Source: Bacteroidota bacterium (GTDB lineage: Bacteria; Bacteroidota; Bacteroidia; 2-12-FULL-35-15). From it: DNA of 64,000 bases. Positions within the stretch are counted from its first letter, which is position 1, and each line of letters opens with the position of its first letter. The translations under genes were made by a program, and so were the position numbers. Shown here piece by piece: positions 1 through 64,000 of this stretch. The notes below the pieces were generated by a model. It saw only the letters and a program-made list of their open reading frames with translations. It ran no database searches and was not told where the DNA came from. The DNA is taken from positions 124,001-188,000 of the forward strand of contig JAOQAG010000027.1 of assembly GCA_025963715.1 (NCBI GenBank). The letters run 5' to 3'.

Positions 1-518
1 ATAGGTATAATTTTTTGTAAATGAGCTTTCGCCCTTGAATATTGCGACTTAGACGTTCCTTCGGAAATGCCGAGCATATCACCAATTTCTTTGTGAGAAT
101 ACCCTTCAATTGCATAAAGGTTAAAAACCGTCTTAAATCCTGTTGGCAGCGTTTGGATTATTTTCAGCAAATCTTTTGCAGCAAAACTTTCGCTCATGTA
201 ATTTGTTGAGGGTAGCATAAACTCAACACTGTCCAACTCTATGTTCTGTTTTAGTTTTTTATTTTTCCTAATATTTGTCAGTGCCGTATTTACCATAATT
301 TTACGGATCCAACCTTCCAGCGAACCCGATCCTCTGTAGGTTTCAATGTTTTGAAAAACATTTACAAACCCATTTTGCAACACATCTTCGGCTTCCTCTG
401 TATTTTCGCAGTAACGAAGGCATACACCCATCATTTTACGCGAAAATTTTTCGTACAAATGCTTTTGAGCAATCGCATTTTTCTGAATGCATCCTTGTAC
501 TATTTGCTCATCGGTCAT
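1..518 (-). CDS. ECF-type RNA polymerase sigma factor (3' end cut by window edge)
   Basis: Translation of the minus strand from the ATG at 518 gives an open frame of 172 codons that runs off the window. The protein begins MTDEQIVQGC. It carries a region-2 helix (CLRYCENTEEAEDVLQNGF, then a GWIRKIMVNTALTNIRK segment) and a region-4 helix-turn-helix near residues 135-165 (YSHKEIGDMLGISEGTSKSQ), the standard two-domain ECF plan. The ATG three bases further upstream (521-523) is not usable because it is followed at once by a stop in its frame. ECF factors direct RNA polymerase to a limited regulon, usually under an anti-sigma factor; in Bacteroidota a FecR-like or small membrane gene often follows, but that would lie outside the window. 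It diverges from rnr. The family is clear; target genes are unknown. Confidence 0.9.
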   Translation of the reverse strand, partial: MTDEQIVQGCIQKNAIAQKHLYEKFSRKMMGVCLRYCENTEEAEDVLQNGFVNVFQNIETYRGSGSLEGWIRKIMVNTALTNIRKNKKLKQNIELDSVEFMLPSTNYMSESFAAKDLLKIIQTLPTGFKTVFNLYAIEGYSHKEIGDMLGISEGTSKSQYSRAKAHLQKIIP

Positions 519-634
519 AACATTTATCTTACTCAAAGACGCAAAGTTGCAACTTTTGGTTGCACATGGAATAAAATTTTTAGATTTTATTAACAAAGCT
601 TTCTAATGCCATAAAACAGTAGCACATTTGAAAC

Positions 635-3028
635 ATGGGAAAACAATTCAGAAGTAAAAAGCAGGGACCGAAAAAAAGTTATTTTTTTGAAGAAATACTT
701 AATTTTTTAAGCAAAAACCCGAATAAAACGTTCAATTATAAGCAAATTGCCTCGGAATTAAACATAACAGATCAGTCGCAACGGATCATGATCAACACGA
801 TTTTGGCCGAATTAAAGGCCAATGATTCGGTTACAGAACCGGAACGCGGGAAATTCAAGGTAAAAAACACCGAACAATTCATTTCCGGCAAGGTAGATAT
901 GACCGCCTCGGGCGTTGCTTACATCACTTCCGAAGAAATGGAAGAAGATGTGCTGATCCCTCAGAAAAAAACATTTAATGCCATGCACGGCGACATGGTG
1001 CGTGTGCTCCTCTATCCCAAACGAAAAGGGAAACAGGAAGGCGAAATTGTGGAAATTTTGCAACGTGCCAAAACCGAGTTTGTGGGCACGATCCAGCTGT
1101 CTGCACGTTTTGCATTTTTGGTGCCGAGCAGCAACAAAGCCAATGTGGATATTTACATTCCGCTGGATAAATTAAACGGTGCCAAGGACGGGCAAAAAGC
1201 AATCGCTAAAATTATTGAATGGCCGAAAGGTGGCGTGAATCCTATCGGGGAGATCATTGATGTGCTGGGGAATGTGGGAGAAAACAATACGGAGATGCAT
1301 GCTATTCTTGCTGAATACGGCTTGCCATACGAGTTTCCGAAGGATGTGGAACGTGCTGCCGACCTGATCCCGGTGGAGATCACTGCAGAAGAAATTGCCA
1401 AACGCCGCGATTTCAGGAAGATTACCACGTTTACGATCGATCCGGTGGATGCAAAAGATTTTGATGATGCACTTTCTATTCAGAAATTAAAAAATGGAAA
1501 CTGGGAAATAGGCGTACACATTGCAGATGTGAGCCATTATGTAAAACCGGGCTCAATGATTGACAAGGAAGGAGTTGCACGTGCAACGTCTGTATACCTT
1601 GTGGATAGGGTTGTTCCGATGTTGCCCGAGGTCTTGTCCAACAATGTTTGCTCGCTGCGCCCGCACGAAGAAAAACTGTGTTTCTCCGCTGTGTTTGAAA
1701 TGACGGATGATGCAGAGGTGGTGACCGAATGGTTTGGACGCACGATCATCAACTCCGACCGCCGCTTTACTTATGAAGAAGCCCAACTGGTAATTGAAAC
1801 AGAGGAAGGCGATTTTAAAGACGAGATCCTGACACTGAACCGCCTTGCAAAAATTTTACGTGCCAACCGTTTCAAAAAAGGAAGTATTGCCTTCGAAAAA
1901 ATGGAAGTGAAATTTCATTTGGATGAAGCTGGAAACCCAACCGGCGTTTATTTTAAAGTGGCAAAGGATTCCAATCAGCTGATCGAGGATTTTATGTTGC
2001 TGGCTAACCGGAAAGTGGCAGAATTTGTGGGTAAAACAAAAGAAGATACAGGAAACAAGACACAAGAGCCAAGACAAAAAATACAAGGACAAAACAGGGC
2101 ATTTGTATACCGTGTGCATGATAAGCCCAACCCGGATAAACTGACTGATTTTGCTGAATTTGTTTCTAAATTCGGGTATAAGCTGAACATTAAAAATGAA
2201 AAAGCGGTTGCCGATTCGATGAACAGTTTACTGAAAGAAGTAAGTGAAAAAAAGGAAGCGGGAGTAATTGAATTGCTGGCGATCCGCACGATGGCAAAAG
2301 CGATCTACACGACTAAAAACATCGGGCATTACGGTTTAGGTTTTGATTATTACACCCACTTTACTTCTCCTATCCGCCGTTACCCGGATGTAATGGTACA
2401 CCGCCTGTTGCAGCATTACCTGGATGGTGGAAAAAGTCCGGATGTGGAAACACTGGAAGCACAATGCAAGCATTCATCCGACATGGAAAAACTGGCGGCA
2501 GATGCGGAACGTGCTTCTATTAAATACAAGCAGGTACAATTCTTAAAAGATAAGATCGGGCAGGAATTTGACGGCCGCATTTCGGGTGTTACCGAATGGG
2601 GAATTTTTGTGGAGATCATTGAAAACCATTGTGAGGGAATGATCCGCCAGCGCGACATGACGGATGATAATTATTATTTTGATGAAGATAATTATTGTAT
2701 GCGCGGTAAAAAATACGGCAAGGTGTTAACGCTTGGCGATGAGGTGCGCATTGAAGTAAAACGCGCGGACCTGGTAAAGAAACAACTGGATTTTGCACTG
2801 GTGGAAGTGGCAGATAAACCGGGGAACAAAAATACTGCTGCTGCTAAAAACGTTGCTGCATCCAGATCTCCGAAAGGGAAAAAACAAGAGCCAAAAAAGG
2901 AAGAACCTAAAAATACAGAACCGGATAACCGTCCGCGGAATGAGCGTTTCCAAAAAAAAACAACGGATAAGAAAAAGCCGGGTGAGGAAGGGAAAGCGTT
3001 TAATGATGACTGGGGATTTGAAATTTAA
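635..3028 (+). CDS. rnr: Ribonuclease R (3'-5' exoribonuclease)
   Basis: 797 residues with the RNase II/R plan. There is an N-terminal winged-helix-like segment (about 15-75), cold-shock-like OB folds (about 85-235), and the RNB catalytic domain from about 258, with the Asp-rich metal site IDPVDAKDFDDALS near residue 270. The HYTSPIRRYPD-type signature is present as HFTSPIRRYPDVMVHR near 575. An S1 domain (GRISGVTEWGIFVEI) lies near 648, and a Lys/Glu-rich basic tail covers about 745-797. The enzyme degrades structured RNA, including rRNA and mRNA, in the cytoplasm. Oddity: about 20 residues (467-488, TKEDTGNKTQEPRQ...) sit inside the RNB domain just before the conserved FVYRVHDKPNPDKL segment, and are encoded by a dispersed CAAGA-type repeat. 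The rest of the frame is intact, so the gene is probably functional. The start ATG is the first after the divergent spacer. Confidence 0.96.
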   Translation: MGKQFRSKKQGPKKSYFFEEILNFLSKNPNKTFNYKQIASELNITDQSQRIMINTILAELKANDSVTEPERGKFKVKNTEQFISGKVDMTASGVAYITSEEMEEDVLIPQKKTFNAMHGDMVRVLLYPKRKGKQEGEIVEILQRAKTEFVGTIQLSARFAFLVPSSNKANVDIYIPLDKLNGAKDGQKAIAKIIEWPKGGVNPIGEIIDVLGNVGENNTEMHAILAEYGLPYEFPKDVERAADLIPVEITAEEIAKRRDFRKITTFTIDPVDAKDFDDALSIQKLKNGNWEIGVHIADVSHYVKPGSMIDKEGVARATSVYLVDRVVPMLPEVLSNNVCSLRPHEEKLCFSAVFEMTDDAEVVTEWFGRTIINSDRRFTYEEAQLVIETEEGDFKDEILTLNRLAKILRANRFKKGSIAFEKMEVKFHLDEAGNPTGVYFKVAKDSNQLIEDFMLLANRKVAEFVGKTKEDTGNKTQEPRQKIQGQNRAFVYRVHDKPNPDKLTDFAEFVSKFGYKLNIKNEKAVADSMNSLLKEVSEKKEAGVIELLAIRTMAKAIYTTKNIGHYGLGFDYYTHFTSPIRRYPDVMVHRLLQHYLDGGKSPDVETLEAQCKHSSDMEKLAADAERASIKYKQVQFLKDKIGQEFDGRISGVTEWGIFVEIIENHCEGMIRQRDMTDDNYYFDEDNYCMRGKKYGKVLTLGDEVRIEVKRADLVKKQLDFALVEVADKPGNKNTAAAKNVAASRSPKGKKQEPKKEEPKNTEPDNRPRNERFQKKTTDKKKPGEEGKAFNDDWGFEI
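2035..2100 (+). repeat. CAAGA-family repeat arm inside rnr
   Basis: The stretch around 2050-2078 reads caggaaacaagacacaagag followed by ccaagac. It matches, allowing a few substitutions, the two arms at 15863-15905 and 15969-16004. Here it is in frame within the RNase R catalytic domain and adds a hydrophilic loop. Confidence 0.6.
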
Positions 3029-3255
3029 AGTACGGATAACAAACAGGAACGAATTTTACGAATCTGTGTGGTGCTGAGTGTTCATTGGATTGGTTCATTT
3101 GTTAACTGGTTCATTGGTGTGCTAACCCATGCTGTGTGTTTTAACCGCAGAGTGCGCGAAGAAGGCGCAGAGTTCGCAGAGGCTATGTTATTACTCGCGT
3201 TTACTGTGTGCAAGAGAACGCAGAGGTTTTATTTCGCTTGCGCGAAATCTTAATG
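3029..3255 (+). repeat. Composite dispersed repeat (E + A modules), forward copy
   Basis: Starts directly after the rnr stop codon. Module E (3031-3071) reads acggataacaaacaggaacg then aattttacgaatctgtgtgg. Module A (3119-3255) contains gctgtgtgttttaaccgcag, gaagaaggcgcagagttcgc and ends cgcttgcgcgaaatctta. The same E-then-A order recurs on the minus strand at 43672-43850 and, interrupted by other repeats, at 32165-32310. No open frame of interest. With the items to 3655 this accounts for the 648-bp gap 3029-3676. Confidence 0.7.
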
Positions 3256-3279
3256 GTTTGGTTATTTGCTTTTCGCAGA

Positions 3280-3430
3280 ACACACCCCTGGCCCCTCTCA
3301 AGAGGGGAATTGATCCTGCAAGCATAAAAAATTTAGTATAATTCGAAAACTAATACATCCATAAAAACTCAAAATAAAAAAATTGTAGAATGTTTCGATT
3401 CCCCTCTTGAGAGGGCTTAGAGGTGTGTAA
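3280..3430. repeat. Inverted pair of CTCAAGAGGGG repeats (B family)
   Basis: The left arm at 3280-3314 (acacacccctggcccctctc then aagaggggaattga) and the right arm at 3395-3430 (tcgattcccctcttgagagg then gcttagaggtgtgtaa) are near-exact reverse complements around an 80-bp AT-rich centre. A third, single copy lies at 57669-57706. Confidence 0.7.
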
Positions 3431-3508
3431 TACACAGATGTGTTAAAACCCAAAAACTGTATAAAGTATACGGTTCCAAAAGATTTTAAAAAGTGTTCTA
3501 ATGAACAG

Positions 3509-3530
3509 ATCCCGTGTCGGAGCACGGGAT
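3509..3530. repeat. GTCATCCCG-family hairpin
   Basis: ATCCCGTG-tcggag-CACGGGAT is a perfect 8-bp stem followed by GACAG. It belongs to the same family as the hairpins at 11707, 27341-27675, 40204 and the related 32241. Confidence 0.65.
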
Positions 3531-3552
3531 GACAGTCTTAAATAATGATTTG

Positions 3553-3605
3553 ATTTCTTTGCGGCCTCTGCGCCTTCTTCGCGCGCTTTGCGGTAAAAAT
3601 ACACA
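3553..3605 (-). repeat. Partial A-module repeat, inverted relative to 3119-3255
   Basis: ctttgcggcctctgcgcctt, then cttcgcgcgctttgcggtaa and acacagca, read as the reverse complement of the A module at 3128-3182. The pair makes the 3.1-3.6 kb gap a large nested inverted structure. Confidence 0.65.
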
Positions 3606-3621
3606 GCAAACTTTGAACAAA

Positions 3622-3655
3622 AAACCCGCCATCTATGATTATAGATGGCGGGTTT
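3622..3655 (-). terminator. Intrinsic terminator of the MORN-kinase-regulator operon
   Basis: A 15-bp perfect stem AAACCCGCCATCTAT / ATAGATGGCGGGTTT with a 4-base gatt loop lies 21 bp beyond the stop of the LytTR regulator. It is flanked by A and T runs, so it could work on both strands. Confidence 0.85.
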
Positions 3656-3676
3656 AATTTCAATGCGGTTTTTTTT

Positions 3677-4429
3677 CTAAACCATGTTTAGTCTTTTCGA
3701 AAGATCGTCCTTGTAAGAACCACCGATCGGGATTAGTTTTTTATCTTCTTCTAAAATCAGGTTTGGTTGTTCGATCGCTACAATTTTATCGATACGCACA
3801 ATAAAAGAACGATGTACACGGATAAAATCGCTGGTAGGCAATTTTTTCTCAATGTCTTTCATCGTGGAATGGATCGTGTAACGTGCGTTTGCCGTGTTGA
3901 TCACTACATAATCTTTTAATGCTTCTACAAAATAAATATCGCTGGTTTTTACTTTTACCAAACGGGAATTTGATTTCACGAAAATAATGTCTTTCGACTC
4001 TTTGTTCTCTACAATTGAATACAGAAAATCGCGTTCTTTTTTAACGTCGGTTTCTTTTTCATGTTTGTAGATGGCCATTTCAATGGAGGTGTGCAGGTCA
4101 ATTTCTTTGAAAGGCTTGATGATGTATCCGTAAGGCTCCGAAACTTTTGCTTTACTTAATGTACTTTCATCTGCGTAAGCGGTAAGATAGATCACCGGGA
4201 TGTTAAATTTTTCACGGATCTGTCCGGCTGCCTCAATCCCGCTCATATCGCCTTTTAGCATAATGTCCATTAATACCAGGTCGGGCTTCACCTCTTCTGC
4301 TGTTCTGATCGCATCTTCCCCGGTAGAGCACATTCCAACCACGGTATATCCGAGTTTTTTTAAACTGTGTTGAATATCTTTTGCAACAATGCTTTCGTCT
4401 TCAACAATTAAGATATTGGTTTTTGACAT
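3677..4429 (-). CDS. LytTR-family response regulator
   Basis: 250 residues. The N-terminal receiver domain (about 4-120) has the acidic pair in IVEDES, the phospho-acceptor Asp in LVLMDIML near residue 54 and the conserved Lys in IIKPFKEIDL. The C-terminal LytTR DNA-binding domain (about 150-248) contains DIYFVEALKDYVVINTANA and FIRVHRSFIVRIDKI. It is the cytoplasmic output of a two-component pair: the stop of the upstream kinase (4432) is two bases from this start, so the two are almost surely co-transcribed and co-translated. LytTR regulators bind paired direct repeats in promoters; its targets cannot be read from the window. The terminator at 3622-3655 ends the unit. Confidence 0.93.
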   Translation of the reverse strand: MSKTNILIVEDESIVAKDIQHSLKKLGYTVVGMCSTGEDAIRTAEEVKPDLVLMDIMLKGDMSGIEAAGQIREKFNIPVIYLTAYADESTLSKAKVSEPYGYIIKPFKEIDLHTSIEMAIYKHEKETDVKKERDFLYSIVENKESKDIIFVKSNSRLVKVKTSDIYFVEALKDYVVINTANARYTIHSTMKDIEKKLPTSDFIRVHRSFIVRIDKIVAIEQPNLILEEDKKLIPIGGSYKDDLSKRLNMV

Positions 4430-4431
4430 TT

Positions 4432-7400
4432 TTATATTCTGTTTTTTACTTGGTTCTGTTTAAATATGATGGTGTATTTCGTTCCATTGTCGGAATTCAT
4501 TTCAATATTTCCGTTCAATTGATCGGTCAAAGTTACAACTAATTGTAATCCGAGCGACTGTGTGTTTCTGTAATCGATCTCTTTTGGTAACCCGATTCCG
4601 TTATCGGCAATAAAAAGAACTAAGCTTTCATCCTTCAAAACCATTTGTATGGTAATCTCGCAATCATCCTTTTTATCGACGAAGGCATACTTTAACGCGT
4701 TGGAGATTATCTCATTGATGATTAATCCACATGGAATTGCAAGGTCTAAATTAAGAAAAACATTTTGAATGTCAAGATTTAATTTTATTTCATTTTCGAA
4801 ATTGGAATAGGATTGAATCAGGTTTTGCGAAAGATTGACCACATACTCTGAAAAATTGATGCTCGAAAAATCTTTTGTCTGGTATAAACTCTCGTGAATA
4901 AAGGCCATGGATTTTATCCTGTTCTGGCTTTCTTTCAGGATGTTGAGCGTGCCCGGATCTTTTACATACGATGATTGCAGGTTAAGGATGCTGGAGATCA
5001 CCTGCAGGTTATTTTTTACGCGGTGATGCACTTCCTTGAGCAACACTTCTTTTTCTTTCAGCGACTGGCGGATCTTTTCTTCTGCAAATTTTTTCTCCGT
5101 TACATCATGTCCAATGCCGGATACTCCCACCACATTGTTCAGCTCATCGTAAATAGGGTTTAAAAAGATCTCGCGCCACACTGTCCGTGCATTAGGATCA
5201 ACAAATTTTGTTTCAAAATGCTGCGGATCGCCTTTGAATGCACTCTCGTATTTTTTTATCCAGAAGGAGTTGTATTCCTTGGTAGAAACGGTTTCGCCGC
5301 TTACCATTGAAATTCCAATGTATACATTCACACCGTAATTTTTCTTTAAAAATATTGCATGGTTTTTATTGTACGAGGTAAGGTCGATGTTCCTGTCCAC
5401 CGTCCAGATCATGTGCGAGCTGCTTTCAAATACGGCATTGAGCTTTGCTGATTGCGCATACAGGCGCTCTTCCGCTTTTTTTACTTCCGAAATATCCCTG
5501 GAAACGCCCATCGCACCAATGATCTCACCTTCCTCGTTTTTTAAAATGGAAGCTGACAAAAAGGACGTGAACAGCTCACCGTTCTTTCTCACATTGTATA
5601 CTTCGCCTGCGTATGCTCCTTTCCGGTACAGCTCATCATCGGTAATAGTAATGCGTTGTTCGGCATTTTCAAACAGCATGCTCATGTGTTTGCCAATCAC
5701 TTCCTGGCTGGTATAACCGAATGTGCGTTGTGCGGCGGCATTAAATTCGGTAATAAAACCTTGTTTGTCGGATGCGCAGATCATATCAATGGAACCGTTG
5801 ATGATCAGGCGCGTATATTTTTGCGATTCCTGCAATTGCAGCTGGATCACTTTCCGCTTGGTAATTTCCTGCTCCAGCAGCTCGTTGGTTTCCTCTGCAA
5901 TCTGCGCACGCATTTGCTCTTTCACCAATTGTTTTTGTGTGGAGATATCGTGTACCACAGTAAGTACAGCGTTTTTTCCATTAAATTTGATCAGGATCGG
6001 TTTTGTTTCCACTTCCCTGATCTCGCCGTCGAGCGATCTTATTTTCAATTCAATAAAATCCTGCGGCTTACCATTCATGGCGCTTTCAATGCGTTGGGTA
6101 ATTTTTTCTTTGTATTCGGGCAGTAAAAAATCATACAGGGAATACGTTATGTCTTCCGGTACAGCTGCCATTCCGGCCAGTTTAAGCGCGCTTGGGTTTG
6201 CAAAAACCACTTTGCCGTCGATGTGAATAAAAACACCGTCGGGCGAATAATCCACCAGGCTTTTGTAATTTTCGCGACTGCGCGTGATCTCTAATTCGTA
6301 TTCTTTTTTGTGTGTTACATCACTGATAAACCCTTCCAGGAAAAGCAGTTCGCCGCTTTCCGAAAAAACACCTTCTCCTTTTTCCCATACCCATTTTGTT
6401 TCTCCTTTTGCAGTAATAATGCGGTATTCGATCTCAAAAAATGTTTTATTTTTAATGGCTTGCCTGATCTGTTCTTTACCCACATTTTTATCTTCGGGAA
6501 GCACAATGCCTGCAAAGGATTTTTTATGGTTGCCGATCAGATCTTTCGGCAAATAACCGGTAAGCTCAAAGCAACCTTCGCTTACAAATTCCATGGTCCA
6601 TTCGCTGTCTTTATCACAACGGTAGGCCATTCCGGGAAGATTGTTCATCAGCGTGGACAGCTTGCGCTCGCTTTCCCTTAAATTAAATTCGTATTCTTTG
6701 CGGTCGGTAATGTTATAAATTACAGTGGCGCGAATGGTTTTTCCAAAGTAAGGAATGTTTTGTGCTTTGGTTTCAACGGTAATCAGGGTGCCGTCCTTCC
6801 GGATCGTTTGCACCTCATACGGATCGGATTTTGGCAGACGCAAAAATTTAAACGCCATTGCTTTCTGATCTTCCACAATAAAATCCTCGATCATGTCCTT
6901 GCCAATCACTTCCTGCACGGAATCGTATCCGTACATTTTTACAAACTGGTCGTTTGCATCAATTATTTTTCCGCTTTCCGAAAACACAATGCCTTCAAAC
7001 GTAGCGTTGGAAAGGATCTTGAAGCGCTCTTCACTGTCGCGTAATTGTTCTTCACTTTGTTTCTGATGGGTTACATCGCGTGAAATTCCTTCTACCGCAA
7101 TTTTATTCCCGTCCTTATCGTAAATATTTTGCGTACGTGTGGCGGTCCAGATCACGCTGCCATCTTTTTTGATCCAACGCAATACAATTTCGGGATCTTT
7201 TACACTGGAAATCCGGTTTTCCTTTTTTAGCGTTTCTTCCGAATCGCCCAATAAATAAAGATCGTCCGGGTGGATGATCTTAAAGGCAATGTAAGGATCG
7301 CGGTAAAAATCCTCGGGTGTATAGCCGGACATTTTAAACAACGAAGGGCTCACATATTCGTACCTGGCTTCGGGCACAATGGTATAGCGGTAGATCACAT

Positions 7401-8691
7401 CCATTGCATTTTCGGCAAGCATGCGGAAACGTTCTTCGCTTTTCTTTAATTTTTGTTCCGCGTTGATGTGCTCGGTTACATCGCGTGTGATCCCAAAATT
7501 GCCAACGTGTTTGCCTTTTTCATCTATCTGCGGTGTTACATGTTCTTCCAGCCAAACGTATTCTCCTTTTTCGCGGTGTAAAAACCGGTAGGTAAATTTT
7601 TGCGGTTTCAGGTTGTCTTTTACTTTCTGAACGGCTTCCAGCACTTTGCCAACATCGTCCGGATGACAAAGCTTTACCAGGATCTTCAAGTCTTCTTCGT
7701 ATTCTTTTTTGGTAATACCAAACAGACTTTCGATCTGGCGGCCAAGGTATTTTACCTGCCGGTTGCGTTCTGGCAAAAACTCCACATAATACACCAATTC
7801 TTTGATGTTGTTGAGTACCTGCGACAGGTTTTCCTCGCTATGTTTGAGTTTCTCTTCTGCCCGTTTCCGCTCTGTAATGTCTCTTCCAATCCCTTCAATG
7901 GCAATCAGTTTGCCTTTTTTATCATAGATGGGTTTACTCGAGGTTTCTGTCCAGATCACTTTTCCGTCCTTGCGGATCCAACGTGCAATTATTGGTTTTT
8001 TAGAAATGTTGCGCTCCAGGTTAATGGCATTTTCGCGGTCATCGGGATGAATTATTTTTGTTCCCAAAAAAGGGTCGCGGTAATACTCTTCAGGAGAATA
8101 ACCGGTAATTTCTTTAACGGAGGGACTGATGTATTCGCACTCGTACGTCGGGCTGATTTTATAACGATACAGAATATCGGCGGCATTTTGCGCCAGCATC
8201 CTGAATTTTTCTTCGTTTTGTTTTAGTTTATTTTGCGCAACAATTTCTTTGGTAATGTCGGTTGCTTCCACAATTACGGCAATTACTTTTTTATCTTCCA
8301 GCAATGGCGATGCTTTGCATGAAAAATAAGCCGTTTCGCCTTTTGGCGACAATGAACTGATGATGTATTGCTGGGATTTTGCTGTTTTGAAAACAATGGA
8401 AAGTGCTTTTTTGATCACTGGTTTTGATTCTTCCGAACCAAAATCATAAGCGCTCCTGCCCAATACGGTTTTTTTTGTCCAGCCACCCTTTGCCACCCGG
8501 TTAATGTCGAGTACTTTAAAACCTTTATCAATAACAATAACGGTATTTGCGGAATGCTTAAAAACGGAGTCCCATTTTTTTTTGTCCTGCTTTGCCGGTT
8601 GCACTGCTTTTTTAGTCAATTGCTCAACCTTTCGCTGAAGCTTTTTTACTTCCGCGATCAGCTCTTCTTTTGTTTTTCTGGAAAGAGACAT
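4432..8691 (-). CDS. Soluble multi-PAS sensor histidine kinase (nine PAS domains, HisKA_2 type)
   Basis: 1419 residues. After a short coiled coil I count nine consecutive PAS/PAC units, each ending in a D(I/V)T-type linker (EATDITKE, GIGRDITERKRAEE, GITRDVTEH, GISRDVTHQ, YNITDRKE, FISDVTHKK, HDISTQK, GVSRDISEVKK, GIGHDVTEKK). A HisKA_2 dimerisation helix follows with the phospho-His in LLKEVHHRVKNNLQVISSIL (about residue 1220), then a HATPase_c domain with NEIISNALKYAF and DNGIGLP. No membrane segment or signal peptide is visible, so it should sense cytoplasmic or membrane-permeant cues. PAS units 2, 4 and 9 resemble one another, suggesting internal duplication. It lies 25 bp behind the MORN gene and 2 bp before its LytTR partner. 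Ligands are unknown. Confidence 0.93.
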   Translation of the reverse strand: MSLSRKTKEELIAEVKKLQRKVEQLTKKAVQPAKQDKKKWDSVFKHSANTVIVIDKGFKVLDINRVAKGGWTKKTVLGRSAYDFGSEESKPVIKKALSIVFKTAKSQQYIISSLSPKGETAYFSCKASPLLEDKKVIAVIVEATDITKEIVAQNKLKQNEEKFRMLAQNAADILYRYKISPTYECEYISPSVKEITGYSPEEYYRDPFLGTKIIHPDDRENAINLERNISKKPIIARWIRKDGKVIWTETSSKPIYDKKGKLIAIEGIGRDITERKRAEEKLKHSEENLSQVLNNIKELVYYVEFLPERNRQVKYLGRQIESLFGITKKEYEEDLKILVKLCHPDDVGKVLEAVQKVKDNLKPQKFTYRFLHREKGEYVWLEEHVTPQIDEKGKHVGNFGITRDVTEHINAEQKLKKSEERFRMLAENAMDVIYRYTIVPEARYEYVSPSLFKMSGYTPEDFYRDPYIAFKIIHPDDLYLLGDSEETLKKENRISSVKDPEIVLRWIKKDGSVIWTATRTQNIYDKDGNKIAVEGISRDVTHQKQSEEQLRDSEERFKILSNATFEGIVFSESGKIIDANDQFVKMYGYDSVQEVIGKDMIEDFIVEDQKAMAFKFLRLPKSDPYEVQTIRKDGTLITVETKAQNIPYFGKTIRATVIYNITDRKEYEFNLRESERKLSTLMNNLPGMAYRCDKDSEWTMEFVSEGCFELTGYLPKDLIGNHKKSFAGIVLPEDKNVGKEQIRQAIKNKTFFEIEYRIITAKGETKWVWEKGEGVFSESGELLFLEGFISDVTHKKEYELEITRSRENYKSLVDYSPDGVFIHIDGKVVFANPSALKLAGMAAVPEDITYSLYDFLLPEYKEKITQRIESAMNGKPQDFIELKIRSLDGEIREVETKPILIKFNGKNAVLTVVHDISTQKQLVKEQMRAQIAEETNELLEQEITKRKVIQLQLQESQKYTRLIINGSIDMICASDKQGFITEFNAAAQRTFGYTSQEVIGKHMSMLFENAEQRITITDDELYRKGAYAGEVYNVRKNGELFTSFLSASILKNEEGEIIGAMGVSRDISEVKKAEERLYAQSAKLNAVFESSSHMIWTVDRNIDLTSYNKNHAIFLKKNYGVNVYIGISMVSGETVSTKEYNSFWIKKYESAFKGDPQHFETKFVDPNARTVWREIFLNPIYDELNNVVGVSGIGHDVTEKKFAEEKIRQSLKEKEVLLKEVHHRVKNNLQVISSILNLQSSYVKDPGTLNILKESQNRIKSMAFIHESLYQTKDFSSINFSEYVVNLSQNLIQSYSNFENEIKLNLDIQNVFLNLDLAIPCGLIINEIISNALKYAFVDKKDDCEITIQMVLKDESLVLFIADNGIGLPKEIDYRNTQSLGLQLVVTLTDQLNGNIEMNSDNGTKYTIIFKQNQVKNRI

Positions 8692-8716
8692 GGATTGAGT
8701 TCTTGGTGTGTATTAT

Positions 8717-10276
8717 TTATTTGATACTTGGTTCCGATGCAACGGTTTCGGGAACCACTTTTATACCGTCGAAACGGACCTCGATGTCGTTTTTATATAA
8801 AATGGTGAGAAATAAAGCGCCGCTTTCATCGTAGAATTTCCATTCGCCTTCTTTTAATCCGCCAGCATATTTTCCGCTCTGGCGTTCTCTCCCGTCAGGA
8901 TAATAAAACACCTGTAATCCATCGGGCACACCGTCCAGGAACTTGCCGGTGAAGCGTGGTTTGTTGGTAAGGGTGTAATAGTGTTTCCATTCGCCATCGC
9001 GCAAATCGCCCTTGTAGCTTCCTTCTTCCCTGTAATCGGGTAATTCCAGTGTCCAGGGGCCTTCTTTCAGGCCGTCGACATACTCGCCTTTGGTAATTAT
9101 TTTTACACTGTCGGGCCCGTTATCACTGTATTCTGTCATTACACCATCCTGCAGATCGTTCCTGTATATTTCCTCGCGCCATAAATTGCCGCTTTCATAA
9201 TACCATTTCCAGGGACCCTGGGCTTTTCCTTTTTTATCGTATTTTCCTTTTTGCTCTACTTTTCCGTTGGCGTAATAAAAGATCCAGTCGCCGATACGTT
9301 TTCCGTTCAAGTATTCGCCTTTGGATTTTATTTGTCCGTTAGGATGGTATTCCACCCAGGCGCCTTGCTGGCGACCGGCGGTATCTAAAATTCCTTCGCC
9401 GGTAAGCACGCCTTCCACAAATACTTTTGCAGCAATTACTTTTCCTTCCGGAGAAAATTCGCGCTGAATTCCTTCTGCTACGCCATCTTTATACGTTGCT
9501 GTAAATTTAACCGCTCCGTTATCGTAATACGTTGTTTTTACATCCAGCTTTGCCAGTTCGGGCACATTGGTTTGCAGTACGCCGTTGATGTATTTGGTGG
9601 TGTTTAACAAGCTGCCTTTTGCGGAATATTCTTTATAATACCCGTTCATTTTATCATCTGAATAGTTCACTTCCGTCTTCAGCATCCCGGAAGGGTAAAA
9701 CTCCTGCCACATGCCTTGTTTTAAGCCAGCAGCATCCTTGCGGTTGATCTTTTGCTCTTTTTGCACAAAGCCCATTTTGTACTGGGTGATGGTGGTAATG
9801 ACACTATCGGGTGAATATTCATAACCGGTGCCTTCTTCTTTTCCGGCTACAAACGGAACGGTTTGTTTTACTTTTCCATTTTTGTAATAATTGGTAGTAT
9901 TTCCCTGTTTTACATCATTTTCATAACGTTCTGATGTAAGCAACAAACCGTCTTTGGTATCGTAGGCGTTTTTAGGGCCGTTCTTTTTTCCGTCTTTATA
10001 ACTGAACGAAAAAGCGAGCTTTCCCATTTCGTTGTAAAATTTCCAGGTGCTGTCGAGCTGAAAATTCTTACGGTTTCCTTCTGATTTTATTTTTCCGTTC
10101 TGGGAATATGTTTTCCAGTAACCGTCCGGCTTTCCGTCGCGCATGGTGCCTTCGCTGGAAACAACGCCGTTATCGTAATAGAATTTATTGTATCCGTTGG
10201 GGGTTCCGTTTTGTTGTGGCTGGGCATACAAACATACCGGCAAAAGCAACAACATGAATTTTATAATACTTCGCAT
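8717..10276 (-). CDS. Secreted MORN-like repeat protein (YwqK family)
   Basis: 519 residues with a signal peptide (MRSIIKFMLLLLPVCLYAQ). Almost the whole mature part consists of about 20 short repeats of the form G-x-W-K-x-Y-x-x-x-G-K/x-x-x-x-x-Y-x-x-G (YYDNGVVSSEGTMRDGKPDG, WKTYSQNGKIKSEGNRK, WIFYYANGKVEQKGKYD). This is the MORN-like repeat that databases label toxin-antitoxin YwqK antitoxin; in Bacteroidota these are common exported proteins with no proven toxin partner, and none is visible here. As first gene of a presumed operon with the PAS kinase and LytTR regulator it might supply or scaffold an envelope signal, but the kinase is cytoplasmic, so the link is conjecture. Confidence 0.85.
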   Translation of the reverse strand: MRSIIKFMLLLLPVCLYAQPQQNGTPNGYNKFYYDNGVVSSEGTMRDGKPDGYWKTYSQNGKIKSEGNRKNFQLDSTWKFYNEMGKLAFSFSYKDGKKNGPKNAYDTKDGLLLTSERYENDVKQGNTTNYYKNGKVKQTVPFVAGKEEGTGYEYSPDSVITTITQYKMGFVQKEQKINRKDAAGLKQGMWQEFYPSGMLKTEVNYSDDKMNGYYKEYSAKGSLLNTTKYINGVLQTNVPELAKLDVKTTYYDNGAVKFTATYKDGVAEGIQREFSPEGKVIAAKVFVEGVLTGEGILDTAGRQQGAWVEYHPNGQIKSKGEYLNGKRIGDWIFYYANGKVEQKGKYDKKGKAQGPWKWYYESGNLWREEIYRNDLQDGVMTEYSDNGPDSVKIITKGEYVDGLKEGPWTLELPDYREEGSYKGDLRDGEWKHYYTLTNKPRFTGKFLDGVPDGLQVFYYPDGRERQSGKYAGGLKEGEWKFYDESGALFLTILYKNDIEVRFDGIKVVPETVASEPSIK

Positions 10277-10292
10277 AATTTTTTCTTCTTTA

Positions 10293-10321
10293 CAAATTTA
10301 AACAAAATGCCCTAGTTTCAA
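10293..10321 (-). promoter_or_regulatory. Candidate promoter of the MORN-kinase-regulator operon
   Basis: On the minus strand a TTG (10321-10319) lies 18 bases before TAAATTTG (10300-10293). This fits the Bacteroidota consensus TTG-N17-23-TAnnTTTG. The leader would be only about 10 nt, so the call is tentative. Confidence 0.4.
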
Positions 10322-10427
10322 AACGAAAGCAACAAAGGCTTTGTTTTACGTACTTCAATGATTTTTACGAATTTACGAGTGTTTTAAAATAAAAGCATTA
10401 CTTTTAATTGACTAATATTAATTTAAT

Positions 10428-11528
10428 ATGTTTAAATTTTTTGCTGTTATTCCTGCATTATTTGTTCCGGTTGCTTTATCCGCACAAATAACAATCCATT
10501 CCAGTGATTTTCCAAATGCGGGAGATTCCGTTCTCACAAGCGTTACTCTCACTACCAGTAACGATCCCACATTAACAGGGGCTTCCTACAACTGGGATTA
10601 TTCCACGTTAACACCAGCTTTTCAGCGCTACGATAAATTTGATTCGCCGTTGACATTCTCCTCCATTTACAGCCTGTTGTTCAGTGTTTTTACCACCTCG
10701 TACGGGCAGGACAATTACACGATCACTTCGCTTCCATTACCCGCCGTAACGGTGGATGCGGCTTACGATTTTTACAAAAAAAGCAGCAGCGATCTTCGTC
10801 AAACCGGCTCTGGATATGCGATCAGCGGCACTCCGCTTCCATTTATTTATACTTCGCCGGATATTCAATACCGTTTCCCGGTTACCTACCTGGATACAGA
10901 TTCCTGTGATTACAAATTCGGTTTACCGATCCCTTCCGTTGGTTATTACGGACAAACGGGACACCGCGTAAATTACACTGATGGTTGGGGAACATTAACA
11001 ACACCTTTTGGAACATTTTCAACATTGCGGGTAAAATCGGTGGTTACTTCGGTTGATACGGCTTACGTGGATGCGGTTTCATTTGGCGGTAACTTGCCTG
11101 CACAGCAACGCAATGAATACAAATGGTTTGCGACTGGAATGAAGGTTCCTGTTTTAGAAATTGACGGGCAAATGATTGCGGGTAACGAAGTTATTACCGG
11201 TGTAACATATATTGACAGCAGCCGTGCGGGCGTTCCACAGGTAGGAATTGCCGAAAATACAAATGTTGCAAATTTTAATGTATTCCCAAATCCAGCCAGG
11301 GATAAGGTTTTTATCAATTACAGCCTTACAGCGGATGCCAAAATAAAAATCAGCATCAGCAATGTGCTTGGAAAAACAGTGCAGGTAATTGCGGAGGAAA
11401 ACCAGGCTGCAGGCCAAAGATCGGTGATCGTGGATGTGAAAGAACTGAATCTTTCTCCGGGGATTTATTTTGTAACGCTGGAAAGTAATGGGCTGCGCGA
11501 AGTGAAGAAGATGGTGGTGAGCAGGTAA
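10428..11528 (+). CDS. Secreted protein with T9SS type A sorting domain
   Basis: 366 residues. It has a signal peptide (MFKFFAVIPALFVPVALSAQ), then about 250 residues rich in Ser, Thr and Tyr with no domain I recognise. A linker follows (about 278-285), then a C-terminal sorting domain beginning NVFPNPARDKVFINYSL and ending GLREVKKMVVSR. That ending is the Por-secretion type A signal cleaved by the T9SS sortase when cargo is anchored on the cell surface. It is divergent from the MORN operon and convergent with the SpoIIE phosphatase gene. The body function is unknown; export by T9SS is well supported by both end signals. Confidence 0.85.
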   Translation: MFKFFAVIPALFVPVALSAQITIHSSDFPNAGDSVLTSVTLTTSNDPTLTGASYNWDYSTLTPAFQRYDKFDSPLTFSSIYSLLFSVFTTSYGQDNYTITSLPLPAVTVDAAYDFYKKSSSDLRQTGSGYAISGTPLPFIYTSPDIQYRFPVTYLDTDSCDYKFGLPIPSVGYYGQTGHRVNYTDGWGTLTTPFGTFSTLRVKSVVTSVDTAYVDAVSFGGNLPAQQRNEYKWFATGMKVPVLEIDGQMIAGNEVITGVTYIDSSRAGVPQVGIAENTNVANFNVFPNPARDKVFINYSLTADAKIKISISNVLGKTVQVIAEENQAAGQRSVIVDVKELNLSPGIYFVTLESNGLREVKKMVVSR

Positions 11529-11540
11529 AACTGTATTGTT

Positions 11541-11678
11541 GCCACAGATTCACAGATTTTTTCCCGATAAATTAATTTTCACAGATTGTCTCAAACTTTA
11601 TATTTATACCCAATCGCGAAAACGATAAAAAAATCCTTTCTAATTTATTTTAACAGAAAAATCTGTGAATCTGTGGCA
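11541..11678. repeat. CACAGATTCACAGATT inverted-repeat element (D family)
   Basis: A perfect 21-bp inverted pair, starting gccacagattcacagatttt at 11541-11561 and ending at 11658-11678, encloses about 96 bp. A further half copy (cacagattgtctc) lies at 11580. It sits between convergent genes. A related pair is at 63021-63160. Confidence 0.75.
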
Positions 11679-11706
11679 GAAAAACATCCGGGTGTTCTTT
11701 TATGAG

Positions 11707-11727
11707 ATCCCGTGTCAAGCACGGGAT
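11707..11727. repeat. GTCATCCCG-family hairpin
   Basis: ATCCCGTG-tcaag-CACGGGAT is a perfect 8-bp stem with a 5-base loop, followed by GAC. It stands 50 bp beyond the stop of the SpoIIE phosphatase gene and may help end transcription. Confidence 0.65.
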
Positions 11728-11776
11728 GACTTTTCAGGGGAAAATAGTACTTCTTTTTAAAGATTTCAGAAGCACT

Positions 11777-13897
11777 TTACACCCGCACCCCAATCACCAA
11801 TATATCATCCACCTGCTCGGTTCCGGCTTTCCACTCGTCAATAAAAGCGGACAGGCGCTGTTCCTGCTCAGTCATTGATGTATTGCTGATCTCAATCAGC
11901 ATTTCTTTGAACCGTTTGGTCATTAATTTTTTTCCGTGCTTGCCGCTGAACTGGTCGGCATACCCATCTGTACAAATGTAAAACGTATCGCCGGTTTCCA
12001 GTTTTATTTCCTGCTGATCAAACATTTGTTCGTCGGGCGTAAGCCCACCAATTGCGGTTTTTGTGGCTTTTATTTCTTCCACCAGTGTTTGTCCTTTCCG
12101 GATGATCCACAAAGGGCGGTTGGCTCCGGCATAGTGTAAAATTTGATCAACGGTGTTAAACACACACAGCGCAATGTCCATTCCGTCTCTTGTGGAACCT
12201 TCTTCTTCGGATTGGCGGAGCGCAATCTTTATTCCTTTGTTGAGCTGACTCAGGATCTTGGACGGATCCAGTGTTTGAGAAACAGCATCTTCCAACCGTT
12301 CCGACCCGATCATGCTCATAAATGCTCCCGGAACACCGTGCCCGGTACAATCCGCAGCCGCGATCACAATCCTATTTTCGCTTTTATGGAAAAAATAAAA
12401 ATCGCCGCTCACAATGTCCTTGGGTTTAAACAGCACAAAACTCTGCGGAAGCGCTGCATAAATTTCTTCTTTCTTTGGCAGCTTCGCCTGCTGGATCCTT
12501 TTTGCGTAATTGATACTATCGGTAATGTCTTTATTTTTTTCTTCGATGATCTTTTTTTGCTGCTCTGTTTCCCGGTTTTTGATCTCGATGATCTCCTTTT
12601 GTTTGCGGGTGATCCGGAAGCGTTTATAAAGCGATAAGGAGAAAAATACGACCAGCAAAAGCCCGCCGATCACCGCAAATAAAATTATTTTTTGCTTTTG
12701 TTTTTCTGCACCTGCACGCACATTTTTTTTCTCCTGTTCCTGTTGCTGTCCCAGTTCTTTTTTATCAAAATCAAACTGCATCTGGCTTTCCACGATCTTC
12801 TTTGTGTTTACTGCGCTGGTGAGGCTGTCCCTGCATTTAATAAATTGCTTGTAATTTTGTAACGCGCTTTTGTAATCGCCAGCCATGCTATCGGCAATCG
12901 CCAGGCCTTCATAGCTGTATTTCATATCATCGGTACTGCCTGTTGTAAATGCTGCTTTCAGGCCTTTTTGCAGATATTCTTTGCCCGCCGCGGCTTTATT
13001 TAAATATAGATACATCAAACCCACATTGTTCATCGCCATAGCGATATGCGCCTTATCATCCGTTTCTTCAATAATGGTTAATGCTTTTGTAAAATAGTCG
13101 AGTGCTTTGCTGTAATTTTTTTGAATGTTATAGAGATATCCCAAATTGCTGTAGCAAATCCCAACGCCTCTTTTATCACCCAACTTTTGCTTGATTTCCA
13201 GGGAGGCGGAATAATTTTTTACCGCCTCGGGATAGTTCCCCGAACGGGTATAGATAAGCCCCAGGTTATTGCAGGCTTTCGCGATGCCTTTTTCATCTTT
13301 CAATAACGTGTATATTTTAAACGCTGCCAGCTGATTTTGCAATGCTTTCGGAAAATCATTCTGATCCTGGTATACCAGGCCGATGTTGAGATGTGATGCG
13401 GCAATGCCCTTTTGATCCTCCAGGCTTTCACGGATCTTTAGCGCGCGCAGATGGATTTTCAGCGCTTCGGGATAATTACCCTGATCGTAATAAATACCAC
13501 CGAGATTGTTATATGCTTGTGCAACGCCGCTGCTATCGCCAATAGCGCGACTACCATTTAAAAACAAACTGTAATTTTTAATGGCATCCGGAAAATTTCC
13601 CTGGAAATAATAAATACTTCCGTAATTGTTGCAGGCTGCAGCAATACCCTTTTGGTCGTTTAATTTCTCTGCAAGGATTTTTGCCTGGTTGGCACATAAT
13701 ATTGCAGAATCAAGCGTTCCGGCACGCCAGTAATTTTCGCTCAGATCGTTGAGCGCTTTTACTTTAGCGGTGCTGTGAGGCGATCTTGAAATAAATTCAG
13801 ACAGGGAATCGTTTTTATTCTGCTGCGAAAAGCTGAATATCGTGGCAACACAAAATGCAAAAATCAAAGAAAAAGTTCGTCCCGGTTTAAATTGCAT
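11777..13897 (-). CDS. TPR-coupled SpoIIE-type PP2C phosphatase
   Basis: 706 residues. A signal-like N-terminus (FSLIFAFCVATIFSFSQQ) is followed by about seven TPR units (residues 35-350; repeats of the type AxACNNLGxIYxxxGxYPEAxKxYxxSL). A transmembrane helix (IILFAVIGGLLLVVFFSLSLY, about 405-425) and a coiled coil (to about 480) follow, then a C-terminal SpoIIE/PP2C phosphatase with the metal-binding motifs VSGDFYFF and AAADCTGHGVPGAFMSMIG. Topology puts the TPRs outside the inner membrane and the phosphatase in the cytoplasm, where such enzymes typically act on anti-anti-sigma factors; none is encoded here. It is the last gene of a probable operon with T9SS-linked genes, 31 bp behind the OmpA-like gene, suggesting an envelope-to-cytoplasm signalling role (inference). 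Confidence 0.9.
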   Translation of the reverse strand: MQFKPGRTFSLIFAFCVATIFSFSQQNKNDSLSEFISRSPHSTAKVKALNDLSENYWRAGTLDSAILCANQAKILAEKLNDQKGIAAACNNYGSIYYFQGNFPDAIKNYSLFLNGSRAIGDSSGVAQAYNNLGGIYYDQGNYPEALKIHLRALKIRESLEDQKGIAASHLNIGLVYQDQNDFPKALQNQLAAFKIYTLLKDEKGIAKACNNLGLIYTRSGNYPEAVKNYSASLEIKQKLGDKRGVGICYSNLGYLYNIQKNYSKALDYFTKALTIIEETDDKAHIAMAMNNVGLMYLYLNKAAAGKEYLQKGLKAAFTTGSTDDMKYSYEGLAIADSMAGDYKSALQNYKQFIKCRDSLTSAVNTKKIVESQMQFDFDKKELGQQQEQEKKNVRAGAEKQKQKIILFAVIGGLLLVVFFSLSLYKRFRITRKQKEIIEIKNRETEQQKKIIEEKNKDITDSINYAKRIQQAKLPKKEEIYAALPQSFVLFKPKDIVSGDFYFFHKSENRIVIAAADCTGHGVPGAFMSMIGSERLEDAVSQTLDPSKILSQLNKGIKIALRQSEEEGSTRDGMDIALCVFNTVDQILHYAGANRPLWIIRKGQTLVEEIKATKTAIGGLTPDEQMFDQQEIKLETGDTFYICTDGYADQFSGKHGKKLMTKRFKEMLIEISNTSMTEQEQRLSAFIDEWKAGTEQVDDILVIGVRV

Positions 13898-13928
13898 TCG
13901 TGTTTTACTGGTTTAGTAAACGGTTGTT

Positions 13929-16052
13929 TTATTTGCTCCCACTCGAAAAAGTAGAGATCGCAATGATCTGGATCTTTCGTTCCAGCGCAGCTGCCGGACT
14001 GTATACCGAATTTTTTGTGTCGTAATAATCATCGCTTACATTCGGGCGTGCTTTTAATTCGCCAATGTCCTCATCCATAAACGTAATGCTGCCTTCCAGC
14101 GGATTGGGATTGTTCACATATTTCACAAAAATCCCGTTCTGATACTCCATAAAATAATTCCGAAGGCTGGAGATCCGGCGTTTGGCAAGGTTAATATTAT
14201 AATCGGTAGAGGCCAGCGGGCTGCAAAACCCTTTCATGGTAATGGTTACTTTTTCACTGTCTCTCAGCACTTTTACCAGCAGCTGCGCAAACTTTTCGAG
14301 GTCCTGCATTCCGGCATCCACGCTATCATCAAACAGGTTATCAATATCGCCGACAGCGCGGTCTACATTATCGCCGGTAGCGCCTTTCGAATATTCTTTT
14401 TTATACTGATCGCGCATGGCGGAATAATCCTCGTACGTTTTTTTGTAATTTTTTGTGGTGGTGACCGCCAGTGTTTTTTTATCGGGTTCATCGTTGTGAA
14501 AATACAAGGTAAGCGGTACCAGCAATTTCATTTGTGTGACAAAGATCTTAGTACTGTCAACCTTTACAGGCGGCTCATTGATCCGCGGAATTTTAAATGT
14601 GTAGATGTCGTTGCAGCAGCTTTCTTTTTCCTCAAAATAAGAACCTATGCGGTTGGACGATAAAAACGCCGCTGTTTTTTTTGAGTTGATGCTAAAATAA
14701 ATGTCGTTGTAATTGCTGTTGATAGGGTAACCCAGATTTTTCGGCTCCGAAAATTTACTGTCCTTGTACTCACTTTTAAAAATATCGAAACCGCCCAAAC
14801 CCTTATGCCATGTGGAGCTAAAGAATAATTCCTGGCAGGGTTTGCAGTAAAACGGCGTAATGTCGTCCTCGATGGTATTTACCGCTTTGCCTGCGTTTGT
14901 TGCTTTTCCGAAGGTTCCATCCTTATTTATTTTGCTGTACCAAATGTCCATTTTACCTTCACCTCCGCTTCGGTTGGATGCAAAAAACAATACTTCCTGA
15001 TCGCCCAAAAAGCCGATGGCAGGCTGCGTGTTGGTGCTTCCCTTCTGGTTGATCTCATCCGGCAATAGCTGTAACGCGGTCCAGTGCCCGTTTTTAAAAT
15101 CGGATGTGTAAATTTCACAATTAAATTCCAGCGCGTTCTTTTGTTTGCAGCGCGTGATGTACACTTTCGTGAAATCGTTGTTGAATGCTGTATTTGCATT
15201 GTGAATCCCATTGCGGTTAAAAAGCGTATCCAGCTCCACTGCTTTTTCCCATTTTAATCCTTTTTGTCCGGCCCGTACCGTATCCTGAATGGCGGTGTAA
15301 ATTTTATTGTAGCTGACATTGTTTTTTTTGTCGCGGTCTTTTTTATCCCGCAGCGACGAAAAATACAACAGGCTGTCTACTTCTATTGGCGCGTATTCCG
15401 ACACTTTACTATTCACCGCACTATCAAGGTGGATCATGTTGATCGACTTATCTGGTGTGGCCATCAGCAGCTGTGCATAATCACAGGCGGCGACCTCCTG
15501 GATGGCTTTTTTTACAAAATAACTGTCTTTTTTCTTCTTGTTCTTCTTCGCATATTTATCGAACATTTTTTTTGCATCCTTGTACTTGCCTTTGTTTTTC
15601 TTAATGGTAGCAATCCAAAACGAGCATTCGGGATATAATTTCCCCTGCGAATCTTTTTTAAAAACTTTAGCATACCAATGATCGGCAATATCGTAATCGT
15701 AGTTAAGGCGACTGGCTTCCGCGTAGCGGTACTGGATGGTAATATCGGTTGAATCCTGCAAAATTGCCTGGTTGTAGTAAATCGCCGCGCCAAAAAAATC
15801 ATTGTCGGCAAAAGCTTTATCACCATCGGCGAGGACTTGTTTTAGTTTTTGTGCCTGAAGGGAAGAAGATGCAAGAAGTAGGAAACAAGAGACAAGACAG
15901 ATCGCAATTCGCCGAATGCTTCTGTTTACTGATTTATAGTTGAAAAATGAAATTTCCTGATCCACGCTACATCTTGATTCTTGTGTCTTGATTCCTGATT
16001 CCTCATCAAAAAAAGCAAGATCTATATTATTTCTTTTGCGCATAATTAGCAT
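13929..16052 (-). CDS. OmpA-like PD40 periplasmic protein with repeat-derived N-terminus
   Basis: 707 residues. From about residue 70 it follows the plan of the Bacteroidota PD40-OmpA proteins that accompany PorP/SprF: a TPR-like helical part (ADGDKAFADNDFFGAAIYYNQ), PD40 beta-propeller blades (LLYFSSLRDKKD, VLFFASNRSGGEGKMDIWY, LFFSSTWHKGLGGFDIF, AAFLSSNRIGSYF), and an OmpA-type peptidoglycan-binding end (TMKGFCSPLASTDYNINLAKRR). The family links outer-membrane T9SS parts to the cell wall. The first 70 residues are odd: an extension MLIMRKRNNIDLAFFDEES and then a hydrophobic stretch CLVSCFLLLASSSLQAQ encoded by arms of a dispersed CAAGA repeat. No closer start codon is evident before the signal peptide, so a weaker start near SIRRIAICLV is possible. 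11 bp after porP. Confidence 0.85.
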   Translation of the reverse strand: MLIMRKRNNIDLAFFDEESGIKTQESRCSVDQEISFFNYKSVNRSIRRIAICLVSCFLLLASSSLQAQKLKQVLADGDKAFADNDFFGAAIYYNQAILQDSTDITIQYRYAEASRLNYDYDIADHWYAKVFKKDSQGKLYPECSFWIATIKKNKGKYKDAKKMFDKYAKKNKKKKDSYFVKKAIQEVAACDYAQLLMATPDKSINMIHLDSAVNSKVSEYAPIEVDSLLYFSSLRDKKDRDKKNNVSYNKIYTAIQDTVRAGQKGLKWEKAVELDTLFNRNGIHNANTAFNNDFTKVYITRCKQKNALEFNCEIYTSDFKNGHWTALQLLPDEINQKGSTNTQPAIGFLGDQEVLFFASNRSGGEGKMDIWYSKINKDGTFGKATNAGKAVNTIEDDITPFYCKPCQELFFSSTWHKGLGGFDIFKSEYKDSKFSEPKNLGYPINSNYNDIYFSINSKKTAAFLSSNRIGSYFEEKESCCNDIYTFKIPRINEPPVKVDSTKIFVTQMKLLVPLTLYFHNDEPDKKTLAVTTTKNYKKTYEDYSAMRDQYKKEYSKGATGDNVDRAVGDIDNLFDDSVDAGMQDLEKFAQLLVKVLRDSEKVTITMKGFCSPLASTDYNINLAKRRISSLRNYFMEYQNGIFVKYVNNPNPLEGSITFMDEDIGELKARPNVSDDYYDTKNSVYSPAAALERKIQIIAISTFSSGSK
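15863..16004. repeat. CAAGA-family inverted-repeat element within the OmpA-like gene
   Basis: Left arm 15863-15905 (gatgcaagaagtaggaaaca then agagacaagac); right arm 15969-16004 (acatcttgattcttgtgtct then tgattcctgattcc). As reverse complements they share aggaA/TcaagaC/Gacaaga. The RNase R insertion at 2050-2078 has the same core. The element lies at the 5' end of a coding sequence and stays in frame. Confidence 0.6.
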
Positions 16053-16063
16053 TTACCAGCATC

Positions 16064-17122
16064 CTACATGTATATTGGACAAACACGTTTTTTCGCAATA
16101 AACGGTACTGTTTTTTTGAAAATATAAATAATGGAGATCTCGAAACCGCCTCTGCGATTGGTTGCTGCAATAAGTTTCGATGTGTTAACATCATAACTCA
16201 AACCAACATTAAAGTTCCGGTAATCTACATTTGCCGACATGATGAAAGCATCTTTCAAACGGTAATATGCGCCGAGGGAAAGAGCGGTTTCTATTCCGTT
16301 TACCGGTTTTAAATAATACTTGCCGGAAGCGCCCAAAATGGTTTCATGAAACTTGCCTTGTCCTTCGTACATGAATGTTGGCAATACATCCAGCTTTTCA
16401 GAAACCGGAAATTCTCCCAAGCCGCTTACTACAAATTTGCGATCAAGGGTAATATCGTCGTTGTTAAAAAACGATTGTTTGGGTGCATTTAAATGGAATG
16501 CAGAAACACCGAAGTTTAATTTGGTACGGCTGTTTTTCCGCCATAGATAAGCCAATCCGCCACCCAAATCAAAATAGGTAATGCGCGTTTTACTAAAATT
16601 TTCACCGCTTGCCAGGTTGGGATTAAACTGATCACCGTCGTATTGATTATCAAATGTAAGCGCGTTGATATCAAAACTTTTGGTGGAAATGCCCGGCTGT
16701 AGAGCGATTGACAAAAAGTGCGTGGAATCTTTATTTAGTTTTTTGATGTAACATGCCGAAATAAAAACCTGCGTGGTGGTAAATTTTGAATCGCCCGAAC
16801 GGTCATTGTTCACAATCAAACCAAACGCCGGTACATCGTTTTGTAATTTTGTTTTTAAGCGTGTATCTGCAGCAATGGAAAATGTTTTGTAGGGCACAGG
16901 AATAGCCGACCACTGACTGCGGTAATTTCCGGCAAAGCGCCAATCGCCATTAAATAAGCCTGTTTGGGCCGGATTTAAATTTTGCGTGGTGGCGTTGAAC
17001 TGCGAATAATGAATGTCCTGCGCAACAACTAACGTTGATAAACATAAAAACACAATGCCCGCTCCCACCCTTTTTATAAGGGAAGCAGAAGGATTTATTT
17101 TTTTATGGTTTGTAATTATCAT
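16064..17122 (-). CDS. PorP/SprF-family T9SS outer-membrane protein
   Basis: 352 residues. A signal peptide (GAGIVFLCLSTLVVAQ) is followed directly by the family hallmark DIHYSQFNATTQNLNPAQTG and GDWRFAGNYRSQW. The rest is alternating amphipathic strands as expected of an outer-membrane barrel, ending with an unusual tail IAKKRVCPIYM. PorP/SprF proteins act with a specific C-terminal-domain cargo, classically SprF with the adhesin SprB, to export and attach type B substrates. Here the CHU_C adhesin gene lies just upstream (33 bp), so the pair is probably cargo and partner. The neighbouring PD40-OmpA protein is the usual third member. Confidence 0.93.
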   Translation of the reverse strand: MIITNHKKINPSASLIKRVGAGIVFLCLSTLVVAQDIHYSQFNATTQNLNPAQTGLFNGDWRFAGNYRSQWSAIPVPYKTFSIAADTRLKTKLQNDVPAFGLIVNNDRSGDSKFTTTQVFISACYIKKLNKDSTHFLSIALQPGISTKSFDINALTFDNQYDGDQFNPNLASGENFSKTRITYFDLGGGLAYLWRKNSRTKLNFGVSAFHLNAPKQSFFNNDDITLDRKFVVSGLGEFPVSEKLDVLPTFMYEGQGKFHETILGASGKYYLKPVNGIETALSLGAYYRLKDAFIMSANVDYRNFNVGLSYDVNTSKLIAATNRRGGFEISIIYIFKKTVPFIAKKRVCPIYM

Positions 17123-17155
17123 TTCGTTTTCACGATTTTTATTTTGTTCTGTTTA

Positions 17156-20100
17156 TTACCTGATCAATGTGGTATTGCCTTTTTTATTCAGCTCATCACC
17201 ATTAAAACATTTTGCATGCAGGTACCACGCAAACACAGCAGGATCGGCTTTCATGCCATTGTACACGCCATCCCAGCCTTTTTTAATATCATTGGTTTCA
17301 AATACCATTTGTCCCCAGCGGTTATACACTGCAAAATATAGTTCCTCCACGGCATTACTGCGCACATACAGCACATCGTTTTGCCCGTCGGCATTGGGTG
17401 TAAACGTATTTGGCACAAACACCTCATCCGTATTGCAATGGCTGTTGAGCACGTAAATAGTAATGCTCACATGTTTCGGGCAACCGGCAGAATCCAGTAT
17501 CGATGCGGTATACGTGGTCGTTTGGCTGGGCGATGCAACCGGGTTGTGCGAATGTGAGTTACTCAATCCGGTAGCCGGTGTCCATATAACGGTAAAATTT
17601 GTATCCGTTACAGCGTGGAGGATCGTAGTTGCTCCTTCTATAATGGAATCATGATCGGCGGTAACGCTCAGCGGATAAATAGACGGGTCCAGCACGTTTA
17701 TAACAGTAGAAAGCGTTTGCAGGCAGGTATCACCCTGCGAGTTGAGCGTACTGATCACCACCGTATACGTGGTGGTAGACAACGGATGTGCAAAGGGATT
17801 GGAAACATTTGCCGCGCTTAGCGACCCGGTAGGCGACCAGCTATAAGCAAAACCGCCGCTTGCAGAAAGGTACACGCCGGAAGAGTTGATACAAATAGTA
17901 TCTCTCGGGCTGATGGTGCAGATCGCATCGTGATAATCTATTTGTACTGTGGCTGTATCGCGGCAGCCATGAATGTTTGTGGTAATCAGGTCCACGTTGT
18001 ACAAACCGTTAAATGAATAGGTGTGGGTTGGATTTTCAGTTGCAGAAGTTATGCCGTCATCAAAATTCCAAAGCCAGGAAACCGGGGCTGTGTGCGACGA
18101 ATCGCTGAACGTGAATTGTCCCGTACACGGCAGGGAAACAAAATCAAAATCGGCAGTAATGCCGGGATAAACCGTAATGGTTTCCGCCACGGTGTCCCAG
18201 ATGCCACAGCTGGCGGTGTCTTTCGAATATAAATGCACGGTATACGTTCCCGGCGTGGTGTAAATTTCTGTCGGATTAAAAGAGGTGGACGATGTATGTC
18301 CATCGCCGAAATCCCATAAATACAGGGAAGTTGGGGCACTGTTGTTATGAAACTGCACCGAAAAAGGCGTACAGCCCGCAGCTGTATCCGTTGCAAAAGT
18401 TGCATGATCACTGATCACGTTTATAGTAGTAGAAAGGAATTGCGGGCAGGTATCATTCGCCGAATTTACCGATTGGATGGTAACGGTATACGTGGTGGTG
18501 GAATCCGGACTGGCAATTGGATTAGCAATATTCGGATTGCTTAAATGAGTTGCCGGACTCCAGCTGTAGGAAAAACCACCGTTGGCATTCAGCTGGATCG
18601 TGGTTCCTTTACAGATCGTATCGTTGTTGTTGATGGTTACCGGCGCCAAACCAACAAGGTTGTACGGGATCGTGATCGTATCCCTGCAACCATTCACAGT
18701 AATGGAGATCAACTGCACATTGTAAACGCCGGTTGTATCAAAAACGTGTGAAGGATTTTGTACAATGGATGTATCGCCATCGCCAAAATGCCAGTTCCAG
18801 GAAACCGGGCCTACTGCAGATGAATCATGAAAATTAACCTGGTTGCTGCAATGCACCGGTGTGGAGCTAAAATTGGCGGTGATACCCGGATATACAATAA
18901 TGCTTTGCGCTACGGTATCCCAGACGTTACAGCGCGATGGATCTTTCACATACAAATGCACCACGTAGGTTCCCGGTGTGGTGTACGTTACAATGGGGCT
19001 GTAGATCACGGAAGTGGTATCGCCGTTACCAAAATCCCATTCGTAATTGGCAGTTGGCGAACTTTGGTTTTGCAGCTGTACAGTAAAGGGGCTGCAGCCA
19101 CCGGTGGTATCTACCGTGAAAACGGCATCTGCCAGGGGAACCTGGAAATCAAATTTAAATGTTCCGTTGTTACAATTGCTTGACATGTTGATCCCGCTGG
19201 AAGGCACGCCCGGGGTTACCGGCGTATACGATGGCGATGTGTAGGGCCATGCGCCGGGGGTTACCGGAAAATCATCGTTGCCGCCGCAACCGGCGCAAAC
19301 CGACTGGTAGATGATCCCTTTTTTATCAAATCGGCTAGTACCGCCATCCACGTGCTCCCAACTACTGGCGCCACCAAAATACGTTGCGTACAGCAAGGAT
19401 GAAACGCCGGAAGAAAGCACCATCAGGTAAAAATTATGTCCGTCGGTAGAGGATTGATAGGCATCCGGTGTAAGCGGCATGGAAAAAGTGGTGGTGGTAG
19501 GCGGCACAATTTTTCCTCCCCAACCCGATAAATAAACGTTCTTGCAATTGTCCACCAAAAATGCAGAAGGCGAAATATCCACCTGCGATGAGCCTCGTCC
19601 AACTGTAGTGGAAAACAATACAGTGGTCAATGTATTGTCGAGCTTGGTTACAAATTGTTTTGCGCTGGCATTAAAATACGGCGCGTTAATTACCGGCATG
19701 GCGCCAAGGCTTTGCCCGAACACATACACATCGTTATTATCATCGCCCTGGATAAAATAAGACTGGTCGTAATTGTTGGTGCCGATGTACGTAGCGTGTA
19801 AAATGGCTGTGCCCGAAGGATTGATGTGTGCAATGTAGCCATCGGCTTTTCCACCGCCGTATGTGGTATGATAAGCGCCTGCCGTTGTCGGAAAATTGCT
19901 GCTGCGGGTTCCGCCGGTAACGTAGATCTCCTGCGCACTGTTCAGGATCAGTGAATAACCGGCATCGTTATCCGAACCGCCCAGGTAGGAGCTCCAGATA
20001 AGTGTTGAAAAATCGGGATTTAATTTGAATACCACGGCATCCTGTTTTCCGCCCAGCGTGTTATCAAAACCGCCCACGATCGGGAAATCCCCGGAACGCG

Positions 20101-21487
20101 TGGAACTGGCAATGTAACAGTTTCCGGCAGGATCCACCTGGATCTCGCCACGGTACTGATCCCCGTAATTGTATTGCAGCGAATCGGCCGGAAATTCATA
20201 GGTTCCCAAACTGGCAATCAAAACACTATCGTTGTTCACATTTACACCATCGTTTTGCGATCCGCCGATGTAAGTAGACGCCAGCAAGGATGATCCGGTG
20301 GCGTTTAGTTTTGCCACATAAATATCGGTACCGTTATCAAAAAAAGATCCGTTGTAAATAAAATGCAGCAGGATCCCACCGTTGAATGTGGTGTCGTAAG
20401 CATTGGACGTGACGGGAAAATCGGACGATCCGGTGGCGCCGTACAACAATAAATTGTCCTGTGCATCCACGATCAGGCTGGTTACAATTTCGGTGCTTGT
20501 TGCGCCGCCAATGTAGGTGGAATATAACAGGGAAGTACCGTTGCTGCTGTATTTGGTGATTACCACATCGGTTTTACCGTAAGCGGGAGTTCCATTAAAT
20601 GTTTGATCGTAAGCGCCCAGTGTTACCGGAAATCCAATATCAAAACAGGTTCCGCCGGAATATAAATTTCCGAGTGAATCGTAGGTGGCCGTCATCCCGA
20701 AATTATCGGCCGTGGAGCCGGAAGAGCAGGCAAACACCAGCACCGGATCGATTACCAGTTCTTTGGTTTTATCGTAATCGTCGGGGAATTTAAAATGAAC
20801 GGTATTGTTTTTCAATACAAATTTGCAGGGCACTTCTACCTTTTGCCCGTTGATGATCTGGTACGCATACGGCTTTTGCTCCACCAGTTCGTTGATACTG
20901 GTTTTCATTACCAGCATGCCTTTTACGAGGTTGATCTTATCCAGTCCTTCGTAAAATAATTCAATATTTTCGGTGTTTCCTCCCGGTGCAACAATAAAAT
21001 TATATTTTACGTTATTCTCCTGTCCCAGCACCTGCAGGTCGACCCCGGGGTATAGCTGCTCGTAATTTATTTCCCTGAAATTTTGCACATTGCCCGCCCA
21101 TTTGCTTTTATCCTTCCCGATAAAATAATTACAATAATCGGGAGTGACTTGCCTGGCGGAGGATTGCACGGTTGGTAATGCGTTTACAAACGTCATGCGA
21201 AATGCATGTGAACGGATGTTGTACTTGCCGGATGTATTTTTCCCCAGGTGGTTTTTACGCAATGTTTCTTTGTCGTAAAAATTATAAACGAAGGCGTTTT
21301 TTTCGAGGAAGAGTAAACCGCCATCCAGCTGGGCGCGGTAGAGAATATCTTTATTCCATTGTTTTTTATTCTCGGCAAACTTGATGAGATTTTGCGGCTG
21401 CGGGGTACTAAAATCGCGTGCAAACGCTGCAACAACAAACGAGCACAACACTGCTGTAAGCCAGTATGTTTTTGCTGTTTGTTTCAT
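17156..21487 (-). CDS. Giant surface protein: SBBP propeller, PKD domains and T9SS type B (CHU_C) sorting domain
   Basis: 1443 residues with a signal peptide (YWLTAVLCSFVVAAFA). An N-terminal domain (about 30-250; YCNYFIGKDKSKWAGNV, YPGVDLQVLGQ) precedes repeated SBBP-like beta-propeller units (residues 260-760; recurring LLYSTYIGG, FPVTSNAYDTTFNGG, LHATYIGTN). Paired PKD domains follow (YEWDFGNGDT, WNWHFGDGDTS, YLWDFGDGHTSS, WLWNFDDGITS) with Ig-like CxGTTIQL/SYSWSPxTxLS segments between them. The C-terminal gliding-motility-associated domain is VPNTFTPNADGQNDVLYV ... YNRWGQMVFET ... GWDGVYNGMKADPAVFAWYL. The last domain is the type B T9SS signal. The protein should be a surface adhesin or extracellular matrix protein, exported with the PorP/SprF protein encoded next. 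The coding strand is C-rich because of its Thr/Pro/Ser content. Confidence 0.93.
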   Translation of the reverse strand: MKQTAKTYWLTAVLCSFVVAAFARDFSTPQPQNLIKFAENKKQWNKDILYRAQLDGGLLFLEKNAFVYNFYDKETLRKNHLGKNTSGKYNIRSHAFRMTFVNALPTVQSSARQVTPDYCNYFIGKDKSKWAGNVQNFREINYEQLYPGVDLQVLGQENNVKYNFIVAPGGNTENIELFYEGLDKINLVKGMLVMKTSINELVEQKPYAYQIINGQKVEVPCKFVLKNNTVHFKFPDDYDKTKELVIDPVLVFACSSGSTADNFGMTATYDSLGNLYSGGTCFDIGFPVTLGAYDQTFNGTPAYGKTDVVITKYSSNGTSLLYSTYIGGATSTEIVTSLIVDAQDNLLLYGATGSSDFPVTSNAYDTTFNGGILLHFIYNGSFFDNGTDIYVAKLNATGSSLLASTYIGGSQNDGVNVNNDSVLIASLGTYEFPADSLQYNYGDQYRGEIQVDPAGNCYIASSTRSGDFPIVGGFDNTLGGKQDAVVFKLNPDFSTLIWSSYLGGSDNDAGYSLILNSAQEIYVTGGTRSSNFPTTAGAYHTTYGGGKADGYIAHINPSGTAILHATYIGTNNYDQSYFIQGDDNNDVYVFGQSLGAMPVINAPYFNASAKQFVTKLDNTLTTVLFSTTVGRGSSQVDISPSAFLVDNCKNVYLSGWGGKIVPPTTTTFSMPLTPDAYQSSTDGHNFYLMVLSSGVSSLLYATYFGGASSWEHVDGGTSRFDKKGIIYQSVCAGCGGNDDFPVTPGAWPYTSPSYTPVTPGVPSSGINMSSNCNNGTFKFDFQVPLADAVFTVDTTGGCSPFTVQLQNQSSPTANYEWDFGNGDTTSVIYSPIVTYTTPGTYVVHLYVKDPSRCNVWDTVAQSIIVYPGITANFSSTPVHCSNQVNFHDSSAVGPVSWNWHFGDGDTSIVQNPSHVFDTTGVYNVQLISITVNGCRDTITIPYNLVGLAPVTINNNDTICKGTTIQLNANGGFSYSWSPATHLSNPNIANPIASPDSTTTYTVTIQSVNSANDTCPQFLSTTINVISDHATFATDTAAGCTPFSVQFHNNSAPTSLYLWDFGDGHTSSTSFNPTEIYTTPGTYTVHLYSKDTASCGIWDTVAETITVYPGITADFDFVSLPCTGQFTFSDSSHTAPVSWLWNFDDGITSATENPTHTYSFNGLYNVDLITTNIHGCRDTATVQIDYHDAICTISPRDTICINSSGVYLSASGGFAYSWSPTGSLSAANVSNPFAHPLSTTTYTVVISTLNSQGDTCLQTLSTVINVLDPSIYPLSVTADHDSIIEGATTILHAVTDTNFTVIWTPATGLSNSHSHNPVASPSQTTTYTASILDSAGCPKHVSITIYVLNSHCNTDEVFVPNTFTPNADGQNDVLYVRSNAVEELYFAVYNRWGQMVFETNDIKKGWDGVYNGMKADPAVFAWYLHAKCFNGDELNKKGNTTLIR

Positions 21488-21564
21488 TTTTGGAAAGGGG
21501 TTTATTTGCTGCGTTTCAATGCTACTACCAAAAATAAGGATTTTTATTTAAAAAGCAAGGGGTG

Positions 21565-23484
21565 TTATTTTCCCTGTATCGCTGCCAATCCTTGTTTTGC
21601 CTGCTCATAATCCTGTTTCAACACCAGGGTTTGTGTCCATGCTTCGCGGGCACGCTGATAGTTTTGTACGGTATAGCATGCTCCGCCTAAGTTGTACCAC
21701 AGATCAGGGTTTGAAGGATCACAAGCTACTGCTTTTTCGAGAAATGTGATGGCTTTTTGAGGGTCTTTTCCACCAATCTTCAATGCTTCATTCATGTATA
21801 CCGTGCCTAACAATGCAAAGTTGCGCTTCAACAAAGGATTGTTCGGGAAGATCACTTTTGCAGTATCCCAGTACGCTTTTGCCCTGTCGAAATCGCCCAG
21901 CTTGTAATAACAAACGCCTAAATTGAGATAGCCGTTCACATATTTTTTGTGAATGGAAACGGATTTAGCCAAATGATACATGGCTTTGCTGAGCAATTCT
22001 TTTTCCTGTGCTTTGTTTTCCGGCATGTCGCTCAGGTCGACATACGCTTTACCGGCATTTCCATTTACCAGTGCACTGTTCGGAACGGTTTCAGCATCGG
22101 TGATAAAAAGTGTATTGTCATTTTTCCAATTGGCATTACGCGGAATAACAACCGCTGCCGATCCTACAACTAACACTACGGTTAACACCGTCAGGATCAT
22201 TTTTCTACTGTTTTCCTCCTGTTGTTTTTGCAGCAGCCAATTGATGAACAGAGCCAGGCAGATGGCAAATCCGAAGGAGGAGTGATATACCAAACGCTCG
22301 CCCATGGTTGCCCCGATATCAAATTTTAAATTGGAGATCAGGAACAAATGCACGAGGTAAAACGTGATCGCGAAAGAGATAATGTTGCGTTTGAAAAACA
22401 ATACCACCGCGGTAACGATCAGCGATAAATGGATCGCAATGGACAGCCACACTTTCCAGTTTCCGAAATTTACAAACGGAATGGTGTTGTAGGAATAATC
22501 GCTGGAAAGCGGGTACGGCGCAAACATCAGGCGCAGGTAATGATCCAGCACCTCTATTTTTGTAGCCAGCTTTTCGGGCCTGGTAGCAAACATGTACGGG
22601 TTGTTGAGCACATCGGTATTTTCAACGGTAGCGCCTGCTCCTACAATTTTATAACGGATCGCCAAATAAATAAACGCGACCACAAAATAAGGTGCAGCAG
22701 CCAGCAGGCTTTTCATAAAATCGTCGCCTTTTACGATGTACAGCAGCATGGGGATAAATAGTAAAAGCGATACGGCGTATTCCTTGGAAAGCAGCGCCAG
22801 GAAATAAAATACAAGTCCGGAGATGATGTGCCGCAGCTTTTTTTCTTCTGCATATTTAAACACGGAGGTAAATGTCAGGACGATAAAAAGAAAGGAAAAA
22901 ATTTCATCACGGCTTTTTACATTCGCCACCACTTCCGTATGCATCGGGTGGATCAGGAAGATCAGCGCGGTTAAAAAGGCAACATCCGGCCTGTCCTTAA
23001 ACACAAAATGTAGCAGGAAATAAAACAACGCTACGATGGATAAAATATACAATACCACATTTCCGAAATGCCGGATGCCCGAAAGTTCCCTGCTGGGCTT
23101 AGGATTGACGATGGTGTCCTTTACTTTTTCTTTTTCCCTGCTTCCGAAAAGCTGCTGCTCTATCGCAAAAGTTACCAGTGAAAACGGACGATACCTTCCG
23201 CCGGAAAGCTGTTGCTTGGCATTCATTTGTTTGTAATAACTTTCGTAAGCATCGGTGCTTAAAATTTTCGGGATGCCTTTAAAACCGTTCTGTACATAAG
23301 CATTCTTTTCAATTACAATTCCATCATCCAGCGCATATTCATTCATGATCGAGTTGGAATACAAGATCAGCCCGACGATTACCAGCACCAGTGCGCGCAG
23401 GTTAAAGCTGTTGAACGCAAATTTGCTTCCTTCGGTAATCGGCGGAAGCGTTACTTCTTTCTTTTTTGATTTTTGCTTAACCAT
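21565..23484 (-). CDS. Polytopic membrane protein with C-terminal TPRs (TMTC/DUF1736-like)
   Basis: 639 residues. About ten membrane helices (residues 25-440) carry the motif YALDDGIVIEKN after helix 1 and GGRYRPFSLVTFAIEQ in the first large loop, as in GT-C-like O-mannosyltransferase relatives of the TMTC group. The C-terminal 180 residues form TPRs (YLNLGVCYYKLGDFDRAKAYW, LWYNLGGACYTVQNYQRAREAW). Bacteroidota carry these as possible protein glycosyltransferases; the acidic DD pair is the expected catalytic site, but activity is inferred only from the fold. It lies 77 bp upstream of the CHU_C adhesin gene on the same strand and could glycosylate exported proteins (speculative). Divergent from the NtrY-like kinase. 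Confidence 0.8.
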   Translation of the reverse strand: MVKQKSKKKEVTLPPITEGSKFAFNSFNLRALVLVIVGLILYSNSIMNEYALDDGIVIEKNAYVQNGFKGIPKILSTDAYESYYKQMNAKQQLSGGRYRPFSLVTFAIEQQLFGSREKEKVKDTIVNPKPSRELSGIRHFGNVVLYILSIVALFYFLLHFVFKDRPDVAFLTALIFLIHPMHTEVVANVKSRDEIFSFLFIVLTFTSVFKYAEEKKLRHIISGLVFYFLALLSKEYAVSLLLFIPMLLYIVKGDDFMKSLLAAAPYFVVAFIYLAIRYKIVGAGATVENTDVLNNPYMFATRPEKLATKIEVLDHYLRLMFAPYPLSSDYSYNTIPFVNFGNWKVWLSIAIHLSLIVTAVVLFFKRNIISFAITFYLVHLFLISNLKFDIGATMGERLVYHSSFGFAICLALFINWLLQKQQEENSRKMILTVLTVVLVVGSAAVVIPRNANWKNDNTLFITDAETVPNSALVNGNAGKAYVDLSDMPENKAQEKELLSKAMYHLAKSVSIHKKYVNGYLNLGVCYYKLGDFDRAKAYWDTAKVIFPNNPLLKRNFALLGTVYMNEALKIGGKDPQKAITFLEKAVACDPSNPDLWYNLGGACYTVQNYQRAREAWTQTLVLKQDYEQAKQGLAAIQGK

Positions 23485-23572
23485 GGATTTGGTATGGTTT
23501 ATGAGGCCGGAAGCCGTTCTTTTTCTAATTTGTTTTTACGCTGATAAGCAGAGAAAGCCTACTTTTATCGTT

Positions 23573-23580
23573 CAAATATA
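23573..23580 (-). promoter_or_regulatory. Candidate -7 box (TATATTTG) upstream of the TPR membrane protein gene
   Basis: On the minus strand TATATTTG matches TAnnTTTG exactly and would give a leader of about 85 nt to the start at 23484. No clear -33 TTG is present at the usual distance. Confidence 0.35.
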
Positions 23581-23592
23581 ATAAACTGTTGC

Positions 23593-26500
23593 TTGAATTT
23601 TTTGAATAAAAATAAATTTATCCTGCTTGCCCTTGCAGCGCTCCTGTTTGTTGCCGCTCATTTTTTGCACCGTCCGCTCTCCGATGGTGAGTCGCTTACC
23701 GTTAAAGACTTTGAGACCGTTTTACATGAAAAAGAAAAGCGCCTCGACGACGAAATGAAAGCGCTTGCCAAACGCGCCGAAACACAAAATTACTATCAGC
23801 TGTTTGCTCAAAAACCCGCGTATTACAATACATTGATGGAGAATGAGGGTTTTGCCCTGCTCATCTATGAAAATGATACGCTTAAATTCTGGAGCGATAA
23901 TTCAATTGCGGTGGAAAATTGGGTGAAAGAAGTATGCCTTGATTCCAAGACCGCAAAGCTGCGCAACGGTTGGTTTGAGGTGGTGCATCCTCAAACCAAT
24001 TCCACAACTACAAAAACCATTGTAGGTTTACTCTTGATCAAAAATGAATATCCTTACCAGAACAAATATTTAGTAAACGAATTTCAAAAAGATTTTTCCG
24101 TTCCGGCCGAAACCAAGCTGATTACCGACAATCCCAATGCGGCAAACGGCGTGAAGAACATTAACGGCGATTATCTTTTTTCGCTCAAATTCAATCCCGC
24201 TAATAATTCCATTTCTTTCTATTCCTACATTTCGGTATTGCTGAATATTCTCGGTTTTATGTTGCTGATCGTTTTCATGAAAAACCGCTGCTGGGAGCTT
24301 TCGCGGAAGATCGGTAAAAATTACGCGATCCTGCTTTTTGCTTTTTTGCTGGTGCTGATCCGGTATTTGCTCATTCGTTTTTCGTTACCGCAAGGCTTTT
24401 ACATTTTTGATCTGTTCAACCCGAAGATCTATGCCGATGCGGGTTCTGTGTGGCTCACGTCACTCGGCGACCTGTTGATCAACGTGATCTTACTGTTTTA
24501 CATTTCATACCTGATCTTCAGCGAATTCGAATTTGACGTGCTGCTTTTTCACATCAAAAAATGGAACAAGCAACTGGTATCGCTCATTGCTTTCCTCGGC
24601 TATTTCTGGTTTTCCTGGCTAATTACCAAATTATTTTCCGGGATCATCAACAATTCCAACATTCCGTTTGGGATCAATAATTTATTCAGCCTTAACCAGT
24701 ACAGCTGCATCGGCATTGTGATCTTTGGCTTGCTGCTGTTTGTTTATTTCCTGTTTGCCGATAAAATGGTAACAATACTCAAGCAACTAAAGCTTGCCGA
24801 CAGGCAATACATTGTTGTCTTTTTAATTGCTTCCGCCATCCACATTTTATTATCGCAATGGCTCGGCATCCTTGATCTGATCATCGTTCTGTGGCCCTTT
24901 GTGGTGGTGATTTCCATTGCGCTTATTAAAAAAAATCAAACAACTTATCCGTTTTCCGGGATTGTGCTGCTGGTGTTTTTATTTTCACTTTTCGCCGTTC
25001 ACCTCCTCGTAAAACATACCGACAGTAAAGAAAAAGAAAGCAGGAAAGTATATGCCGAAAAACTGGCCGCCGAGCAGGATCCAGTTGCAGAGCTACTGTT
25101 CCAGGATGTAGAGAAAAAGATCAACGCCGATTCGCTGCTGGTTTCTTTTGTGAGCGGTCCGGTAAAATTACCCGCCGAGTTTGAAAAGCGAGTGAAACAA
25201 CAGTATTTCAGCGGTTTCTGGGAAAAGTATGATGTGCATGTAGCGTTGTTTGACAGCATGTGTGTACCCATCATTAAATCGCAGAACGCCGTATTTGATA
25301 ATACCATTTATTTTGATGACCTGATCGCAAACGGCGCGAAGCAAACCACTTGTGAGCATTTTTATTTCCTGAACAATACTTCCGGAAAGGTGAGTTATTT
25401 GGCAAAATTGCCGCTGTATAAAAACATCCGCACGCAGCGGAAATTTGGAACGTTGTATGTAGAATTAGATGCAAAATTTATTTCGGATGAGATCGGTTTT
25501 CCGGAATTACTGCTCGATCGCAACATTGGTTTGTCGCAGGAATTGACCAATTATTCCTATGCAAAATACAAGCACGGACAGCTGATCAGCCAGTACGGAA
25601 AATTCCCGTACAATATGACCGCCGGGGTTTTCGGCACTACGCATTCTGAATTTACCTTCCTGGATTCCGACGGTTTTAATCACTTGTTATATGTTGCCGA
25701 TCCGCAAACATTGATCGTGTTAAGCAAGCGCAACGACGGCACCATCGGGCAAGTTACCACCTTCTCGTATTTATTTTCATTCTTTAGTTTGTTATTGCTC
25801 GCCATTTTATTTTTCCGGCAAATTTCGCTCGGGCGATTGCTCGAAAATTTCAGCTTTAAATACCGGATCCAAATTTTACTTGTGTTCATTGTATTGCTTT
25901 CCCTGGCACTGTTTGGCGGTGGAACTATCTATTACATCAACCAGCAGTTCGAAACCAAGAACGAAGAAAACATCAGCGAAAAGATCCATTCTGTTTTAAT
26001 AGATACAGAAGATAAGCTCGTGTCGGAAAACAAGCTCAGCTCCAGCTTTGCAGAGTATGCTGCCTTTGTATTAAAAAAATCTTCTTCCGTTTTTTTTACC
26101 GATATCAACTTGTACGACACGCACGGAAACCTTTATGCGTCGTCCAGTTCCAAGGTTTTCGATGAAGGATTAACATCAAAAAAAATGAACCCGGAAGCAT
26201 ATCTGCAAATGGCTGTTTTAGGAAAAACGGAATTTGTACACGACGAGCGCATTGGAAAATTAGAATATTTATCGGCCTACATTCCGTTTAAAAACAAAGA
26301 AGGAAAATTACTGGCCTACCTCAATCTCCCTTATTTTGCAAAGCAAAGCGAGCTGGAGAAAGAAATTTCCGGCTTCCTCGTTGCACTCATCAACATCTAT
26401 GTGTTGTTGTTTGTATTATCAATTATCACCGCGATCTTAATTTCCAATTACGTTACAAAACCACTCAAGCTGATCCAGGATAAACTGAGTAATATCCGTT

Positions 26501-27300
26501 TGGGAAAAACCAACGAACCGATCGAATGGAAAGAGAATGACGAGATCGGAAGCCTTGTAAGCGAGTACAACCGCATGATCCAGGAGCTTTCGAAAAGCGC
26601 GGAGCTACTGGCAAAATCGGAACGCGAAAGCGCCTGGCGCGAAATGGCCAAACAGGTGGCGCACGAAATTAAAAATCCGCTTACGCCGATGAAGCTGAGC
26701 GTGCAGCATTTACAACGCACCTACAAGGATCATGCGCCGGATATGGACGAGAAAATGGAACGCCTTACCAAAACCATTGTGGAGCAAATCGACACCCTTT
26801 CAACCATCGCAACGGAATTTTCCAACTTCGCGAAAATGCCGAAAGCCAACCTCGAAAAAATTGACATCCGGGAAATTATTTCTAATTCCATTGCGCTGTT
26901 CCGCGATACGGAAGATTGTCACATTCACTTCAAAAACAACACCTCCACGCAAGCCTTTGTCCTCGCCGATAAAGAACAATTGTTGCGTGTGTTCAATAAC
27001 TTATTAAAAAATGCCATCCAGTCGATTCCGGAAGGGCGCGACGGAAACATCGTGGTAACGCTCAACAAAGAACAAAATCATTTTGTGACCAGCGTTTCCG
27101 ACAATGGAAATGGCATTGCGGATGAAGTGCTCGACAAGATCTTTATGCCGAATTTTACCACCAAAACCGGCGGCATGGGACTGGGCCTTGCCATGGTAAA
27201 AAACATTGTGGAAACAGCAAACGGTCGCATTTGGTTCGAAACAAAATCGAATGTGGGAAGTACGTTTTATGTGGCGTTGCCGTGCGCAAATGAAGAGTAA
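23593..27300 (+). CDS. NtrY-like membrane sensor histidine kinase
   Basis: 1235 residues read from a TTG codon; the first in-frame ATG (about 23755) would remove the N-terminal membrane helix FILLALAALLFVAAHFL, so TTG is preferred. About a dozen membrane helices lie in two blocks (10-30, 215-480) with an extracytoplasmic region (about 480-720). Another helix pair around 730-775 and a sensor loop follow, then a HAMP (YVTKPLKLIQDKLSNIRLG, about 955), a HisKA with His1024 in MAKQVAHEIKNPLTPMKLS, and HATPase_c (NLLKNAIQSIPEG, SDNGNGI, GGMGLGLAMVKNI). The KNPLTPMKLS form of the H-box is typical of NtrY-type kinases. No response regulator adjoins it. The size and extra membrane block are larger than in classical NtrY, common in Bacteroidota. 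Confidence 0.92.
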   Translation: MNFLNKNKFILLALAALLFVAAHFLHRPLSDGESLTVKDFETVLHEKEKRLDDEMKALAKRAETQNYYQLFAQKPAYYNTLMENEGFALLIYENDTLKFWSDNSIAVENWVKEVCLDSKTAKLRNGWFEVVHPQTNSTTTKTIVGLLLIKNEYPYQNKYLVNEFQKDFSVPAETKLITDNPNAANGVKNINGDYLFSLKFNPANNSISFYSYISVLLNILGFMLLIVFMKNRCWELSRKIGKNYAILLFAFLLVLIRYLLIRFSLPQGFYIFDLFNPKIYADAGSVWLTSLGDLLINVILLFYISYLIFSEFEFDVLLFHIKKWNKQLVSLIAFLGYFWFSWLITKLFSGIINNSNIPFGINNLFSLNQYSCIGIVIFGLLLFVYFLFADKMVTILKQLKLADRQYIVVFLIASAIHILLSQWLGILDLIIVLWPFVVVISIALIKKNQTTYPFSGIVLLVFLFSLFAVHLLVKHTDSKEKESRKVYAEKLAAEQDPVAELLFQDVEKKINADSLLVSFVSGPVKLPAEFEKRVKQQYFSGFWEKYDVHVALFDSMCVPIIKSQNAVFDNTIYFDDLIANGAKQTTCEHFYFLNNTSGKVSYLAKLPLYKNIRTQRKFGTLYVELDAKFISDEIGFPELLLDRNIGLSQELTNYSYAKYKHGQLISQYGKFPYNMTAGVFGTTHSEFTFLDSDGFNHLLYVADPQTLIVLSKRNDGTIGQVTTFSYLFSFFSLLLLAILFFRQISLGRLLENFSFKYRIQILLVFIVLLSLALFGGGTIYYINQQFETKNEENISEKIHSVLIDTEDKLVSENKLSSSFAEYAAFVLKKSSSVFFTDINLYDTHGNLYASSSSKVFDEGLTSKKMNPEAYLQMAVLGKTEFVHDERIGKLEYLSAYIPFKNKEGKLLAYLNLPYFAKQSELEKEISGFLVALINIYVLLFVLSIITAILISNYVTKPLKLIQDKLSNIRLGKTNEPIEWKENDEIGSLVSEYNRMIQELSKSAELLAKSERESAWREMAKQVAHEIKNPLTPMKLSVQHLQRTYKDHAPDMDEKMERLTKTIVEQIDTLSTIATEFSNFAKMPKANLEKIDIREIISNSIALFRDTEDCHIHFKNNTSTQAFVLADKEQLLRVFNNLLKNAIQSIPEGRDGNIVVTLNKEQNHFVTSVSDNGNGIADEVLDKIFMPNFTTKTGGMGLGLAMVKNIVETANGRIWFETKSNVGSTFYVALPCANEE

Positions 27301-27340
27301 GTTTTCAAATCATTCTATTTACTAAAAACACAAAATAAAA

Positions 27341-27675
27341 CTGTCATCCCGTGCCTGACACGGGATCTCGTGAATGTTTGCAGTGCCTGCTGTGTGGGAT
27401 GGAAAACCGTAATCTTTCATTTACTATAATCATCATTCAAAACTGTCATCCCGGGCCTGACCCGGGATCTCATAAATGCTTGCAGCGCCTGCTGTGTGTG
27501 ATAGGAACGCGGATTTTTTAAGATTTTTATGTTTAAAAATTAGGATCGCCTTCGGCGGATTATGATAAAATATGATTTGATTCTGCTCCAAATCATGATT
27601 CTACTGTTATTCTAAAAAAGTACTGTCATCCCACACCTGTTGCGGGATCTCGTAAAATTTTGCAGTATTTCGGTG
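27341..27675 (+). repeat. Three direct copies of a ~57-bp GTCATCCCG/TTGCAG repeat
   Basis: Copies start at 27341, 27443 and 27623. Each has CTGTCATCCC, a hairpin partner CGGGATCTCGT/CAT, then aATGtTTGCAG; the first two continue gcgCCTGCTGTGTG and the third has diverged after TTTGCAGTATTTCGGTGC. All point the same way and fill most of the 441-bp gap 27301-27741 upstream of the Ser/Thr kinase. A hairpin ATGATTTG/CAAATCAT at 27572-27596 and the sequence atcgccttcggcggat also lie there. Confidence 0.75.
27491..27524 (+). repeat. Left member of inverted repeat bracketing the Ser/Thr kinase gene
   Basis: gctgtgtgtgataggaacgc followed by ggattttttaagat. Its reverse complement, with 20 of 21 bases identical over the ggaacgcggatttttta core, is at 29341-29375 on the far side of the kinase gene. 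Confidence 0.7.
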
Positions 27676-27741
27676 CATAAGTTTTGTTGACTTTGTAGGA
27701 AAATTGGAGGATGTTTGCATTCAAAATAACTACACATTATA

Positions 27742-29265
27742 ATGAGCACTGATAGGCTTACAAAGCATATTAAGAATAATAAAAATAAAATTCCCTTGGC
27801 ATTGGGTACATTTATTTTAACCCAACCAATCGGACAAGGCGGAAATGGTCTTGTATATGAGGCAACTCTTTTTGATAAAAGTGTTGCTTTAAAATTTCTA
27901 ATAACGGATGCAAAAGGAAAAACAAAACAGAAAAAAGTAGATCGTTTTCTTGCAGAATATTTTAATATAATAACGGTTAATGATTTGACCAATATTGTTA
28001 GATATATAGATTACGATTTATTAAAAATAATTGATGAAAAAGGAGAATTAGAGGTTCCAATTATTATAATGAAGCGGTATGACTGCTCCTTAATGAAACA
28101 TCAAGAAACCTCAAATGAAAAAGAATTTATTAACCTATTTGGTTTTCTTATCAATACAGCGGAACGCATCCATAAAGCCGGAATAATCCACCGAGATATA
28201 AAGCCAGAAAACATCTTGGTTGATTCTGGCGAGTTTGTTCTTGCTGATTTTGGAATTGCCAGTTACAACCCGGAAATTTTTCAAATAAGGGCAGAAACAG
28301 ATAAAAAAGAAAGACTCGGTAACAGATTGTTTTCTGCCCCAGAGCAAGAAGAAAGTGGAATCGAACCACATCCAACAATGGACATATATGCTATTGGCCA
28401 AGTTCTGCATTGGTATGTAACGGGTAAAACACACCGGGGCACGGGAAGAAAACCCGTTCCAACAACATTTAACGAATCTACTATGTATGATAAGATTATT
28501 GATAAGTGCCTGGAGAATGATCCAATAAGAAGATTTAAAACAATAAATGAAATTAAAACATTTATTAATGAATACAGGAATCAGGAAAATTCTGATAATA
28601 ACAAAGCGCAAAAGGATCCTTTTTATTATTTACATCTTTTTAATAATATATGCAGGCGCTCTTTTCCAAAAAACGAATCAGGAATTGTTCATTCCTCAGA
28701 TATCAATAAAATTGATCGGTTGTTTAATAATTTTAAAGAAAAATTTGATTTGTTCGATAAAAACCTTTGGTGGCATAATGGAACAGGAAATCTCGATTTT
28801 GAATTAAAACAAGCAAACATAGGAGTTTGGAGATTTGATCATACGGAATATAAAATACAGGAAATCTGGATTCACTATGACAATCGTGCCTACAATGACT
28901 TTATTTTGATTCATTACGTCCCTTTAGAACCATTTATTATTAATGGAGAAGAAACTGATCATACTGTTATTCTTGATGGAAATAATCACATAAGTTATGC
29001 TGAATACAACAATGGATATGCTGAAGTTGATGATATGGTTATCGATCTTTCAGAACACTCTGTTGAATATATAGATAGAGAACGCGAAGAAGGTTATATG
29101 TTTATTGGTACTTTTTTTCATTGTGTTATACGGCCTGAAAATGACGAGATTGTTTACCGTTTCATCGAACAATTATTAAATTCAAAGGTTGATGTTGATA
29201 AATTAAAAATGTTTGAAAGAGAAATTCGAAAAAACAAACACAAAGAGGTTTTAATGCGATTATAA
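27742..29265 (+). CDS. Hanks-type Ser/Thr protein kinase with unknown C-terminal domain
   Basis: 507 residues. The kinase domain (about 20-275) has all key motifs: glycine loop IGQGGNGLVYEA, ATP-binding Lys in VALKFL, catalytic loop IIHRDIKPENILVDSG, metal-binding LADFGIA and a SAPEQEE activation-segment end, then MDIYAIGQVLHWYVTGK. It should phosphorylate proteins in the cytoplasm; no membrane helix or PASTA domain is seen. The C-terminal 220 residues (from YYLHLFNNICRRSFPKN, including LWWHNGTGNLDFELKQANIG and IYIDRE-like acidic segments) match no domain I know. Codon use is visibly more AT-rich than both flanks, the gene stands alone, and inverted repeats bracket it (27491-27524, 29341-29375), which suggests acquisition by transfer. 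Start ATG at 27742 has no clear ribosome site. Confidence 0.9.
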   Translation: MSTDRLTKHIKNNKNKIPLALGTFILTQPIGQGGNGLVYEATLFDKSVALKFLITDAKGKTKQKKVDRFLAEYFNIITVNDLTNIVRYIDYDLLKIIDEKGELEVPIIIMKRYDCSLMKHQETSNEKEFINLFGFLINTAERIHKAGIIHRDIKPENILVDSGEFVLADFGIASYNPEIFQIRAETDKKERLGNRLFSAPEQEESGIEPHPTMDIYAIGQVLHWYVTGKTHRGTGRKPVPTTFNESTMYDKIIDKCLENDPIRRFKTINEIKTFINEYRNQENSDNNKAQKDPFYYLHLFNNICRRSFPKNESGIVHSSDINKIDRLFNNFKEKFDLFDKNLWWHNGTGNLDFELKQANIGVWRFDHTEYKIQEIWIHYDNRAYNDFILIHYVPLEPFIINGEETDHTVILDGNNHISYAEYNNGYAEVDDMVIDLSEHSVEYIDREREEGYMFIGTFFHCVIRPENDEIVYRFIEQLLNSKVDVDKLKMFEREIRKNKHKEVLMRL

Positions 29266-29340
29266 TAATCGTAGATGGAAGCAAATTATGTTTACCGCAA
29301 ACACATCGTAAATACACAGCTATCTTTTTTTATCTTAACT

Positions 29341-29375
29341 GATCCTAAAAAATCCGCGTTCCCATTCCACACAGC
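29341..29375 (-). repeat. Right member of inverted repeat bracketing the Ser/Thr kinase gene
   Basis: gatcctaaaaaatccgcgtt followed by cccattccacacagc. As reverse complement it matches 27491-27524, and its end also resembles the gctgtgtgggatgg at 27390. Confidence 0.7.
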
Positions 29376-29428
29376 TACCACGCAGATTTTGCCACCTCCC
29401 CTTTTAACCGTTCCTTTGTCCTCATCCC

Positions 29429-29809
29429 ATGAGCACAAAAACACTCCATAAAATCCTCACATTCTGCATCACCTTTGTATGGCTCGCAAACGGATTATTC
29501 TGCAAGATCCTCAACCTCGTCCCGCGCCACCAGCAAATAGTTGCACGCATTTTAGGAAACGAGCATGCACGCACTTTCACCATCCTGATCGGCATTTCCG
29601 AAACCCTCATGGCCATCTGGATCATCAGCGGCATCAAGTCGCGCTTCAATGCGGTTGCGCAAATTATTGTTGTTGCTACTATGAACACCATCGAATTTCT
29701 TTTAGCCCCCAACTTATTACTCTGGGGAAAATTCAACGCTGCATTTGCATTCCTGTTTATTCTTGTTGTATCTTACAATGAATTTTACCTGAATAAAAAG
29801 ATCGCATAA
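29429..29809 (+). CDS. DoxX-like small membrane protein
   Basis: 126 residues with four hydrophobic segments (ILTFCITFVWLANGLFCKIL, TILIGISETLMAIWIISGI, FNAVAQIIVVATMNTIEFLL, FNAAFAFLFILVVSYNEFYL), the size and spacing of the DoxX-like family. It includes the FxNGLxCKILNLVPRH stretch seen in Bacteroidota members. Biochemical role unknown. First of a tight row: the next gene starts 3 bp after its stop, followed by overlapping genes, so they form one operon. GC content returns to the window norm here, unlike the kinase just upstream. Confidence 0.8.
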   Translation: MSTKTLHKILTFCITFVWLANGLFCKILNLVPRHQQIVARILGNEHARTFTILIGISETLMAIWIISGIKSRFNAVAQIIVVATMNTIEFLLAPNLLLWGKFNAAFAFLFILVVSYNEFYLNKKIA

Positions 29810-29812
29810 ACT

Positions 29813-30553
29813 ATGCTCTCATTTCTAAAAGATCACCCTTTTTCTGTCAACGCTTTTTTCGAAAGCTCCACCGTTTTAACCTTTGCTGTACCGAAAGAAC
29901 AATTGCTGCATCTCCTTCCCGAATGTCTGGAACTGGATATCTTTAACGATAAATATGGATTTGTTGCAATGGCCATGGTGCAAACCAAAAACCTGCGGCC
30001 AAAAGGATTTCCGGAATTTATGGGCAACGATTTTTTCCTGATCGGTTATCGCATTTTTGTGCGTTACACCACCAGCGCAGGCAAGCGGTTACGCGGCTTG
30101 TACATTTTAAAATCGGAAACCGACAAACGCAAAATGCAATTCCTCGGAAATATATTTACGCATTACAACTACACCACCACCGATATTACAAAAACGATTT
30201 TAGCCGGTAGCACAGAAATAAAATCCGAAAAATCCAACTTCCGGATCGTGGTAGAGCATCCGCAGGAATATGTGGCCCTGCCAGCCGGTTCGCCCTTTGT
30301 CGACTGGAAAGAAGCGCGCCGCTTTGCCGGTCCGCTCCCATTTACGTTTACCTATAATAAAGGAAAAAAAGAAGTACTCATCATCGAAGGCGTTCGTGAA
30401 AACTGGCAGCCAAAACCAATTAAAATCCTCGATTATAAAATTGCATTCCTCGATTCGCTGCAGCTCGAAAACCCAATATTGGCAAATGCTTTCATGATCA
30501 CAGACACTCCCTACTTTTGGAAAAAAGGAAAAATCGACAAATGGAAAAAGTAA
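29813..30553 (+). CDS. DUF2071 family protein (YqjF-like)
   Basis: 246 residues, soluble. The opening HPFSVNAFFESSTVLTFAVPKEQLLHLLP and the core FVAMAMVQTKNLRPKGFPEFMGNDFFLIGYRIFVRY are typical of DUF2071, a family related in fold to acetoacetate decarboxylase and without a proven reaction. It starts 3 bp after the DoxX-like gene and its last 13 bases overlap the ATG of the next gene, implying translational coupling. A catalytic role cannot be assigned. Confidence 0.85.
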   Translation: MLSFLKDHPFSVNAFFESSTVLTFAVPKEQLLHLLPECLELDIFNDKYGFVAMAMVQTKNLRPKGFPEFMGNDFFLIGYRIFVRYTTSAGKRLRGLYILKSETDKRKMQFLGNIFTHYNYTTTDITKTILAGSTEIKSEKSNFRIVVEHPQEYVALPAGSPFVDWKEARRFAGPLPFTFTYNKGKKEVLIIEGVRENWQPKPIKILDYKIAFLDSLQLENPILANAFMITDTPYFWKKGKIDKWKK

Positions 30554-31299
30554 GAAAACCTTTCCAGGGAGTTGGAAACATTGTACGCTTCAACTGGCAT
30601 TTTTATGTACTTTCAATTGCTGGTTTAATTGTGTTGCTTTTGCTTGGCAGCAGGCTTTCGTCGACATTTCATTTCTATTTAAATATTGGTTGTCTGTTGA
30701 TTTCCGCCAGCATTTTTATTTCATTACTGGTTTCATTTTACATTTACGATCTGTCCGGCTTGTACCATTTTAATTGGTTAAATAAACTTTCCTGCGATGG
30801 TGAAATTATAAATATCAACGCCGGTTTTGATGAAACAAGCGATCTGTTAACTCAGCGTTTTAAAAACGCAAAGCTCAGGGTCCTCGATTTTTATGACCCC
30901 GTAAAACATACTGAAGTTTCCATCAAACGCGCAAGAAAAGCTTATCCTCCGTTTCCGGGAACGTTGCAGATAAATACTACAGATCTTCAATTACAAAGCG
31001 AAACAACGGACCTTATCTTCCTTATTTTTGCCGCGCACGAGATCCGCGATGAACAGGAACGCATCCAATTTTTTAAAACGCTGCACGCCGCTCTCCGCCC
31101 CGGCGGACAAATTTATATCACCGAACATTTGCGCGATGTTCCTAATTTTCTGGCCTACAATATTGGCTTTTTTCATTTTCATTCAAAGGCGACCTGGCGT
31201 AAAACAATTGCTGCAGCAGATTTGCAAATTCATAAAGAATTAAAACATACACCTTTCATCTCCACCTTTATTCTTCATAAAAATGGAAATTCATTTTAA
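30541..31299 (+). CDS. Membrane-anchored class I methyltransferase-like protein
   Basis: 252 residues from ATG 30541 (MEKVRKPFQGVGNIVRFNW); a TTG 24 bases upstream would only add MEKRKNRQ and is less likely. Two N-terminal membrane helices (FYVLSIAGLIVLLLLGSRL, LNIGCLLISASIFISLLVSFY) precede a Rossmann methyltransferase domain with a late motif FFKTLHAALRPGGQIYITEHLRD. Motif I is degenerate: GEIININAGFDETSDLL instead of the usual DxGxGxG, so cofactor binding may be weak or altered. Overlaps DUF2071 upstream by 13 bp and the next gene by 17 bp. Substrate unknown. Confidence 0.75.
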   Translation: MEKVRKPFQGVGNIVRFNWHFYVLSIAGLIVLLLLGSRLSSTFHFYLNIGCLLISASIFISLLVSFYIYDLSGLYHFNWLNKLSCDGEIININAGFDETSDLLTQRFKNAKLRVLDFYDPVKHTEVSIKRARKAYPPFPGTLQINTTDLQLQSETTDLIFLIFAAHEIRDEQERIQFFKTLHAALRPGGQIYITEHLRDVPNFLAYNIGFFHFHSKATWRKTIAAADLQIHKELKHTPFISTFILHKNGNSF

Positions 31300-31678
31300 G
31301 ATCATCGGTATCATTTTAATTGTGCTTGCATTTATTCACGCCATTTTTCCGCGTTATTTCAACTGGAAAGAAGAGTTCTGCAACGTAAGCCTCATGAACC
31401 GGCAAATGATGTACATCCATACTTTTTTTATTGCCATTACGGTATTTCTTATCGGTTTGCTGTGCATTACCTCAGCAACGGAGCTTGCCGGAACGGTTTT
31501 AGGAAAACGGGTTTGCCTCGGGATCGGTTTTTTCTGGACCGTCCGGCTCTTCGTCCAATTCATCGGTTATTCCTCCGCACTCTGGAAAGGCAAGCGCTTC
31601 GAAACCATTATTCACATTCTATTTTCCCTCCTGTGGCTGTATTTAAGCATTGTGTTTTTAGCTGCGTATTTTAATTAA
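31283..31678 (+). CDS. Small four-helix membrane protein, unknown
   Basis: 131 residues with four hydrophobic helices (IIGIILIVLAFIHAIFPRYF, MMYIHTFFIAITVFLIGLL, RVCLGIGFFWTVRLFVQF, IIHILFSLLWLYLSIVFLAAYF). The start overlaps the end of the methyltransferase gene by 17 bp, so it belongs to the same operon. I do not recognise a named family; hydrophobic pattern and coupling to its neighbours are all that can be read. Confidence 0.7.
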   Translation: MEIHFKIIGIILIVLAFIHAIFPRYFNWKEEFCNVSLMNRQMMYIHTFFIAITVFLIGLLCITSATELAGTVLGKRVCLGIGFFWTVRLFVQFIGYSSALWKGKRFETIIHILFSLLWLYLSIVFLAAYFN

Positions 31679-31732
31679 CGCAACTCTTACCAGCAACCGT
31701 AACAACGTTTTCGCGTCTTTTCAAAAAACACA

Positions 31733-32158
31733 ATGAAAAAATTTCTCTTGCTCCTTTTGTTTATTCCATTCATCTCCCTTGCGCAAACCGACAGTATCGC
31801 CAGTAAACCAAATAAGGATATATTCGACCGTATTTTCGGTTGCGACAGCATTCTCGTTTATGGCACCGCAACGATTTATCCCGGCAACGATCATAAGATT
31901 GTTTATTCCCGGGAGCAATGCTCCATTACTTGTTCCGGCAGCAACAACAACAAATTATGGAATCGCGATCTGACCAGTCTCAACTGCAAATTAATTGGCT
32001 TTTCCTATCGTCCCCAATACAAAAAAAAGCTCAAAGGCTGCGACATCTGGTTCCAGCTGGATAATAAAAAGTTGTATGGATTAAAATCCAAAAACGGCCG
32101 CATTAAATACCTTAAAAAGTTAAACCGGGTTGAGAATCAAAAAGCAAAACACCACTAA
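31733..32158 (+). CDS. Small secreted protein, unknown
   Basis: 141 residues with a clear signal peptide (MKKFLLLLLFIPFISLAQ). The mature part is basic and has four Cys (IFGCDS, EQCSITCSG, LNCKL, KGCDIW). No domain recognised. It stands 55 bp behind the membrane gene, perhaps the tail of the same unit, and is followed at once by a composite dispersed repeat. Confidence 0.65.
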   Translation: MKKFLLLLLFIPFISLAQTDSIASKPNKDIFDRIFGCDSILVYGTATIYPGNDHKIVYSREQCSITCSGSNNNKLWNRDLTSLNCKLIGFSYRPQYKKKLKGCDIWFQLDNKKLYGLKSKNGRIKYLKKLNRVENQKAKHH

Positions 32159-32164
32159 GCTTTA

Positions 32165-32310
32165 CTTTAAACCTCCGCGAACTTTGCGCCTTCTTTCCGC
32201 CCTCCGCGGTTAAAACACACAGCACCTACACAGATTCGCTGTCATCCTGAGCTTGTCGAAGGACGCTCCTGTTCCTGCCCGAATTGTTCAGGCGGGCGTT
32301 ATCCGTAATA
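32165..32310 (-). repeat. Composite E + A repeat, reverse copy, interrupted by two other repeats
   Basis: Module A spans 32171-32227 (cctccgcgaactttgcgcct ... gcggttaaaacacacagcac). Module E follows but is split by gtcatcctgagcttgtcgaa+ggac (32241-32264) and by a gcccg...cgggc hairpin (32277-32297) before gttatccgtaat. Sequential insertion of one repeat family into another is the simplest reading. The gap is 197 bp. Confidence 0.65.
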
Positions 32311-32355
32311 TTCGTATATTCGTACCCGTAATTTATCATACAAGCGCCAACAATT

Positions 32356-33135
32356 ATGACCTACGAAAACCTGCTCACCGCAACCGATAACGGTGTATTG
32401 ACCATCACCATCAACCGTCCGGATAAACTTAACGCACTCAACAAAAAAACCGTTTCCGAGATTTCCGAAGCCATCAAAGCGGCAAAAGATAATGCAGATG
32501 TTAAAGCCATTATCATTACCGGCTCGGGCCCAAAATCATTTGTAGCCGGTGCTGATATTGCCGAATTTGTGGGCCTTTCCGTAGAACAGGGAAAAGCACT
32601 TGCAAAAATGGGACAGGATGCTTTCCGCTCCATCGAAACCTGCCCGAAACCAGTTATTGCGGCCGTAAACGGATTTGCACTTGGCGGCGGATGCGAGCTT
32701 TCTATGGCTTGTCATTTACGTGTTGCCAGCGAGAATGCAAAATTCGGGCAACCGGAAGTAAACCTGGGGCTAATTGCCGGATACGGCGGCACACAACGTT
32801 TGATCCAATACATCGGAAAAACAAAAGCAGCGGAATTACACATGACCGCAGACATGATCAATGCGGAACAAGCCCTGACTTTAGGTTTGGTAAACTACGT
32901 TGTTCCAGCCGATCAGCTCATCGCAAAATGCCTCGAGATCATTGAAAAAATAAAATCCAAATCGCCAAAAGCCATTACCGGTGTGATCAACAGCGTCAAC
33001 GCTTATTTCGAAAACGGCATGGACGGTTTTAACGCCGAGATTGAAGAATTCGGCAAATGCTTCGCTACCGAAGATTTTAAAGAAGGCACCTCCGCATTTT
33101 TAGAAAAACGCAAAGCAAATTTTACCGGAAAATAA
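32356..33135 (+). CDS. Enoyl-CoA hydratase/isomerase (crotonase family)
   Basis: 259 residues, the usual length for this family. Oxyanion-hole segments are FVAGADIAEF (about 62-72) and AAVNGFALGGGCELSMACHLR (about 103-122). The Glu pair expected of a true hydratase is present in GGGCELSMAC and FGQPEVNLGLIAGYGGTQRL. The reaction is hydration of trans-2-enoyl-CoA in fatty-acid or short-chain acyl-CoA metabolism; other crotonase activities cannot be excluded. No fatty-acid gene adjoins it. It is followed by a repeat-filled 96-bp gap and the envelope cluster. Confidence 0.92.
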   Translation: MTYENLLTATDNGVLTITINRPDKLNALNKKTVSEISEAIKAAKDNADVKAIIITGSGPKSFVAGADIAEFVGLSVEQGKALAKMGQDAFRSIETCPKPVIAAVNGFALGGGCELSMACHLRVASENAKFGQPEVNLGLIAGYGGTQRLIQYIGKTKAAELHMTADMINAEQALTLGLVNYVVPADQLIAKCLEIIEKIKSKSPKAITGVINSVNAYFENGMDGFNAEIEEFGKCFATEDFKEGTSAFLEKRKANFTGK

Positions 33136-33139
33136 AAGG

Positions 33140-33228
33140 GTTCAAAGTTTAAGGTTAGAAAGTTCAAAGTTTGCTGTGTGCAGATTTAGTTCTCAACTTT
33201 GAACTTTGAACTTTCTAACTTTAAACTA
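33140..33228. repeat. Inverted GTTCAAAGTTTAAAGTTAGAAAG repeat
   Basis: Arm 1 (33140-33173, gttcaaagtttaaggttaga then aagttcaaagtt) and arm 2 (33195-33228, aactttgaactttgaacttt then ctaactttaaact) are near-perfect reverse complements around 21 bp containing gctgtgtgcag. The right arm ends four bases before the TTG start of the flippase gene, so the transcript leader can fold into a long hairpin. Confidence 0.75.
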
Positions 33229-33231
33229 AAA

Positions 33232-34704
33232 TTGAGCAACCCCCTTAAAAAACTCGCATCACAAACGGCAATTTATGGTTTACCCACCATCATCGGCCGC
33301 CTGCTGAGTTATTTGCTCACGCCGCTTTACACGTACAATTTCTCTACCGGCGAATACGGTGTTGTTACCTCCGCGTATGCCTACGTTTCTTTTTTGTTGG
33401 TGCTGTTAACCTACGGAATGGAAACGGCCCTGTTCCGCTTTTCGCAAAGCGAACCGGATAAGCAGAAAGTATACACGACTTCACTGATCTCGCTTTTTTT
33501 CAGCTCCACTTCATTCATTCTCCTGGTTTTTATTTTTGCGACACCCATTGCCGGAAGCATTCGTTTTACAGGGCATCCCGAATATGTGATCTGGTTCGCC
33601 ATCATCCTCGGCACCGATGCATTTGCCGCCGTGCCTTTTGCAAAGCTGCGCGAACAGGGAAAAGCCAAGCGTTTTGCATTTGTAAAAACAGTAAACATTT
33701 GCGTGTACGTCGGGCTTAATTTATTTTTCATTTTATTCTGCCGCAACGTTTCTCCCGATTCGTTTTTAAAACCTTTTGTCGACCTGGTGTACAATCCAAA
33801 GATCGGTATCGGCTATATTTTTATTTCCAACCTTATTGCCAGCATTGTCACGCTCGTACTGCTTTCTCCGGAGATTTTAAAAGTGCGTTACGTTTTTGAT
33901 TCTCCGCTTTGGAAAAAAATGATGCGCTATGCACTTCCTTTATTAATTGCCGGTTTGGCCGGAATGGTAAACGAAACACTCGACAGGATCCTGCTTACAC
34001 ACATGCTTCCGGAAAAAGAAGCCATGTCGCAAACCGGTATCTACGGCGCCTGTTACAAGGTTTCCATCATCATGACCATTTTTATTCAAACATTCCGTTT
34101 CGCCGCCGAACCTTTCTTTTTCAGTCATTCAACAGAAAAGGATGCTACAAAAACCTACGCCGACATCATGAAATATTTTGTGATCGTTTGCTCTCTTATT
34201 TTCCTTGGCACCATGCTCAACATCCACTGGATCCAGTATTTTGCCGGTTCTGCTGCATTCCGTACCGGTATTTCAGTTGTGCCGATTTTATTGATGGCCA
34301 ACTTTTGCCTGGGTATTTATTACAACCAGTCCATCTGGTACAAGCTTACCGGGCAAACCCATTACGGTGCGCTGCTCGCTATTTTTGGCGCGGTTATCAC
34401 AATCGTGCTCAATATCTACTGGATCCCGCGTATCGGCTACATGGGCTGCGCATGGGCCACGCTCATCTGCTACGCCAGCATGATGGTGGCTTCCTATTTT
34501 ATGGGTAATAAACATTACCCTGTTAATTACGATTTAAAACGCATCCTTGGGTACATGGGTTTATCTGTAACTTTGTATGGGTTGAGTACTTTTATTCATA
34601 CCGGGTCTGCTGGGCTTAACCTTGTGTTAAACAACCTGTTACTGCTTGGATTTATTGCATTGGTGCTTAAAATAGAAGTGAAAAATTTCCGGAAATTAAC
34701 ATAA
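33232..34704 (+). CDS. Polysaccharide/lipid-linked oligosaccharide flippase (MOP superfamily)
   Basis: 490 residues from TTG 33232 (MSNPLKKLASQTAIYG). An earlier TTG (33199) would add MNFELSNFKLK, which is encoded by a dispersed repeat, so I reject it. About 12-14 membrane helices, with the Wzx/MurJ-like opening ASQTAIYGLPTIIGRLLSYL and the half-repeat LIAGLAGMVNETLDRILLTHMLP at about 240. It should move lipid-linked saccharides across the inner membrane. It adjoins dut with no gap (its stop abuts the dut ATG) and heads a cluster containing a sugar nucleotidyltransferase, fitting cell-surface polysaccharide synthesis. Confidence 0.88.
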   Translation: MSNPLKKLASQTAIYGLPTIIGRLLSYLLTPLYTYNFSTGEYGVVTSAYAYVSFLLVLLTYGMETALFRFSQSEPDKQKVYTTSLISLFFSSTSFILLVFIFATPIAGSIRFTGHPEYVIWFAIILGTDAFAAVPFAKLREQGKAKRFAFVKTVNICVYVGLNLFFILFCRNVSPDSFLKPFVDLVYNPKIGIGYIFISNLIASIVTLVLLSPEILKVRYVFDSPLWKKMMRYALPLLIAGLAGMVNETLDRILLTHMLPEKEAMSQTGIYGACYKVSIIMTIFIQTFRFAAEPFFFSHSTEKDATKTYADIMKYFVIVCSLIFLGTMLNIHWIQYFAGSAAFRTGISVVPILLMANFCLGIYYNQSIWYKLTGQTHYGALLAIFGAVITIVLNIYWIPRIGYMGCAWATLICYASMMVASYFMGNKHYPVNYDLKRILGYMGLSVTLYGLSTFIHTGSAGLNLVLNNLLLLGFIALVLKIEVKNFRKLT

Positions 34705-35139
34705 ATGAAGATCAAAATAATCAACCGCTCAAAACACGAATTACCCGGTTATGCAACGCTGGCTGCAGCCGGAATGGATTTACGCGCTAACCTGGATCAA
34801 CCCATTGTTTTAAAATCGCTGGAAAGAACGCTGGTTCCTACCGGCCTTTTCATGGAAATCCCTGTTGGTTACGAAGCACAGGTGCGCCCGCGCAGTGGAT
34901 TAGCCGCCAAACACGGATTAACCGTATTAAACTCTCCCGGCACCATTGATGCCGATTACAGAGGCGAAATAAAAGTGATCCTCGTGAATTTATCCAACGA
35001 GGAATTTACCATCAACGATGGCGAACGCGTAGCACAAATGGTGATTGCCCAACATGAGCAGGCCCAATGGATAGAAGTAGAACAGCTGGAGGAAAGCGCG
35101 CGTGGCGAAGGCGGATTTGGCAGCACAGGGAAACAGTAG
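34705..35139 (+). CDS. dut: dUTP diphosphatase
   Basis: 144 residues, normal for trimeric dUTPase. All five motifs are visible: [50 protein letters not shown] and the glycine-rich C-terminal arm [11 protein letters not shown]. It hydrolyses dUTP to dUMP and pyrophosphate, keeping uracil out of DNA and feeding dTMP synthesis. Translationally abuts the flippase gene. Confidence 0.97.
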
Positions 35140-35192
35140 ACAATTGGCAAAAAACTAAATAAACCCAAAACAGCAAATACGAAACTCTTTTT

Positions 35193-36191
35193 ATGAAAAT
35201 AATCATCCCAATGGCAGGAATGGGCAAGCGGATGCGCCCACACACACTTACAACACCAAAACCGCTGATCCCGATTGCAGGAAAACCAATGGTACAGCGA
35301 ATTGTAGAAGACATCACCAAAGTATGCGACGAAAAAGTAGATGAGATCGCCTTCGTGGTGGGCCGTTTTGGAAAAGAAGCCGAGCAAAATTTGGTAAAAG
35401 TGGCGGAAAGCCTGGGTGCCAAAGGAAGTATTTTTTACCAGGATACACCACAGGGAACCGCTCACGCCATCATGTGCGCCAGGGAATGTGTAACCGGAAA
35501 AGTGGTGGTTGCTTTCGCAGATACACTTTTTAAAGCCGATTTTAAAATGGATTCATCACAGGAAGGCATTATCTGGGTGCAAAAAGTGGATGATCCAAAA
35601 CCCTTTGGTGTAGTAAAGATCGATGCAAACAATGTAATTACGGATTTTGTGGAAAAACCGCAGGAATTTGTTTCCGACCTGGCGATCATCGGCATTTATT
35701 ATTTTAAAGACGGCGATTACCTGCGCAACGAGCTGCAATACCTGCTGGATAACGATATCAAGGAAAAAGGAGAATACCAACTGACCAATGCGCTGGAAAA
35801 CATGAAAGCAAAAGGCACAAAGTTTTCTCCGGGAAAAGTAACCGAATGGCTCGATTGTGGAAATAAAGACGCTACCGTTTACACCAATTCGCGCATTTTA
35901 GAGTTTAACAAAGCAAACGCAAGAACCACCAAATTCGTAAATCAAAACTCCACCATCATCGAGCCTTGTTTTATCGGGGAAGGTGTTCAGCTGATCAATT
36001 CAACTGTAGGCCCGCATGCATCCATCGGGGAAAACACTGTAATTGAAGGATCAACCGTTAAAAACAGCATTATCCAAACCAACAGCAAAATTAAAAATGC
36101 TGAACTGAGCAATTCAATGGTTGGTAATTTTGCTGAATATACCGGAAAATCAAGCGATGCAAGCATTAGTGATTACAGTACCATAAGATAA
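35193..36191 (+). CDS. Sugar nucleotidyltransferase (NTP_transferase family)
   Basis: 332 residues. The N-terminal nucleotide-binding signature is IIPMAGMGKRMRPHTLTTPK followed by PLIPIAGKPMVQRIVEDI, with substrate-site motifs QGTAHAI, VAFADTLF and VTEWLDCGNKDATVYTN. The end (about 250-332) is a left-handed beta-helix with hexapeptide-like repeats (IGEGVQLINSTVGPHASIGENTVIEGSTVKNSI). It should make an NDP-sugar (glucose-1-P thymidylyl/uridylyl or mannose-1-P guanylyl type); the exact sugar cannot be told. It lies between dut and a TPR lipoprotein gene, 53 bp after dut and 6 bp before the next start. Confidence 0.9.
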   Translation: MKIIIPMAGMGKRMRPHTLTTPKPLIPIAGKPMVQRIVEDITKVCDEKVDEIAFVVGRFGKEAEQNLVKVAESLGAKGSIFYQDTPQGTAHAIMCARECVTGKVVVAFADTLFKADFKMDSSQEGIIWVQKVDDPKPFGVVKIDANNVITDFVEKPQEFVSDLAIIGIYYFKDGDYLRNELQYLLDNDIKEKGEYQLTNALENMKAKGTKFSPGKVTEWLDCGNKDATVYTNSRILEFNKANARTTKFVNQNSTIIEPCFIGEGVQLINSTVGPHASIGENTVIEGSTVKNSIIQTNSKIKNAELSNSMVGNFAEYTGKSSDASISDYSTIR

Positions 36192-36197
36192 TTTTTC

Positions 36198-37952
36198 TTG
36201 GAAAAAAACCGCCAATACCGCATTTCTTTTTTATTCATCGGCCTTACCGTGCTGCTGTTCGCTTCCTGTAAAGTAAAGCAATCCGGCAGCTCTTCTTCTA
36301 AAAAAGGCGCAGCCAGTGAGCTCAACGATCGTGACCGTGTTAATTTCGAGCGCGTTTTTTTCGATGCCAATAAAGAAAAGATCCTTGCCAATTACGACCT
36401 TGCGGAAACCTTGTTTTTACAGGCGCTGCACATTGATCCCAACAGCACTGCGACCATGTACGAGCTGGCCAATATTTATGCGTTCCAAAGCAATAAAAAC
36501 CAGGCCTTGTATTACAGTAAAAAAGCCGCTTTGGGCGATCCTTCCAACATTTATTACCAGGAAATGTATGCCGATTGCCTGAACGATAATAAAATGCCGG
36601 AAGAAGCTGCAAAAGTGTATGAAAAAGCCGTCAAAAATTACCCGCAGCGCATTGAGTATTATTTTTCGCTGGCAAACGATTACCTGGCTGCAAACAAGCC
36701 CAACGAAGCCTTGAAAGTATACGACCGCGCCGAGTTGCAGTTTGGTGTTATGGAAGATGCTTCCATGGCAAAATTGAAGATCTACAAGGCACAAAAGAAT
36801 TTCGACAAATCCGTGGAAGAAGTGCAAAAGCTGATCAAAGCCTATCCGAAAGAAGCCAAATATTACGGCATGCTGGGCGAGCTTTACCAGGATAAAGGCA
36901 TGAACGATAAGGCATTAGCTGCTTACAACGATCTGCTGAAAATTGATCCCAACAACGCGTATGTACATTTATCACTGGCAGATTATTACCGCAATTTAAA
37001 ACAAAACGACAAAGCCTTTGACGAGATCAAAGCCGCATTCCGCAGCAAGGATCTGGACATCGACACGAAAGTAAAGATTCTCCTCTCCTATTACGATATC
37101 ACTGAAAATTATCCGGAGCTTAAATCCGATGCTGATACACTTTGCAAAATAATTGTGCAGGTACATCCCACCGAAGCAAAAGCATTCTCTATTTACGGCG
37201 ACTTTTTGTACCGCGATAAAAAGCTGGAAGAAGCCCGTGTTCAGTACCGCAAAGCGATTGACCTGGATAAGGAAAAATATGCATTGTGGAACCAGTTGCT
37301 GATCATCGAATCGGATCTGAATGACATTACCGCGCTTGAAAAAGAAAGCAAAGAAACGATCGAACTGTTCCCAAACCAGCCGCTGGCGTACTTTTTCAAC
37401 GGCGCAGCAAATATTCAATTGAAAAATTACAAGGAAGCGATTGATGTGTTGACGGAAGGAAAAGAGTTTGTGTTCGACAATAAACCGCTGTTAGCGCAGT
37501 TTTATGCCAACATCGGAGATGCAAAAAATCAAATGGGAGATCACCCCGGTTCCGATGAAGCATACGATAAAGCGCTGGATACCGACCCAAACAACGTGTA
37601 TGTATTGAACAATTACGCTTATTATTTGTCGTTGCGCAACACCAATCTCGAGAAAGCGGAGGCCATGTCGAAAAAAAGCAACGACCTGGCGCCCAATAAT
37701 AGTTCTTACCAGGATACTTACGGCTGGATCCTTTTCCAGATGAAAAAATACGAAGACGCAAAGACCTGGATCTGGAAAGCACTCGATAACGGCGGCCGCT
37801 CAAACGGTACACTGCTGGAGCATTACGGCGATGTGCTGTACATGCTCAACGATAAAGATAACGCCGTGCAATACTGGATGGATGCCAAAAAAGCCGGTAA
37901 TGCTACCAACCTGATCGATAAAAAAATTGCTGATAAAAAATTGTATGAATAA
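36198..37952 (+). CDS. TPR-rich lipoprotein
   Basis: 584 residues from a TTG start (MEKNRQYRISFLFIG), 6 bp after the previous gene. A lipoprotein signal ends in LLFASC at about residue 24. The mature part is a solenoid of about 13-14 TPRs (ATMYELANIYAFQSNKNQALYYSKKA, AYVHLSLADYYRNLKQNDKAF, VYVLNNYAYYLSLRNTNLEKAEAM). Probably anchored to the periplasmic face of a membrane as an assembly scaffold. The end overlaps the next gene by 8 bp (ATGAATAA), implying coupling. Conserved neighbours suggest an envelope role. Confidence 0.88.
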   Translation: MEKNRQYRISFLFIGLTVLLFASCKVKQSGSSSSKKGAASELNDRDRVNFERVFFDANKEKILANYDLAETLFLQALHIDPNSTATMYELANIYAFQSNKNQALYYSKKAALGDPSNIYYQEMYADCLNDNKMPEEAAKVYEKAVKNYPQRIEYYFSLANDYLAANKPNEALKVYDRAELQFGVMEDASMAKLKIYKAQKNFDKSVEEVQKLIKAYPKEAKYYGMLGELYQDKGMNDKALAAYNDLLKIDPNNAYVHLSLADYYRNLKQNDKAFDEIKAAFRSKDLDIDTKVKILLSYYDITENYPELKSDADTLCKIIVQVHPTEAKAFSIYGDFLYRDKKLEEARVQYRKAIDLDKEKYALWNQLLIIESDLNDITALEKESKETIELFPNQPLAYFFNGAANIQLKNYKEAIDVLTEGKEFVFDNKPLLAQFYANIGDAKNQMGDHPGSDEAYDKALDTDPNNVYVLNNYAYYLSLRNTNLEKAEAMSKKSNDLAPNNSSYQDTYGWILFQMKKYEDAKTWIWKALDNGGRSNGTLLEHYGDVLYMLNDKDNAVQYWMDAKKAGNATNLIDKKIADKKLYE

Positions 37953-38841
37953 ACGCATAACCGGTTCTTTTTCTTCTTCCCGCGCGTTCGCTTGTTGCCG
38001 GATGATGGTGTTGCTGCTCGCTGCCGCAATCGCTTTCTCCTCCTGTAAAAATCAGAAAAAAATCACACTCAATAATGGTAAATGCATCCTCGATTTTAAA
38101 AATGCACGCACCCTTACCACCAATTTAAAAGCAAAAGAATTTAAATTCGACCGCCTCAACGCAAAAATGAACGTGGAGGCCACAATAGACAGTGCCGATA
38201 ATTCGTTTACTATCAACTTGCGGATGAAAAAAGACAGCGTGATCTGGATGACCATTTCCAAACTAGGCATTGAAGGTGCCCGCATATTGATTACAAAAGA
38301 TTCGGTTAAGTTTATCCAGCGTGCTTTAGGCGGCGGCAATGGTAAATTTTTTAAAGGCGATTACGCATACATCAGCAAGTTATTAAATACGGAGCTGGAT
38401 TTTGAAATGCTGCAATCATTGCTCGTCGGCAACAGCGTGGAGTTTTATGATGACGATGAAAAGATCAAGCCCGGCGTGGATAATTGCCAGTACACACTCG
38501 GAACCATTCGTAAATACAAGCTTCGCCGCGTCATGGGTGGAAAAGAGTTGAAAGAATCGGCACAGAGTATTTACATGATCCCGGAAACGTTTAAAATTGC
38601 ACGCATCCTGTTTTATGATTTTAATCCGGATCGTAGTTTTGACGCTCGTTTTAGTGATTTTAAAGCACCCGATTCCGATTCCACCAAACAGCTTTTTCCG
38701 CACAAAATGAATTACGCGATCAAAGCACAAAAAAATGTTACCATCGATATCGATTACAGTAAAGTTTCATTGAACGAAGATCAAACATTCCCTTTTAAAA
38801 TCCCTGCCAGCTATGAGCAAATCATTTATAAAGGCAAATAA
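37945..38841 (+). CDS. DUF4292 lipoprotein
   Basis: 298 residues from ATG 37945, which overlaps the stop of the TPR gene. A signal with lipobox (MMVLLLAAAIAFSSC, Cys near residue 34) precedes a beta-rich body (LKAKEFKFDRLNAKMNVEATID, SFTINLRMKKDSVIWMTISKLGIEGARILITKD) typical of DUF4292, a family related in fold to LolA/LolB-like lipoprotein-binding proteins and found in Bacteroidota beside this same set of genes. A role in outer-membrane lipid or lipoprotein handling is an inference. Overlaps the EnvC-like gene by 29 bp. Confidence 0.87.
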   Translation: MNKRITGSFSSSRAFACCRMMVLLLAAAIAFSSCKNQKKITLNNGKCILDFKNARTLTTNLKAKEFKFDRLNAKMNVEATIDSADNSFTINLRMKKDSVIWMTISKLGIEGARILITKDSVKFIQRALGGGNGKFFKGDYAYISKLLNTELDFEMLQSLLVGNSVEFYDDDEKIKPGVDNCQYTLGTIRKYKLRRVMGGKELKESAQSIYMIPETFKIARILFYDFNPDRSFDARFSDFKAPDSDSTKQLFPHKMNYAIKAQKNVTIDIDYSKVSLNEDQTFPFKIPASYEQIIYKGK

Positions 38842-40081
38842 AAACATTCGTTTTTCTTTTCTGGTTATGTGCTTGTTTTTACTGAGCACAGGCGCTTCCT
38901 TCGCTCAAAAACAAACCAAAAAAGACCTGGAAAATAAAAAGAAACAGATCCAGAAAGAGATCGATTATACCAATCAGCTGCTTGCAGAAACCAAGAACAA
39001 GAAAAAACATTCGCTTACCGAGCTAGTGGCGCTCAATAAGAAAATTTCGCAGCGCGAGGAGCTCATCGCCAACATCAATAGCCAGATCTCCCTGCTGGAT
39101 CAGCAGATCAAAGACAATAACGAATCCATCAACCACCTGCAAACCGATCTTACCAAGCTGAAAGAAGAGTATGCAAAAATGATCTATTACGCCTACAAAA
39201 ATCAGGATGCCTATAACCGTTTAGCCTTTGTGTTCGCTTCCGGCGATTTTGAACAGGCCTATATGCGTTTGAAATACCTGCAGCAATACAGTGATTATCG
39301 CCACAAACAAGCCGAAAAGATCATCAATACCAAAAAATCCCTGAACGAAAAAGTACAGGATCTGGAAACAAAAAAATCAGATAAACGCGTGTTGCTCACC
39401 GGCCAGGAAAGTGAAAAACAAAACCTTACTTCCGAAAAAGGCGAAAAAGAACAAGTGTTTTCACAGCTGCAGGATCAGGAAGGGAAATTGAAAAAAGACC
39501 TGGAAAAAAAGAAAAAAGATGCCAATAACCTCGAACAAGCCATTCAGCGTGTGATCCAGAAGGAGTTGGAAAAAGAGATCGCAGATGCGCCAAAAAACCC
39601 AAAACCCGGGGAAAAGGACAAACCGAAAAAACTAACACTTACACCCGAATCGCAAAAGCTTTCCAACTCTTTTGCCAGTAATAAGGGTAAATTACCATGG
39701 CCGGTTGCAAAAGGCATTATCAGCGAGCATTTTGGCGTGCATCCGCATCCCTTGATGCATGATATTGAAGTAAATAACAACGGCGTGGACATTACCACCA
39801 ATACCGGATCCATTGCCCGTGCGGTATTCGACGGTGAAATTAAAGCCGTAGGCAATATGCCGGGCGCCGGGCAGTTTGTGCTGATCCGCCATGGTGAGTT
39901 CCTGACGATCTACGCCAATTTAAAAGATGTATATGTGAAGACTGGTGATAAAGTAACCACCAAACAAAACCTGGGGTCGATTCTCTACGACGATGACGAA
40001 AACAAAACCGTGCTACAGTTCCAGATCTGGAAAGGACAAACAAAATTAGATCCCGAAGTTTGGATCTTCGGGAATAATTAA
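38813..40081 (+). CDS. EnvC-like murein hydrolase activator (degenerate M23/LytM domain)
   Basis: 422 residues. Signal peptide (FSFLVMCLFLLSTGASFAQ), a long coiled coil (about 30-265: KDLENKKKQIQKEIDYTNQLL, LKKDLEKKKKDANNLEQ), a Pro/Lys linker, then a LytM/M23 domain (about 285-420; KGIISEHFGVHPHPLMHDIE). Two zinc-site positions look lost: NNNGVDI where HxGxDI is expected and YANL where YxHL is expected. As in E. coli EnvC, this suggests a non-cleaving activator of septal amidases. The ATG lies inside the end of the DUF4292 gene (29-bp overlap). Last gene of the envelope cluster; the nested inverted repeat at 40087-40329 follows. Confidence 0.88.
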   Translation: MSKSFIKANKNIRFSFLVMCLFLLSTGASFAQKQTKKDLENKKKQIQKEIDYTNQLLAETKNKKKHSLTELVALNKKISQREELIANINSQISLLDQQIKDNNESINHLQTDLTKLKEEYAKMIYYAYKNQDAYNRLAFVFASGDFEQAYMRLKYLQQYSDYRHKQAEKIINTKKSLNEKVQDLETKKSDKRVLLTGQESEKQNLTSEKGEKEQVFSQLQDQEGKLKKDLEKKKKDANNLEQAIQRVIQKELEKEIADAPKNPKPGEKDKPKKLTLTPESQKLSNSFASNKGKLPWPVAKGIISEHFGVHPHPLMHDIEVNNNGVDITTNTGSIARAVFDGEIKAVGNMPGAGQFVLIRHGEFLTIYANLKDVYVKTGDKVTTKQNLGSILYDDDENKTVLQFQIWKGQTKLDPEVWIFGNN

Positions 40082-40086
40082 AATGG

Positions 40087-40329
40087 AATCACTATCGGAA
40101 AGTTTATACCAAGCTTATAACTGTTTTATTAAAAAGTTTTAATTTGCAATACAAAAGGTTATGTTGTAGTAACATGTTTTTTTTACAATATTCACAAATA
40201 ATACTGTCATCCCGGGTCAAGCCCGGGATGACAGCTTAAGAAAGTATTTCTGTTTCCATAAACAATAATGTTCTGCAACATAACCATACAAAATAAAAGC
40301 ATTTAGTATAAACTTTCGGATACTCACTT
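40087..40329. repeat. Nested inverted-repeat (MITE-like) element between convergent genes
   Basis: Three nested inverted pairs share one centre. The outer arms are 40087-40109 and 40307-40329 (19 of 23 bases pair; core gaaagtttatac/gtataaactttc). The middle arms are 40156-40175 and 40268-40285 (ggttatgttgtag / ctgcaacataacc). The core 40204-40234 is a perfect 13-bp stem CTGTCATCCCGGG with a 5-base loop. No open frame. The motif ttagtataaa.ttt of the right arm recurs at 50443-50458 and, partly, at 3333. Confidence 0.75.
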
Positions 40330-40353
40330 AAAATTTATACCCCTATTCTCTTT

Positions 40354-41742
40354 TTATTTACTGATGATTAGTTTTTTTATTTCTATTCCGTTTTCCGTTT
40401 TAAGGTTCAGGAAATAAACTCCGTTGCACTGATTGCTTAAATCAATTTCGGATGAAATAGAATTTATTTTCGAAGAATAAATTTTTTCCCCGGTCACATT
40501 GTAAACTTCTGCTTCTATTATGCCTCCCGGCTGCAGCCCGTTTTGCAGTTGAAATATGCCATCCGAAGGATTGGGAAACACATCAAAATTCTCTTTTGCA
40601 CTGTTTTCCACTATCCCTGTAGTAAGACCATATTTGAAGACCGTTCCGTAATTGTTCAGGCCACCGGCAGATGTCATTCCATACAAAAAGCTTCCGTCAG
40701 AAATAAGGTTTCCCCGGATAGGATGGCTTCCGTTAGTCGCACCCACAAAATCAAGAAGCTTTGTATAACCGCTTCCGTCAGGCATTATTTTAAACAGGGT
40801 CCCATTATCGCTTGCGCCGCCGGAATAAGTCATTCCATACAAAAAAGCCCCGTCGGAAATAAGAGAGCCCAGCGGGGAGCTTCCGTTTGACGCTCCTGCG
40901 AAGTCAAGCAACCTGACGTAACCGCTACCATCGGGCATTATTTTAAAGAGAGCTCCGTCATCATTTACTCCTCCGTACTGTGTCATTCCATATAGAAACG
41001 TTCCGTCGGAAACAAGGGAACCAAGGGGCTGACTTGCATCCGGAAAGCTTGAAAAATCAAGTAGCTTCACATAACCACTGCCATCGGGCATTATTTTAAA
41101 AATAGTTCCCAGGCCATTTGCACCGCCCAACCTTGTCATTCCATATAAAAAAGTTCCGTCAGTAACAAGAGATCCGTGAGGAGTATTTCCATTTGCTGCA
41201 CCTGTAAAGTCAAGCAACTTGACGTAACCGCTGCCATCGGGCATTATTTTAAAGAGCGTTCCAAAATTGCCCGTGCCACCGGCGGAAGTCATTCCATACA
41301 AAAAGCTTCCTTCAAAAATAAGGGAGCCATACGGATTACGGCCGTTTGCCGTACCTGAAAAGTCAAGCAGCTTCACATAGCCGCTGCCATCGGGCATTAT
41401 TTTAAAAACGGTGCCCATATTGTTCGCACCACCGGTATTTGTCATTCCATAAAGAAAAGTCCCATCCGAAACGAGAGCTCCGGCAGGGCTACTTCCGTTT
41501 ACCGTACCCGTAAAATCGAGCAGCTTCAAATAGCCGCTTCCGTCAGGCATCATTTTAAAGACGGTTCCAAAGTTACTTGTTCCGCCTGAAAAAGTCATTC
41601 CATACAGAAAGGAACCTTCAGATACAAGAGAGCCCCAGGGCATATTTCCATTTGTTGCACCTGCAAAATCAAGAAGCCTGGTATATTGGGCATTTGTCCT
41701 GCCGCAAATAGCTATTAATAAAAAGAGTATGAATTTTTTCAT
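40354..41742 (-). CDS. GloVer-repeat secreted protein with T9SS type A sorting domain
   Basis: 462 residues. Signal peptide (KKFILFLLIAICGRTNAQ), then seven to eight near-identical ~48-residue tandem repeats (residues 20-370) with the core GSLVSDGTFLYGMT-xxGG-xxxxGTxFKIMPDGSGYxKLLDF, matching the choice-of-anchor GloVer repeat type. The C-terminal T9SS signal (DVFPNPSDGIFQLQNGL ... CNGVYFLNLKTENGIEIKKL) follows. The repeats are also nearly identical at DNA level, so copy number may vary by recombination. Exported surface protein of unknown role. Confidence 0.88.
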   Translation of the reverse strand: MKKFILFLLIAICGRTNAQYTRLLDFAGATNGNMPWGSLVSEGSFLYGMTFSGGTSNFGTVFKMMPDGSGYLKLLDFTGTVNGSSPAGALVSDGTFLYGMTNTGGANNMGTVFKIMPDGSGYVKLLDFSGTANGRNPYGSLIFEGSFLYGMTSAGGTGNFGTLFKIMPDGSGYVKLLDFTGAANGNTPHGSLVTDGTFLYGMTRLGGANGLGTIFKIMPDGSGYVKLLDFSSFPDASQPLGSLVSDGTFLYGMTQYGGVNDDGALFKIMPDGSGYVRLLDFAGASNGSSPLGSLISDGAFLYGMTYSGGASDNGTLFKIMPDGSGYTKLLDFVGATNGSHPIRGNLISDGSFLYGMTSAGGLNNYGTVFKYGLTTGIVENSAKENFDVFPNPSDGIFQLQNGLQPGGIIEAEVYNVTGEKIYSSKINSISSEIDLSNQCNGVYFLNLKTENGIEIKKLIISK

Positions 41743-41883
41743 TGTACTTTGTTTTGTTTAAAAAAGGGGGGTACATGACTAAATATTTGCAATTGTCCTA
41801 AAGGTAGCTATTGTTTTTCGTTTTTTCCTCCGGATCGGCCCTTTGTACCATAAATACTACTAAAGGAGTAGGTATAAACAGTC

Positions 41884-41925
41884 CTGATCAAATCGCCAAA
41901 TTTTCAAATTATCAAATCCTTTAAC
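41884..41925 (-). repeat. Single arm of a TTTGAAAATTTGA dispersed repeat
   Basis: gatcaaatcgccaaattttc then aaattatcaaatcc; its reverse complement resembles 59157-59191 (atttgaaaatttgaaag). Confidence 0.45.
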
Positions 41926-41947
41926 ACTTCCTAATCAATATTTTCTT

Positions 41948-41955
41948 TATCTTTG
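41948..41955 (+). promoter_or_regulatory. -7 promoter box of tatA (TATCTTTG)
   Basis: An exact TAnnTTTG match two bases before an ATG at 41957. Transcription would start near that ATG, so the protein start must be the next in-frame ATG at 41981. No clear -33 TTG is present. Confidence 0.5.
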
Positions 41956-41980
41956 TATGTATTATTTAAAACAAAACAAC

Positions 41981-42172
41981 ATGTTAAACAGTGTATTAAT
42001 TGGTTTCATGGGCTTAGGTGGCTCCGAAATGATAATTATTTTAGTGATCGTTCTTTTGCTTTTCGGTGGTAAAAAAATCCCTGAACTGATGAAAGGACTA
42101 GGTAAAGGCGTTAAAGAATTTAAAGACGCTTCCAAAGGAGCTGATGACAATTCCGTAGAAAAAAGAGACTAA
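41981..42172 (+). CDS. tatA: Twin-arginine translocase subunit TatA/TatE family
   Basis: 63 residues from ATG 41981; an upstream in-frame ATG (41957) lies at the likely transcription start and is rejected. A single N-terminal membrane helix ([20 protein letters not shown]) leads into the conserved [20 protein letters not shown] amphipathic helix and an acidic tail. TatA forms the pore for folded Tat substrates in the inner membrane. No tatC adjoins it, as is usual in Bacteroidota. A terminator follows at 42196. Confidence 0.93.
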
Positions 42173-42195
42173 TCATTTTTTATCATAAAACAATT

Positions 42196-42226
42196 CCTCC
42201 TAAAAAATTAGGGGGTTTTTGTTTTT
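42196..42226 (+). terminator. Intrinsic terminator after tatA
   Basis: Stem CCTCCTAA / TTAGGGGG (one G-T pair) with a 4-base A loop, followed by tttttgttttt. 23 bp beyond the tatA stop. Confidence 0.8.
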
Positions 42227-42243
42227 ATATTTAATTCTATTTT

Positions 42244-43671
42244 GTGAAAACATACACATCCATTGCCCAGGTACAATCCGATTTAAATAACAACACCATT
42301 TCCTGTGTTGACCTTACCAAATCTTACATTCAGCGCATTGAAGAAAACAAGCACCTGAATGCATTTTTGGAAGTTTTTGAAAAATCGGCATTGGAAAAAG
42401 CAACCGAAGTGGACGACAAAATAAAAAACAAAACAGCCGGAAAGCTTGCCGGGCTTGTGATTGCGCTTAAAGACAATATTTGTTACAAAGGCCATCATGT
42501 TTCTGCTTCCTCAAAAATTCTGGAAAAATTCGAATCGCTTTACAATGCTACCGTGGTAGAGCGCCTGTTGGCCGAAGATGCCATTATTCTTGGAAGAACC
42601 AATTGCGACGAGTTTGCAATGGGAAGCTCCAACGAAAATTCCGCTTTCGGAAATGTATTGAACCCACATAACAACAAATGCGTTCCCGGTGGTTCCTCCG
42701 GTGGTTCTGCCGCTGCAGTTGCTGCTGATCTGTGCATGGCAACACTTGGAACAGATACCGGCGGCTCCATTCGTCAGCCCGCTTCGTTTTGCGGTGTGGT
42801 TGGCTTTAAACCGACGTATGGCCGTGTGTCGCGCTACGGCGCTATTGCTTATGCCTCATCCTTCGACCAGATCGGCCCGCTTACAAAAAATGTAGACGAT
42901 GCCGCACTCATCATGGAAGTGATGGCCGGAAAAGATAATTACGACAGCACTGCTTCTTCCCGCCCCGTTCCTGCTTTTTCAAAGGAGTTGAACACCGGCG
43001 CAAAAAAATTTAAAATTGCCTATCTCAAAGATTGTTTTGAAAACCCGGGCTTAAACCCGGAAATAAAAAACCGCATGAGCGCTATCATCGACAAGCTTAA
43101 AGCTGACGGACATACCGTGGATGCTGTTGATTTCCCCTACCTGGATTACCTGGTGCCAACGTATTACGTGCTCACCACAGCAGAAGCATCCTCCAACCTG
43201 GCGCGTTTCGACGGTATAACCTACGGCTACAGAAGCCCGAATGCAACCGATCTCGAATCCACTTATAAAAAGTCGCGCAGCGAAGGATTTGGCGCAGAAG
43301 TACAGCGCCGCATCATGCTCGGCACATTTGTACTGAGCGCCGGTTATTACGATGCGTATTACTCAAAAGGGCAGCGCGTCCGTAAATTGTTACAAAATAA
43401 AACCAACGAAATTTTAAGCACATACGATTTTATCCTTTCGCCTACAACACCCGGAACCGCTTTTGAATTCGGGCAAAAAGGCGCAGATCCTATCGCGATG
43501 TATCTCGAAGATATTTTTACCGTGCTGGCAAACATCACCGGCCATCCTGCTATTTCTATCCCCGTAGGCAAACATTCCAATGGATTACCATTTGGCATCC
43601 AGTTCATCGGCAAAGCCTTTGAAGATGGCCAATTAATGGCCTTTTCAAAAGACGTGCTGGAAAAATATTAG
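42244..43671 (+). CDS. gatA: Asp-tRNA(Asn)/Glu-tRNA(Gln) amidotransferase subunit A
   Basis: 475 residues read from GTG 42244. The amidase signature with the Ser-cisSer-Lys triad is clear: Lys in VIALKDNICYKGH, Ser in VPGGSSGGSAAAVAADLC and the nucleophile Ser in GTDTGGSIRQPASFCG. GatA releases ammonia from glutamine, which GatB uses to convert Glu-tRNA(Gln) or Asp-tRNA(Asn). gatB and gatC are not in the window; separate gat genes are common in this phylum. The start is close to the tatA terminator. The E + A composite repeat begins right after its stop. Confidence 0.95.
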   Translation: MKTYTSIAQVQSDLNNNTISCVDLTKSYIQRIEENKHLNAFLEVFEKSALEKATEVDDKIKNKTAGKLAGLVIALKDNICYKGHHVSASSKILEKFESLYNATVVERLLAEDAIILGRTNCDEFAMGSSNENSAFGNVLNPHNNKCVPGGSSGGSAAAVAADLCMATLGTDTGGSIRQPASFCGVVGFKPTYGRVSRYGAIAYASSFDQIGPLTKNVDDAALIMEVMAGKDNYDSTASSRPVPAFSKELNTGAKKFKIAYLKDCFENPGLNPEIKNRMSAIIDKLKADGHTVDAVDFPYLDYLVPTYYVLTTAEASSNLARFDGITYGYRSPNATDLESTYKKSRSEGFGAEVQRRIMLGTFVLSAGYYDAYYSKGQRVRKLLQNKTNEILSTYDFILSPTTPGTAFEFGQKGADPIAMYLEDIFTVLANITGHPAISIPVGKHSNGLPFGIQFIGKAFEDGQLMAFSKDVLEKY

Positions 43672-43850
43672 TTGTTATTCTAAGATTTCGCGCAAGCGAA
43701 ATACTGCCTTTGCGAACTCTGCGCCTCCTCCGCGTCTTTGCGGTTAGAACGCATAGCATGGTTAGCGAATAAACCTAAAAGCACACAGAATCACACAAAT
43801 TCGTAAAATTCGTTCCTGTTCGTTATCCGTAAATATCTGTATTCACAATT
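43672..43850 (-). repeat. Composite E + A repeat, reverse copy
   Basis: Reads as the reverse complement of 3029-3255. Module A is at 43672-43770 (gatttcgcgcaagcgaaata, ctctgcgcctcctccgcgtc then tttgcggttagaacgcatag) and module E at 43795-43840 (tcgtaaaattcgttcctgtt then cgttatccgt). It lacks the middle part of the first copy. It begins immediately after the gatA stop. Confidence 0.7.
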
Positions 43851-43887
43851 TTTCGTTGATAAATACGCTTTACTCGTCTAATCTTTC

Positions 43888-43918
43888 TTGATATTTTAAA
43901 GTATCATTGTTAAGTTTG
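43888..43918 (+). promoter_or_regulatory. Promoter of the LysM transglycosylase gene
   Basis: TTG (43888-43890), 20-base spacer, TAAGTTTG (43911-43918): an exact Bacteroidota -33/-7 arrangement, 21 bp before the ATG at 43940. Confidence 0.55.
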
Positions 43919-43939
43919 TAATGGCGGTTAATTTTATAT

Positions 43940-45439
43940 ATGAACAGGGCGGGCAATATTTTCTTTACTTTTCTTTTTTTCATCCTGGCTGTAAGCCCGC
44001 GCTTACATGCACAAGTTCCTGTGCCCTACGCTCCCGACTTAATGCAGGACGACCCCATCGCAGCAGCGCTCGACAGCCTCGATAAATTAAATTTATTTGA
44101 AAAAGGATACGCACACATCAACTATCCGAAAAATCCGAAATACAACTTTCCGAAAGATTCCGTTCCGCGTTACGACGACATGGTGTATGAATCGCGCCTG
44201 GCAAAGATCGATGCGGCTTCTCCTTTTGATCTGCAGTACAACAGCGTGGTGAAAGGCTATATCGAAATGTACACACTCCGCAAACGCGAGCTGGTTTCGC
44301 GCATGATGGCGCTTTCCCAGTTTTATTTCCCGATGTTTGAAGAGCAGCTCGACAAATACAACTTACCGCTTGAATTAAAATACCTTGCTATTTGCGAATC
44401 GGCTTTAAATCCAATGGCAAAAAGCCGTGCAGGAGCGATGGGGCTTTGGCAGTTCATGTATCCTACCGGAAAAATTTACGGATTAAAAGTTTCGTCCTAT
44501 GTGGACGACCGCTGCGATCCATATAAATCAACCATTGCAGCCTGTGAGTATTTTAAATATTTATACGGCCTGTTCGGCGATTGGCAAATGGTGCTTGCCG
44601 CTTACAATGGCGGTCCGGGAACGGTGAACAGGGCCATTCGCAGAAGCGGTGGGAAAAAAACATACTGGGAGATCCGCCCCTTTCTTCCGAAAGAAACACA
44701 GGGATATGTTCCTGCTTTTATTGCCGTAAACTATGTGATGAGCTACACTTCGGAGCACAACATGTATTCTGCCATTCCTAAAAAAACGTTTTTAACGGTG
44801 GATACCGTAAACGTAAAAAAACAGATCTCTTTCACGCAGATCTCCGCCATTCTTGATATTCCGGTGGAAGAGCTGGAATATTTAAATCCATCTTACCGTA
44901 AAGATGTAATTCCCGTGTTGCCCGAAGAAGCAAGTTATTTAACGCTTCCGGCAAACAAGATCGGCACATTTGTAACCAACGAAAATGCGATCTACAATTA
45001 TTACAAAAAAGATACGCTCAGCAGCCAGCAGGTGCTTGCATCGCAGGAAGTAATGAAAACCTACGTGGTAAAAAACGGCGAGCATTTAAGCACCATTGCG
45101 AAGAAATACGGCTGCACTGTTGCAGATCTCAAACAATGGAACGGCATCAAAAGCAGCACCGTAAAACCGGGTAAAAAACTGGTGATCTACGTATACGAAA
45201 AACCAAAAACAGAAAGCAAGACCACACCGGTAATTGCAAAAATTACAACGCCCACTCCGGAAAAACCTGCCGTTACCGTTTCCGGAAAATTCAAATATTA
45301 CACCGTAAAACAAGGCGACTCCCTGTACAAGATAGCACGGGAAAATGCCACCACTGTTGACGAATTGAAGCGCCTGAATGGTTTTGGTGCAAAATTCAGC
45401 CTCGTTCCCGGCAAAAAAATAAAGGTCGGCACCTTGTAA
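43940..45439 (+). CDS. Lytic murein transglycosylase with two LysM domains (MltD-like)
   Basis: 499 residues. Signal peptide (IFFTFLFFILAVSPRLHAQ), SLT catalytic domain (about 130-270) with the catalytic Glu in YLAICESALNPMAKSRAGAM, the GLWQFMYPTGKIYGL motif and AAYNGGPGTVNRAIRRSGG. Two C-terminal LysM modules (about 375-418, YVVKNGEHLSTIAKKYGCTV; about 452-497, YYTVKQGDSLYKIARENATT) bind peptidoglycan. It cleaves the MurNAc-GlcNAc bond to give 1,6-anhydro products during wall growth or remodelling. Stands alone with its own promoter. Confidence 0.94.
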   Translation: MNRAGNIFFTFLFFILAVSPRLHAQVPVPYAPDLMQDDPIAAALDSLDKLNLFEKGYAHINYPKNPKYNFPKDSVPRYDDMVYESRLAKIDAASPFDLQYNSVVKGYIEMYTLRKRELVSRMMALSQFYFPMFEEQLDKYNLPLELKYLAICESALNPMAKSRAGAMGLWQFMYPTGKIYGLKVSSYVDDRCDPYKSTIAACEYFKYLYGLFGDWQMVLAAYNGGPGTVNRAIRRSGGKKTYWEIRPFLPKETQGYVPAFIAVNYVMSYTSEHNMYSAIPKKTFLTVDTVNVKKQISFTQISAILDIPVEELEYLNPSYRKDVIPVLPEEASYLTLPANKIGTFVTNENAIYNYYKKDTLSSQQVLASQEVMKTYVVKNGEHLSTIAKKYGCTVADLKQWNGIKSSTVKPGKKLVIYVYEKPKTESKTTPVIAKITTPTPEKPAVTVSGKFKYYTVKQGDSLYKIARENATTVDELKRLNGFGAKFSLVPGKKIKVGTL

Positions 45440-45446
45440 AAACGCA

Positions 45447-45476
45447 TTGCTGCTTCTACTTTTAATCGTACCTTTG
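45447..45476 (+). promoter_or_regulatory. Promoter of the RhlE-like helicase gene
   Basis: TTG (45447-45449), 19-base spacer, TACCTTTG (45469-45476), an exact match to the consensus. The leader to the ATG at 45560 would be about 78 nt, long enough for the cold- or auto-regulated 5' UTR common in helicase genes (not shown here). Confidence 0.55.
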
Positions 45477-45559
45477 TTACTCATACTCCAGAATAATTTC
45501 TCCTTCTCTAATGAAGGCAAGGATTTTTAAATCCTATTTTTCTGCTTAAAAACATATAA

Positions 45560-46849
45560 ATGCAATTTGAATCATTAAACATTATTGAGCCTATTCTTAA
45601 ATCATTAAAAGAAGAAGGTTACACCACACCCACACCCATCCAGGCGCAAGCCATACCAATAGTTTTACAGGGAACCGACCTGCTCGGATGTGCACAAACA
45701 GGAACAGGAAAAACAGCAGCATTTGCCATTCCAATCCTTCAATTACTAAGCGCAAATAAAAGCTACGATAAAAAAAGAAAGATCAGAAGCCTTATCGTTA
45801 CACCAACACGTGAATTAGCGATCCAGATCGGCGAAAGTTTTAAAAATTACGGACGCCATACCGGTTTGACCTGCACGGTTATTTTCGGCGGCGTTAATCA
45901 AAGCCAGCAAACATCGGCATTACAGAATGGCGTGGACATTTTGGTTGCAACACCGGGAAGATTATTGGACCTGATGAACCAGCGCCATATCAGCTTAAAG
46001 GATATTGAGATTTTTGTACTCGATGAAGCGGATCGTATGCTGGACATGGGTTTTATCCATGATGTAAAAAAATTATTGGTGGCGCTTCCGGCAAAACGCC
46101 AGTCGCTTTTTTTCTCGGCAACCATGCCGCCGGAAATTGTGAAACTTTCCAACACCATCCTCCACAACCCTTCAAAAGTAGAGGTTACACCGGTTTCATC
46201 CACGGCAGATACCATCAAACAATTTATTTATTTTGTGGACAAAGGCAATAAAAATGCATTGCTGATCGATGTACTGAAAGATTCAAAAATTAAAACAGCC
46301 TTGGTGTTCACACGTACCAAACACGGTGCGGATAAGGCTGTAAAGATCCTGATCAAACACAACATCAAAGCGGAAGCCATTCACGGAAATAAAAGCCAGA
46401 ATGCCCGTCAGCGTGCACTTACCAACTTTAAAGCGCAAACCACCAGGATCCTTGTTGCCACAGATATTGCCGCACGCGGTATTGATGTGGACGATCTTGA
46501 ATTTGTGATCAATTACGAAATGCCGAATGTGGCGGAAACATACGTTCACCGGATCGGCAGAACCGGGCGTGCGGGTGCAAAAGGCACAGCGCTTTCATTT
46601 TGCGATGCAGAAGAAAAAGAATATTTACGCGACATTGAAAAACTGATCGCGAAAAAAATTCCGGCCATTAGCGACCATCCTTTTCCATTGGTGGACCACA
46701 ACCCTGTTGCAGCTCCCAAACAGCAGCAGCGAAGGCATACGACCCACGCAGGGCCAGCAAATTCGCAGGCAAAAAAACCGGTACGCACCAGTCAGAATAG
46801 CGCACCCGGAAAAAAGAAATGGTTCGGGAAGCCGCGCGCAGCAAGGTAA
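45560..46849 (+). CDS. DEAD-box RNA helicase, RhlE type
   Basis: 429 residues. All DEAD-box motifs in order: Q motif with TPTPIQAQAIPIVLQG, Walker A AQTGTGKTAAFAIP, PTRELAIQI, TPGRLLD, DEADRMLDMGF, SATMP, then in the second RecA domain ALVFTRTKHGADK, ATDIAARGIDVDDLEFVINY and HRIGRTGRAG. The basic C-terminal tail (about 375-429, Gln/Lys/Pro-rich) is typical of RhlE-like proteins that unwind RNA in ribosome assembly or mRNA decay. Own promoter and terminator, so monocistronic. Confidence 0.95.
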   Translation: MQFESLNIIEPILKSLKEEGYTTPTPIQAQAIPIVLQGTDLLGCAQTGTGKTAAFAIPILQLLSANKSYDKKRKIRSLIVTPTRELAIQIGESFKNYGRHTGLTCTVIFGGVNQSQQTSALQNGVDILVATPGRLLDLMNQRHISLKDIEIFVLDEADRMLDMGFIHDVKKLLVALPAKRQSLFFSATMPPEIVKLSNTILHNPSKVEVTPVSSTADTIKQFIYFVDKGNKNALLIDVLKDSKIKTALVFTRTKHGADKAVKILIKHNIKAEAIHGNKSQNARQRALTNFKAQTTRILVATDIAARGIDVDDLEFVINYEMPNVAETYVHRIGRTGRAGAKGTALSFCDAEEKEYLRDIEKLIAKKIPAISDHPFPLVDHNPVAAPKQQQRRHTTHAGPANSQAKKPVRTSQNSAPGKKKWFGKPRAAR

Positions 46850-46878
46850 TTTTATAAATTAATTTTAAAATAGCATTC

Positions 46879-46906
46879 AAAAAGCATCCGGGAACGGGTG
46901 CTTTTT
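46879..46906 (+). terminator. Intrinsic terminator after the helicase gene
   Basis: AAAAAGCATCCG-ggaa-CGGGTGCTTTTT, a 12-bp stem with one G-T pair, 30 bp beyond the stop. Confidence 0.8.
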
Positions 46907-47010
46907 GAGTTTATAACCGACTGGTAATTTTTTTCTACTTTTAGAAAAATTTAACGCTAACATTTTAAAATTACGGCTTTCGCTTTTATACGAAAGCTTT
47001 CAAAAAGCCT

Positions 47011-47697
47011 ATGAATACTACACCATACGTCCATCACATCCCCGGGTTATTAAATCCCGAAATGCTCAATGCCGTTCATCAACTGCTGCAACAGGCACCG
47101 TTTGTGGATGGCAGAACCACCGCCACCGAAGCTGCCCGCGAAGTAAAACGCAACCTGCAGGTAGATGGCAACGATCGCCAGGTAATGCCCCAACTGCAGC
47201 AATTAATGGGCATGGCGCTCATGAACGAACAAAAATTTCAGATGGAATTTTATGCCGCGCGCGTGTATCCTTTTTTGTTCAGCCGCAGCGAAACCGGTAT
47301 GGGTTATGGCTGGCATGTGGATAGCCCCGTAATGGGCGTTCCGCCGGTACGTACGGATCTGGCAATGACTGTTTTTTTGAGCGATCCTTCCACTTATGAA
47401 GGCGGCGAGCTGGTGATCCGCACGGATGCTGGCGAAACCGCATACAAACCGGCAATGGGCGATGCAATTGTATATCCCTGCCAGTATGTGCATTGTGTAA
47501 ACGATGTGCGCAGTGGCGTACGGATGGCTGCCGTCAGCTGGATCCAGTCTTCCGTCCGATCGATGGAACAGCGTTCGCTGCTTGCGGAGTTAAAACGCGT
47601 ACACAACGGGCTGGCTGCACGTGATCCCCAATCTGCAGAAACACAGGGCGTACTCCAGGCCTGGAGCAACCTCTTGCGGATGTGGGCAGAAGTGTAA
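47011..47697 (+). CDS. PKHD-type Fe(II)/2-oxoglutarate dioxygenase (PiuC/YbiX-like)
   Basis: 228 residues, the usual length of PiuC/YbiX. The iron site is seen in GYGWHVDSPVMG (HxD) and the distal His in YPCQYVHCVNDV; the 2-oxoglutarate Arg is likely in SGVRMAAVSWIQS. Opening HHIPGLLNPEMLNAVHQLL and DGRTTATEAAREVKRNLQV are typical. Such enzymes are often next to TonB siderophore receptors; none is here. The substrate is unknown. The sequence has an unusually high number of Met and Gln for this window and could be transferred from Proteobacteria (weak inference). Convergent with the Cys lipoprotein genes. Confidence 0.9.
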   Translation: MNTTPYVHHIPGLLNPEMLNAVHQLLQQAPFVDGRTTATEAAREVKRNLQVDGNDRQVMPQLQQLMGMALMNEQKFQMEFYAARVYPFLFSRSETGMGYGWHVDSPVMGVPPVRTDLAMTVFLSDPSTYEGGELVIRTDAGETAYKPAMGDAIVYPCQYVHCVNDVRSGVRMAAVSWIQSSVRSMEQRSLLAELKRVHNGLAARDPQSAETQGVLQAWSNLLRMWAEV

Positions 47698-47721
47698 TGT
47701 GAACACGATCATCAACAAAGT

Positions 47722-47762
47722 AAAAACGCAGCAAAAGCCATAAATGGATTTGCTGCGTTTTT
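47722..47762. terminator. Bidirectional terminator between convergent genes
   Basis: A 14-bp perfect stem AAAAACGCAGCAAA / TTTGCTGCGTTTTT around a 13-base loop, 24 bp after the dioxygenase stop and 15 bp from the opposite lipoprotein stop. Confidence 0.88.
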
Positions 47763-47777
47763 ATTGATTTGAGAATT

Positions 47778-47996
47778 TTAGTTAACTGTGCAGGTTTTTC
47801 CAAAATCCGAATCCGGTGCTGTTGCATCGCACTCGCTTTGTTTCTTCTTTTTGCTTGCAGTAATGTTCGTTTCGTAAGTATTTTTAGTTCCGCTGCTGTC
47901 AGTTACAACGCAGGTACAGTTGTATTCCTTACGGCAGGAAGTCATTGTTATTCCTGCAAAAATAATGAATGCCAAAAATAAAGTTTGTTTTTTCAT
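47778..47996 (-). CDS. Small Cys-rich lipoprotein, paralogue 1
   Basis: 72 residues. Lipoprotein signal ending ITMTSC, then RKEYNCTCVVTDSSGTKNTY, a Lys-rich stretch SKKKKQSECDATAPDSDFGK and a final TC. It shares with its neighbour at 48105-48329 the pattern C-(K/R)K-x-Y-x-C-x-C-x-V-x-x-S-x-G ... K-K-K-x-x-x-x-C-(D/E)-A-T-A-P-(D/E)-S-x-(F/Y)-G-K-T-C. Four Cys besides the lipidated one suggest two disulfides. Function unknown. Confidence 0.75.
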   Translation of the reverse strand: MKKQTLFLAFIIFAGITMTSCRKEYNCTCVVTDSSGTKNTYETNITASKKKKQSECDATAPDSDFGKTCTVN

Positions 47997-48104
47997 GGTT
48001 GTGTTTTTTAGGTTATTTCACAAACATAAATCAATTTCGGCCCGGGAAAGCTTTAAACATGGCTATTTCATTAAAAATACACCTTTTCGGGTAGACGCAG
48101 CGCA

Positions 48105-48329
48105 TTAAAAACCGGCATCTTCCTCTGTACAGGTCTTCCCATAAGAAGATTCCGGTGCAGTGGCTTCACAGGCTTTTGCCCTGTTCTTCTTTTTTGCTTT
48201 TACGTAAGTTTGGTACTTCTGCTGGATTCCCGCACTATTTGTGACATAGCAGGTGCAGGTATAATCTTTTTTGCAGGATGTTATTGAACACACAGCCAAT
48301 AAGAACACAATTAAAAATTTATTTTTCAT
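48105..48329 (-). CDS. Small Cys-rich lipoprotein, paralogue 2
   Basis: 74 residues. Signal FLLAVCSITSC, then KKDYTCTCYVTNSAGIQQKY, KKKNRAKACEATAPESSYGK, TCTEEDAGF. A tandem duplicate of 47778-47996 about 108 bp away, with identical spacing of the four non-lipid Cys. It begins 12 bp after the stop of the trans-sulfuration enzyme gene, so it may be co-transcribed with it. Function unknown. Confidence 0.75.
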   Translation of the reverse strand: MKNKFLIVFLLAVCSITSCKKDYTCTCYVTNSAGIQQKYQTYVKAKKKNRAKACEATAPESSYGKTCTEEDAGF

Positions 48330-48341
48330 TTTTTATTTTTT

Positions 48342-49499
48342 TTAAACCTTATCCAATGCTTGTTTCAGATCTTCGATCAGCAGGTCTGCATCTTCCAAAC
48401 CAATGTATAAACGCACCATGTTCCAGGGCAATGGATTCTCAAAGCTTTTGCTTGCCGCCAGTGCGCACAGCGGGAAGATCAGCGATTCATAACCACCCCA
48501 GGATGTCGCCATAATAAAACGTTTCAGGCTATCGCAAAAGCGCTCTACGCCTGCCACATCTTGTGCATCGATCACGATAGAAAGCAGGCCTCCGCCCTGT
48601 TTCATTTGCTTTTTCGCCAAAGCAAGCTGCGGATTTTTGGAAGAGAACGGGTAATGTACTTGTTTTATTTTAGGGTGGTTTTCGGCAAAATCAGCCACTT
48701 TTTTAGCGCTTATGGCACTTTGGTTTACCCGAAGCTCAATTGTTCTTAAACCGCGTAAAACCAAGCCTGCATCGTGTGCCGAAATACAGCTTCCGATCGT
48801 CATGTATTCTTCCGCCATCATTTTCATAATCCGTTCGTGCGTTCCACATACCACACCGCACACCACATCGCTGTGGCCGTTGATATACTTGGTTCCGGAG
48901 TGTACCACCAGGTCGATCCCCATCGTTACTGGTTGCTGGTTTATGGGTGAATTATAGCTGTTGTCAATGATTGTGGTGATGTTTTTACGTTTCGCCAATT
49001 GTCCGATCGCTTCAATGTCCTGCAGCTCAAATGTCAGTGAATTCGGGCTTTCCAGGTATATCAATTTTGTGTTTTCCTGTATCGCTTTTTCAAAAGCAGC
49101 AACTTCGCCACCCACTACAAATGTGGTTGTAACACCATATTTTGCAAGGTATTTCGAGAGTAAATTGTTGGTCCAGCTGTATGGTTTTTGTACACACACC
49201 ACATGGTCGCCGCCCTTTACCACGCTCATTACCGCTGCCGCGACAGCTGCACTTCCGCTCGAAAAAACAAGTGCATCCTCTGCCTGCTCCAATGCGGCCA
49301 GCTTTTTGCGAAGCATTGCTACTGTTGGGTTATAGCCTCTTGTGTAGAATGGTGTTTCCAATTCACGGGTCAGTTTTTCGCGCATCTCCCCCACTGTTTT
49401 AAAGCAGAAATTTGTGCTTTGAAAAATTGGTGGTGCCACGGAACCGTAGTATTCTTCGCGTTCTTCGCCAAGCTGGTTTAAAATATGAGAGATGTCCAT
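48342..49499 (-). CDS. Trans-sulfuration PLP enzyme (cystathionine gamma-synthase / beta-lyase family)
   Basis: 385 residues, fold type I. The PLP Lys is in DLVVHSGTKYINGHSDVVCG (about residue 200) and the phosphate-binding loop in LVFSSGSAAVAAAVMSV. Opening YYGSVAPPIFQSTNF and the glycine/Tyr region TPFYTRGYNPTVAMLRKKLAALE are family hallmarks. Family members interconvert cysteine, cystathionine, homocysteine and methionine; which reaction is run here cannot be told from sequence alone. In a minus-strand row behind the DUF486 gene (37 bp) and ahead of two Cys-rich lipoproteins. Confidence 0.9.
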   Translation of the reverse strand: MDISHILNQLGEEREEYYGSVAPPIFQSTNFCFKTVGEMREKLTRELETPFYTRGYNPTVAMLRKKLAALEQAEDALVFSSGSAAVAAAVMSVVKGGDHVVCVQKPYSWTNNLLSKYLAKYGVTTTFVVGGEVAAFEKAIQENTKLIYLESPNSLTFELQDIEAIGQLAKRKNITTIIDNSYNSPINQQPVTMGIDLVVHSGTKYINGHSDVVCGVVCGTHERIMKMMAEEYMTIGSCISAHDAGLVLRGLRTIELRVNQSAISAKKVADFAENHPKIKQVHYPFSSKNPQLALAKKQMKQGGGLLSIVIDAQDVAGVERFCDSLKRFIMATSWGGYESLIFPLCALAASKSFENPLPWNMVRLYIGLEDADLLIEDLKQALDKV

Positions 49500-49536
49500 T
49501 CTTATTTTTGAAGTTTAATTTTTATCAGAAACTGTG

Positions 49537-49908
49537 TTATTTTTTAAACATAAAATAGACCGCCAGCACCAGGAAAGCAAAGCCTATCAAGTGATTCCAG
49601 CGGAACTGTTCACCTTTAAAAAACACGATGGAAAAGATCACAAAAATGGTAAGCGTAATTACTTCCTGGATCACTTTTAGCTGCATCAGCGTGAACGGCC
49701 CGCCATTTTCCCTGAATCCAAGCCGGTTTGCTGGCACCTGGAACATGTATTCGAACAATGCAATTCCCCAGCTGATCAGGATGATTGCAATTAAACCAAG
49801 GCTTTCGAAGCCTTTCATTTCTTTAAATTTCAAGTGTCCGTACCAAGCAAGTGTCATGAATGTATTCGACAACACCAGTAAACCAATCGTCATTAATCCT
49901 CTTACCAT
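49537..49908 (-). CDS. DMT-family (DUF486) membrane protein
   Basis: 123 residues with four membrane helices (MTIGLLVLSNTFMTLAWYGHL, LGLIAIILISWGIALFEYMF, LKVIQEVITLTIFVIFSIVFF, HLIGFAFLVLAVYFMF) and the family motif QVPANRLGFRENGGPFTLMQLK. A half-length relative of EamA-type transporters; substrate unknown. 37 bp upstream of the PLP enzyme gene and probably in one transcript. Confidence 0.88.
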   Translation of the reverse strand: MVRGLMTIGLLVLSNTFMTLAWYGHLKFKEMKGFESLGLIAIILISWGIALFEYMFQVPANRLGFRENGGPFTLMQLKVIQEVITLTIFVIFSIVFFKGEQFRWNHLIGFAFLVLAVYFMFKK

Positions 49909-50007
49909 CGTATTAAATATTTCTCAAAAATAATTTCCTTTTCCAGATATTCCGGTCTTTCTTTAAAATTTCGCGCCTTTTCCTTATTTATTTATACTTT
50001 AAATCGC

Positions 50008-50191
50008 TGTAATGCCTGCTGTTATTACATCATAGAAGCATGCCATTTTCATTTGATTTAAACTCGTTTCTCCTGTTTTTCGGGGCCGAATACCAGCGAG
50101 GGCATAAAAGGCAAACAGTGGCCTGAATTAGCTTCTCCAATGCCATTATTTTACTATTTGAACATTCGGGGACCCCGTTTTTGTTTTTTTT
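50008..50191 (+). ncRNA. Candidate structured small RNA with closing stem and T-run
   Basis: In the 773-bp gap 49909-50681. A hairpin TGTAAT/ATTACA (50008-50029) is followed by a long-range stem: CGGGG (50081-50085) with CCCCG (50173-50177) and CCGAAT (50086-50091) with ATTCGG (50164-50169), with gga bulged. Inside, GGCAT (50101-50105) pairs with ATGCC (50140-50144) and AGGC (50109) with GCCT (50121). A tttttgttttttt run follows directly (50178-50190), as in an intrinsic terminator. ATGCCATT occurs twice exactly 100 bases apart (50040, 50140), so GGCAT has two possible partners. No known Rfam family recognised; length would suit 6S-like or another Bacteroidota RNA. Confidence 0.4.
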
Positions 50192-50376
50192 AGAGTAAAA
50201 TAATATTTTTTGTAATCTAGAATTGTAATGAGCAGAAAATGATTCAGAACAAATATGTAATTCCTGGATCTTAATTTACGGCGCAACAATTCTTAAAATC
50301 ATGTTTAAAAAAGATCAAATTAAGGTTTGAGATTTTAATCTGTTTTTCTGTACGGTAAAAAACATTTACTTTAAGA

Positions 50377-50413
50377 ACGTCATTGCGAGGGCGAAAGGCC
50401 CTCGCAATGACGT
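50377..50413. repeat. GTCATTGCGAGGGC palindromic hairpin repeat
   Basis: A 16-bp perfect stem ACGTCATTGCGAGGGC with a 5-base loop. Followed at 50443-50458 by ttagtataaattttcc, the same motif as the outer arm of the 40-kb element. The stretch 50415-50616 is AT-rich with nothing else recognised. Confidence 0.65.
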
Positions 50414-50616
50414 ATTGATCAAATTTTTTTTAATAAAATCGCTTAGTATAAATTTTCCAATAATAATTTAAATTAAGCAAGATTCGTTCTTCCATAATAA
50501 TTTCTTTTTCAAACATCTCCCAATTATTCATCAATTATTTTCTTTAGTAAATTATTTATAAAATTAAACTCCATTTCGATCTGAAGAAATTTTAGCTGAT
50601 GATGGATTGTATGAAA

Positions 50617-50654
50617 TAAAAAGGCAGATCATTTTATAAAATGATCTGCCTTTT
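50617..50654 (-). terminator. Terminator of the zinc-site methyltransferase gene
   Basis: A 28-bp perfect palindrome (50623-50650, GGCAGATCATTTTA / TAAAATGATCTGCC) with A and T runs on both sides, 28 bp beyond the minus-strand stop at 50682. Confidence 0.85.
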
Positions 50655-50681
50655 CATCTATTATTTATCTTAAGAGAACAC

Positions 50682-51566
50682 CTATGCTTTTCGAATCAGA
50701 TAAATTTGACTAGAGGAAGTTCTTCCGGATTTAAGTGCAGCAATATTTGAGCGCAAACCGTTCCACGTGGAACGAATTATATTTGTCTTGCCTGTTTTAA
50801 TTTTTTCACTCAGCATAGAAACATAAAATGAATCGAAGATCATTGGCATGATCCGGAATACTTTCATCTCATGATTTTTAAAAAGAGTTTCCATGTCGTT
50901 TGGAGTAAAGTGATAAAGATGTCGGGGTACATCATAAGCTGCCCAATTTTCTTTATAAACTTTTGCATCCAGGGAATTGCAATTAGGTACCGCGATAATG
51001 ATAACGCCTTTCGATTTGATCAAACGTTTCAATTCGTCAATTCGTTCGTTTAATTTAGGCACATGCTCTAATACATGCCACATGGTAATAATATCAAAAC
51101 TGGCATCCGGTAAATTCTTTAACTCCTCTTCTCCTTTCACATCTAAACCATAATTTTGAATTGCCATTTCACGTGCGTCATCATCCGGTTCTATTCCCAG
51201 GGTTTGCCATTTTGCGTTTTTGCAGGTATTTAAAAACTCTCCGGTTCCACATCCAATATCCAATATTTTTCCGGTCTTATAAAACTTGGAGATGAGTTGC
51301 AATTTTTTCAATAAAGTGTATTTCCGTACAGATTGATAAGTAGAGTTAATGAATCCTTTTTTTGTGTTTGAGTGGGATACATATTCTTCGGATTTATAAT
51401 ACTTTCCTAACTCTTTCTCTTCGGGACGGGGATTTGTAAATTTAAAACCACATGAGTTACATTGTATAATTTGGAATGTTTCACGTGAAACAGTATTGTC
51501 TATACAGACCAAAAAAGGGTTAAAGTGGGTTAAATTACAAATCGGACAATTAGTTAATGTTTCCAT
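50682..51566 (-). CDS. Class I SAM methyltransferase with N-terminal zinc-finger-like motif, containing two parS sites
   Basis: 294 residues. CPIC near residue 7 and CNSCGFKF near 37 form a likely zinc knuckle, as in Methyltransf_13-type proteins of sugar or lipid modification. SAM motif I is ILDIGCGTGEFLNTC (about 96), with DIITMWHVLEHVPKL and later KSKGVIIIAVPN. Substrate unknown. Unusual: two perfect parS palindromes lie inside the frame. One encodes VSRET at about residues 25-30 and the other RSTWNG at about 265-270. Ends at the terminator at 50617-50654. Confidence 0.88.
   Translation of the reverse strand: METLTNCPICNLTHFNPFLVCIDNTVSRETFQIIQCNSCGFKFTNPRPEEKELGKYYKSEEYVSHSNTKKGFINSTYQSVRKYTLLKKLQLISKFYKTGKILDIGCGTGEFLNTCKNAKWQTLGIEPDDDAREMAIQNYGLDVKGEEELKNLPDASFDIITMWHVLEHVPKLNERIDELKRLIKSKGVIIIAVPNCNSLDAKVYKENWAAYDVPRHLYHFTPNDMETLFKNHEMKVFRIMPMIFDSFYVSMLSEKIKTGKTNIIRSTWNGLRSNIAALKSGRTSSSQIYLIRKA
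50759..50774. promoter_or_regulatory. parS: parS centromere site 1
   Basis: CGTTCCACGTGGAACG, a perfect 16-bp palindrome with the GTTCCACGTGGAAC core of the universal ParB site. Lies in the methyltransferase coding sequence. Confidence 0.9.
51477..51492. promoter_or_regulatory. parS: parS centromere site 2
   Basis: TGTTTCACGTGAAACA, identical to the classical bacterial parS consensus variant. Lies near the 5' end of the methyltransferase coding sequence. Confidence 0.92.
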
Positions 51567-51577
51567 AAATGGTTTCG

Positions 51578-51593
51578 TGTTCCACGTGGAACG
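51578..51593. promoter_or_regulatory. parS: parS centromere site 3
   Basis: TGTTCCACGTGGAACG; 14-bp perfect core at 51579-51592. 12 bp upstream of the methyltransferase start, so ParB binding could also affect its transcription. Confidence 0.92.
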
Positions 51594-51669
51594 TATATGT
51601 TTTATTTATCTTACTTGATTTAATATTTAAATTATAACGCTTCTGTTTTATAAGCTAATTAATATATAC

Positions 51670-51685
51670 CGTTCCACGTGGAACA
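51670..51685. promoter_or_regulatory. parS: parS centromere site 4
   Basis: CGTTCCACGTGGAACA; perfect 14-bp core at 51671-51684. In the 344-bp gap 51567-51910, which otherwise is AT-rich with no gene or RNA that I can see. Confidence 0.92.
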
Positions 51686-51886
51686 ATACACATCAAAAGT
51701 ACATTCTCAATAGATCAAAACAACCGGAAAGAAATATTATACTACCAAGGGCTATACTATAGCTACTCTTCTTTTGTTTATGCCTTCTATAATCTAAAGC
51801 AAATATAATTATTCAAGCCGGGCCACAAACAAATTTAAGAGTTGCGAAAATAATATTACTATTTGATATCACGATCTAAATGGTGA

Positions 51887-51902
51887 TGTTTCACGTGAAA
51901 CA
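51887..51902. promoter_or_regulatory. parS: parS centromere site 5
   Basis: TGTTTCACGTGAAACA, identical to site 2; eight bases beyond the end of mnmG. Confidence 0.92.
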
Positions 51903-51910
51903 ATATATAA

Positions 51911-53815
51911 TTATCTACCTAAATACACCATCAAAATAGAAATGTCTGATGGTGTAATTCCAGAAATCCGTGATGCCTGACCAATGGTTCTTGGTTTCAC
52001 TTTAGTTAACTTCTCCCGGGCTTCCATTGATAAAGAAGTCAATCGCTTGTAATCAAAATCATCATGTAAAACCAAATCTTCTAAGCGGGTTTGCTTATCT
52101 GCCAGCTCATGTTCTTTAGAAATATATCCTTCATACTTCATTAAAATTTCGGCTTGTTCAATACTTTCTAAATCGTAGTTGGAAATGAATTCTTTTACTT
52201 TTGGAGAGTATAAAGCAAAGTCTAAAAGGGTAATAATTGGACGCGTCAATACACCAAACATTTTTACTTTTTGAGTAATGGGAGCAGAGCTAATTGCTTC
52301 TAAAGCTGGATTAATTTCTGTTGGCTCAATGCTTTCTTTTTTGAAATAAGAGATGATCTCCTGGGTAAATTTCATCTTTTCATTTACACGATCCAAACGT
52401 TCTTTTGATGCCAAACCAAGCTCATGTGATTTTGGAGTAAGGCGAATATCTGCATTATCCTGGCGCAATAAGATCCTGTATTCAGCGCGTGAAGTAAACA
52501 TACGATATGGTTCTTCAGTACCTTTTGTTACAAGGTCATCAATCAAAACTCCAATATATGCTTCCGAACGCTGAAGGATAAATGGCTCCCGATTATTAAT
52601 TTTTAAGTGCGCATTGATCCCTGCCATTAATCCCTGGCAAGCTGCTTCTTCATATCCGGTTGTGCCGTTAATCTGGCCAGCAAAATATAAATTTTGAATA
52701 AGCTTTGTTTCTAATGTCAGAGCTAATTGTTGAGGCGGGAAATAATCATATTCGATCGCGTAACCCGGACGGAACATTTTTACATTTTCGAAACCTGGAA
52801 TTTTTTTCAGTGCTTTGTATTGAACATCTTCCGGAAGGGAAGTAGAAAAACCATTTACATAGATCTCCACCGTATTCCAACCTTCCGGCTCTACAAAAAT
52901 CTGGTGACGTTCGCGTTCAGCAAAACGCGTAATTTTATCTTCAATACTTGGACAATATCTTGGTCCTAAACCTTGAATCCGACCTGAGAACATGGGTGAT
53001 TTTTCGAAACCTGTTCTTAAAATCTCATGAACATCTTCATTTGTGTAAGTAATATAACATGGAATTTGTCCTTCCGGTCCAGCTAAAAAAGCATCCTTAC
53101 GATCCGTTTTAAATGCAAATTGTTTTACATCCAGGTAAGAGAATTTGTTAGGATTTTCATCACCATGCTGCACTTCCATTTTTGAATAATCAAGAGAGCG
53201 GCCATCAATACGTGGCGGAGTTCCTGTTTTCATCCGGCCAGCTTCAAATCCTAATTGAACCAATTGTTCAGTAATTCCTTTAGAAGATTTTTCACCCGCA
53301 CGACCTCCGCCATATTGTTTTTCACCTAAATGGATCAAACCATTTAAAAAAGTTCCGTTGGTTAAGATCACAGATTTTGAACGAATTTCAATATCCATTC
53401 CGGTAATAATTCCACATGCTTTTCCATCTTCCACTATTAAACCCTTTACCATGTCCTGCCAGAAATCTAAATTCGGAGTCGCTTCTAACATCAATCTCCA
53501 TTCTTCAGCAAATTTCCAGCGATCACTTTGAGCACGCGGACTCCACATCGCAGGACCTTTAGAACGATTTAACATTCTGAACTGAACAGCAGTTTTATCG
53601 GTTACAATTCCGGAATAACCACCAAGCGCATCAATCTCACGAACGATCTGTCCTTTTGCAATTCCGCCCATGGCAGGGTTACAGCTCATCTGTGCAATCG
53701 TTTGCATATTCATGGTTACCAGTAATGTGGACGAACCCATATTTGCAGCAGCAGCGGCAGCTTCACATCCCGCATGACCGGCACCAACCACTATAACATC
53801 GTATTCTTTAAACAT
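51911..53815 (-). CDS. mnmG: tRNA uridine-5-carboxymethylaminomethyl synthesis enzyme MnmG (GidA)
   Basis: 634 residues, full length. FAD-binding VVGAGHAGCEAAAAAANMGS at the N-terminus, then CNPAMGGIAKGQIVREIDALGG, GTFLNGLIHLGEKQYGGGRAG, and CPSIEDKITRF. The C-terminal helical domain ends RTIGQASRISGITPSDISILMVYLG. With MnmE it modifies U34 of certain tRNAs. mnmG is often close to the chromosome origin, which fits the parS cluster just beyond its end. Its own start follows the nadA terminator. Confidence 0.97.
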   Translation of the reverse strand: MFKEYDVIVVGAGHAGCEAAAAAANMGSSTLLVTMNMQTIAQMSCNPAMGGIAKGQIVREIDALGGYSGIVTDKTAVQFRMLNRSKGPAMWSPRAQSDRWKFAEEWRLMLEATPNLDFWQDMVKGLIVEDGKACGIITGMDIEIRSKSVILTNGTFLNGLIHLGEKQYGGGRAGEKSSKGITEQLVQLGFEAGRMKTGTPPRIDGRSLDYSKMEVQHGDENPNKFSYLDVKQFAFKTDRKDAFLAGPEGQIPCYITYTNEDVHEILRTGFEKSPMFSGRIQGLGPRYCPSIEDKITRFAERERHQIFVEPEGWNTVEIYVNGFSTSLPEDVQYKALKKIPGFENVKMFRPGYAIEYDYFPPQQLALTLETKLIQNLYFAGQINGTTGYEEAACQGLMAGINAHLKINNREPFILQRSEAYIGVLIDDLVTKGTEEPYRMFTSRAEYRILLRQDNADIRLTPKSHELGLASKERLDRVNEKMKFTQEIISYFKKESIEPTEINPALEAISSAPITQKVKMFGVLTRPIITLLDFALYSPKVKEFISNYDLESIEQAEILMKYEGYISKEHELADKQTRLEDLVLHDDFDYKRLTSLSMEAREKLTKVKPRTIGQASRISGITPSDISILMVYLGR

Positions 53816-53859
53816 TTTATTTTTTAATAAGGTAGCGTAATTTCGAAAATTGATAAGAA

Positions 53860-53895
53860 AAAAGTCTGCAAAAATAGTGAATTTTGCAGACTTTT
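53860..53895 (-). terminator. Terminator of nadA
   Basis: AAAAGTCTGCAAAAAT / ATTTTGCAGACTTTT, about 15 bp with a short loop and T-run, 48 bp beyond the nadA stop. Confidence 0.85.
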
Positions 53896-53942
53896 ATACT
53901 AATAAATTATTTATATATTTGATAATCAAATGATTATAATAA

Positions 53943-54929
53943 TTACAAACCTAATTGTGCAGATAAATCAAGCATTCTGACGATTGGTTTCTTTGCTTTT
54001 TCAATTAAATCAGCTGGCAATATGATCTCCGGTTGTTCGTATTTAAGGCAATTATAGAGCTTCTCCAGCGTGTTTAACTTCATGTGAGGGCAATCGTTGC
54101 AAGCGCAGGAATTATTCGGTGGAGCAGGTATAAATGTCTTTCCCGGATTGGCTTTTTGCATCTGGTGAATGATCCCGGCTTCGGTTGCAACAATAAATTC
54201 GGTTGCAGAAGATTTACCGGCGTAATTTAAGATCCCGGTTGTACTGCCAATGTAATCAGCTATTTCAAGCAAATTGGCTTCACATTCAGGATGCGCTAAA
54301 AGTTTAGCATTGGGATGTTGGTTCTTCAACTTTGTGATTTTCTCCAGTGAAAAAATTTCGTGAACCATGCAGGCACCATCCCACAAAACCATATCACGAC
54401 CCGTTTTTTTCTTAATGTAAGCACCTAAATTCTTGTCAGGGGCAAAGATGATCTTTTGATCTTTCGGTAAGCTCTCAACAATTTGTACGGCGTTGGTTGA
54501 TGTACAAACAATATCGGTCAATGTTTTCAGCTCAGCTGTGCAGTTGATGTACGAGATCACGAGGTGATCGGGATATTGCTTTTTAAATTCGGCAAACTTA
54601 TCTGCAGGACAGGAATCGGCTAGTGAACAACCTGCACGGAGATCCGGCAATAAAACTTTTTTACCGGGGCATAAAATTTTTGCAGTTTCGGCCATGAAGT
54701 GAACTCCTGCAAAAACGATGATATCAGCTTCCGTGGCGGCTGCCTGTTGTGATAATCCCAAACTATCGCCGATGTAGTCTGCAACATCCTGGATGTCGGC
54801 ATCCTGGTAATAGTGGGCAAGTATGATGGCATTTTTTTCTTTTTTTAGTTTGTTTATTTCCGAAAACAAATCTACGGATAAATCCACCGGAATATCGAGG
54901 AAACCTTTTTTGAGCAAGTCAGCACCCAT
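53943..54929 (-). CDS. nadA: Quinolinate synthase
   Basis: 328 residues. Fe-S enzyme joining iminoaspartate and dihydroxyacetone phosphate to quinolinate in NAD synthesis. Signatures: [88 protein letters not shown] and the C-terminal [21 protein letters not shown]. The three cluster Cys can be matched to the [16 protein letters not shown] region, HPECE and CNDCPHM, so it looks active. nadB is not nearby. It is the last minus-strand gene before the divergent gap I propose as the origin. Confidence 0.96.
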
Positions 54930-55520
54930 ATCAATATTATATATTTTAATTAAAATTTAATAAAAAATGTTGTTGTTGTTGGTCTGTTAGTGGAGTGTAT
55001 AAAAACATTACAAAAGTATTGATTTTATCAGTTCTCACATTTAAGTAACAGGTATTAAGAAGTTGTTACGCATTAAGTGGCTGAATAATAGAACTATCAA
55101 GGTTTATAAACAATGTGTTAATTACATTACCATTGAATAACTATTGTGTTAAGTTATTAGCTTTTGCGTTAAAATAATGTTCATTTGTTTTGTGAAAATG
55201 TGGTAAGTTTTTCTTTTTTATTCCGATTAAAAACATAATGAAGTATTAAACCGGAGGAACCTAGAAAAACTTTACAGAGATTGATAACAAAGAACTTTAT
55301 TATCAACAAAGATACTGTTAATAAAATAAAAATTAGAGTGCTAGTTATCAAGCATTTATTTTTCAATTTTACATAGGTGTTAATTCACGGTTAATAACCG
55401 TAAACGGCTTTGCAAAAAGATGCATTTTCAGGTATTTTGAACAATTTCAAAATTAACATTGGCTTTATTTTTTAATTCTAAAATTTTTTCCCCTAAAAGG
55501 GACAATCAAACAACAAACAA
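54930..55520. other. oriC: Candidate chromosomal origin region (oriC)
   Basis: A 591-bp AT-rich gap without a gene, between divergent nadA and rpiB. DnaA-box-like sequences of the form TTATnnACA are TTATAAACA (55104-55112), TTATCAACA (55300-55308) and, reversed, TTATTAACA (55316-55324), plus gttatcaagc nearby. A 15-bp inverted repeat ACGGTTA-A-TAACCGT lies at 55387-55401. Gene orientation diverges here, parS sites lie 3-4 kb to the left, and hand counts of a few lines show C above G on the plus strand to the left (53581: G9, C17) and G above C to the right (58681: G24, C15). No perfect TTATCCACA is present. Confidence 0.45.
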
Positions 55521-55952
55521 ATGAAGATAGCAATTGGTTGTGATCATGCTGCATTTCAATTAAAAGAAAAATTGAAAGTGTATTTACAGGAAAAAGGATT
55601 TGAAATTAAGGATTTCGGAACCTATTCGGAGGAGCGTGCCGATTATGCGGATTATGGACATCCGGTGGCAACGGCAGTTGAAAACAAGGAATTTGATTTT
55701 GGCTTGCTGATGTGCGGAAGCGGAAACGGGATCAACATGACGGCAAACAAGCACAAGGGAATTCGTGCAGCTTTGTGTTGGAATGCAGAAATTGCGGAAC
55801 TGGCGCGCCTGCACAACGATGCGAACATTTTAACATTACCGGCACGTTACATCAGCGAGGAAGAAGCAAAAAAATGTGTGGATGTGTTTTACTCGACGGC
55901 GTTTGAGGGCGGGAGACATACAGAGAGGGTGAAAAAGATTTCGGAATTCTAA
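55521..55952 (+). CDS. rpiB: Ribose-5-phosphate isomerase B
   Basis: 143 residues. Family motifs: IAIGCDHAAFQLKEKLKVYL, DFGTYSEERADYADYGHPVA, GLLMCGSGNGINMTANKHKG with the active-site Cys, and IRAALCWNAEIAELARLHNDANIL. It interconverts ribose-5-P and ribulose-5-P in the pentose phosphate pathway. First gene right of the putative origin; the ATG follows the AT-rich leader. Confidence 0.95.
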   Translation: MKIAIGCDHAAFQLKEKLKVYLQEKGFEIKDFGTYSEERADYADYGHPVATAVENKEFDFGLLMCGSGNGINMTANKHKGIRAALCWNAEIAELARLHNDANILTLPARYISEEEAKKCVDVFYSTAFEGGRHTERVKKISEF

Positions 55953-56040
55953 ATTGTTGGAATCAACGAAAAACGAAAATTTCCGAAAAGAACGAAATGT
56001 AGGGTCCGCAAAATACTTAAGGTATCGAAACATATTATTG

Positions 56041-57594
56041 ATGCAAAATAACAATCGGCTATATCTATTACTCGTTTTACTTTTTCCTTCTGCTGTTTTT
56101 GCGCAACAAAAGGATACGATGGCGGTGCATTATGCGAATACGGTAACAGCTGCAGGAATGAGCAAAAATCTGCATGTGATCGCGTCTGATGAATATGAAG
56201 GAAGGGAAACGGGAAAGAAAGGACAGAAGATGGCGGCAGAATATATTTCCGCCCGGTTTAAAGCCGCGGGAATTCCACCGTATAAAGAAAACACATATTA
56301 CCAGGAATATCCATTAAATATGGTAATGCCCGGTCCGGCCGAGATTACTATTGACAGTAAAAAATACACCGGTAATAAGGACTATTACAATTTTCCGGGA
56401 CTGAGCGAGCAAACAATTGAAACAAAAGACATTTTGTTTTTGGGTTATGGCATTGACCAGGAAAATTACAGTGATTATAAAGGAGCGGATGTAAAAGGAA
56501 AAACAGTGATGATCCTTCCGGGAGAACCATATTCAAAGGATTCGATTTCATATGCTTCCGGAAAAAAAACAGCATCGTTATGGTCGACTTACGGCCGCTT
56601 AAAAATAGAAACGGCTCGCGAGAAAGGTGTTGGCGCCTTACTGATAGTGGTTGACAACATTGAAAAGGAAATGCTGAATAACAAAAAACGCCTGGAAGCA
56701 CCGTCGTTAAAGTTGGATCTGGATAAAAAAGAAATGCCGGTGATTTACATTTCGAGGGAAATGGCGAATGAAATTTTGAAAAAGAAAACGATCGATAAGA
56801 CCAAAAAGAAAATTTCGAAAACAGGGAAAAGCCAGCAAACAGTGGTGAAGAAAGACATTGTGATAGCGATGAGAAACACGGTGCAAAAAATTGATGCGGA
56901 AAATGTATTGGGTTATATAGAAGGAACGGATCTTAAAAATGAGCTGGTGGTGGTAACGGCGCATTATGATCATCTTGGAAAAGACGGGAATATTGTGTTT
57001 AACGGAGCAGACGATGACGGATCGGGAACGGTTGCTGTGATTGAGATGGCGCAGGCTTTCGCGAAAGCAAAACGGGAAGGGCACGGACCGAGAAGAAGCA
57101 TGTTGTTCATGACGGTTTCCGGAGAAGAAAAAGGATTGCTGGGATCATCGTATTATACGGAACACCCGGTTTATCCGCTGGCGAGCACGGTGTGCGATCT
57201 GAACATTGACATGATCGGCAGGGTGGATGAAAAACATACCGGAAACCCCAATTATATTTACCTGATCGGATCTGATAAGCTAAGCTCGGAATTGCACGCT
57301 ATTAGCGAAAAATCGAACAAAACGTATGAGAATTTAGAGCTGGATTATACGTATAATGATGAGAAGGATAAGAACCGGTTTTACTACCGGTCGGACCATT
57401 ATAATTTTGCAAAAAACGGCATTCCGGTGATCTTTTATTTTAACGGTGTGCATGCGGATTATCATAAGGAAACGGACGAAGTGGAGAAAATAGATTTTAA
57501 TAAAATGGAAAAAATAACACGGCTGGTGTTTTTTACGGCATGGGAAGTGGCGAACAGGACGGACAGGATTGTGGTGGATTCCAACAAGAAGTAG
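56041..57594 (+). CDS. Secreted M28-family zinc peptidase
   Basis: 517 residues from ATG 56041 (MQNNNRLYLLLVLLFPSAVFAQ signal peptide); an earlier in-frame start at 55954 would bury the signal and is rejected. PA-like domain (about 100-250), then the M28 domain with zinc and catalytic residues in VTAHYDHLGKDG, FNGADDDGSGTVAVIEMA, MTVSGEEKGLLGSSYY, NIDMIGRVDEKH and FNGVHADYHKETDEVEKI. It should be an aminopeptidase or carboxypeptidase acting outside the inner membrane. It starts 88 bp after the rpiB stop. Confidence 0.92.
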   Translation: MQNNNRLYLLLVLLFPSAVFAQQKDTMAVHYANTVTAAGMSKNLHVIASDEYEGRETGKKGQKMAAEYISARFKAAGIPPYKENTYYQEYPLNMVMPGPAEITIDSKKYTGNKDYYNFPGLSEQTIETKDILFLGYGIDQENYSDYKGADVKGKTVMILPGEPYSKDSISYASGKKTASLWSTYGRLKIETAREKGVGALLIVVDNIEKEMLNNKKRLEAPSLKLDLDKKEMPVIYISREMANEILKKKTIDKTKKKISKTGKSQQTVVKKDIVIAMRNTVQKIDAENVLGYIEGTDLKNELVVVTAHYDHLGKDGNIVFNGADDDGSGTVAVIEMAQAFAKAKREGHGPRRSMLFMTVSGEEKGLLGSSYYTEHPVYPLASTVCDLNIDMIGRVDEKHTGNPNYIYLIGSDKLSSELHAISEKSNKTYENLELDYTYNDEKDKNRFYYRSDHYNFAKNGIPVIFYFNGVHADYHKETDEVEKIDFNKMEKITRLVFFTAWEVANRTDRIVVDSNKK

Positions 57595-57607
57595 GATTTT
57601 GGATTTA

Positions 57608-57706
57608 TCTACTAAATACCAATTTGTACTAATATACTAATCTGTGTGTGATTTAAATTTGAGTAGGATCAAATTCCTCTCTTGAGAGGGGTTAGGGGTG
57701 TGTTGG
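57608..57706. repeat. Dispersed repeats between the M28 peptidase and lutB-like genes
   Basis: ctactaaataccaatttgta then ctaatatactaatctgtgtg (57608-57648), followed by the single B-family copy ttcctctcttgagaggggtt then aggggtgtgttgg (57669-57706). Part of a 179-bp gap with no gene. Confidence 0.55.
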
Positions 57707-57773
57707 TGCAGATAATGAATGTACCAATCTGGTGAAAAGAAAATTAAATAAGTAAAAAAATCGCGGAAAAGAG

Positions 57774-59156
57774 ATGTCAAAAAGACTGGAAGTGTTTTTA
57801 GAAGCAGCGGAAAAAAAGGCGTTTGACGTGGATCATCGTAAAACGATTGGTTTTAATATTGCGCAGTACGATAAAAAAGTAGCGGAAGGAAAATTGCAAT
57901 TCGCAAATTTAGATCTGGCGAAAAGCCGCGCCAGCATTACCAAACAAAAGGCAATTGACAATCTTGAAAAATACCTGGTGGAGTTTGAAGCAAATTTTAT
58001 CAAGCGGGGCGGAAAGGTGATCTGGGCGCAGGACGGAGAAGAAGCGGTGAAAGAAGCACTGCAGATCATGAAAAAAGCGGAAGCAAAAACGGTGGTAAAA
58101 TCGAAGTCGATGACCACGGAAGAAATAAATTTTAACGGCGAGCTGGAGAAACAAGGCATCGAAAGCATTGAAACCGACCTGGGCGAATACATTGTGCAGC
58201 TGCGGAAAGAGGCGCCTTATCATATTGTTACACCGGCGATGCATTTATCGAAGGAAGATGTTGCGAAAACATTTAATGAATTAAAAGGCACGCCGATCGG
58301 CTGGACGCCGGAACAAATTACGACTTACGTGCGCTTGCAATTGCGCGAAAAATATGCACAGGCGGAAGTTGGTGTGAGCGGTGCCAATTTTTTAATTGCG
58401 GATGCGGGCGCCATCGCGGTAACGGAGAACGAAGGGAATGGCCTGTTATCATCGGCTTTTCCAAAGGTACAGATTGTGATCGTGGGGATCGAAAAAATAA
58501 TTCCTTCTATTTTAGATCTTGATCTTTTTTGGCCATTGCTTGCTACTTACGGCACGGGACAGGAGATTGCGGCTTACAATACTATTTACAGCGGCCCGAA
58601 ACAGGCGGGAGAAACAGACGGTCCGGAAGAGATGTACGTGATCTTGCTGGATAATGGACGCACAACGGTGCTGGCGGAAACGGAGCAACGGCGGGCGCTT
58701 TCGTGTATCCGCTGCGGTGCGTGTTTGAATGCGGATCCGGTATACCAGACCATTGGCGGACACACGTATGGAACCACTTACAGCGGCCCGATCGGATCCG
58801 TGATCACACCATATATGAAGGATCTGGACGAGTGGAAACACCTGAGCTTTGCATCGCCGGTATGCGGCAAAGCAACGGAAGTGTGCCCTGTAAAGATTGA
58901 TATTGATAAATTGATTTTACTGAATCGTAGAGACATTGTTTCGAAAGGATTTACGAGCAAATCGGAAAACTGGATGTGGTATATCTGGAAAGGCGCCATG
59001 ATGAAACGTAGTAAAATGGACAAAGGCGGCCCGAAAGTGAAAAATTTTATGCTGAAACAATTCTTTAAAAAATCCTGGGGAGAACGCCGGGAATTGCCGC
59101 AGGTGGCGCCAAAATCGTTTAACCAGATGTGGCGGGAACGGAAAGGGATCAAATAA
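57774..59156 (+). CDS. LutB/LldF-family iron-sulfur protein with altered cluster Cys
   Basis: 460 residues, the full length of LutB (lactate utilisation, L-lactate to pyruvate with LutA and LutC). An LUD domain covers about 60-300 and a ferredoxin-like region about 305-375. The expected CxxCxxCxxxC is CIRCGACLNADPVY with Asp in place of the fourth Cys. The second cluster reads PVCGKATEVCPVKIDI, lacking one Cys of the usual CGxCTEVCP. Both changes are clear in the DNA (gcggat; ggcaaagca). The frame is otherwise intact. No lutA or lutC gene is adjacent. Confidence 0.88.
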   Translation: MSKRLEVFLEAAEKKAFDVDHRKTIGFNIAQYDKKVAEGKLQFANLDLAKSRASITKQKAIDNLEKYLVEFEANFIKRGGKVIWAQDGEEAVKEALQIMKKAEAKTVVKSKSMTTEEINFNGELEKQGIESIETDLGEYIVQLRKEAPYHIVTPAMHLSKEDVAKTFNELKGTPIGWTPEQITTYVRLQLREKYAQAEVGVSGANFLIADAGAIAVTENEGNGLLSSAFPKVQIVIVGIEKIIPSILDLDLFWPLLATYGTGQEIAAYNTIYSGPKQAGETDGPEEMYVILLDNGRTTVLAETEQRRALSCIRCGACLNADPVYQTIGGHTYGTTYSGPIGSVITPYMKDLDEWKHLSFASPVCGKATEVCPVKIDIDKLILLNRRDIVSKGFTSKSENWMWYIWKGAMMKRSKMDKGGPKVKNFMLKQFFKKSWGERRELPQVAPKSFNQMWRERKGIK

Positions 59157-59191
59157 TTTGAAGATGAATTAATTTGAAAATTTGAAAGTGA
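59157..59191 (+). repeat. Single arm of the TTTGAAAATTTGA repeat
   Basis: tttgaagatgaattaatttg then aaaatttgaaagtg, directly after the lutB-like stop; matches 41884-41925 in reverse. Confidence 0.45.
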
Positions 59192-59301
59192 TTGCTAATG
59201 CGTAAAAAGGATGTGCAGATGAGGGCAATGCCAAAATGCATTCATTCTTCGAAAAGGGGAATACAGAGCCAATTAAACGGCGTTATTTATATAAAAAAAC
59301 A

Positions 59302-59730
59302 ATGATCACTTTTAATAACCAGGATGTAAAATTTACTTTAAAGGAGAAAGCGCTTTTGAAAAAATGGATCGTTTCCACGATTGAGAAAAAGAAGCGGAAA
59401 GTGGGGGAATTGAATTTTATTTTTTGCCCGGATGAGCACTTGCTGGGGATCAACAAGCAGTATTTAAATCACGATACATATACCGATATTATTACGTTTG
59501 ATTATTCGAAGGAAGATGTGAATTTGCCTGTTTCGGGCGATATTTTCATTAGTATTGACCGTGTTAAGGAAAACGCAGAAAAATTCGGAAAAACGTTTGA
59601 AAACGAGCTGCATCGGGTGCTGATCCACGGCACATTGCATTTGCTTGGTTATGCCGATAAAACCAAATCCGCAAAGGCAGAAATGACAAAACAAGAAGAT
59701 CTTGCGCTGAAGGCGTTTGCGAAGACTTAA
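59302..59730 (+). CDS. ybeY: Endoribonuclease YbeY (rRNA maturation)
   Basis: 142 residues from ATG 59302 (MITFNNQDVKFTLKEKALLK); an upstream in-frame start (59236) adds 22 residues that do not look conserved. Metal site LHRVLIHGTLHLLGYADKTK: the HxxxH pair is present, with Asp where many YbeY have the third His, as is common in Bacteroidota. YINKQYLNHDTYTDIITFDY is typical. It processes the 3' end of 16S rRNA and takes part in ribosome quality control. Convergent with pgk, 37 bp between stops. Confidence 0.9.
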   Translation: MITFNNQDVKFTLKEKALLKKWIVSTIEKKKRKVGELNFIFCPDEHLLGINKQYLNHDTYTDIITFDYSKEDVNLPVSGDIFISIDRVKENAEKFGKTFENELHRVLIHGTLHLLGYADKTKSAKAEMTKQEDLALKAFAKT

Positions 59731-59767
59731 AATACAGCACTTCATCTGCACATCAGAAATCTGCACA

Positions 59768-60958
59768 TTATTTTTCCACTGCTTCTACGCCCGGAAGGCT
59801 TCCGCTTTCAATGTATTCGAGCAATGCGCCACCGCCGGTGGAAACATAAGAAACTTCGTTTGCAAAATTATATTTGTTGACCGCAGCAACCGAATCGCCA
59901 CCGCCAATTAATGAATAGGCGCCTTTTTTGGTTGCTGCAACAATCGCTTCTGCAACGGATTTTGTTCCGTGCTCAAAAGAGCTCATTTCGAAAACGCCCA
60001 TTGGCCCATTCCACAAAATGGTTTTGGAGTTGGCGATCACATCTGCGTATGTTTTTTCTGTTTCCGGCCCAATGTCGAGTCCCATCCATCCATCCGGAAT
60101 GGCTTTGATATCAACTGTTTGCTTGTTGGCATCGTTTGCAAAATTATCAGCGATCACCGCATCTACGGGAATATAAATGTTCACGCCTTTTGCTTTTGCG
60201 TCTTTTAAAATCGCAAGTGCCGTGTCTAATTTATCTTCTTCCACCAGGGATTTACCGATGTTTCCGCCTTGTGCTTTTACGAATGTAAATGCCATTCCGC
60301 CGCCAATGATAATATTATCTGCTTTGTTGATGAGCTGCTGCAGGATCAGGATTTTATCCGATACTTTTGCTCCGCCCATGATGGCCGTAAACGGTTTTTC
60401 TGCGCTGGTAAGCACCTTGTTCACACTTTCCAGCTCGCCGCTCATAACGTAGCCGAAACATTTATTATTTGGAAAAAATTGCGCGATGATGGCCGTGGAA
60501 GCATGCGCACGGTGTGCCGTTCCAAAGGCATCGTTTACGTAAAACGTTCCTAATTCCGAAAGCTGTTTTGCAAAATTCACATCTCCTTTTTCTTCTTCTT
60601 TGTGAAAACGTAAATTTTCGAGCAAAAGCACTTCGCCGGATTTTAAAGCGTTTGCTGCATTTTTTGCCACATCGCCAATACAATCTGCAGCAAACGCAAC
60701 AGGCTTGTTCAGCAGTTTACTCAGATGAGCAAGCACATGTTTCAGAGAATATTTTTCAGCCGGACCATCTTTTGGGCGGCCCAGGTGCGACATTAAAATA
60801 ACGGCACCGCCATCGTTCAGGATTTTATTGATCGTGGGTAATGCTGCGCGCATGCGGGTGTCGTCGGTCACATTATATCCGGCATCCAGCGGTACGTTAA
60901 AGTCCACACGGACCAAGGCTTTTTGTCCTGAAAAATTATAATCTTTTACTGTTTTCAT
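59768..60958 (-). CDS. pgk: Phosphoglycerate kinase
   Basis: 396 residues, full length. Substrate-binding [10 protein letters not shown] and [11 protein letters not shown] at the N-terminus, [28 protein letters not shown], then the nucleotide domain with [22 protein letters not shown] and the C-terminal [15 protein letters not shown] and [14 protein letters not shown]. It makes ATP from 1,3-bisphosphoglycerate in glycolysis. Not linked to gap here. Confidence 0.98.
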
Positions 60959-60997
60959 AAGCTGTTAAATGATAAAAGGTGTTTGATGTTCGGATTG

Positions 60998-61005
60998 CAA
61001 AAATA
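60998..61005 (-). promoter_or_regulatory. Candidate -7 box of pgk (TATTTTTG)
   Basis: On the minus strand TATTTTTG fits TAnnTTTG and gives a 35-nt leader to the pgk ATG. No -33 TTG at the right distance. Confidence 0.35.
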
Positions 61006-61075
61006 ACTTTTCTGACCACACCTGAAAATGATTTTTTACAGAAATGGATTAAAAAATTTTGCCATGTCGGAAAGT

Positions 61076-61095
61076 ATTTAGACATTTGTCTAAAT
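61076..61095. promoter_or_regulatory. Likely operator of the sdpR-like autorepressor
   Basis: ATTTAGACA-tt-TGTCTAAAT, a perfect 9-bp inverted repeat ending 10 bp before the repressor ATG, with a further half-site tatctaaat after it. Position and symmetry fit binding by the ArsR-type protein encoded next. Confidence 0.65.
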
Positions 61096-61105
61096 ATCTA
61101 AATAA

Positions 61106-61390
61106 ATGAATCTCTTATTTAAAGCATTGGGCGACCCGACCCGCAGGCAGATCATAGAATTGCTGCGGAAAAAGGACATGACGGCCGGAGAGATCGCCGA
61201 TTATTTTTCGATCAGTAAGCCGAGTATTTCGCATCACCTGGATTTATTGAAACAGGCAAATGTTGTATTATCCATTAAAGAAGGACAATTTATAACGTAC
61301 TCGCTGAACACTACCGTTTTTGATGAGATGGTAAAATGGATGCTGGATCTTACGGACAAACAAAGCAAAAAAACAAAACCACGTAAATAA
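61106..61390 (+). CDS. ArsR-family autorepressor (SdpR-like)
   Basis: 94 residues. A winged helix covers nearly all of it: LLFKALGDPTRRQIIELLRKKDMTAGEIADYFSISKPSISHHL with recognition helix KPSISHHLDLLKQANVV. No metal-binding Cys motif is seen. In SdpR systems the repressor shares an operon with the membrane protein SdpI, which holds it at the membrane and relieves repression when toxin is bound. That order is kept here (next gene 6 bp away), and the palindrome at 61076-61095 fits autoregulation. Confidence 0.88.
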   Translation: MNLLFKALGDPTRRQIIELLRKKDMTAGEIADYFSISKPSISHHLDLLKQANVVLSIKEGQFITYSLNTTVFDEMVKWMLDLTDKQSKKTKPRK

Positions 61391-61396
61391 TTTCAA

Positions 61397-62053
61397 ATGA
61401 AAACATTAAAAAAAGATTGGCTTACCTGGATCATTATCCTTTCGCCGCTTGTATTGATCATTGGCTGCTGGGATAAATTTCCCGACCAGATCCCGACGCA
61501 CTTCGGAATGAACGGGCAGCCGGACGATTACAGCGGCAAAGCATTCGGGCTTTTAATGCTGCCCGCAATAAATGTGCTGACATACCTGTTGTTCCTGGTG
61601 CTTCCGAAGATCGATCCGCGCGGGAAAAACTATAAATTGTTTGCGGATAAATACAAGATCATCAGGATCATATTCCATGCGTTTTTTACATTTATCTTTT
61701 TTCTAACGGCATTTTATGCATTGGGAAACCATTTTAATTTATCGCTGATCATGTTTTATGGTTTGCTTACTTTGTTTTTGCTGTTGGGAAATTACATAGG
61801 AAATGTGCGACCGAATTTTTTTATCGGGGTACGCACAGCCTGGACTTTATCGAATGAAGAAGTGTGGGTAAAAACACACCGCTTAACCGCTAAGATCTGG
61901 GTTTTCGGCTCACTGATCATGATGGTGATCCTGCCTTTTGTGCCGCAGCCGGATTATATTATTCTGCCTTTTATAATTATCATTTCCATTATCCCGATCG
62001 TTTATTCTTACCTCATTTTTAGAAAAATTAAATCTTCCAACCATGAATTGTAA
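61397..62053 (+). CDS. SdpI-family membrane protein
   Basis: 218 residues with six hydrophobic helices (LTWIIILSPLVLIIGC, LLMLPAINVLTYLLFLVLP, IIFHAFFTFIFFLTAFYAL, LIMFYGLLTLFLLLGNYIG, IWVFGSLIMMVILPFVP, IIIISIIPIVYSYLIF). The DUF1648-type start has PDQIPTHFGMNGQPDDYSGK, and the SdpI motif is NVRPNFFIGVRTAWTLSNEE then VWVKTHRLTAKIW. In B. subtilis SdpI gives immunity to the SdpC toxin and signals to SdpR. No sdpABC genes are here, so the ligand is unknown. Overlaps the hydrolase gene by 11 bp. Confidence 0.88.
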   Translation: MKTLKKDWLTWIIILSPLVLIIGCWDKFPDQIPTHFGMNGQPDDYSGKAFGLLMLPAINVLTYLLFLVLPKIDPRGKNYKLFADKYKIIRIIFHAFFTFIFFLTAFYALGNHFNLSLIMFYGLLTLFLLLGNYIGNVRPNFFIGVRTAWTLSNEEVWVKTHRLTAKIWVFGSLIMMVILPFVPQPDYIILPFIIIISIIPIVYSYLIFRKIKSSNHEL

Positions 62054-63002
62054 AAACATTTTTTTGCTGATCTGCACAGGCATGCTCAGCAGCACTTTAG
62101 TTGCACAAAATAATCCTGTTGTTCAGGGAAAAGACATTGTGCTTGAAACAAAAACCGGAAAAATAAAAGGAACTATTTTGTGTCCCGAAGGAAAAACACA
62201 AGTTTCGGTTGTATTGCTGATCGCAGGTTCCGGCCCGACCGACCGGAATGGGAACAACCAGATGATGACCAACAATTCCTTGAAAATGCTGGCGGAGGAA
62301 TTGTTGAAAAACAACATCGCATCGTTGCGTTATGACAAAAGAGGAATCGGCGAAAGTAAGGATGCGGGCCTGCAGGAAAAGGATTTGCGCTTTGATAATT
62401 ATGTAAGCGATGCTACGGATTGGATAAAATTACTGAAATCCGACAAGCGCTTTTCCAAAGTGATCATCGCGGGACACAGCGAGGGATCGTTGATAGGAAT
62501 GATCGCCGCAAACCAGGTAAATGTGGATGGCTATATTTCCATTGCAGGAGCGGGCCATGCGGCAGATGTGATCCTGAAAGAACAGCTAAAATCACAACCG
62601 GAAGCAATTACCAATTTGTGTTATCCAATCCTGGACAGTTTGAAAAAAGGAAAAACGGTGGACAGTGTTCCGCAAATGCTGTACGCACTTTTCCGCCCGG
62701 ATGTGCAGCCTTACATGATCTCCTGGTTTAAATACGACCCGCAAACGGAAATAAAAAAATTAACAATTCCCGTGTTGATCCTGCAGGGAACAACAGACAT
62801 ACAGGTAAGCACTGCGGATGCACAGGCGCTGTTTAATGCAAATATGAAATCGGAATTGCACATCATCAAAGGAATGAACCACGTTTTGAAAGATGCGCCG
62901 GAAGACAAACAAAAAAACATAGCGACCTATTCCGATCCGGCTTTGCCAATAAAATCAGAGTTGATGATCGATATTGTGAATTTTATAACGGCGATAAAGT
63001 AG
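62043..63002 (+). CDS. Secreted alpha/beta hydrolase
   Basis: 319 residues. Signal peptide (IFLLICTGMLSSTLVAQ), an oxyanion region VVLLIAGSGPTDRNGNNQM, nucleophile elbow VIIAGHSEGSLIGMIAA, acid in LILQGTTDIQVSTADAQ and the His in IIKGMNHVLKDAPEDKQ. It is an S9/X-Pro-like or esterase-like hydrolase of the envelope; substrate unknown. The ATG overlaps the end of the sdpI-like gene by 11 bp, so it is coupled to the sdpR-sdpI operon. Confidence 0.88.
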   Translation: MNCKNIFLLICTGMLSSTLVAQNNPVVQGKDIVLETKTGKIKGTILCPEGKTQVSVVLLIAGSGPTDRNGNNQMMTNNSLKMLAEELLKNNIASLRYDKRGIGESKDAGLQEKDLRFDNYVSDATDWIKLLKSDKRFSKVIIAGHSEGSLIGMIAANQVNVDGYISIAGAGHAADVILKEQLKSQPEAITNLCYPILDSLKKGKTVDSVPQMLYALFRPDVQPYMISWFKYDPQTEIKKLTIPVLILQGTTDIQVSTADAQALFNANMKSELHIIKGMNHVLKDAPEDKQKNIATYSDPALPIKSELMIDIVNFITAIK

Positions 63003-63020
63003 ATTGTGACGTTGTGCCTG

Positions 63021-63160
63021 TTGCCGCAGATTCACAGACTGTTGCCACAGATTCACAGATTAAAAAGGAATTCAAAAAATTGCACAAATCATTTCAAATC
63101 GCTTTGCGATTTATATTTCCGTGAAATTTTTAGTCAATAAAAAATCTGTGAATCTGTGGC
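63021..63160. repeat. CACAGATTCACAGATT inverted-repeat element (D family)
   Basis: Copies at 63021-63040 and 63042-63063 (gttgccacagattcacagat) face an inverted copy at 63139-63160 (aaaaaatctgtgaatctgtg then gc). A small hairpin aatcgctttgcgatt is enclosed. It lies between convergent genes, like the related pair at 11541-11678. Confidence 0.72.
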
Positions 63161-63180
63161 TTTATTTTTTCGCCCTCAGC

Positions 63181-64000
63181 TTATTCCCAGAACAGCCGGT
63201 AAATTTTATCGTCGCCAGCTAATGGTGGCGGACTGGCTGTTCCCACATTTGAAGAAGAAAACAGCAGGGAGCCATCCGGCGCTTCAATCACGTTGCGTAA
63301 GCGCTGATACGTGCCGGTAAGCGTATCGGCGCGGTTAAGCACAGTGGTGCCGTCGGCGCTGATATCGAGGTGTACCAGTTTCTGCGCTTTGAGTGCGCCA
63401 AAAATAAAGTCGTTTTCCCAGCTGCCCCATTGTTTTCCATGGATGAAGGTACAGCCCGAAGGCGCCCATACTTCAAACCCGGTTTGATAAATAGCGGGCG
63501 TCAGCGAATCGGTTTCCATTCCGCCCATGGTAATGGGCCAGCCGTAATTTTTTCCCGGCTCTATCAGGTTAATTTCATCGTGGCAACACCAGCCAAACTC
63601 AGAGGTAGGGCCATGTTCGGTAGAGATCATTTTTCCTTCATTGTTCCAGTCGAAACCCTGCACGTTCCTGTGACCGTAGGTCCAGATGCGCGTACCAAAA
63701 GGATTTCCCGGAGCGGCGTTTCCATCGCGGTCGAGCCGGAGAATTTTTCCTGCCAGCGAGGTTTTGCTTTGCGCAGAATCCGGATGTAATGCATCGCCGG
63801 TACCGAGGTATAAATAACCATCCGGGCCGAATTTGAGTGCGCCGCCATCGTGGTTATTTGCGGCAGGAATACCCGTGATCAGGATCTGGTCCTGCGTAAG
63901 CACATCGTTCACCATGGTAAGCCTCACCAGCTGGTTATAACCAACAACGGTTTCGTAGATGTAGATAAAATGGTTGGTTTCAAACAAGGGATCGATGGCA
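63181..64000 (-). CDS. PQQ-type glucose/sorbosone dehydrogenase-like protein (5' part outside window)
   Basis: The 3' 273 codons of a minus-strand gene; the frame stays open to the window edge (…AIDPLFETNHFIYIYE), so the real start is beyond 64000. Motifs: NNHDGGALKFGPDGYLYLGTGD, LAGKILRLDRDGN, NPFGTRIWTYGHRNVQGFDW, STEHGPTSEFGWCCHDEINL, GKNYGWPITMGGME and VIEAPDGSLLFSSSN. These are six-bladed propeller repeats of the soluble aldose sugar dehydrogenase (GSDH) family. It probably oxidises sugars in the periplasm with PQQ. Convergent with the hydrolase gene across the D-family repeat. Confidence 0.88.
   Translation of the reverse strand, partial: AIDPLFETNHFIYIYETVVGYNQLVRLTMVNDVLTQDQILITGIPAANNHDGGALKFGPDGYLYLGTGDALHPDSAQSKTSLAGKILRLDRDGNAAPGNPFGTRIWTYGHRNVQGFDWNNEGKMISTEHGPTSEFGWCCHDEINLIEPGKNYGWPITMGGMETDSLTPAIYQTGFEVWAPSGCTFIHGKQWGSWENDFIFGALKAQKLVHLDISADGTTVLNRADTLTGTYQRLRNVIEAPDGSLLFSSSNVGTASPPPLAGDDKIYRLFWE

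Follow-up and report, generated by a model that had tools for sequence, protein, structure and literature searches.

Rickettsia palindromic elements (RPE) are intergenic repeats that are fused in frame, and the enterobacterial RU elements are also fused in frame, with one Yersinia signal peptide (SP) hypothesised to be partly formed by RU-2 (PMC2229807, PMC2759123). In the Neisseria opa genes, (CTCTT)n coding repeats lie in the leader peptide (PMC3960869). The heptamer TAACTGA has been described as an intergenic direct repeat in Beggiatoaceae, Cyanobacteria and a few Bacteroidetes (PMC4679880). The PorE protein of the P. gingivalis type IX secretion system (T9SS) is called a lipoprotein (PMC7192894). 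Our search of the open-access literature, with subscription papers outside its coverage, found no work on heptad-coded SPs in Bacteroidetes.

The locus analysed here encodes a PorE-like protein with an SP coded by 7-nt repeats (heptads). RPE and RU elements, as described, resemble these heptad arrays in being intergenic repeat DNA read in frame, in one hypothesised case (RU-2) as part of an SP. However, they are defined elements of about 100-170 bp, whereas the arrays here are short, serve several gene families and recur across the genus (PMC2229807, PMC2759123). A conserved body between fixed terminal inverted repeats, as in MITE or RPE-type elements, was not found, and the arms were often single. 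The nearest known case is opa as described in PMC3960869, which shares a short tandem unit that is not a multiple of 3 in the SP region of an outer-membrane protein, and such a unit was found here within the SP coding region. In contrast to opa, the unit here is 7 nt long and degenerate, its words differ among species, and it also occurs in n-regions and in genes for conserved envelope parts (PorE and GldD) (PMC3960869). Near-perfect, slippable units of the opa type were not seen at PorE, where the units are imperfect; about four units are identical in a few other SPs. The TAACTGA repeats and our arrays are both dispersed 7-nt direct repeats, mostly intergenic and some of them by start codons, and units of 7 nt were found here at many intergenic places. 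The arrays here differ from the TAACTGA repeats as described in their words, their strong degeneracy and their sense-coding role in SPs (PMC4679880). The word TAACTGA itself was not what we found just upstream of starts.

The window, which is the whole stretch of DNA analysed (64,000 nt), covers positions 124001-188000 of contig C10 in a draft genome of 4.91 Mb, labelled G000. The features at the locus, in window positions, are as follows.

13929..16052, minus strand: PorE-like open reading frame (ORF), 707 aa, with the heptad-coded SP (NCBIfam profiles and orthologues)
16064..17122, minus strand: PorP/SprF-like gene, directly upstream of the PorE-like ORF (PF11751, 138.8 bits)
16050..16052, minus strand: ATG, the likeliest start, 11 nt past the PorP stop and matching the coupled start of the parsed orthologue loci
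15963..15965, minus strand: alternative in-frame GTG start, which would leave the CAAGA arm untranslated (sequence)
15970..16004, minus strand: CAAGANN-type array of five heptads in opposite sense, which with a start at 16052 codes EESGIKTQESR of the n-region (sequence)
15863..15897, minus strand: TCTTGNN-type array of five heptads, coding the hydrophobic core LVSCFLLLASS (LVSCFLLLASSS) (sequence and lag-7 test)
15849..15854, minus strand: predicted cleavage A67|Q68 (LQA|QK), from the sequence and the orthologue alignment

The 707-aa protein resembles PorE / CHU_0125 and its gene adjoins porP, a feature shared with T9SS PorE; the two genes apparently form one operon. The protein scored 178 bits against NF052230 (T9SS_PorE), short of the curated cut-off of 600 bits, and 193 bits against NF053607, also below its curated cut-off. 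In the profile search the OmpA-like domain PF00691 reached 20.1 bits (cut-off 27.2). We take the layout to be TPR, propeller and OmpA domain, the first two presumably as in PorE. The best match was RYN_274 (86% identity), and the nearest named records were uncultured Bacteroidetes MAGs. The likeness to T9SS PorE consists of NCBIfam family resemblance and PorP adjacency; the SP here ends LQA|Q without a lipobox cysteine, in contrast to the PorE lipoprotein of P. gingivalis (PMC7192894).

The h-region (L53-S64, 15861-15896) coincides with the array at 15863-15897, where TCTTGTC TCTTGTT TCCTACT TCTTGCA TCTTCTT follow one another on the minus strand in perfect 7-nt register. The opposite-sense array at 15970-16004 (GAGGAAT CAGGAAT CAAGACA CAAGAAT CAAGATG) coincides with residues 18-28, ESGIKTQESRC (15969-16001). 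The initial annotation, which had assigned the core to one repeat arm and ESGIKTQESRC to the other, was right on both points. Its 45-residue extension was too short, since 51 residues precede the array-coded core if the start is 16052, and its single inverted-repeat element resolved into two opposite-sense heptad arrays with no single defined element. Lag-7 identity of the 60-nt SP was 0.53; codon-order shuffles gave 0.31 ± 0.06, and none of 2000 reached the observed value. Of the 88 SPs crudely predicted in a sample of 456 kb from G000, it ranked first in lag-7 identity. A general repeat finder did not list the CAAGA/TCTTG arm pair because the arms are imperfect. From sequence, we consider it fairly likely that the TCTTG array supplies the h-region of the PorE-like protein and that the CAAGA array lengthens its n-region. 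The export-type sequence is retained, in agreement with what was first proposed.

Between the stop of PorP and the first residue of the predicted mature protein lay 212 nt in G000 compared with a median of 105 nt (21 parsed loci), so that 67 residues instead of about 34 precede the predicted cleavage. PorE started 1-6 nt past the PorP stop in 17 of the 20 other parsed loci, with leaders mostly of 26-35 residues and no CAAGA arm. The sister genomes G010, G029 and G009 also had long PorE leaders (144, 157 and 160 nt) but of other sequences, which shows that the leader accepts foreign sequence in frame; the CAAGA array is the version of this insert specific to the G000 lineage. The G010 leader carries GTCATTGCGAGCGGAGCGAAGCAATC, a repeat whose dispersal was verified: with one base left free, it occurred at 27 places in 11 of 36 genomes. 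For the repeat in the G029 leader dispersal was unsupported, with just 2 exact copies among the 36 genomes. Other repeat-like sequences (HCERSEAI, GHAERSRS and others) were seen in frame in the PorE leaders of L029, L030, L031, L041 and L050, with dispersal verified for L029 only.

Heptad-coded cores of similar motif were present in the orthologues of G016 (LVSCLLFLGSS), G025 (FVSCFFLFNSS) and G035 (LTSCFLFLASP). Given these counterparts in other clades, the PorE h-region array is probably old and inherited rather than newly inserted in this species, as its sequence suggests. It may also have been re-acquired, because G010 and G029 are without it. The column-majority consensus of seven PorE SPs had a lag-7 identity of 0.66, above the 0.58 of the highest member. 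This would be consistent with a cleaner array that has since decayed, but we give it little weight. The proposal that the repeat had replaced or extended the N-terminus thus held for the leader, extended by a lineage-specific array, but not for the core, which looks inherited.

Heptad repeats were dispersed through the G000 genome. The double unit CAAGANNCAAGA occurred 57 times compared with 3 for the reversed pattern, in agreement with the earlier claim that the SP core is made of repeat DNA of a dispersed kind, and the triple unit CAAGANNCAAGANNCAAGA occurred 20 times compared with 0. In the 456-kb sample, intergenic period-7 arrays numbered 28 compared with 0.4 in shuffles. Period-8 arrays were also in excess in the same sample (14 compared with 1.6), and the other intergenic periods tested there were near chance. 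Many other heptad words, including TTTGAAC and TAATTCA, occurred in G000. The strict triple TCTTG word was found in 42 of 395 genomes of the phylum sample and in 18 of 36 genomes of the genus. We read 63 distinct strict TCTTG arrays (from 64 merged places) in the genus excluding G000, and 18 of these lay in sense within SPs as judged by eye. Outside the genus, 1 of 41 strict arrays (40 stretches among the matches listed) lay in an SP (L362), a significantly smaller share (p = 5e-4). The SP arrays, all in sense and assigned by eye and by orthologue searches, with Pfam run on five of the genes (L129, L130, L162, L148 and L111), and one array outside SPs were:

L108, L115, L161, L174: PorE SP
L112, L138: VWA protein SP
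L113, L145, L154: PorP-like SP
L129, L135, L140: LptE-like SP (Pfam names LptE at L129)
L130, L167: GldD SP (Pfam names GldD at L130)
L111, L123, L148, L162: other SPs (Pfam names Omp28 and a T9SS tail at L162 and a GDSL lipase at L148, and no family at L111)
L114: internal membrane helix coded by a strict array

Orientation was strongly biased in a combined set of 105 arrays of at least two units each: sense arrays in genes started before codon 60 in 20 of 24 cases, compared with 7 of 38 antisense arrays (p = 7e-7). The four sense arrays past codon 60 were L114 and three SP copies of a GldD gene. In G001, G005, G017, G027 and G033, all strict TCTTG arrays found were in an SP or a TM helix, which argues that the arrays grew locally or were selectively retained, and against their having simply been copied from intergenic ones. 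Antisense arrays, which read as hydrophilic peptides, recurred in RNase R-type ORFs, including one in the window:

2049..2074, plus strand: CAAGANN array in the RNase R ORF (635-3028, plus strand), with the hydrophilic reading GNKTQEPRQ at codons 473-480

Long ORFs of G016 (L125), G003 (L127) and G032 (L149) had CAAGA arrays in comparable positions, and these and the RNase R array are probably the same linker.

We measured periodicity in the SPs of PorE, a VWA protein found via its array, and GldD, each parsed at 29 of 30 orthologue loci. GldD was tested after prediction, with arrays already known in three of its genomes (G000, G005 and G015). Lag 7 reached p < 0.05 against codon-order shuffles in 16/29 PorE, 17/29 VWA and 21/29 GldD SPs, counts which are not independent events since the orthologues share ancestry, and which rest on SPs called by simple rules and by eye. 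A rerun of the VWA SPs gave 18 loci instead of 17, because the shuffles are random. Only lag 7 (with 14) stood out in the three genes, and 0-5 loci passed at lags 4, 5, 8, 10 and 11 in VWA and GldD. Among high-confidence background SPs of three genomes, 15 of 214 passed at lag 7 (Fisher 3.6e-23), compared with 32, 17 and 13 of 214 at lags 4, 5 and 8. A general 7-periodicity of SPs was rejected, as lag 7 in random SPs was no higher than these other lags; without a lag-7 excess in the background, the periodicity is a property of particular genes and not of SPs generally. The comparison of orthologue N-termini proposed in the initial annotation gave a divided answer, with the other PorE loci mostly without the CAAGA arm but more than half of the PorE SPs still 7-periodic.

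The lag-7 signal was also present in the n-regions of VWA (11/29) and GldD (16/30), with no enrichment in those of PorE (2/28), and it faded in the mature segments (PorE 1/29, GldD 1/30, VWA 5/29). PorP SPs passed in 2 of the 9 loci that parsed. The PorE relatives outside the genus comprised ten loci, of which two were unparsed, L408 had no proper SP and L410 repeated the sequence of L329; 1 of the 6 distinct SPs was positive (p = 0.001), from the closest outside genome, G058. A close upstream gene was common to PorE, VWA and GldD: the first ATG of GldD overlapped the upstream gene's stop in 24 of 28 loci, and the VWA gene lay 3-97 nt behind its neighbour in the 28 loci with an identifiable upstream gene.

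The words of these SPs differed among species. VWA used TCTTG in G000 and CTTYTGAC-like words in the sisters G010, G019, G029 and G009, and differed also between G033 and G001; the PorE SP of G010 had the word ATCTCAT. The GldD gene of G000 carried three tandem in-frame 60-nt SP copies, (N/R)TLVSCFL-L-SCIS:

L085:878-1963 (G000:C16:26544-27629), minus strand: GldD with three SP copies, each with TCTTG heptads

On balance, we favour the reading that gene junctions gather 7-base arrays and that at PorE, VWA and GldD such arrays became working SPs. Gene junctions in the genus would gather degenerate arrays as units slip or are duplicated locally. As 7 is coprime to 3, a 7-nt repeat passes through all frames in 21 nt, so that a TCTTGNN array would give the same hydrophobic cycle L-V-S-C-F-L-L in every frame, with a charged, hydrophilic complement. 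T/C-rich arrays would give hydrophobic peptides and A-rich arrays basic or polar ones, and duplication of units at a junction could therefore yield n- and h-regions regardless of frame. Arrays in genes would survive where the peptide is tolerated, in sense in SPs and the membrane helix and in antisense in linkers and leaders, and selection would purge them elsewhere in genes. At PorE, VWA and GldD the array DNA would have turned into a working SP, we infer in that direction, and been rewritten over time, so that the words differ among species. A wider version remains tentative and is perhaps somewhat doubtful: heptad DNA as an SP generator, in which the n- and h-regions of the same exported proteins would be rebuilt again and again from 7-mers at operon junctions that read as hydrophobic or lysine-rich in any frame, with repeat turnover (word switching, local duplication, triplication as in GldD) going beyond point mutation alone. 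The results suggest repeat DNA as raw material for new export signals, and bear on the open question of how new SPs arise and why SP sequences diverge fast. In three conserved envelope proteins they tie functional-looking n- and h-regions to a frame-blind DNA process, the mature part of each protein acting as internal control, and they offer a counterpart of the opa leader repeats from an environmental bacterium that is not a pathogen. They also warn annotators that 'repeat' DNA at such starts may be coding.

Other explanations were weighed against the junction-array reading. Translation from the GTG at 15965 would make the CAAGA arm an untranslated leader and leave the TCTTG arm alone coding, with an n-region of 22 residues before the core that is closer to the usual length. 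We regard this start as unlikely, given the starts close behind PorP at 17 of the 20 other parsed loci and a frame that stays open through the longer PorE leaders of G010, G029, G009 and G017. Insertion of one palindromic element of a dispersed kind at the 5' end of porE in this lineage, its two arms supplying both the n-region extension and a new core, would account for the inverted CAAGA...TCTTG arms, for the lengthened PorE leader, and for the same arm order at all three heptad-SP genes of G000 (PorE, VWA and GldD) and at another locus (C33:23485/23670). However, the similar-motif cores occur in orthologues without a CAAGA arm, arm length and spacing are variable, and an inverted upstream arm, seen at 3/3 of these genes in G000, was present at just 2 of 17 scored heptad SPs elsewhere (L112 and L154; 21 listed loci, with L113 at a contig end unscored) and was rejected as a general part. 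Such an insertion is improbable.

The same arm order at VWA and GldD of G000 would also suit an RNA control in which the start region is masked by pairing between the CAAGA array of the leader and the TCTTG array of the SP, and the predicted fold of the 216-nt leader does pair portions of the arms. The folding energy was no better than that of shuffles (z 0.32), so that a special RNA structure of the leader gave no signal and the predicted hairpin is possible but energetically unsupported; with the CAAGA arm absent at most heptad SPs of other genomes, RNA control seems very unlikely. Switching of the opa type, in which the frame would shift and the protein turn off or on whenever one 7-nt unit is gained or lost, has in its favour that, as in Neisseria opa (PMC3960869), the unit length is indivisible by 3 and the unit lies in the SP of surface proteins, and that some SPs (L123, L145, L154 and L167) contain four identical or near-identical units. 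In contrast, the imperfect PorE units should lower slippage, and among eight sense arrays whose downstream frame is long and open but which lack an in-frame ATG upstream, none was recognised as frame-broken, with one genome per species; one of the eight, L140, simply reads from TTG. Since no frame-broken allele was recognised, we treat switching as a rival and not as the main reading, and judge it quite improbable. Chance repeats from T/C-rich codons for L, F, S and C, arising without any history, would draw on the pyrimidine-rich codons of SPs and on the somewhat raised lag 4 in SPs generally. The codon-order shuffles keep composition, yet the three genes stand out at lag 7 (with 14) only, and the 214 other SPs lack the lag-7 excess; this explanation is already disfavoured and hardly credible.

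Among other arrays, none of the 26 strict CTTYTGAC arrays lay in an SP. Of 22 ATCTCAT arrays, 5 (L246, L250, L253, L266 and L268) lay at the start codon, or immediately ahead of it, in genes that look cytoplasmic. CAAGA arrays often followed closely on a stop codon (3-8 nt past it in 10 of 31 intergenic cases), and one lay just past the upstream gene's stop at the GldD locus of G000. G000 also contained another dispersed repeat, GAAGCTTTAGCGCAAGAGTCAAGAGAGGGGG, some 40 nt long, at C2:6674, C3:16667, C3:103754, C20:87719, C42:115094 and C46:11424, and its copy at C3:16667 had one heptad more, a hint of unit gain.

Follow-up and report, generated by a model that had tools for sequence, protein, structure and literature searches.

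Origins of chromosome replication in Bacteroidetes commonly lie far from the dnaA gene (PMC4755523), and bacterial origins have been found to follow parS sites and strand skew better than they follow dnaA (PMC10197239). The mnmG (gidA) gene is a frequent neighbour of such origins (PMC2275245). DnaA of E. coli requires the motifs TTGT and TTATT in the T-rich strand of the DNA unwinding element, or DUE (PMC5742627). For DnaA-trios, the existence of variants without the middle adenine has been suspected (PMC8287927), and a T in the middle position functions poorly in Bacillus subtilis (PMC10721633).

We analyzed a stretch of 64,000 nucleotides (the window) from a contig of an uncultured Bacteroidota bacterium, for which a sequence-only reading had proposed a replication origin in the gap between nadA and rpiB. 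As judged by sequence comparison, this gap is very probably the chromosomal oriC of the organism. This reading rests on the agreement of independent lines of evidence: conserved and near genome-unique DnaA boxes, the sole parS cluster of the genome, the strand-corrected skew switch in relatives, and the enrichment of boxes upstream of nadA in other families. As an origin it is an ordinary DNA site, but its parts and its address directly upstream of nadA recur in much of the phylum.

The nadA-rpiB gap and its DnaA boxes

The gap extends from 54930 to 55520 (591 bp, GC 0.25) and, as the sequence-only reading had described it, is AT-rich and lies between diverging genes. Its left neighbour is nadA (53943-54929, minus strand; PF02445, E 8.7e-127), beyond which lies mnmG (51911-53815, minus strand; PF01134, E 9.8e-164), and its right neighbour is rpiB (55521-55952, plus strand; PF02502, E 1.7e-59). 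Searches with RpiB and NadA in 59 relatives showed that most genus members, as well as some other families, have the gap between nadA and rpiB. When the gaps of 17 genus members were aligned with MAFFT, the majority-base frequency was 0.66-0.98 up to position 55409 and 0.20-0.53 from there on. The proposed oriC is this conserved intergenic part of about 480 bp, 54930-55409, and the variable remainder, 55410-55520, is probably the rpiB leader alone.

Exactly three TTATNNACA boxes are present in the gap, at 55104 (+), 55300 (+) and 55316 (-), in agreement with the three TTATnnACA boxes first read there; all of them are TTATNAACA, and a Markov model of the gap gave at least three boxes by chance in 12 of 1000 runs. 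They represent 3 of the 11 TTATNAACA sites of the 236-kb contig, where 0.03 would be expected in the gap, and form the densest such cluster on it. On each of five contigs, 2.6 Mb in total, no TTATNAACA cluster is denser than that of the gap; in one genome (G033) the box count by itself fails to single it out. Together, the 17 genus gaps hold 61 TTATNNACA boxes versus 7.0 +/- 2.6 in simulations, which, as the gaps come from related genomes and are not 17 independent counts, means that the sites have been retained. Position 6 is A in 60 of these 61 boxes, and the box dialect here is TTATnAACA.

The first box, TTATAAACA (55104-55112, plus strand), recurs across the alignment, where most of the 17 gaps have TTATNAACA, or a sequence close to it, in these columns. 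The other two form an inverted pair, TTATCAACA-N7-TGTTAATAA, at 55300-55324 (55300-55308 on the plus and 55316-55324 on the minus strand), which represents a wider pattern: almost every member of the genus has TTNTNAACA-N7-TGTTNATAA upstream of rpiB, as a rule once per genome, with a reversed-pattern control near zero, and the pair in the gap is the sole exact match in this genome. The locus therefore has the conserved, above-chance cluster of DnaA boxes that characterizes a bacterial oriC. Two properties count against an oriC, namely that the strong boxes in this species' gap are three only, and that they differ from TTATCCACA at position 6.

The genome also encodes the cognate initiator, a normal DnaA, on contig C24 (locus L015), away from the gap; an origin at dnaA was therefore considered improbable, since dnaA is on this different contig. 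The DnaA motif GGKDHATVLHA has Ala where GGRDHTTV of B. subtilis has Thr; by alignment this is the position of E. coli Thr435, and Ala is common there to most of the class. A tie between this residue and the changed box was considered and rejected, as there is no clear correlation: Ala is also found in other families of the class, and in the gaps of other families position 6 of the boxes can be A or C.

Two further candidates within the gap were discarded. The 15-bp inverted repeat that had been listed in favour of an origin does exist, at 55387-55401 (ACGGTTAATAACCGT), but gives no such support, because palindromes of this arm length appear in 38% of the simulations and no conservation of it was found in the 17 genus gaps. 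An RNA element was ruled out, since a search of the gap against Rfam returned no family at its threshold and no match near it.

Strand asymmetry and parS sites

The assembly consists of 51 contigs, and cumulative skew was thus read per contig and not genome-wide. The reversal of G/C bias that had been counted by hand around the gap is real, with a local cumulative GC-skew minimum at about 54.0 kb, but the window's own contig has a slightly deeper minimum about 98 kb to the left of the gap (C10:81397), which may reflect gene-strand composition or a past inversion. With a deeper minimum at that distance the hand count alone was insufficient, and we therefore read long contigs of four relatives, together with a corrected step in which the skew at third codon positions (GC3) was taken after regressing out the gene strand.

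On contig C1 of G033 (786 kb), where the gap is at 493.7 kb, cumulative GC skew falls as far as 473 kb, its minimum, and climbs afterwards. Over the 490 kb before the gap, GC skew is mostly negative, and over the 290 kb after it mostly positive; AT skew behaves in the opposite way, and the largest strand-corrected GC3 step (t about 12.7) lies about 2 kb from the gap. The best corrected step lies about 8 kb from the gap in G002. At the gap itself, G011 (t=7.0) and the window's contig (t=4.35) have steps of the same sign, with the best positions about 89 kb and about 122 kb away, respectively, and G010 has no corrected step there (t=0.55). These distant best positions, the deeper minimum on the window's contig and the flat G010 count against the gap as the origin. 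The sign changes from minus to plus regardless of the orientation of the gap on its contig, as expected for an origin and not for a gene-strand effect. A GC-skew switch is accordingly found at the site, more weakly on the window's own contig. The accompanying proposal that genes point along the leading strands holds for the immediate operons but does not extend beyond them, as 56 of the 105 genes located within 150 kb run in the direction of the leading strand.

The parS sites noticed 3-4 kb from the gap were recovered as two exact copies, at 51477-51492 and 51887-51902, which are 3.0-3.5 kb from the gap; the 4.9-Mb genome has no other site with 2 mismatches or fewer, and parS-like sequences with 3 mismatches are found at 51578-51593 and 51670-51685. 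In most genus members with contigs spanning both, parS is near nadA and rpiB, so that the parS cluster expected in the region of a bacterial origin is present.

A candidate unwinding element at the nadA edge

At the nadA edge, next to a tract made up of A and T alone, lies TTGTTGTTGTTG-GTC-TGTTAG, the most conserved element of the gap, with TTGTTGTTGTTGGTCTGTTA as the best-conserved stretch of 20 bp (majority frequency 0.98 in the 17 genus gaps). The A/T-only run of 36 bp (54933-54968), a tract also present in relatives, is a candidate DUE that adjoins the boxes, as in a bacterial oriC. Next to it, TTGTTGTTGTTG (54970-54981, plus strand) offers candidate single-strand DnaA-binding repeats, similar to DnaA-trios with T in the middle and also readable as TTGT. 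The segment 54982-54993 (minus strand) comprises a GTC spacer and TGTTAGTGG, presumably a weak DnaA box (54985-54993). The R1 box of E. coli has a defined polarity relative to the DUE, and the candidate box has the same polarity.

Among the genomes searched, only genus members have the TTGTTRTTGGTCKGTTR pattern: it is present in 26 of them, as a single copy in each except G007, which has two on two contigs. The 23 other-family genomes lack it, and the reversed-pattern control gave 0. An A/T-rich tract occupies the same place in other families, and six nadA/rpiB gaps from these (L048, L075, L079, L088, L112 and L120) have TGTTA[AG][TC] after it. Six genus members in which nadA does not adjoin rpiB keep both the A/T tract and the TTG element, and the distance to the inverted box pair is still about 328 bp. 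Loci of other families lack the TTG element before nadA, with L049 as the sole near match. As it is retained by rpiB without nadA and is missing before nadA of other families, the TTG element appears to belong to the origin, and it was rejected as a nadA leader. Since tract and repeats were kept beside rpiB after nadA had moved, they look like an unwinding element with DnaA-trio-like repeats, having T in the middle. DnaA-trios consist of at least three 3'-NAN-5' repeats no more than 16 bp from a DnaA box; in R1-like polarity the TTG repeats are 3'-GTT-5', and they may act like trios but are not classed as such. We tentatively raise the rather doubtful possibility that they are a deviant trio, in which DnaA would capture 3'-GTT-5' to open oriC, coupled to the shifted double-strand box TTATnAACA.

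These observations bear on two other explanations of the gap. It might be a mere regulatory region shared by nadA and rpiB, with boxes that serve DnaA-controlled transcription or simply match A/T-rich DNA. The flanking genes are divergent, so both promoters must be inside the gap, and a Bacteroidota-like -7 element, TACTTTTG, can be read on the minus strand near 55012-55019. However, the box array remains by rpiB, together with the TTG element, in the six members without adjacent nadA, the TTG element is not a regular companion of nadA outside the genus, the number of boxes is far above that of A/T-matched controls, the skew switch and parS coincide with the gap, and no Rfam family reaches its threshold there, all of which makes this explanation highly improbable. 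We give marginally less credit still to a true origin situated nearby, kilobases to tens of kilobases away (for instance by mnmG and parS), with the boxes as an accessory titration or reactivation site like datA or DARS. Skew locates the switch with a precision no better than about 2-100 kb, and near-tandem TGTGGATAA boxes near nadA in Chitinophaga (L086, L102) are possible titration arrays; against this, the contig has no denser box cluster, an A/T-only tract and trinucleotide repeats are needed by origins and not by titration sites, and a similar arrangement is seen across families.

With the gap as oriC, we infer DnaA binding, the melting site, the captured strand and origin firing as follows. 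DnaA would bind the TTATnAACA boxes, chiefly the inverted pair at 55300-55324 and the box at 55104, plus the weaker box at 54985-54993, and an ATP-bound DnaA oligomer would extend from there along a single strand of the TTG repeats. The A/T-only tract 54933-54968 would then melt and receive the helicase, forks would depart bidirectionally, and ParB on parS, 3-3.5 kb away, would mark and segregate the new origins.

nadA as an address and comparison with known origins

The neighbourhood of nadA was compared in 76 Bacteroidota-type loci collected by NadA similarity, largely from Chitinophagaceae, Sphingobacteriaceae and Saprospiraceae by record title. Upstream of nadA the density of TTATN[AC]ACA boxes is 1.70 per 800 bp, compared with 0.20 for windows of matched A/T content in these loci, an enrichment of about eight-fold directly upstream of the gene; at least two boxes are present there in 38 of the 76 loci, and parS is often by mnmG. 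In the complete chromosome of Chitinophaga sp. E66 (CP079103.1), nadA is at about 5.617 Mb and has four boxes within 800 bp upstream, and all three parS are at 5.621-5.622 Mb, with all parS-like sites 3.5-4.6 kb from nadA. A search for dif in the complete Chitinophaga chromosome gave no match. A literature search, which was not exhaustive, found no paper on nadA as an origin neighbour.

Some observations on individual genomes accompany this comparison. The near-tandem TGTGGATAA boxes of Chitinophaga, possibly a DnaA-titration array, are a few kb from nadA, spaced by about 62 bp in L086 (12422-13022) and by about 72 bp in L102 (18465-18860). nadA is not at the origin in G004 (L032), G005 (L022), G014 (L025), G015 (L035), G022 (L040) and G027 (L021); of these, G004, G014, G015 and G022 encode a more divergent NadA (49-63% identity) at another place in the genome, which suggests that the origin-linked gene was lost and replaced in these four. 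Assemblies break at or beside the origin region in G007 (C17 and C46) and G032 (C137 and C117), and oriC may therefore often be split in metagenome assemblies.

These results place the probable origin of a large uncultured genus of Bacteroidota, and the region upstream of nadA, with mnmG and parS near, provides a simple landmark that should locate oriC in many Bacteroidota where dnaA misleads, and that would aid growth-rate estimates from metagenome read depth. The parts worth pursuing are this nadA address and the unwinding element, whose nearly invariant TTG repeats constitute a natural test of how variable the single-strand recognition code of DnaA can be.

Among known systems, the oriC of E. 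coli has the R1 polarity that we find in the candidate box flanking the DUE, and differs from this locus in its box letters and in that the main inverted pair here is about 330 bp from the DUE-side element. It is likewise near mnmG and has an A/T-rich DUE. TTGT is required on the T-rich strand of that DUE (PMC5742627). The order read here, putative box, short GG spacer, trinucleotide repeats and A/T tract, is that of the basal unwinding system of B. subtilis (PMC8287927, PMC10721633), although the repeats here are 3'-GTT-5' and not 3'-GAT-5' and the adjacent box is weak. The closest resemblance in general layout, a box cluster at a skew switch away from dnaA, is to the predicted Bacteroidetes oriCs of the DoriC/Ori-Finder type, such as that of Prevotella intermedia (PMC4755523), in contrast to which the address, the TTATnAACA dialect and the DUE-side element are defined here by the comparison of many genomes.
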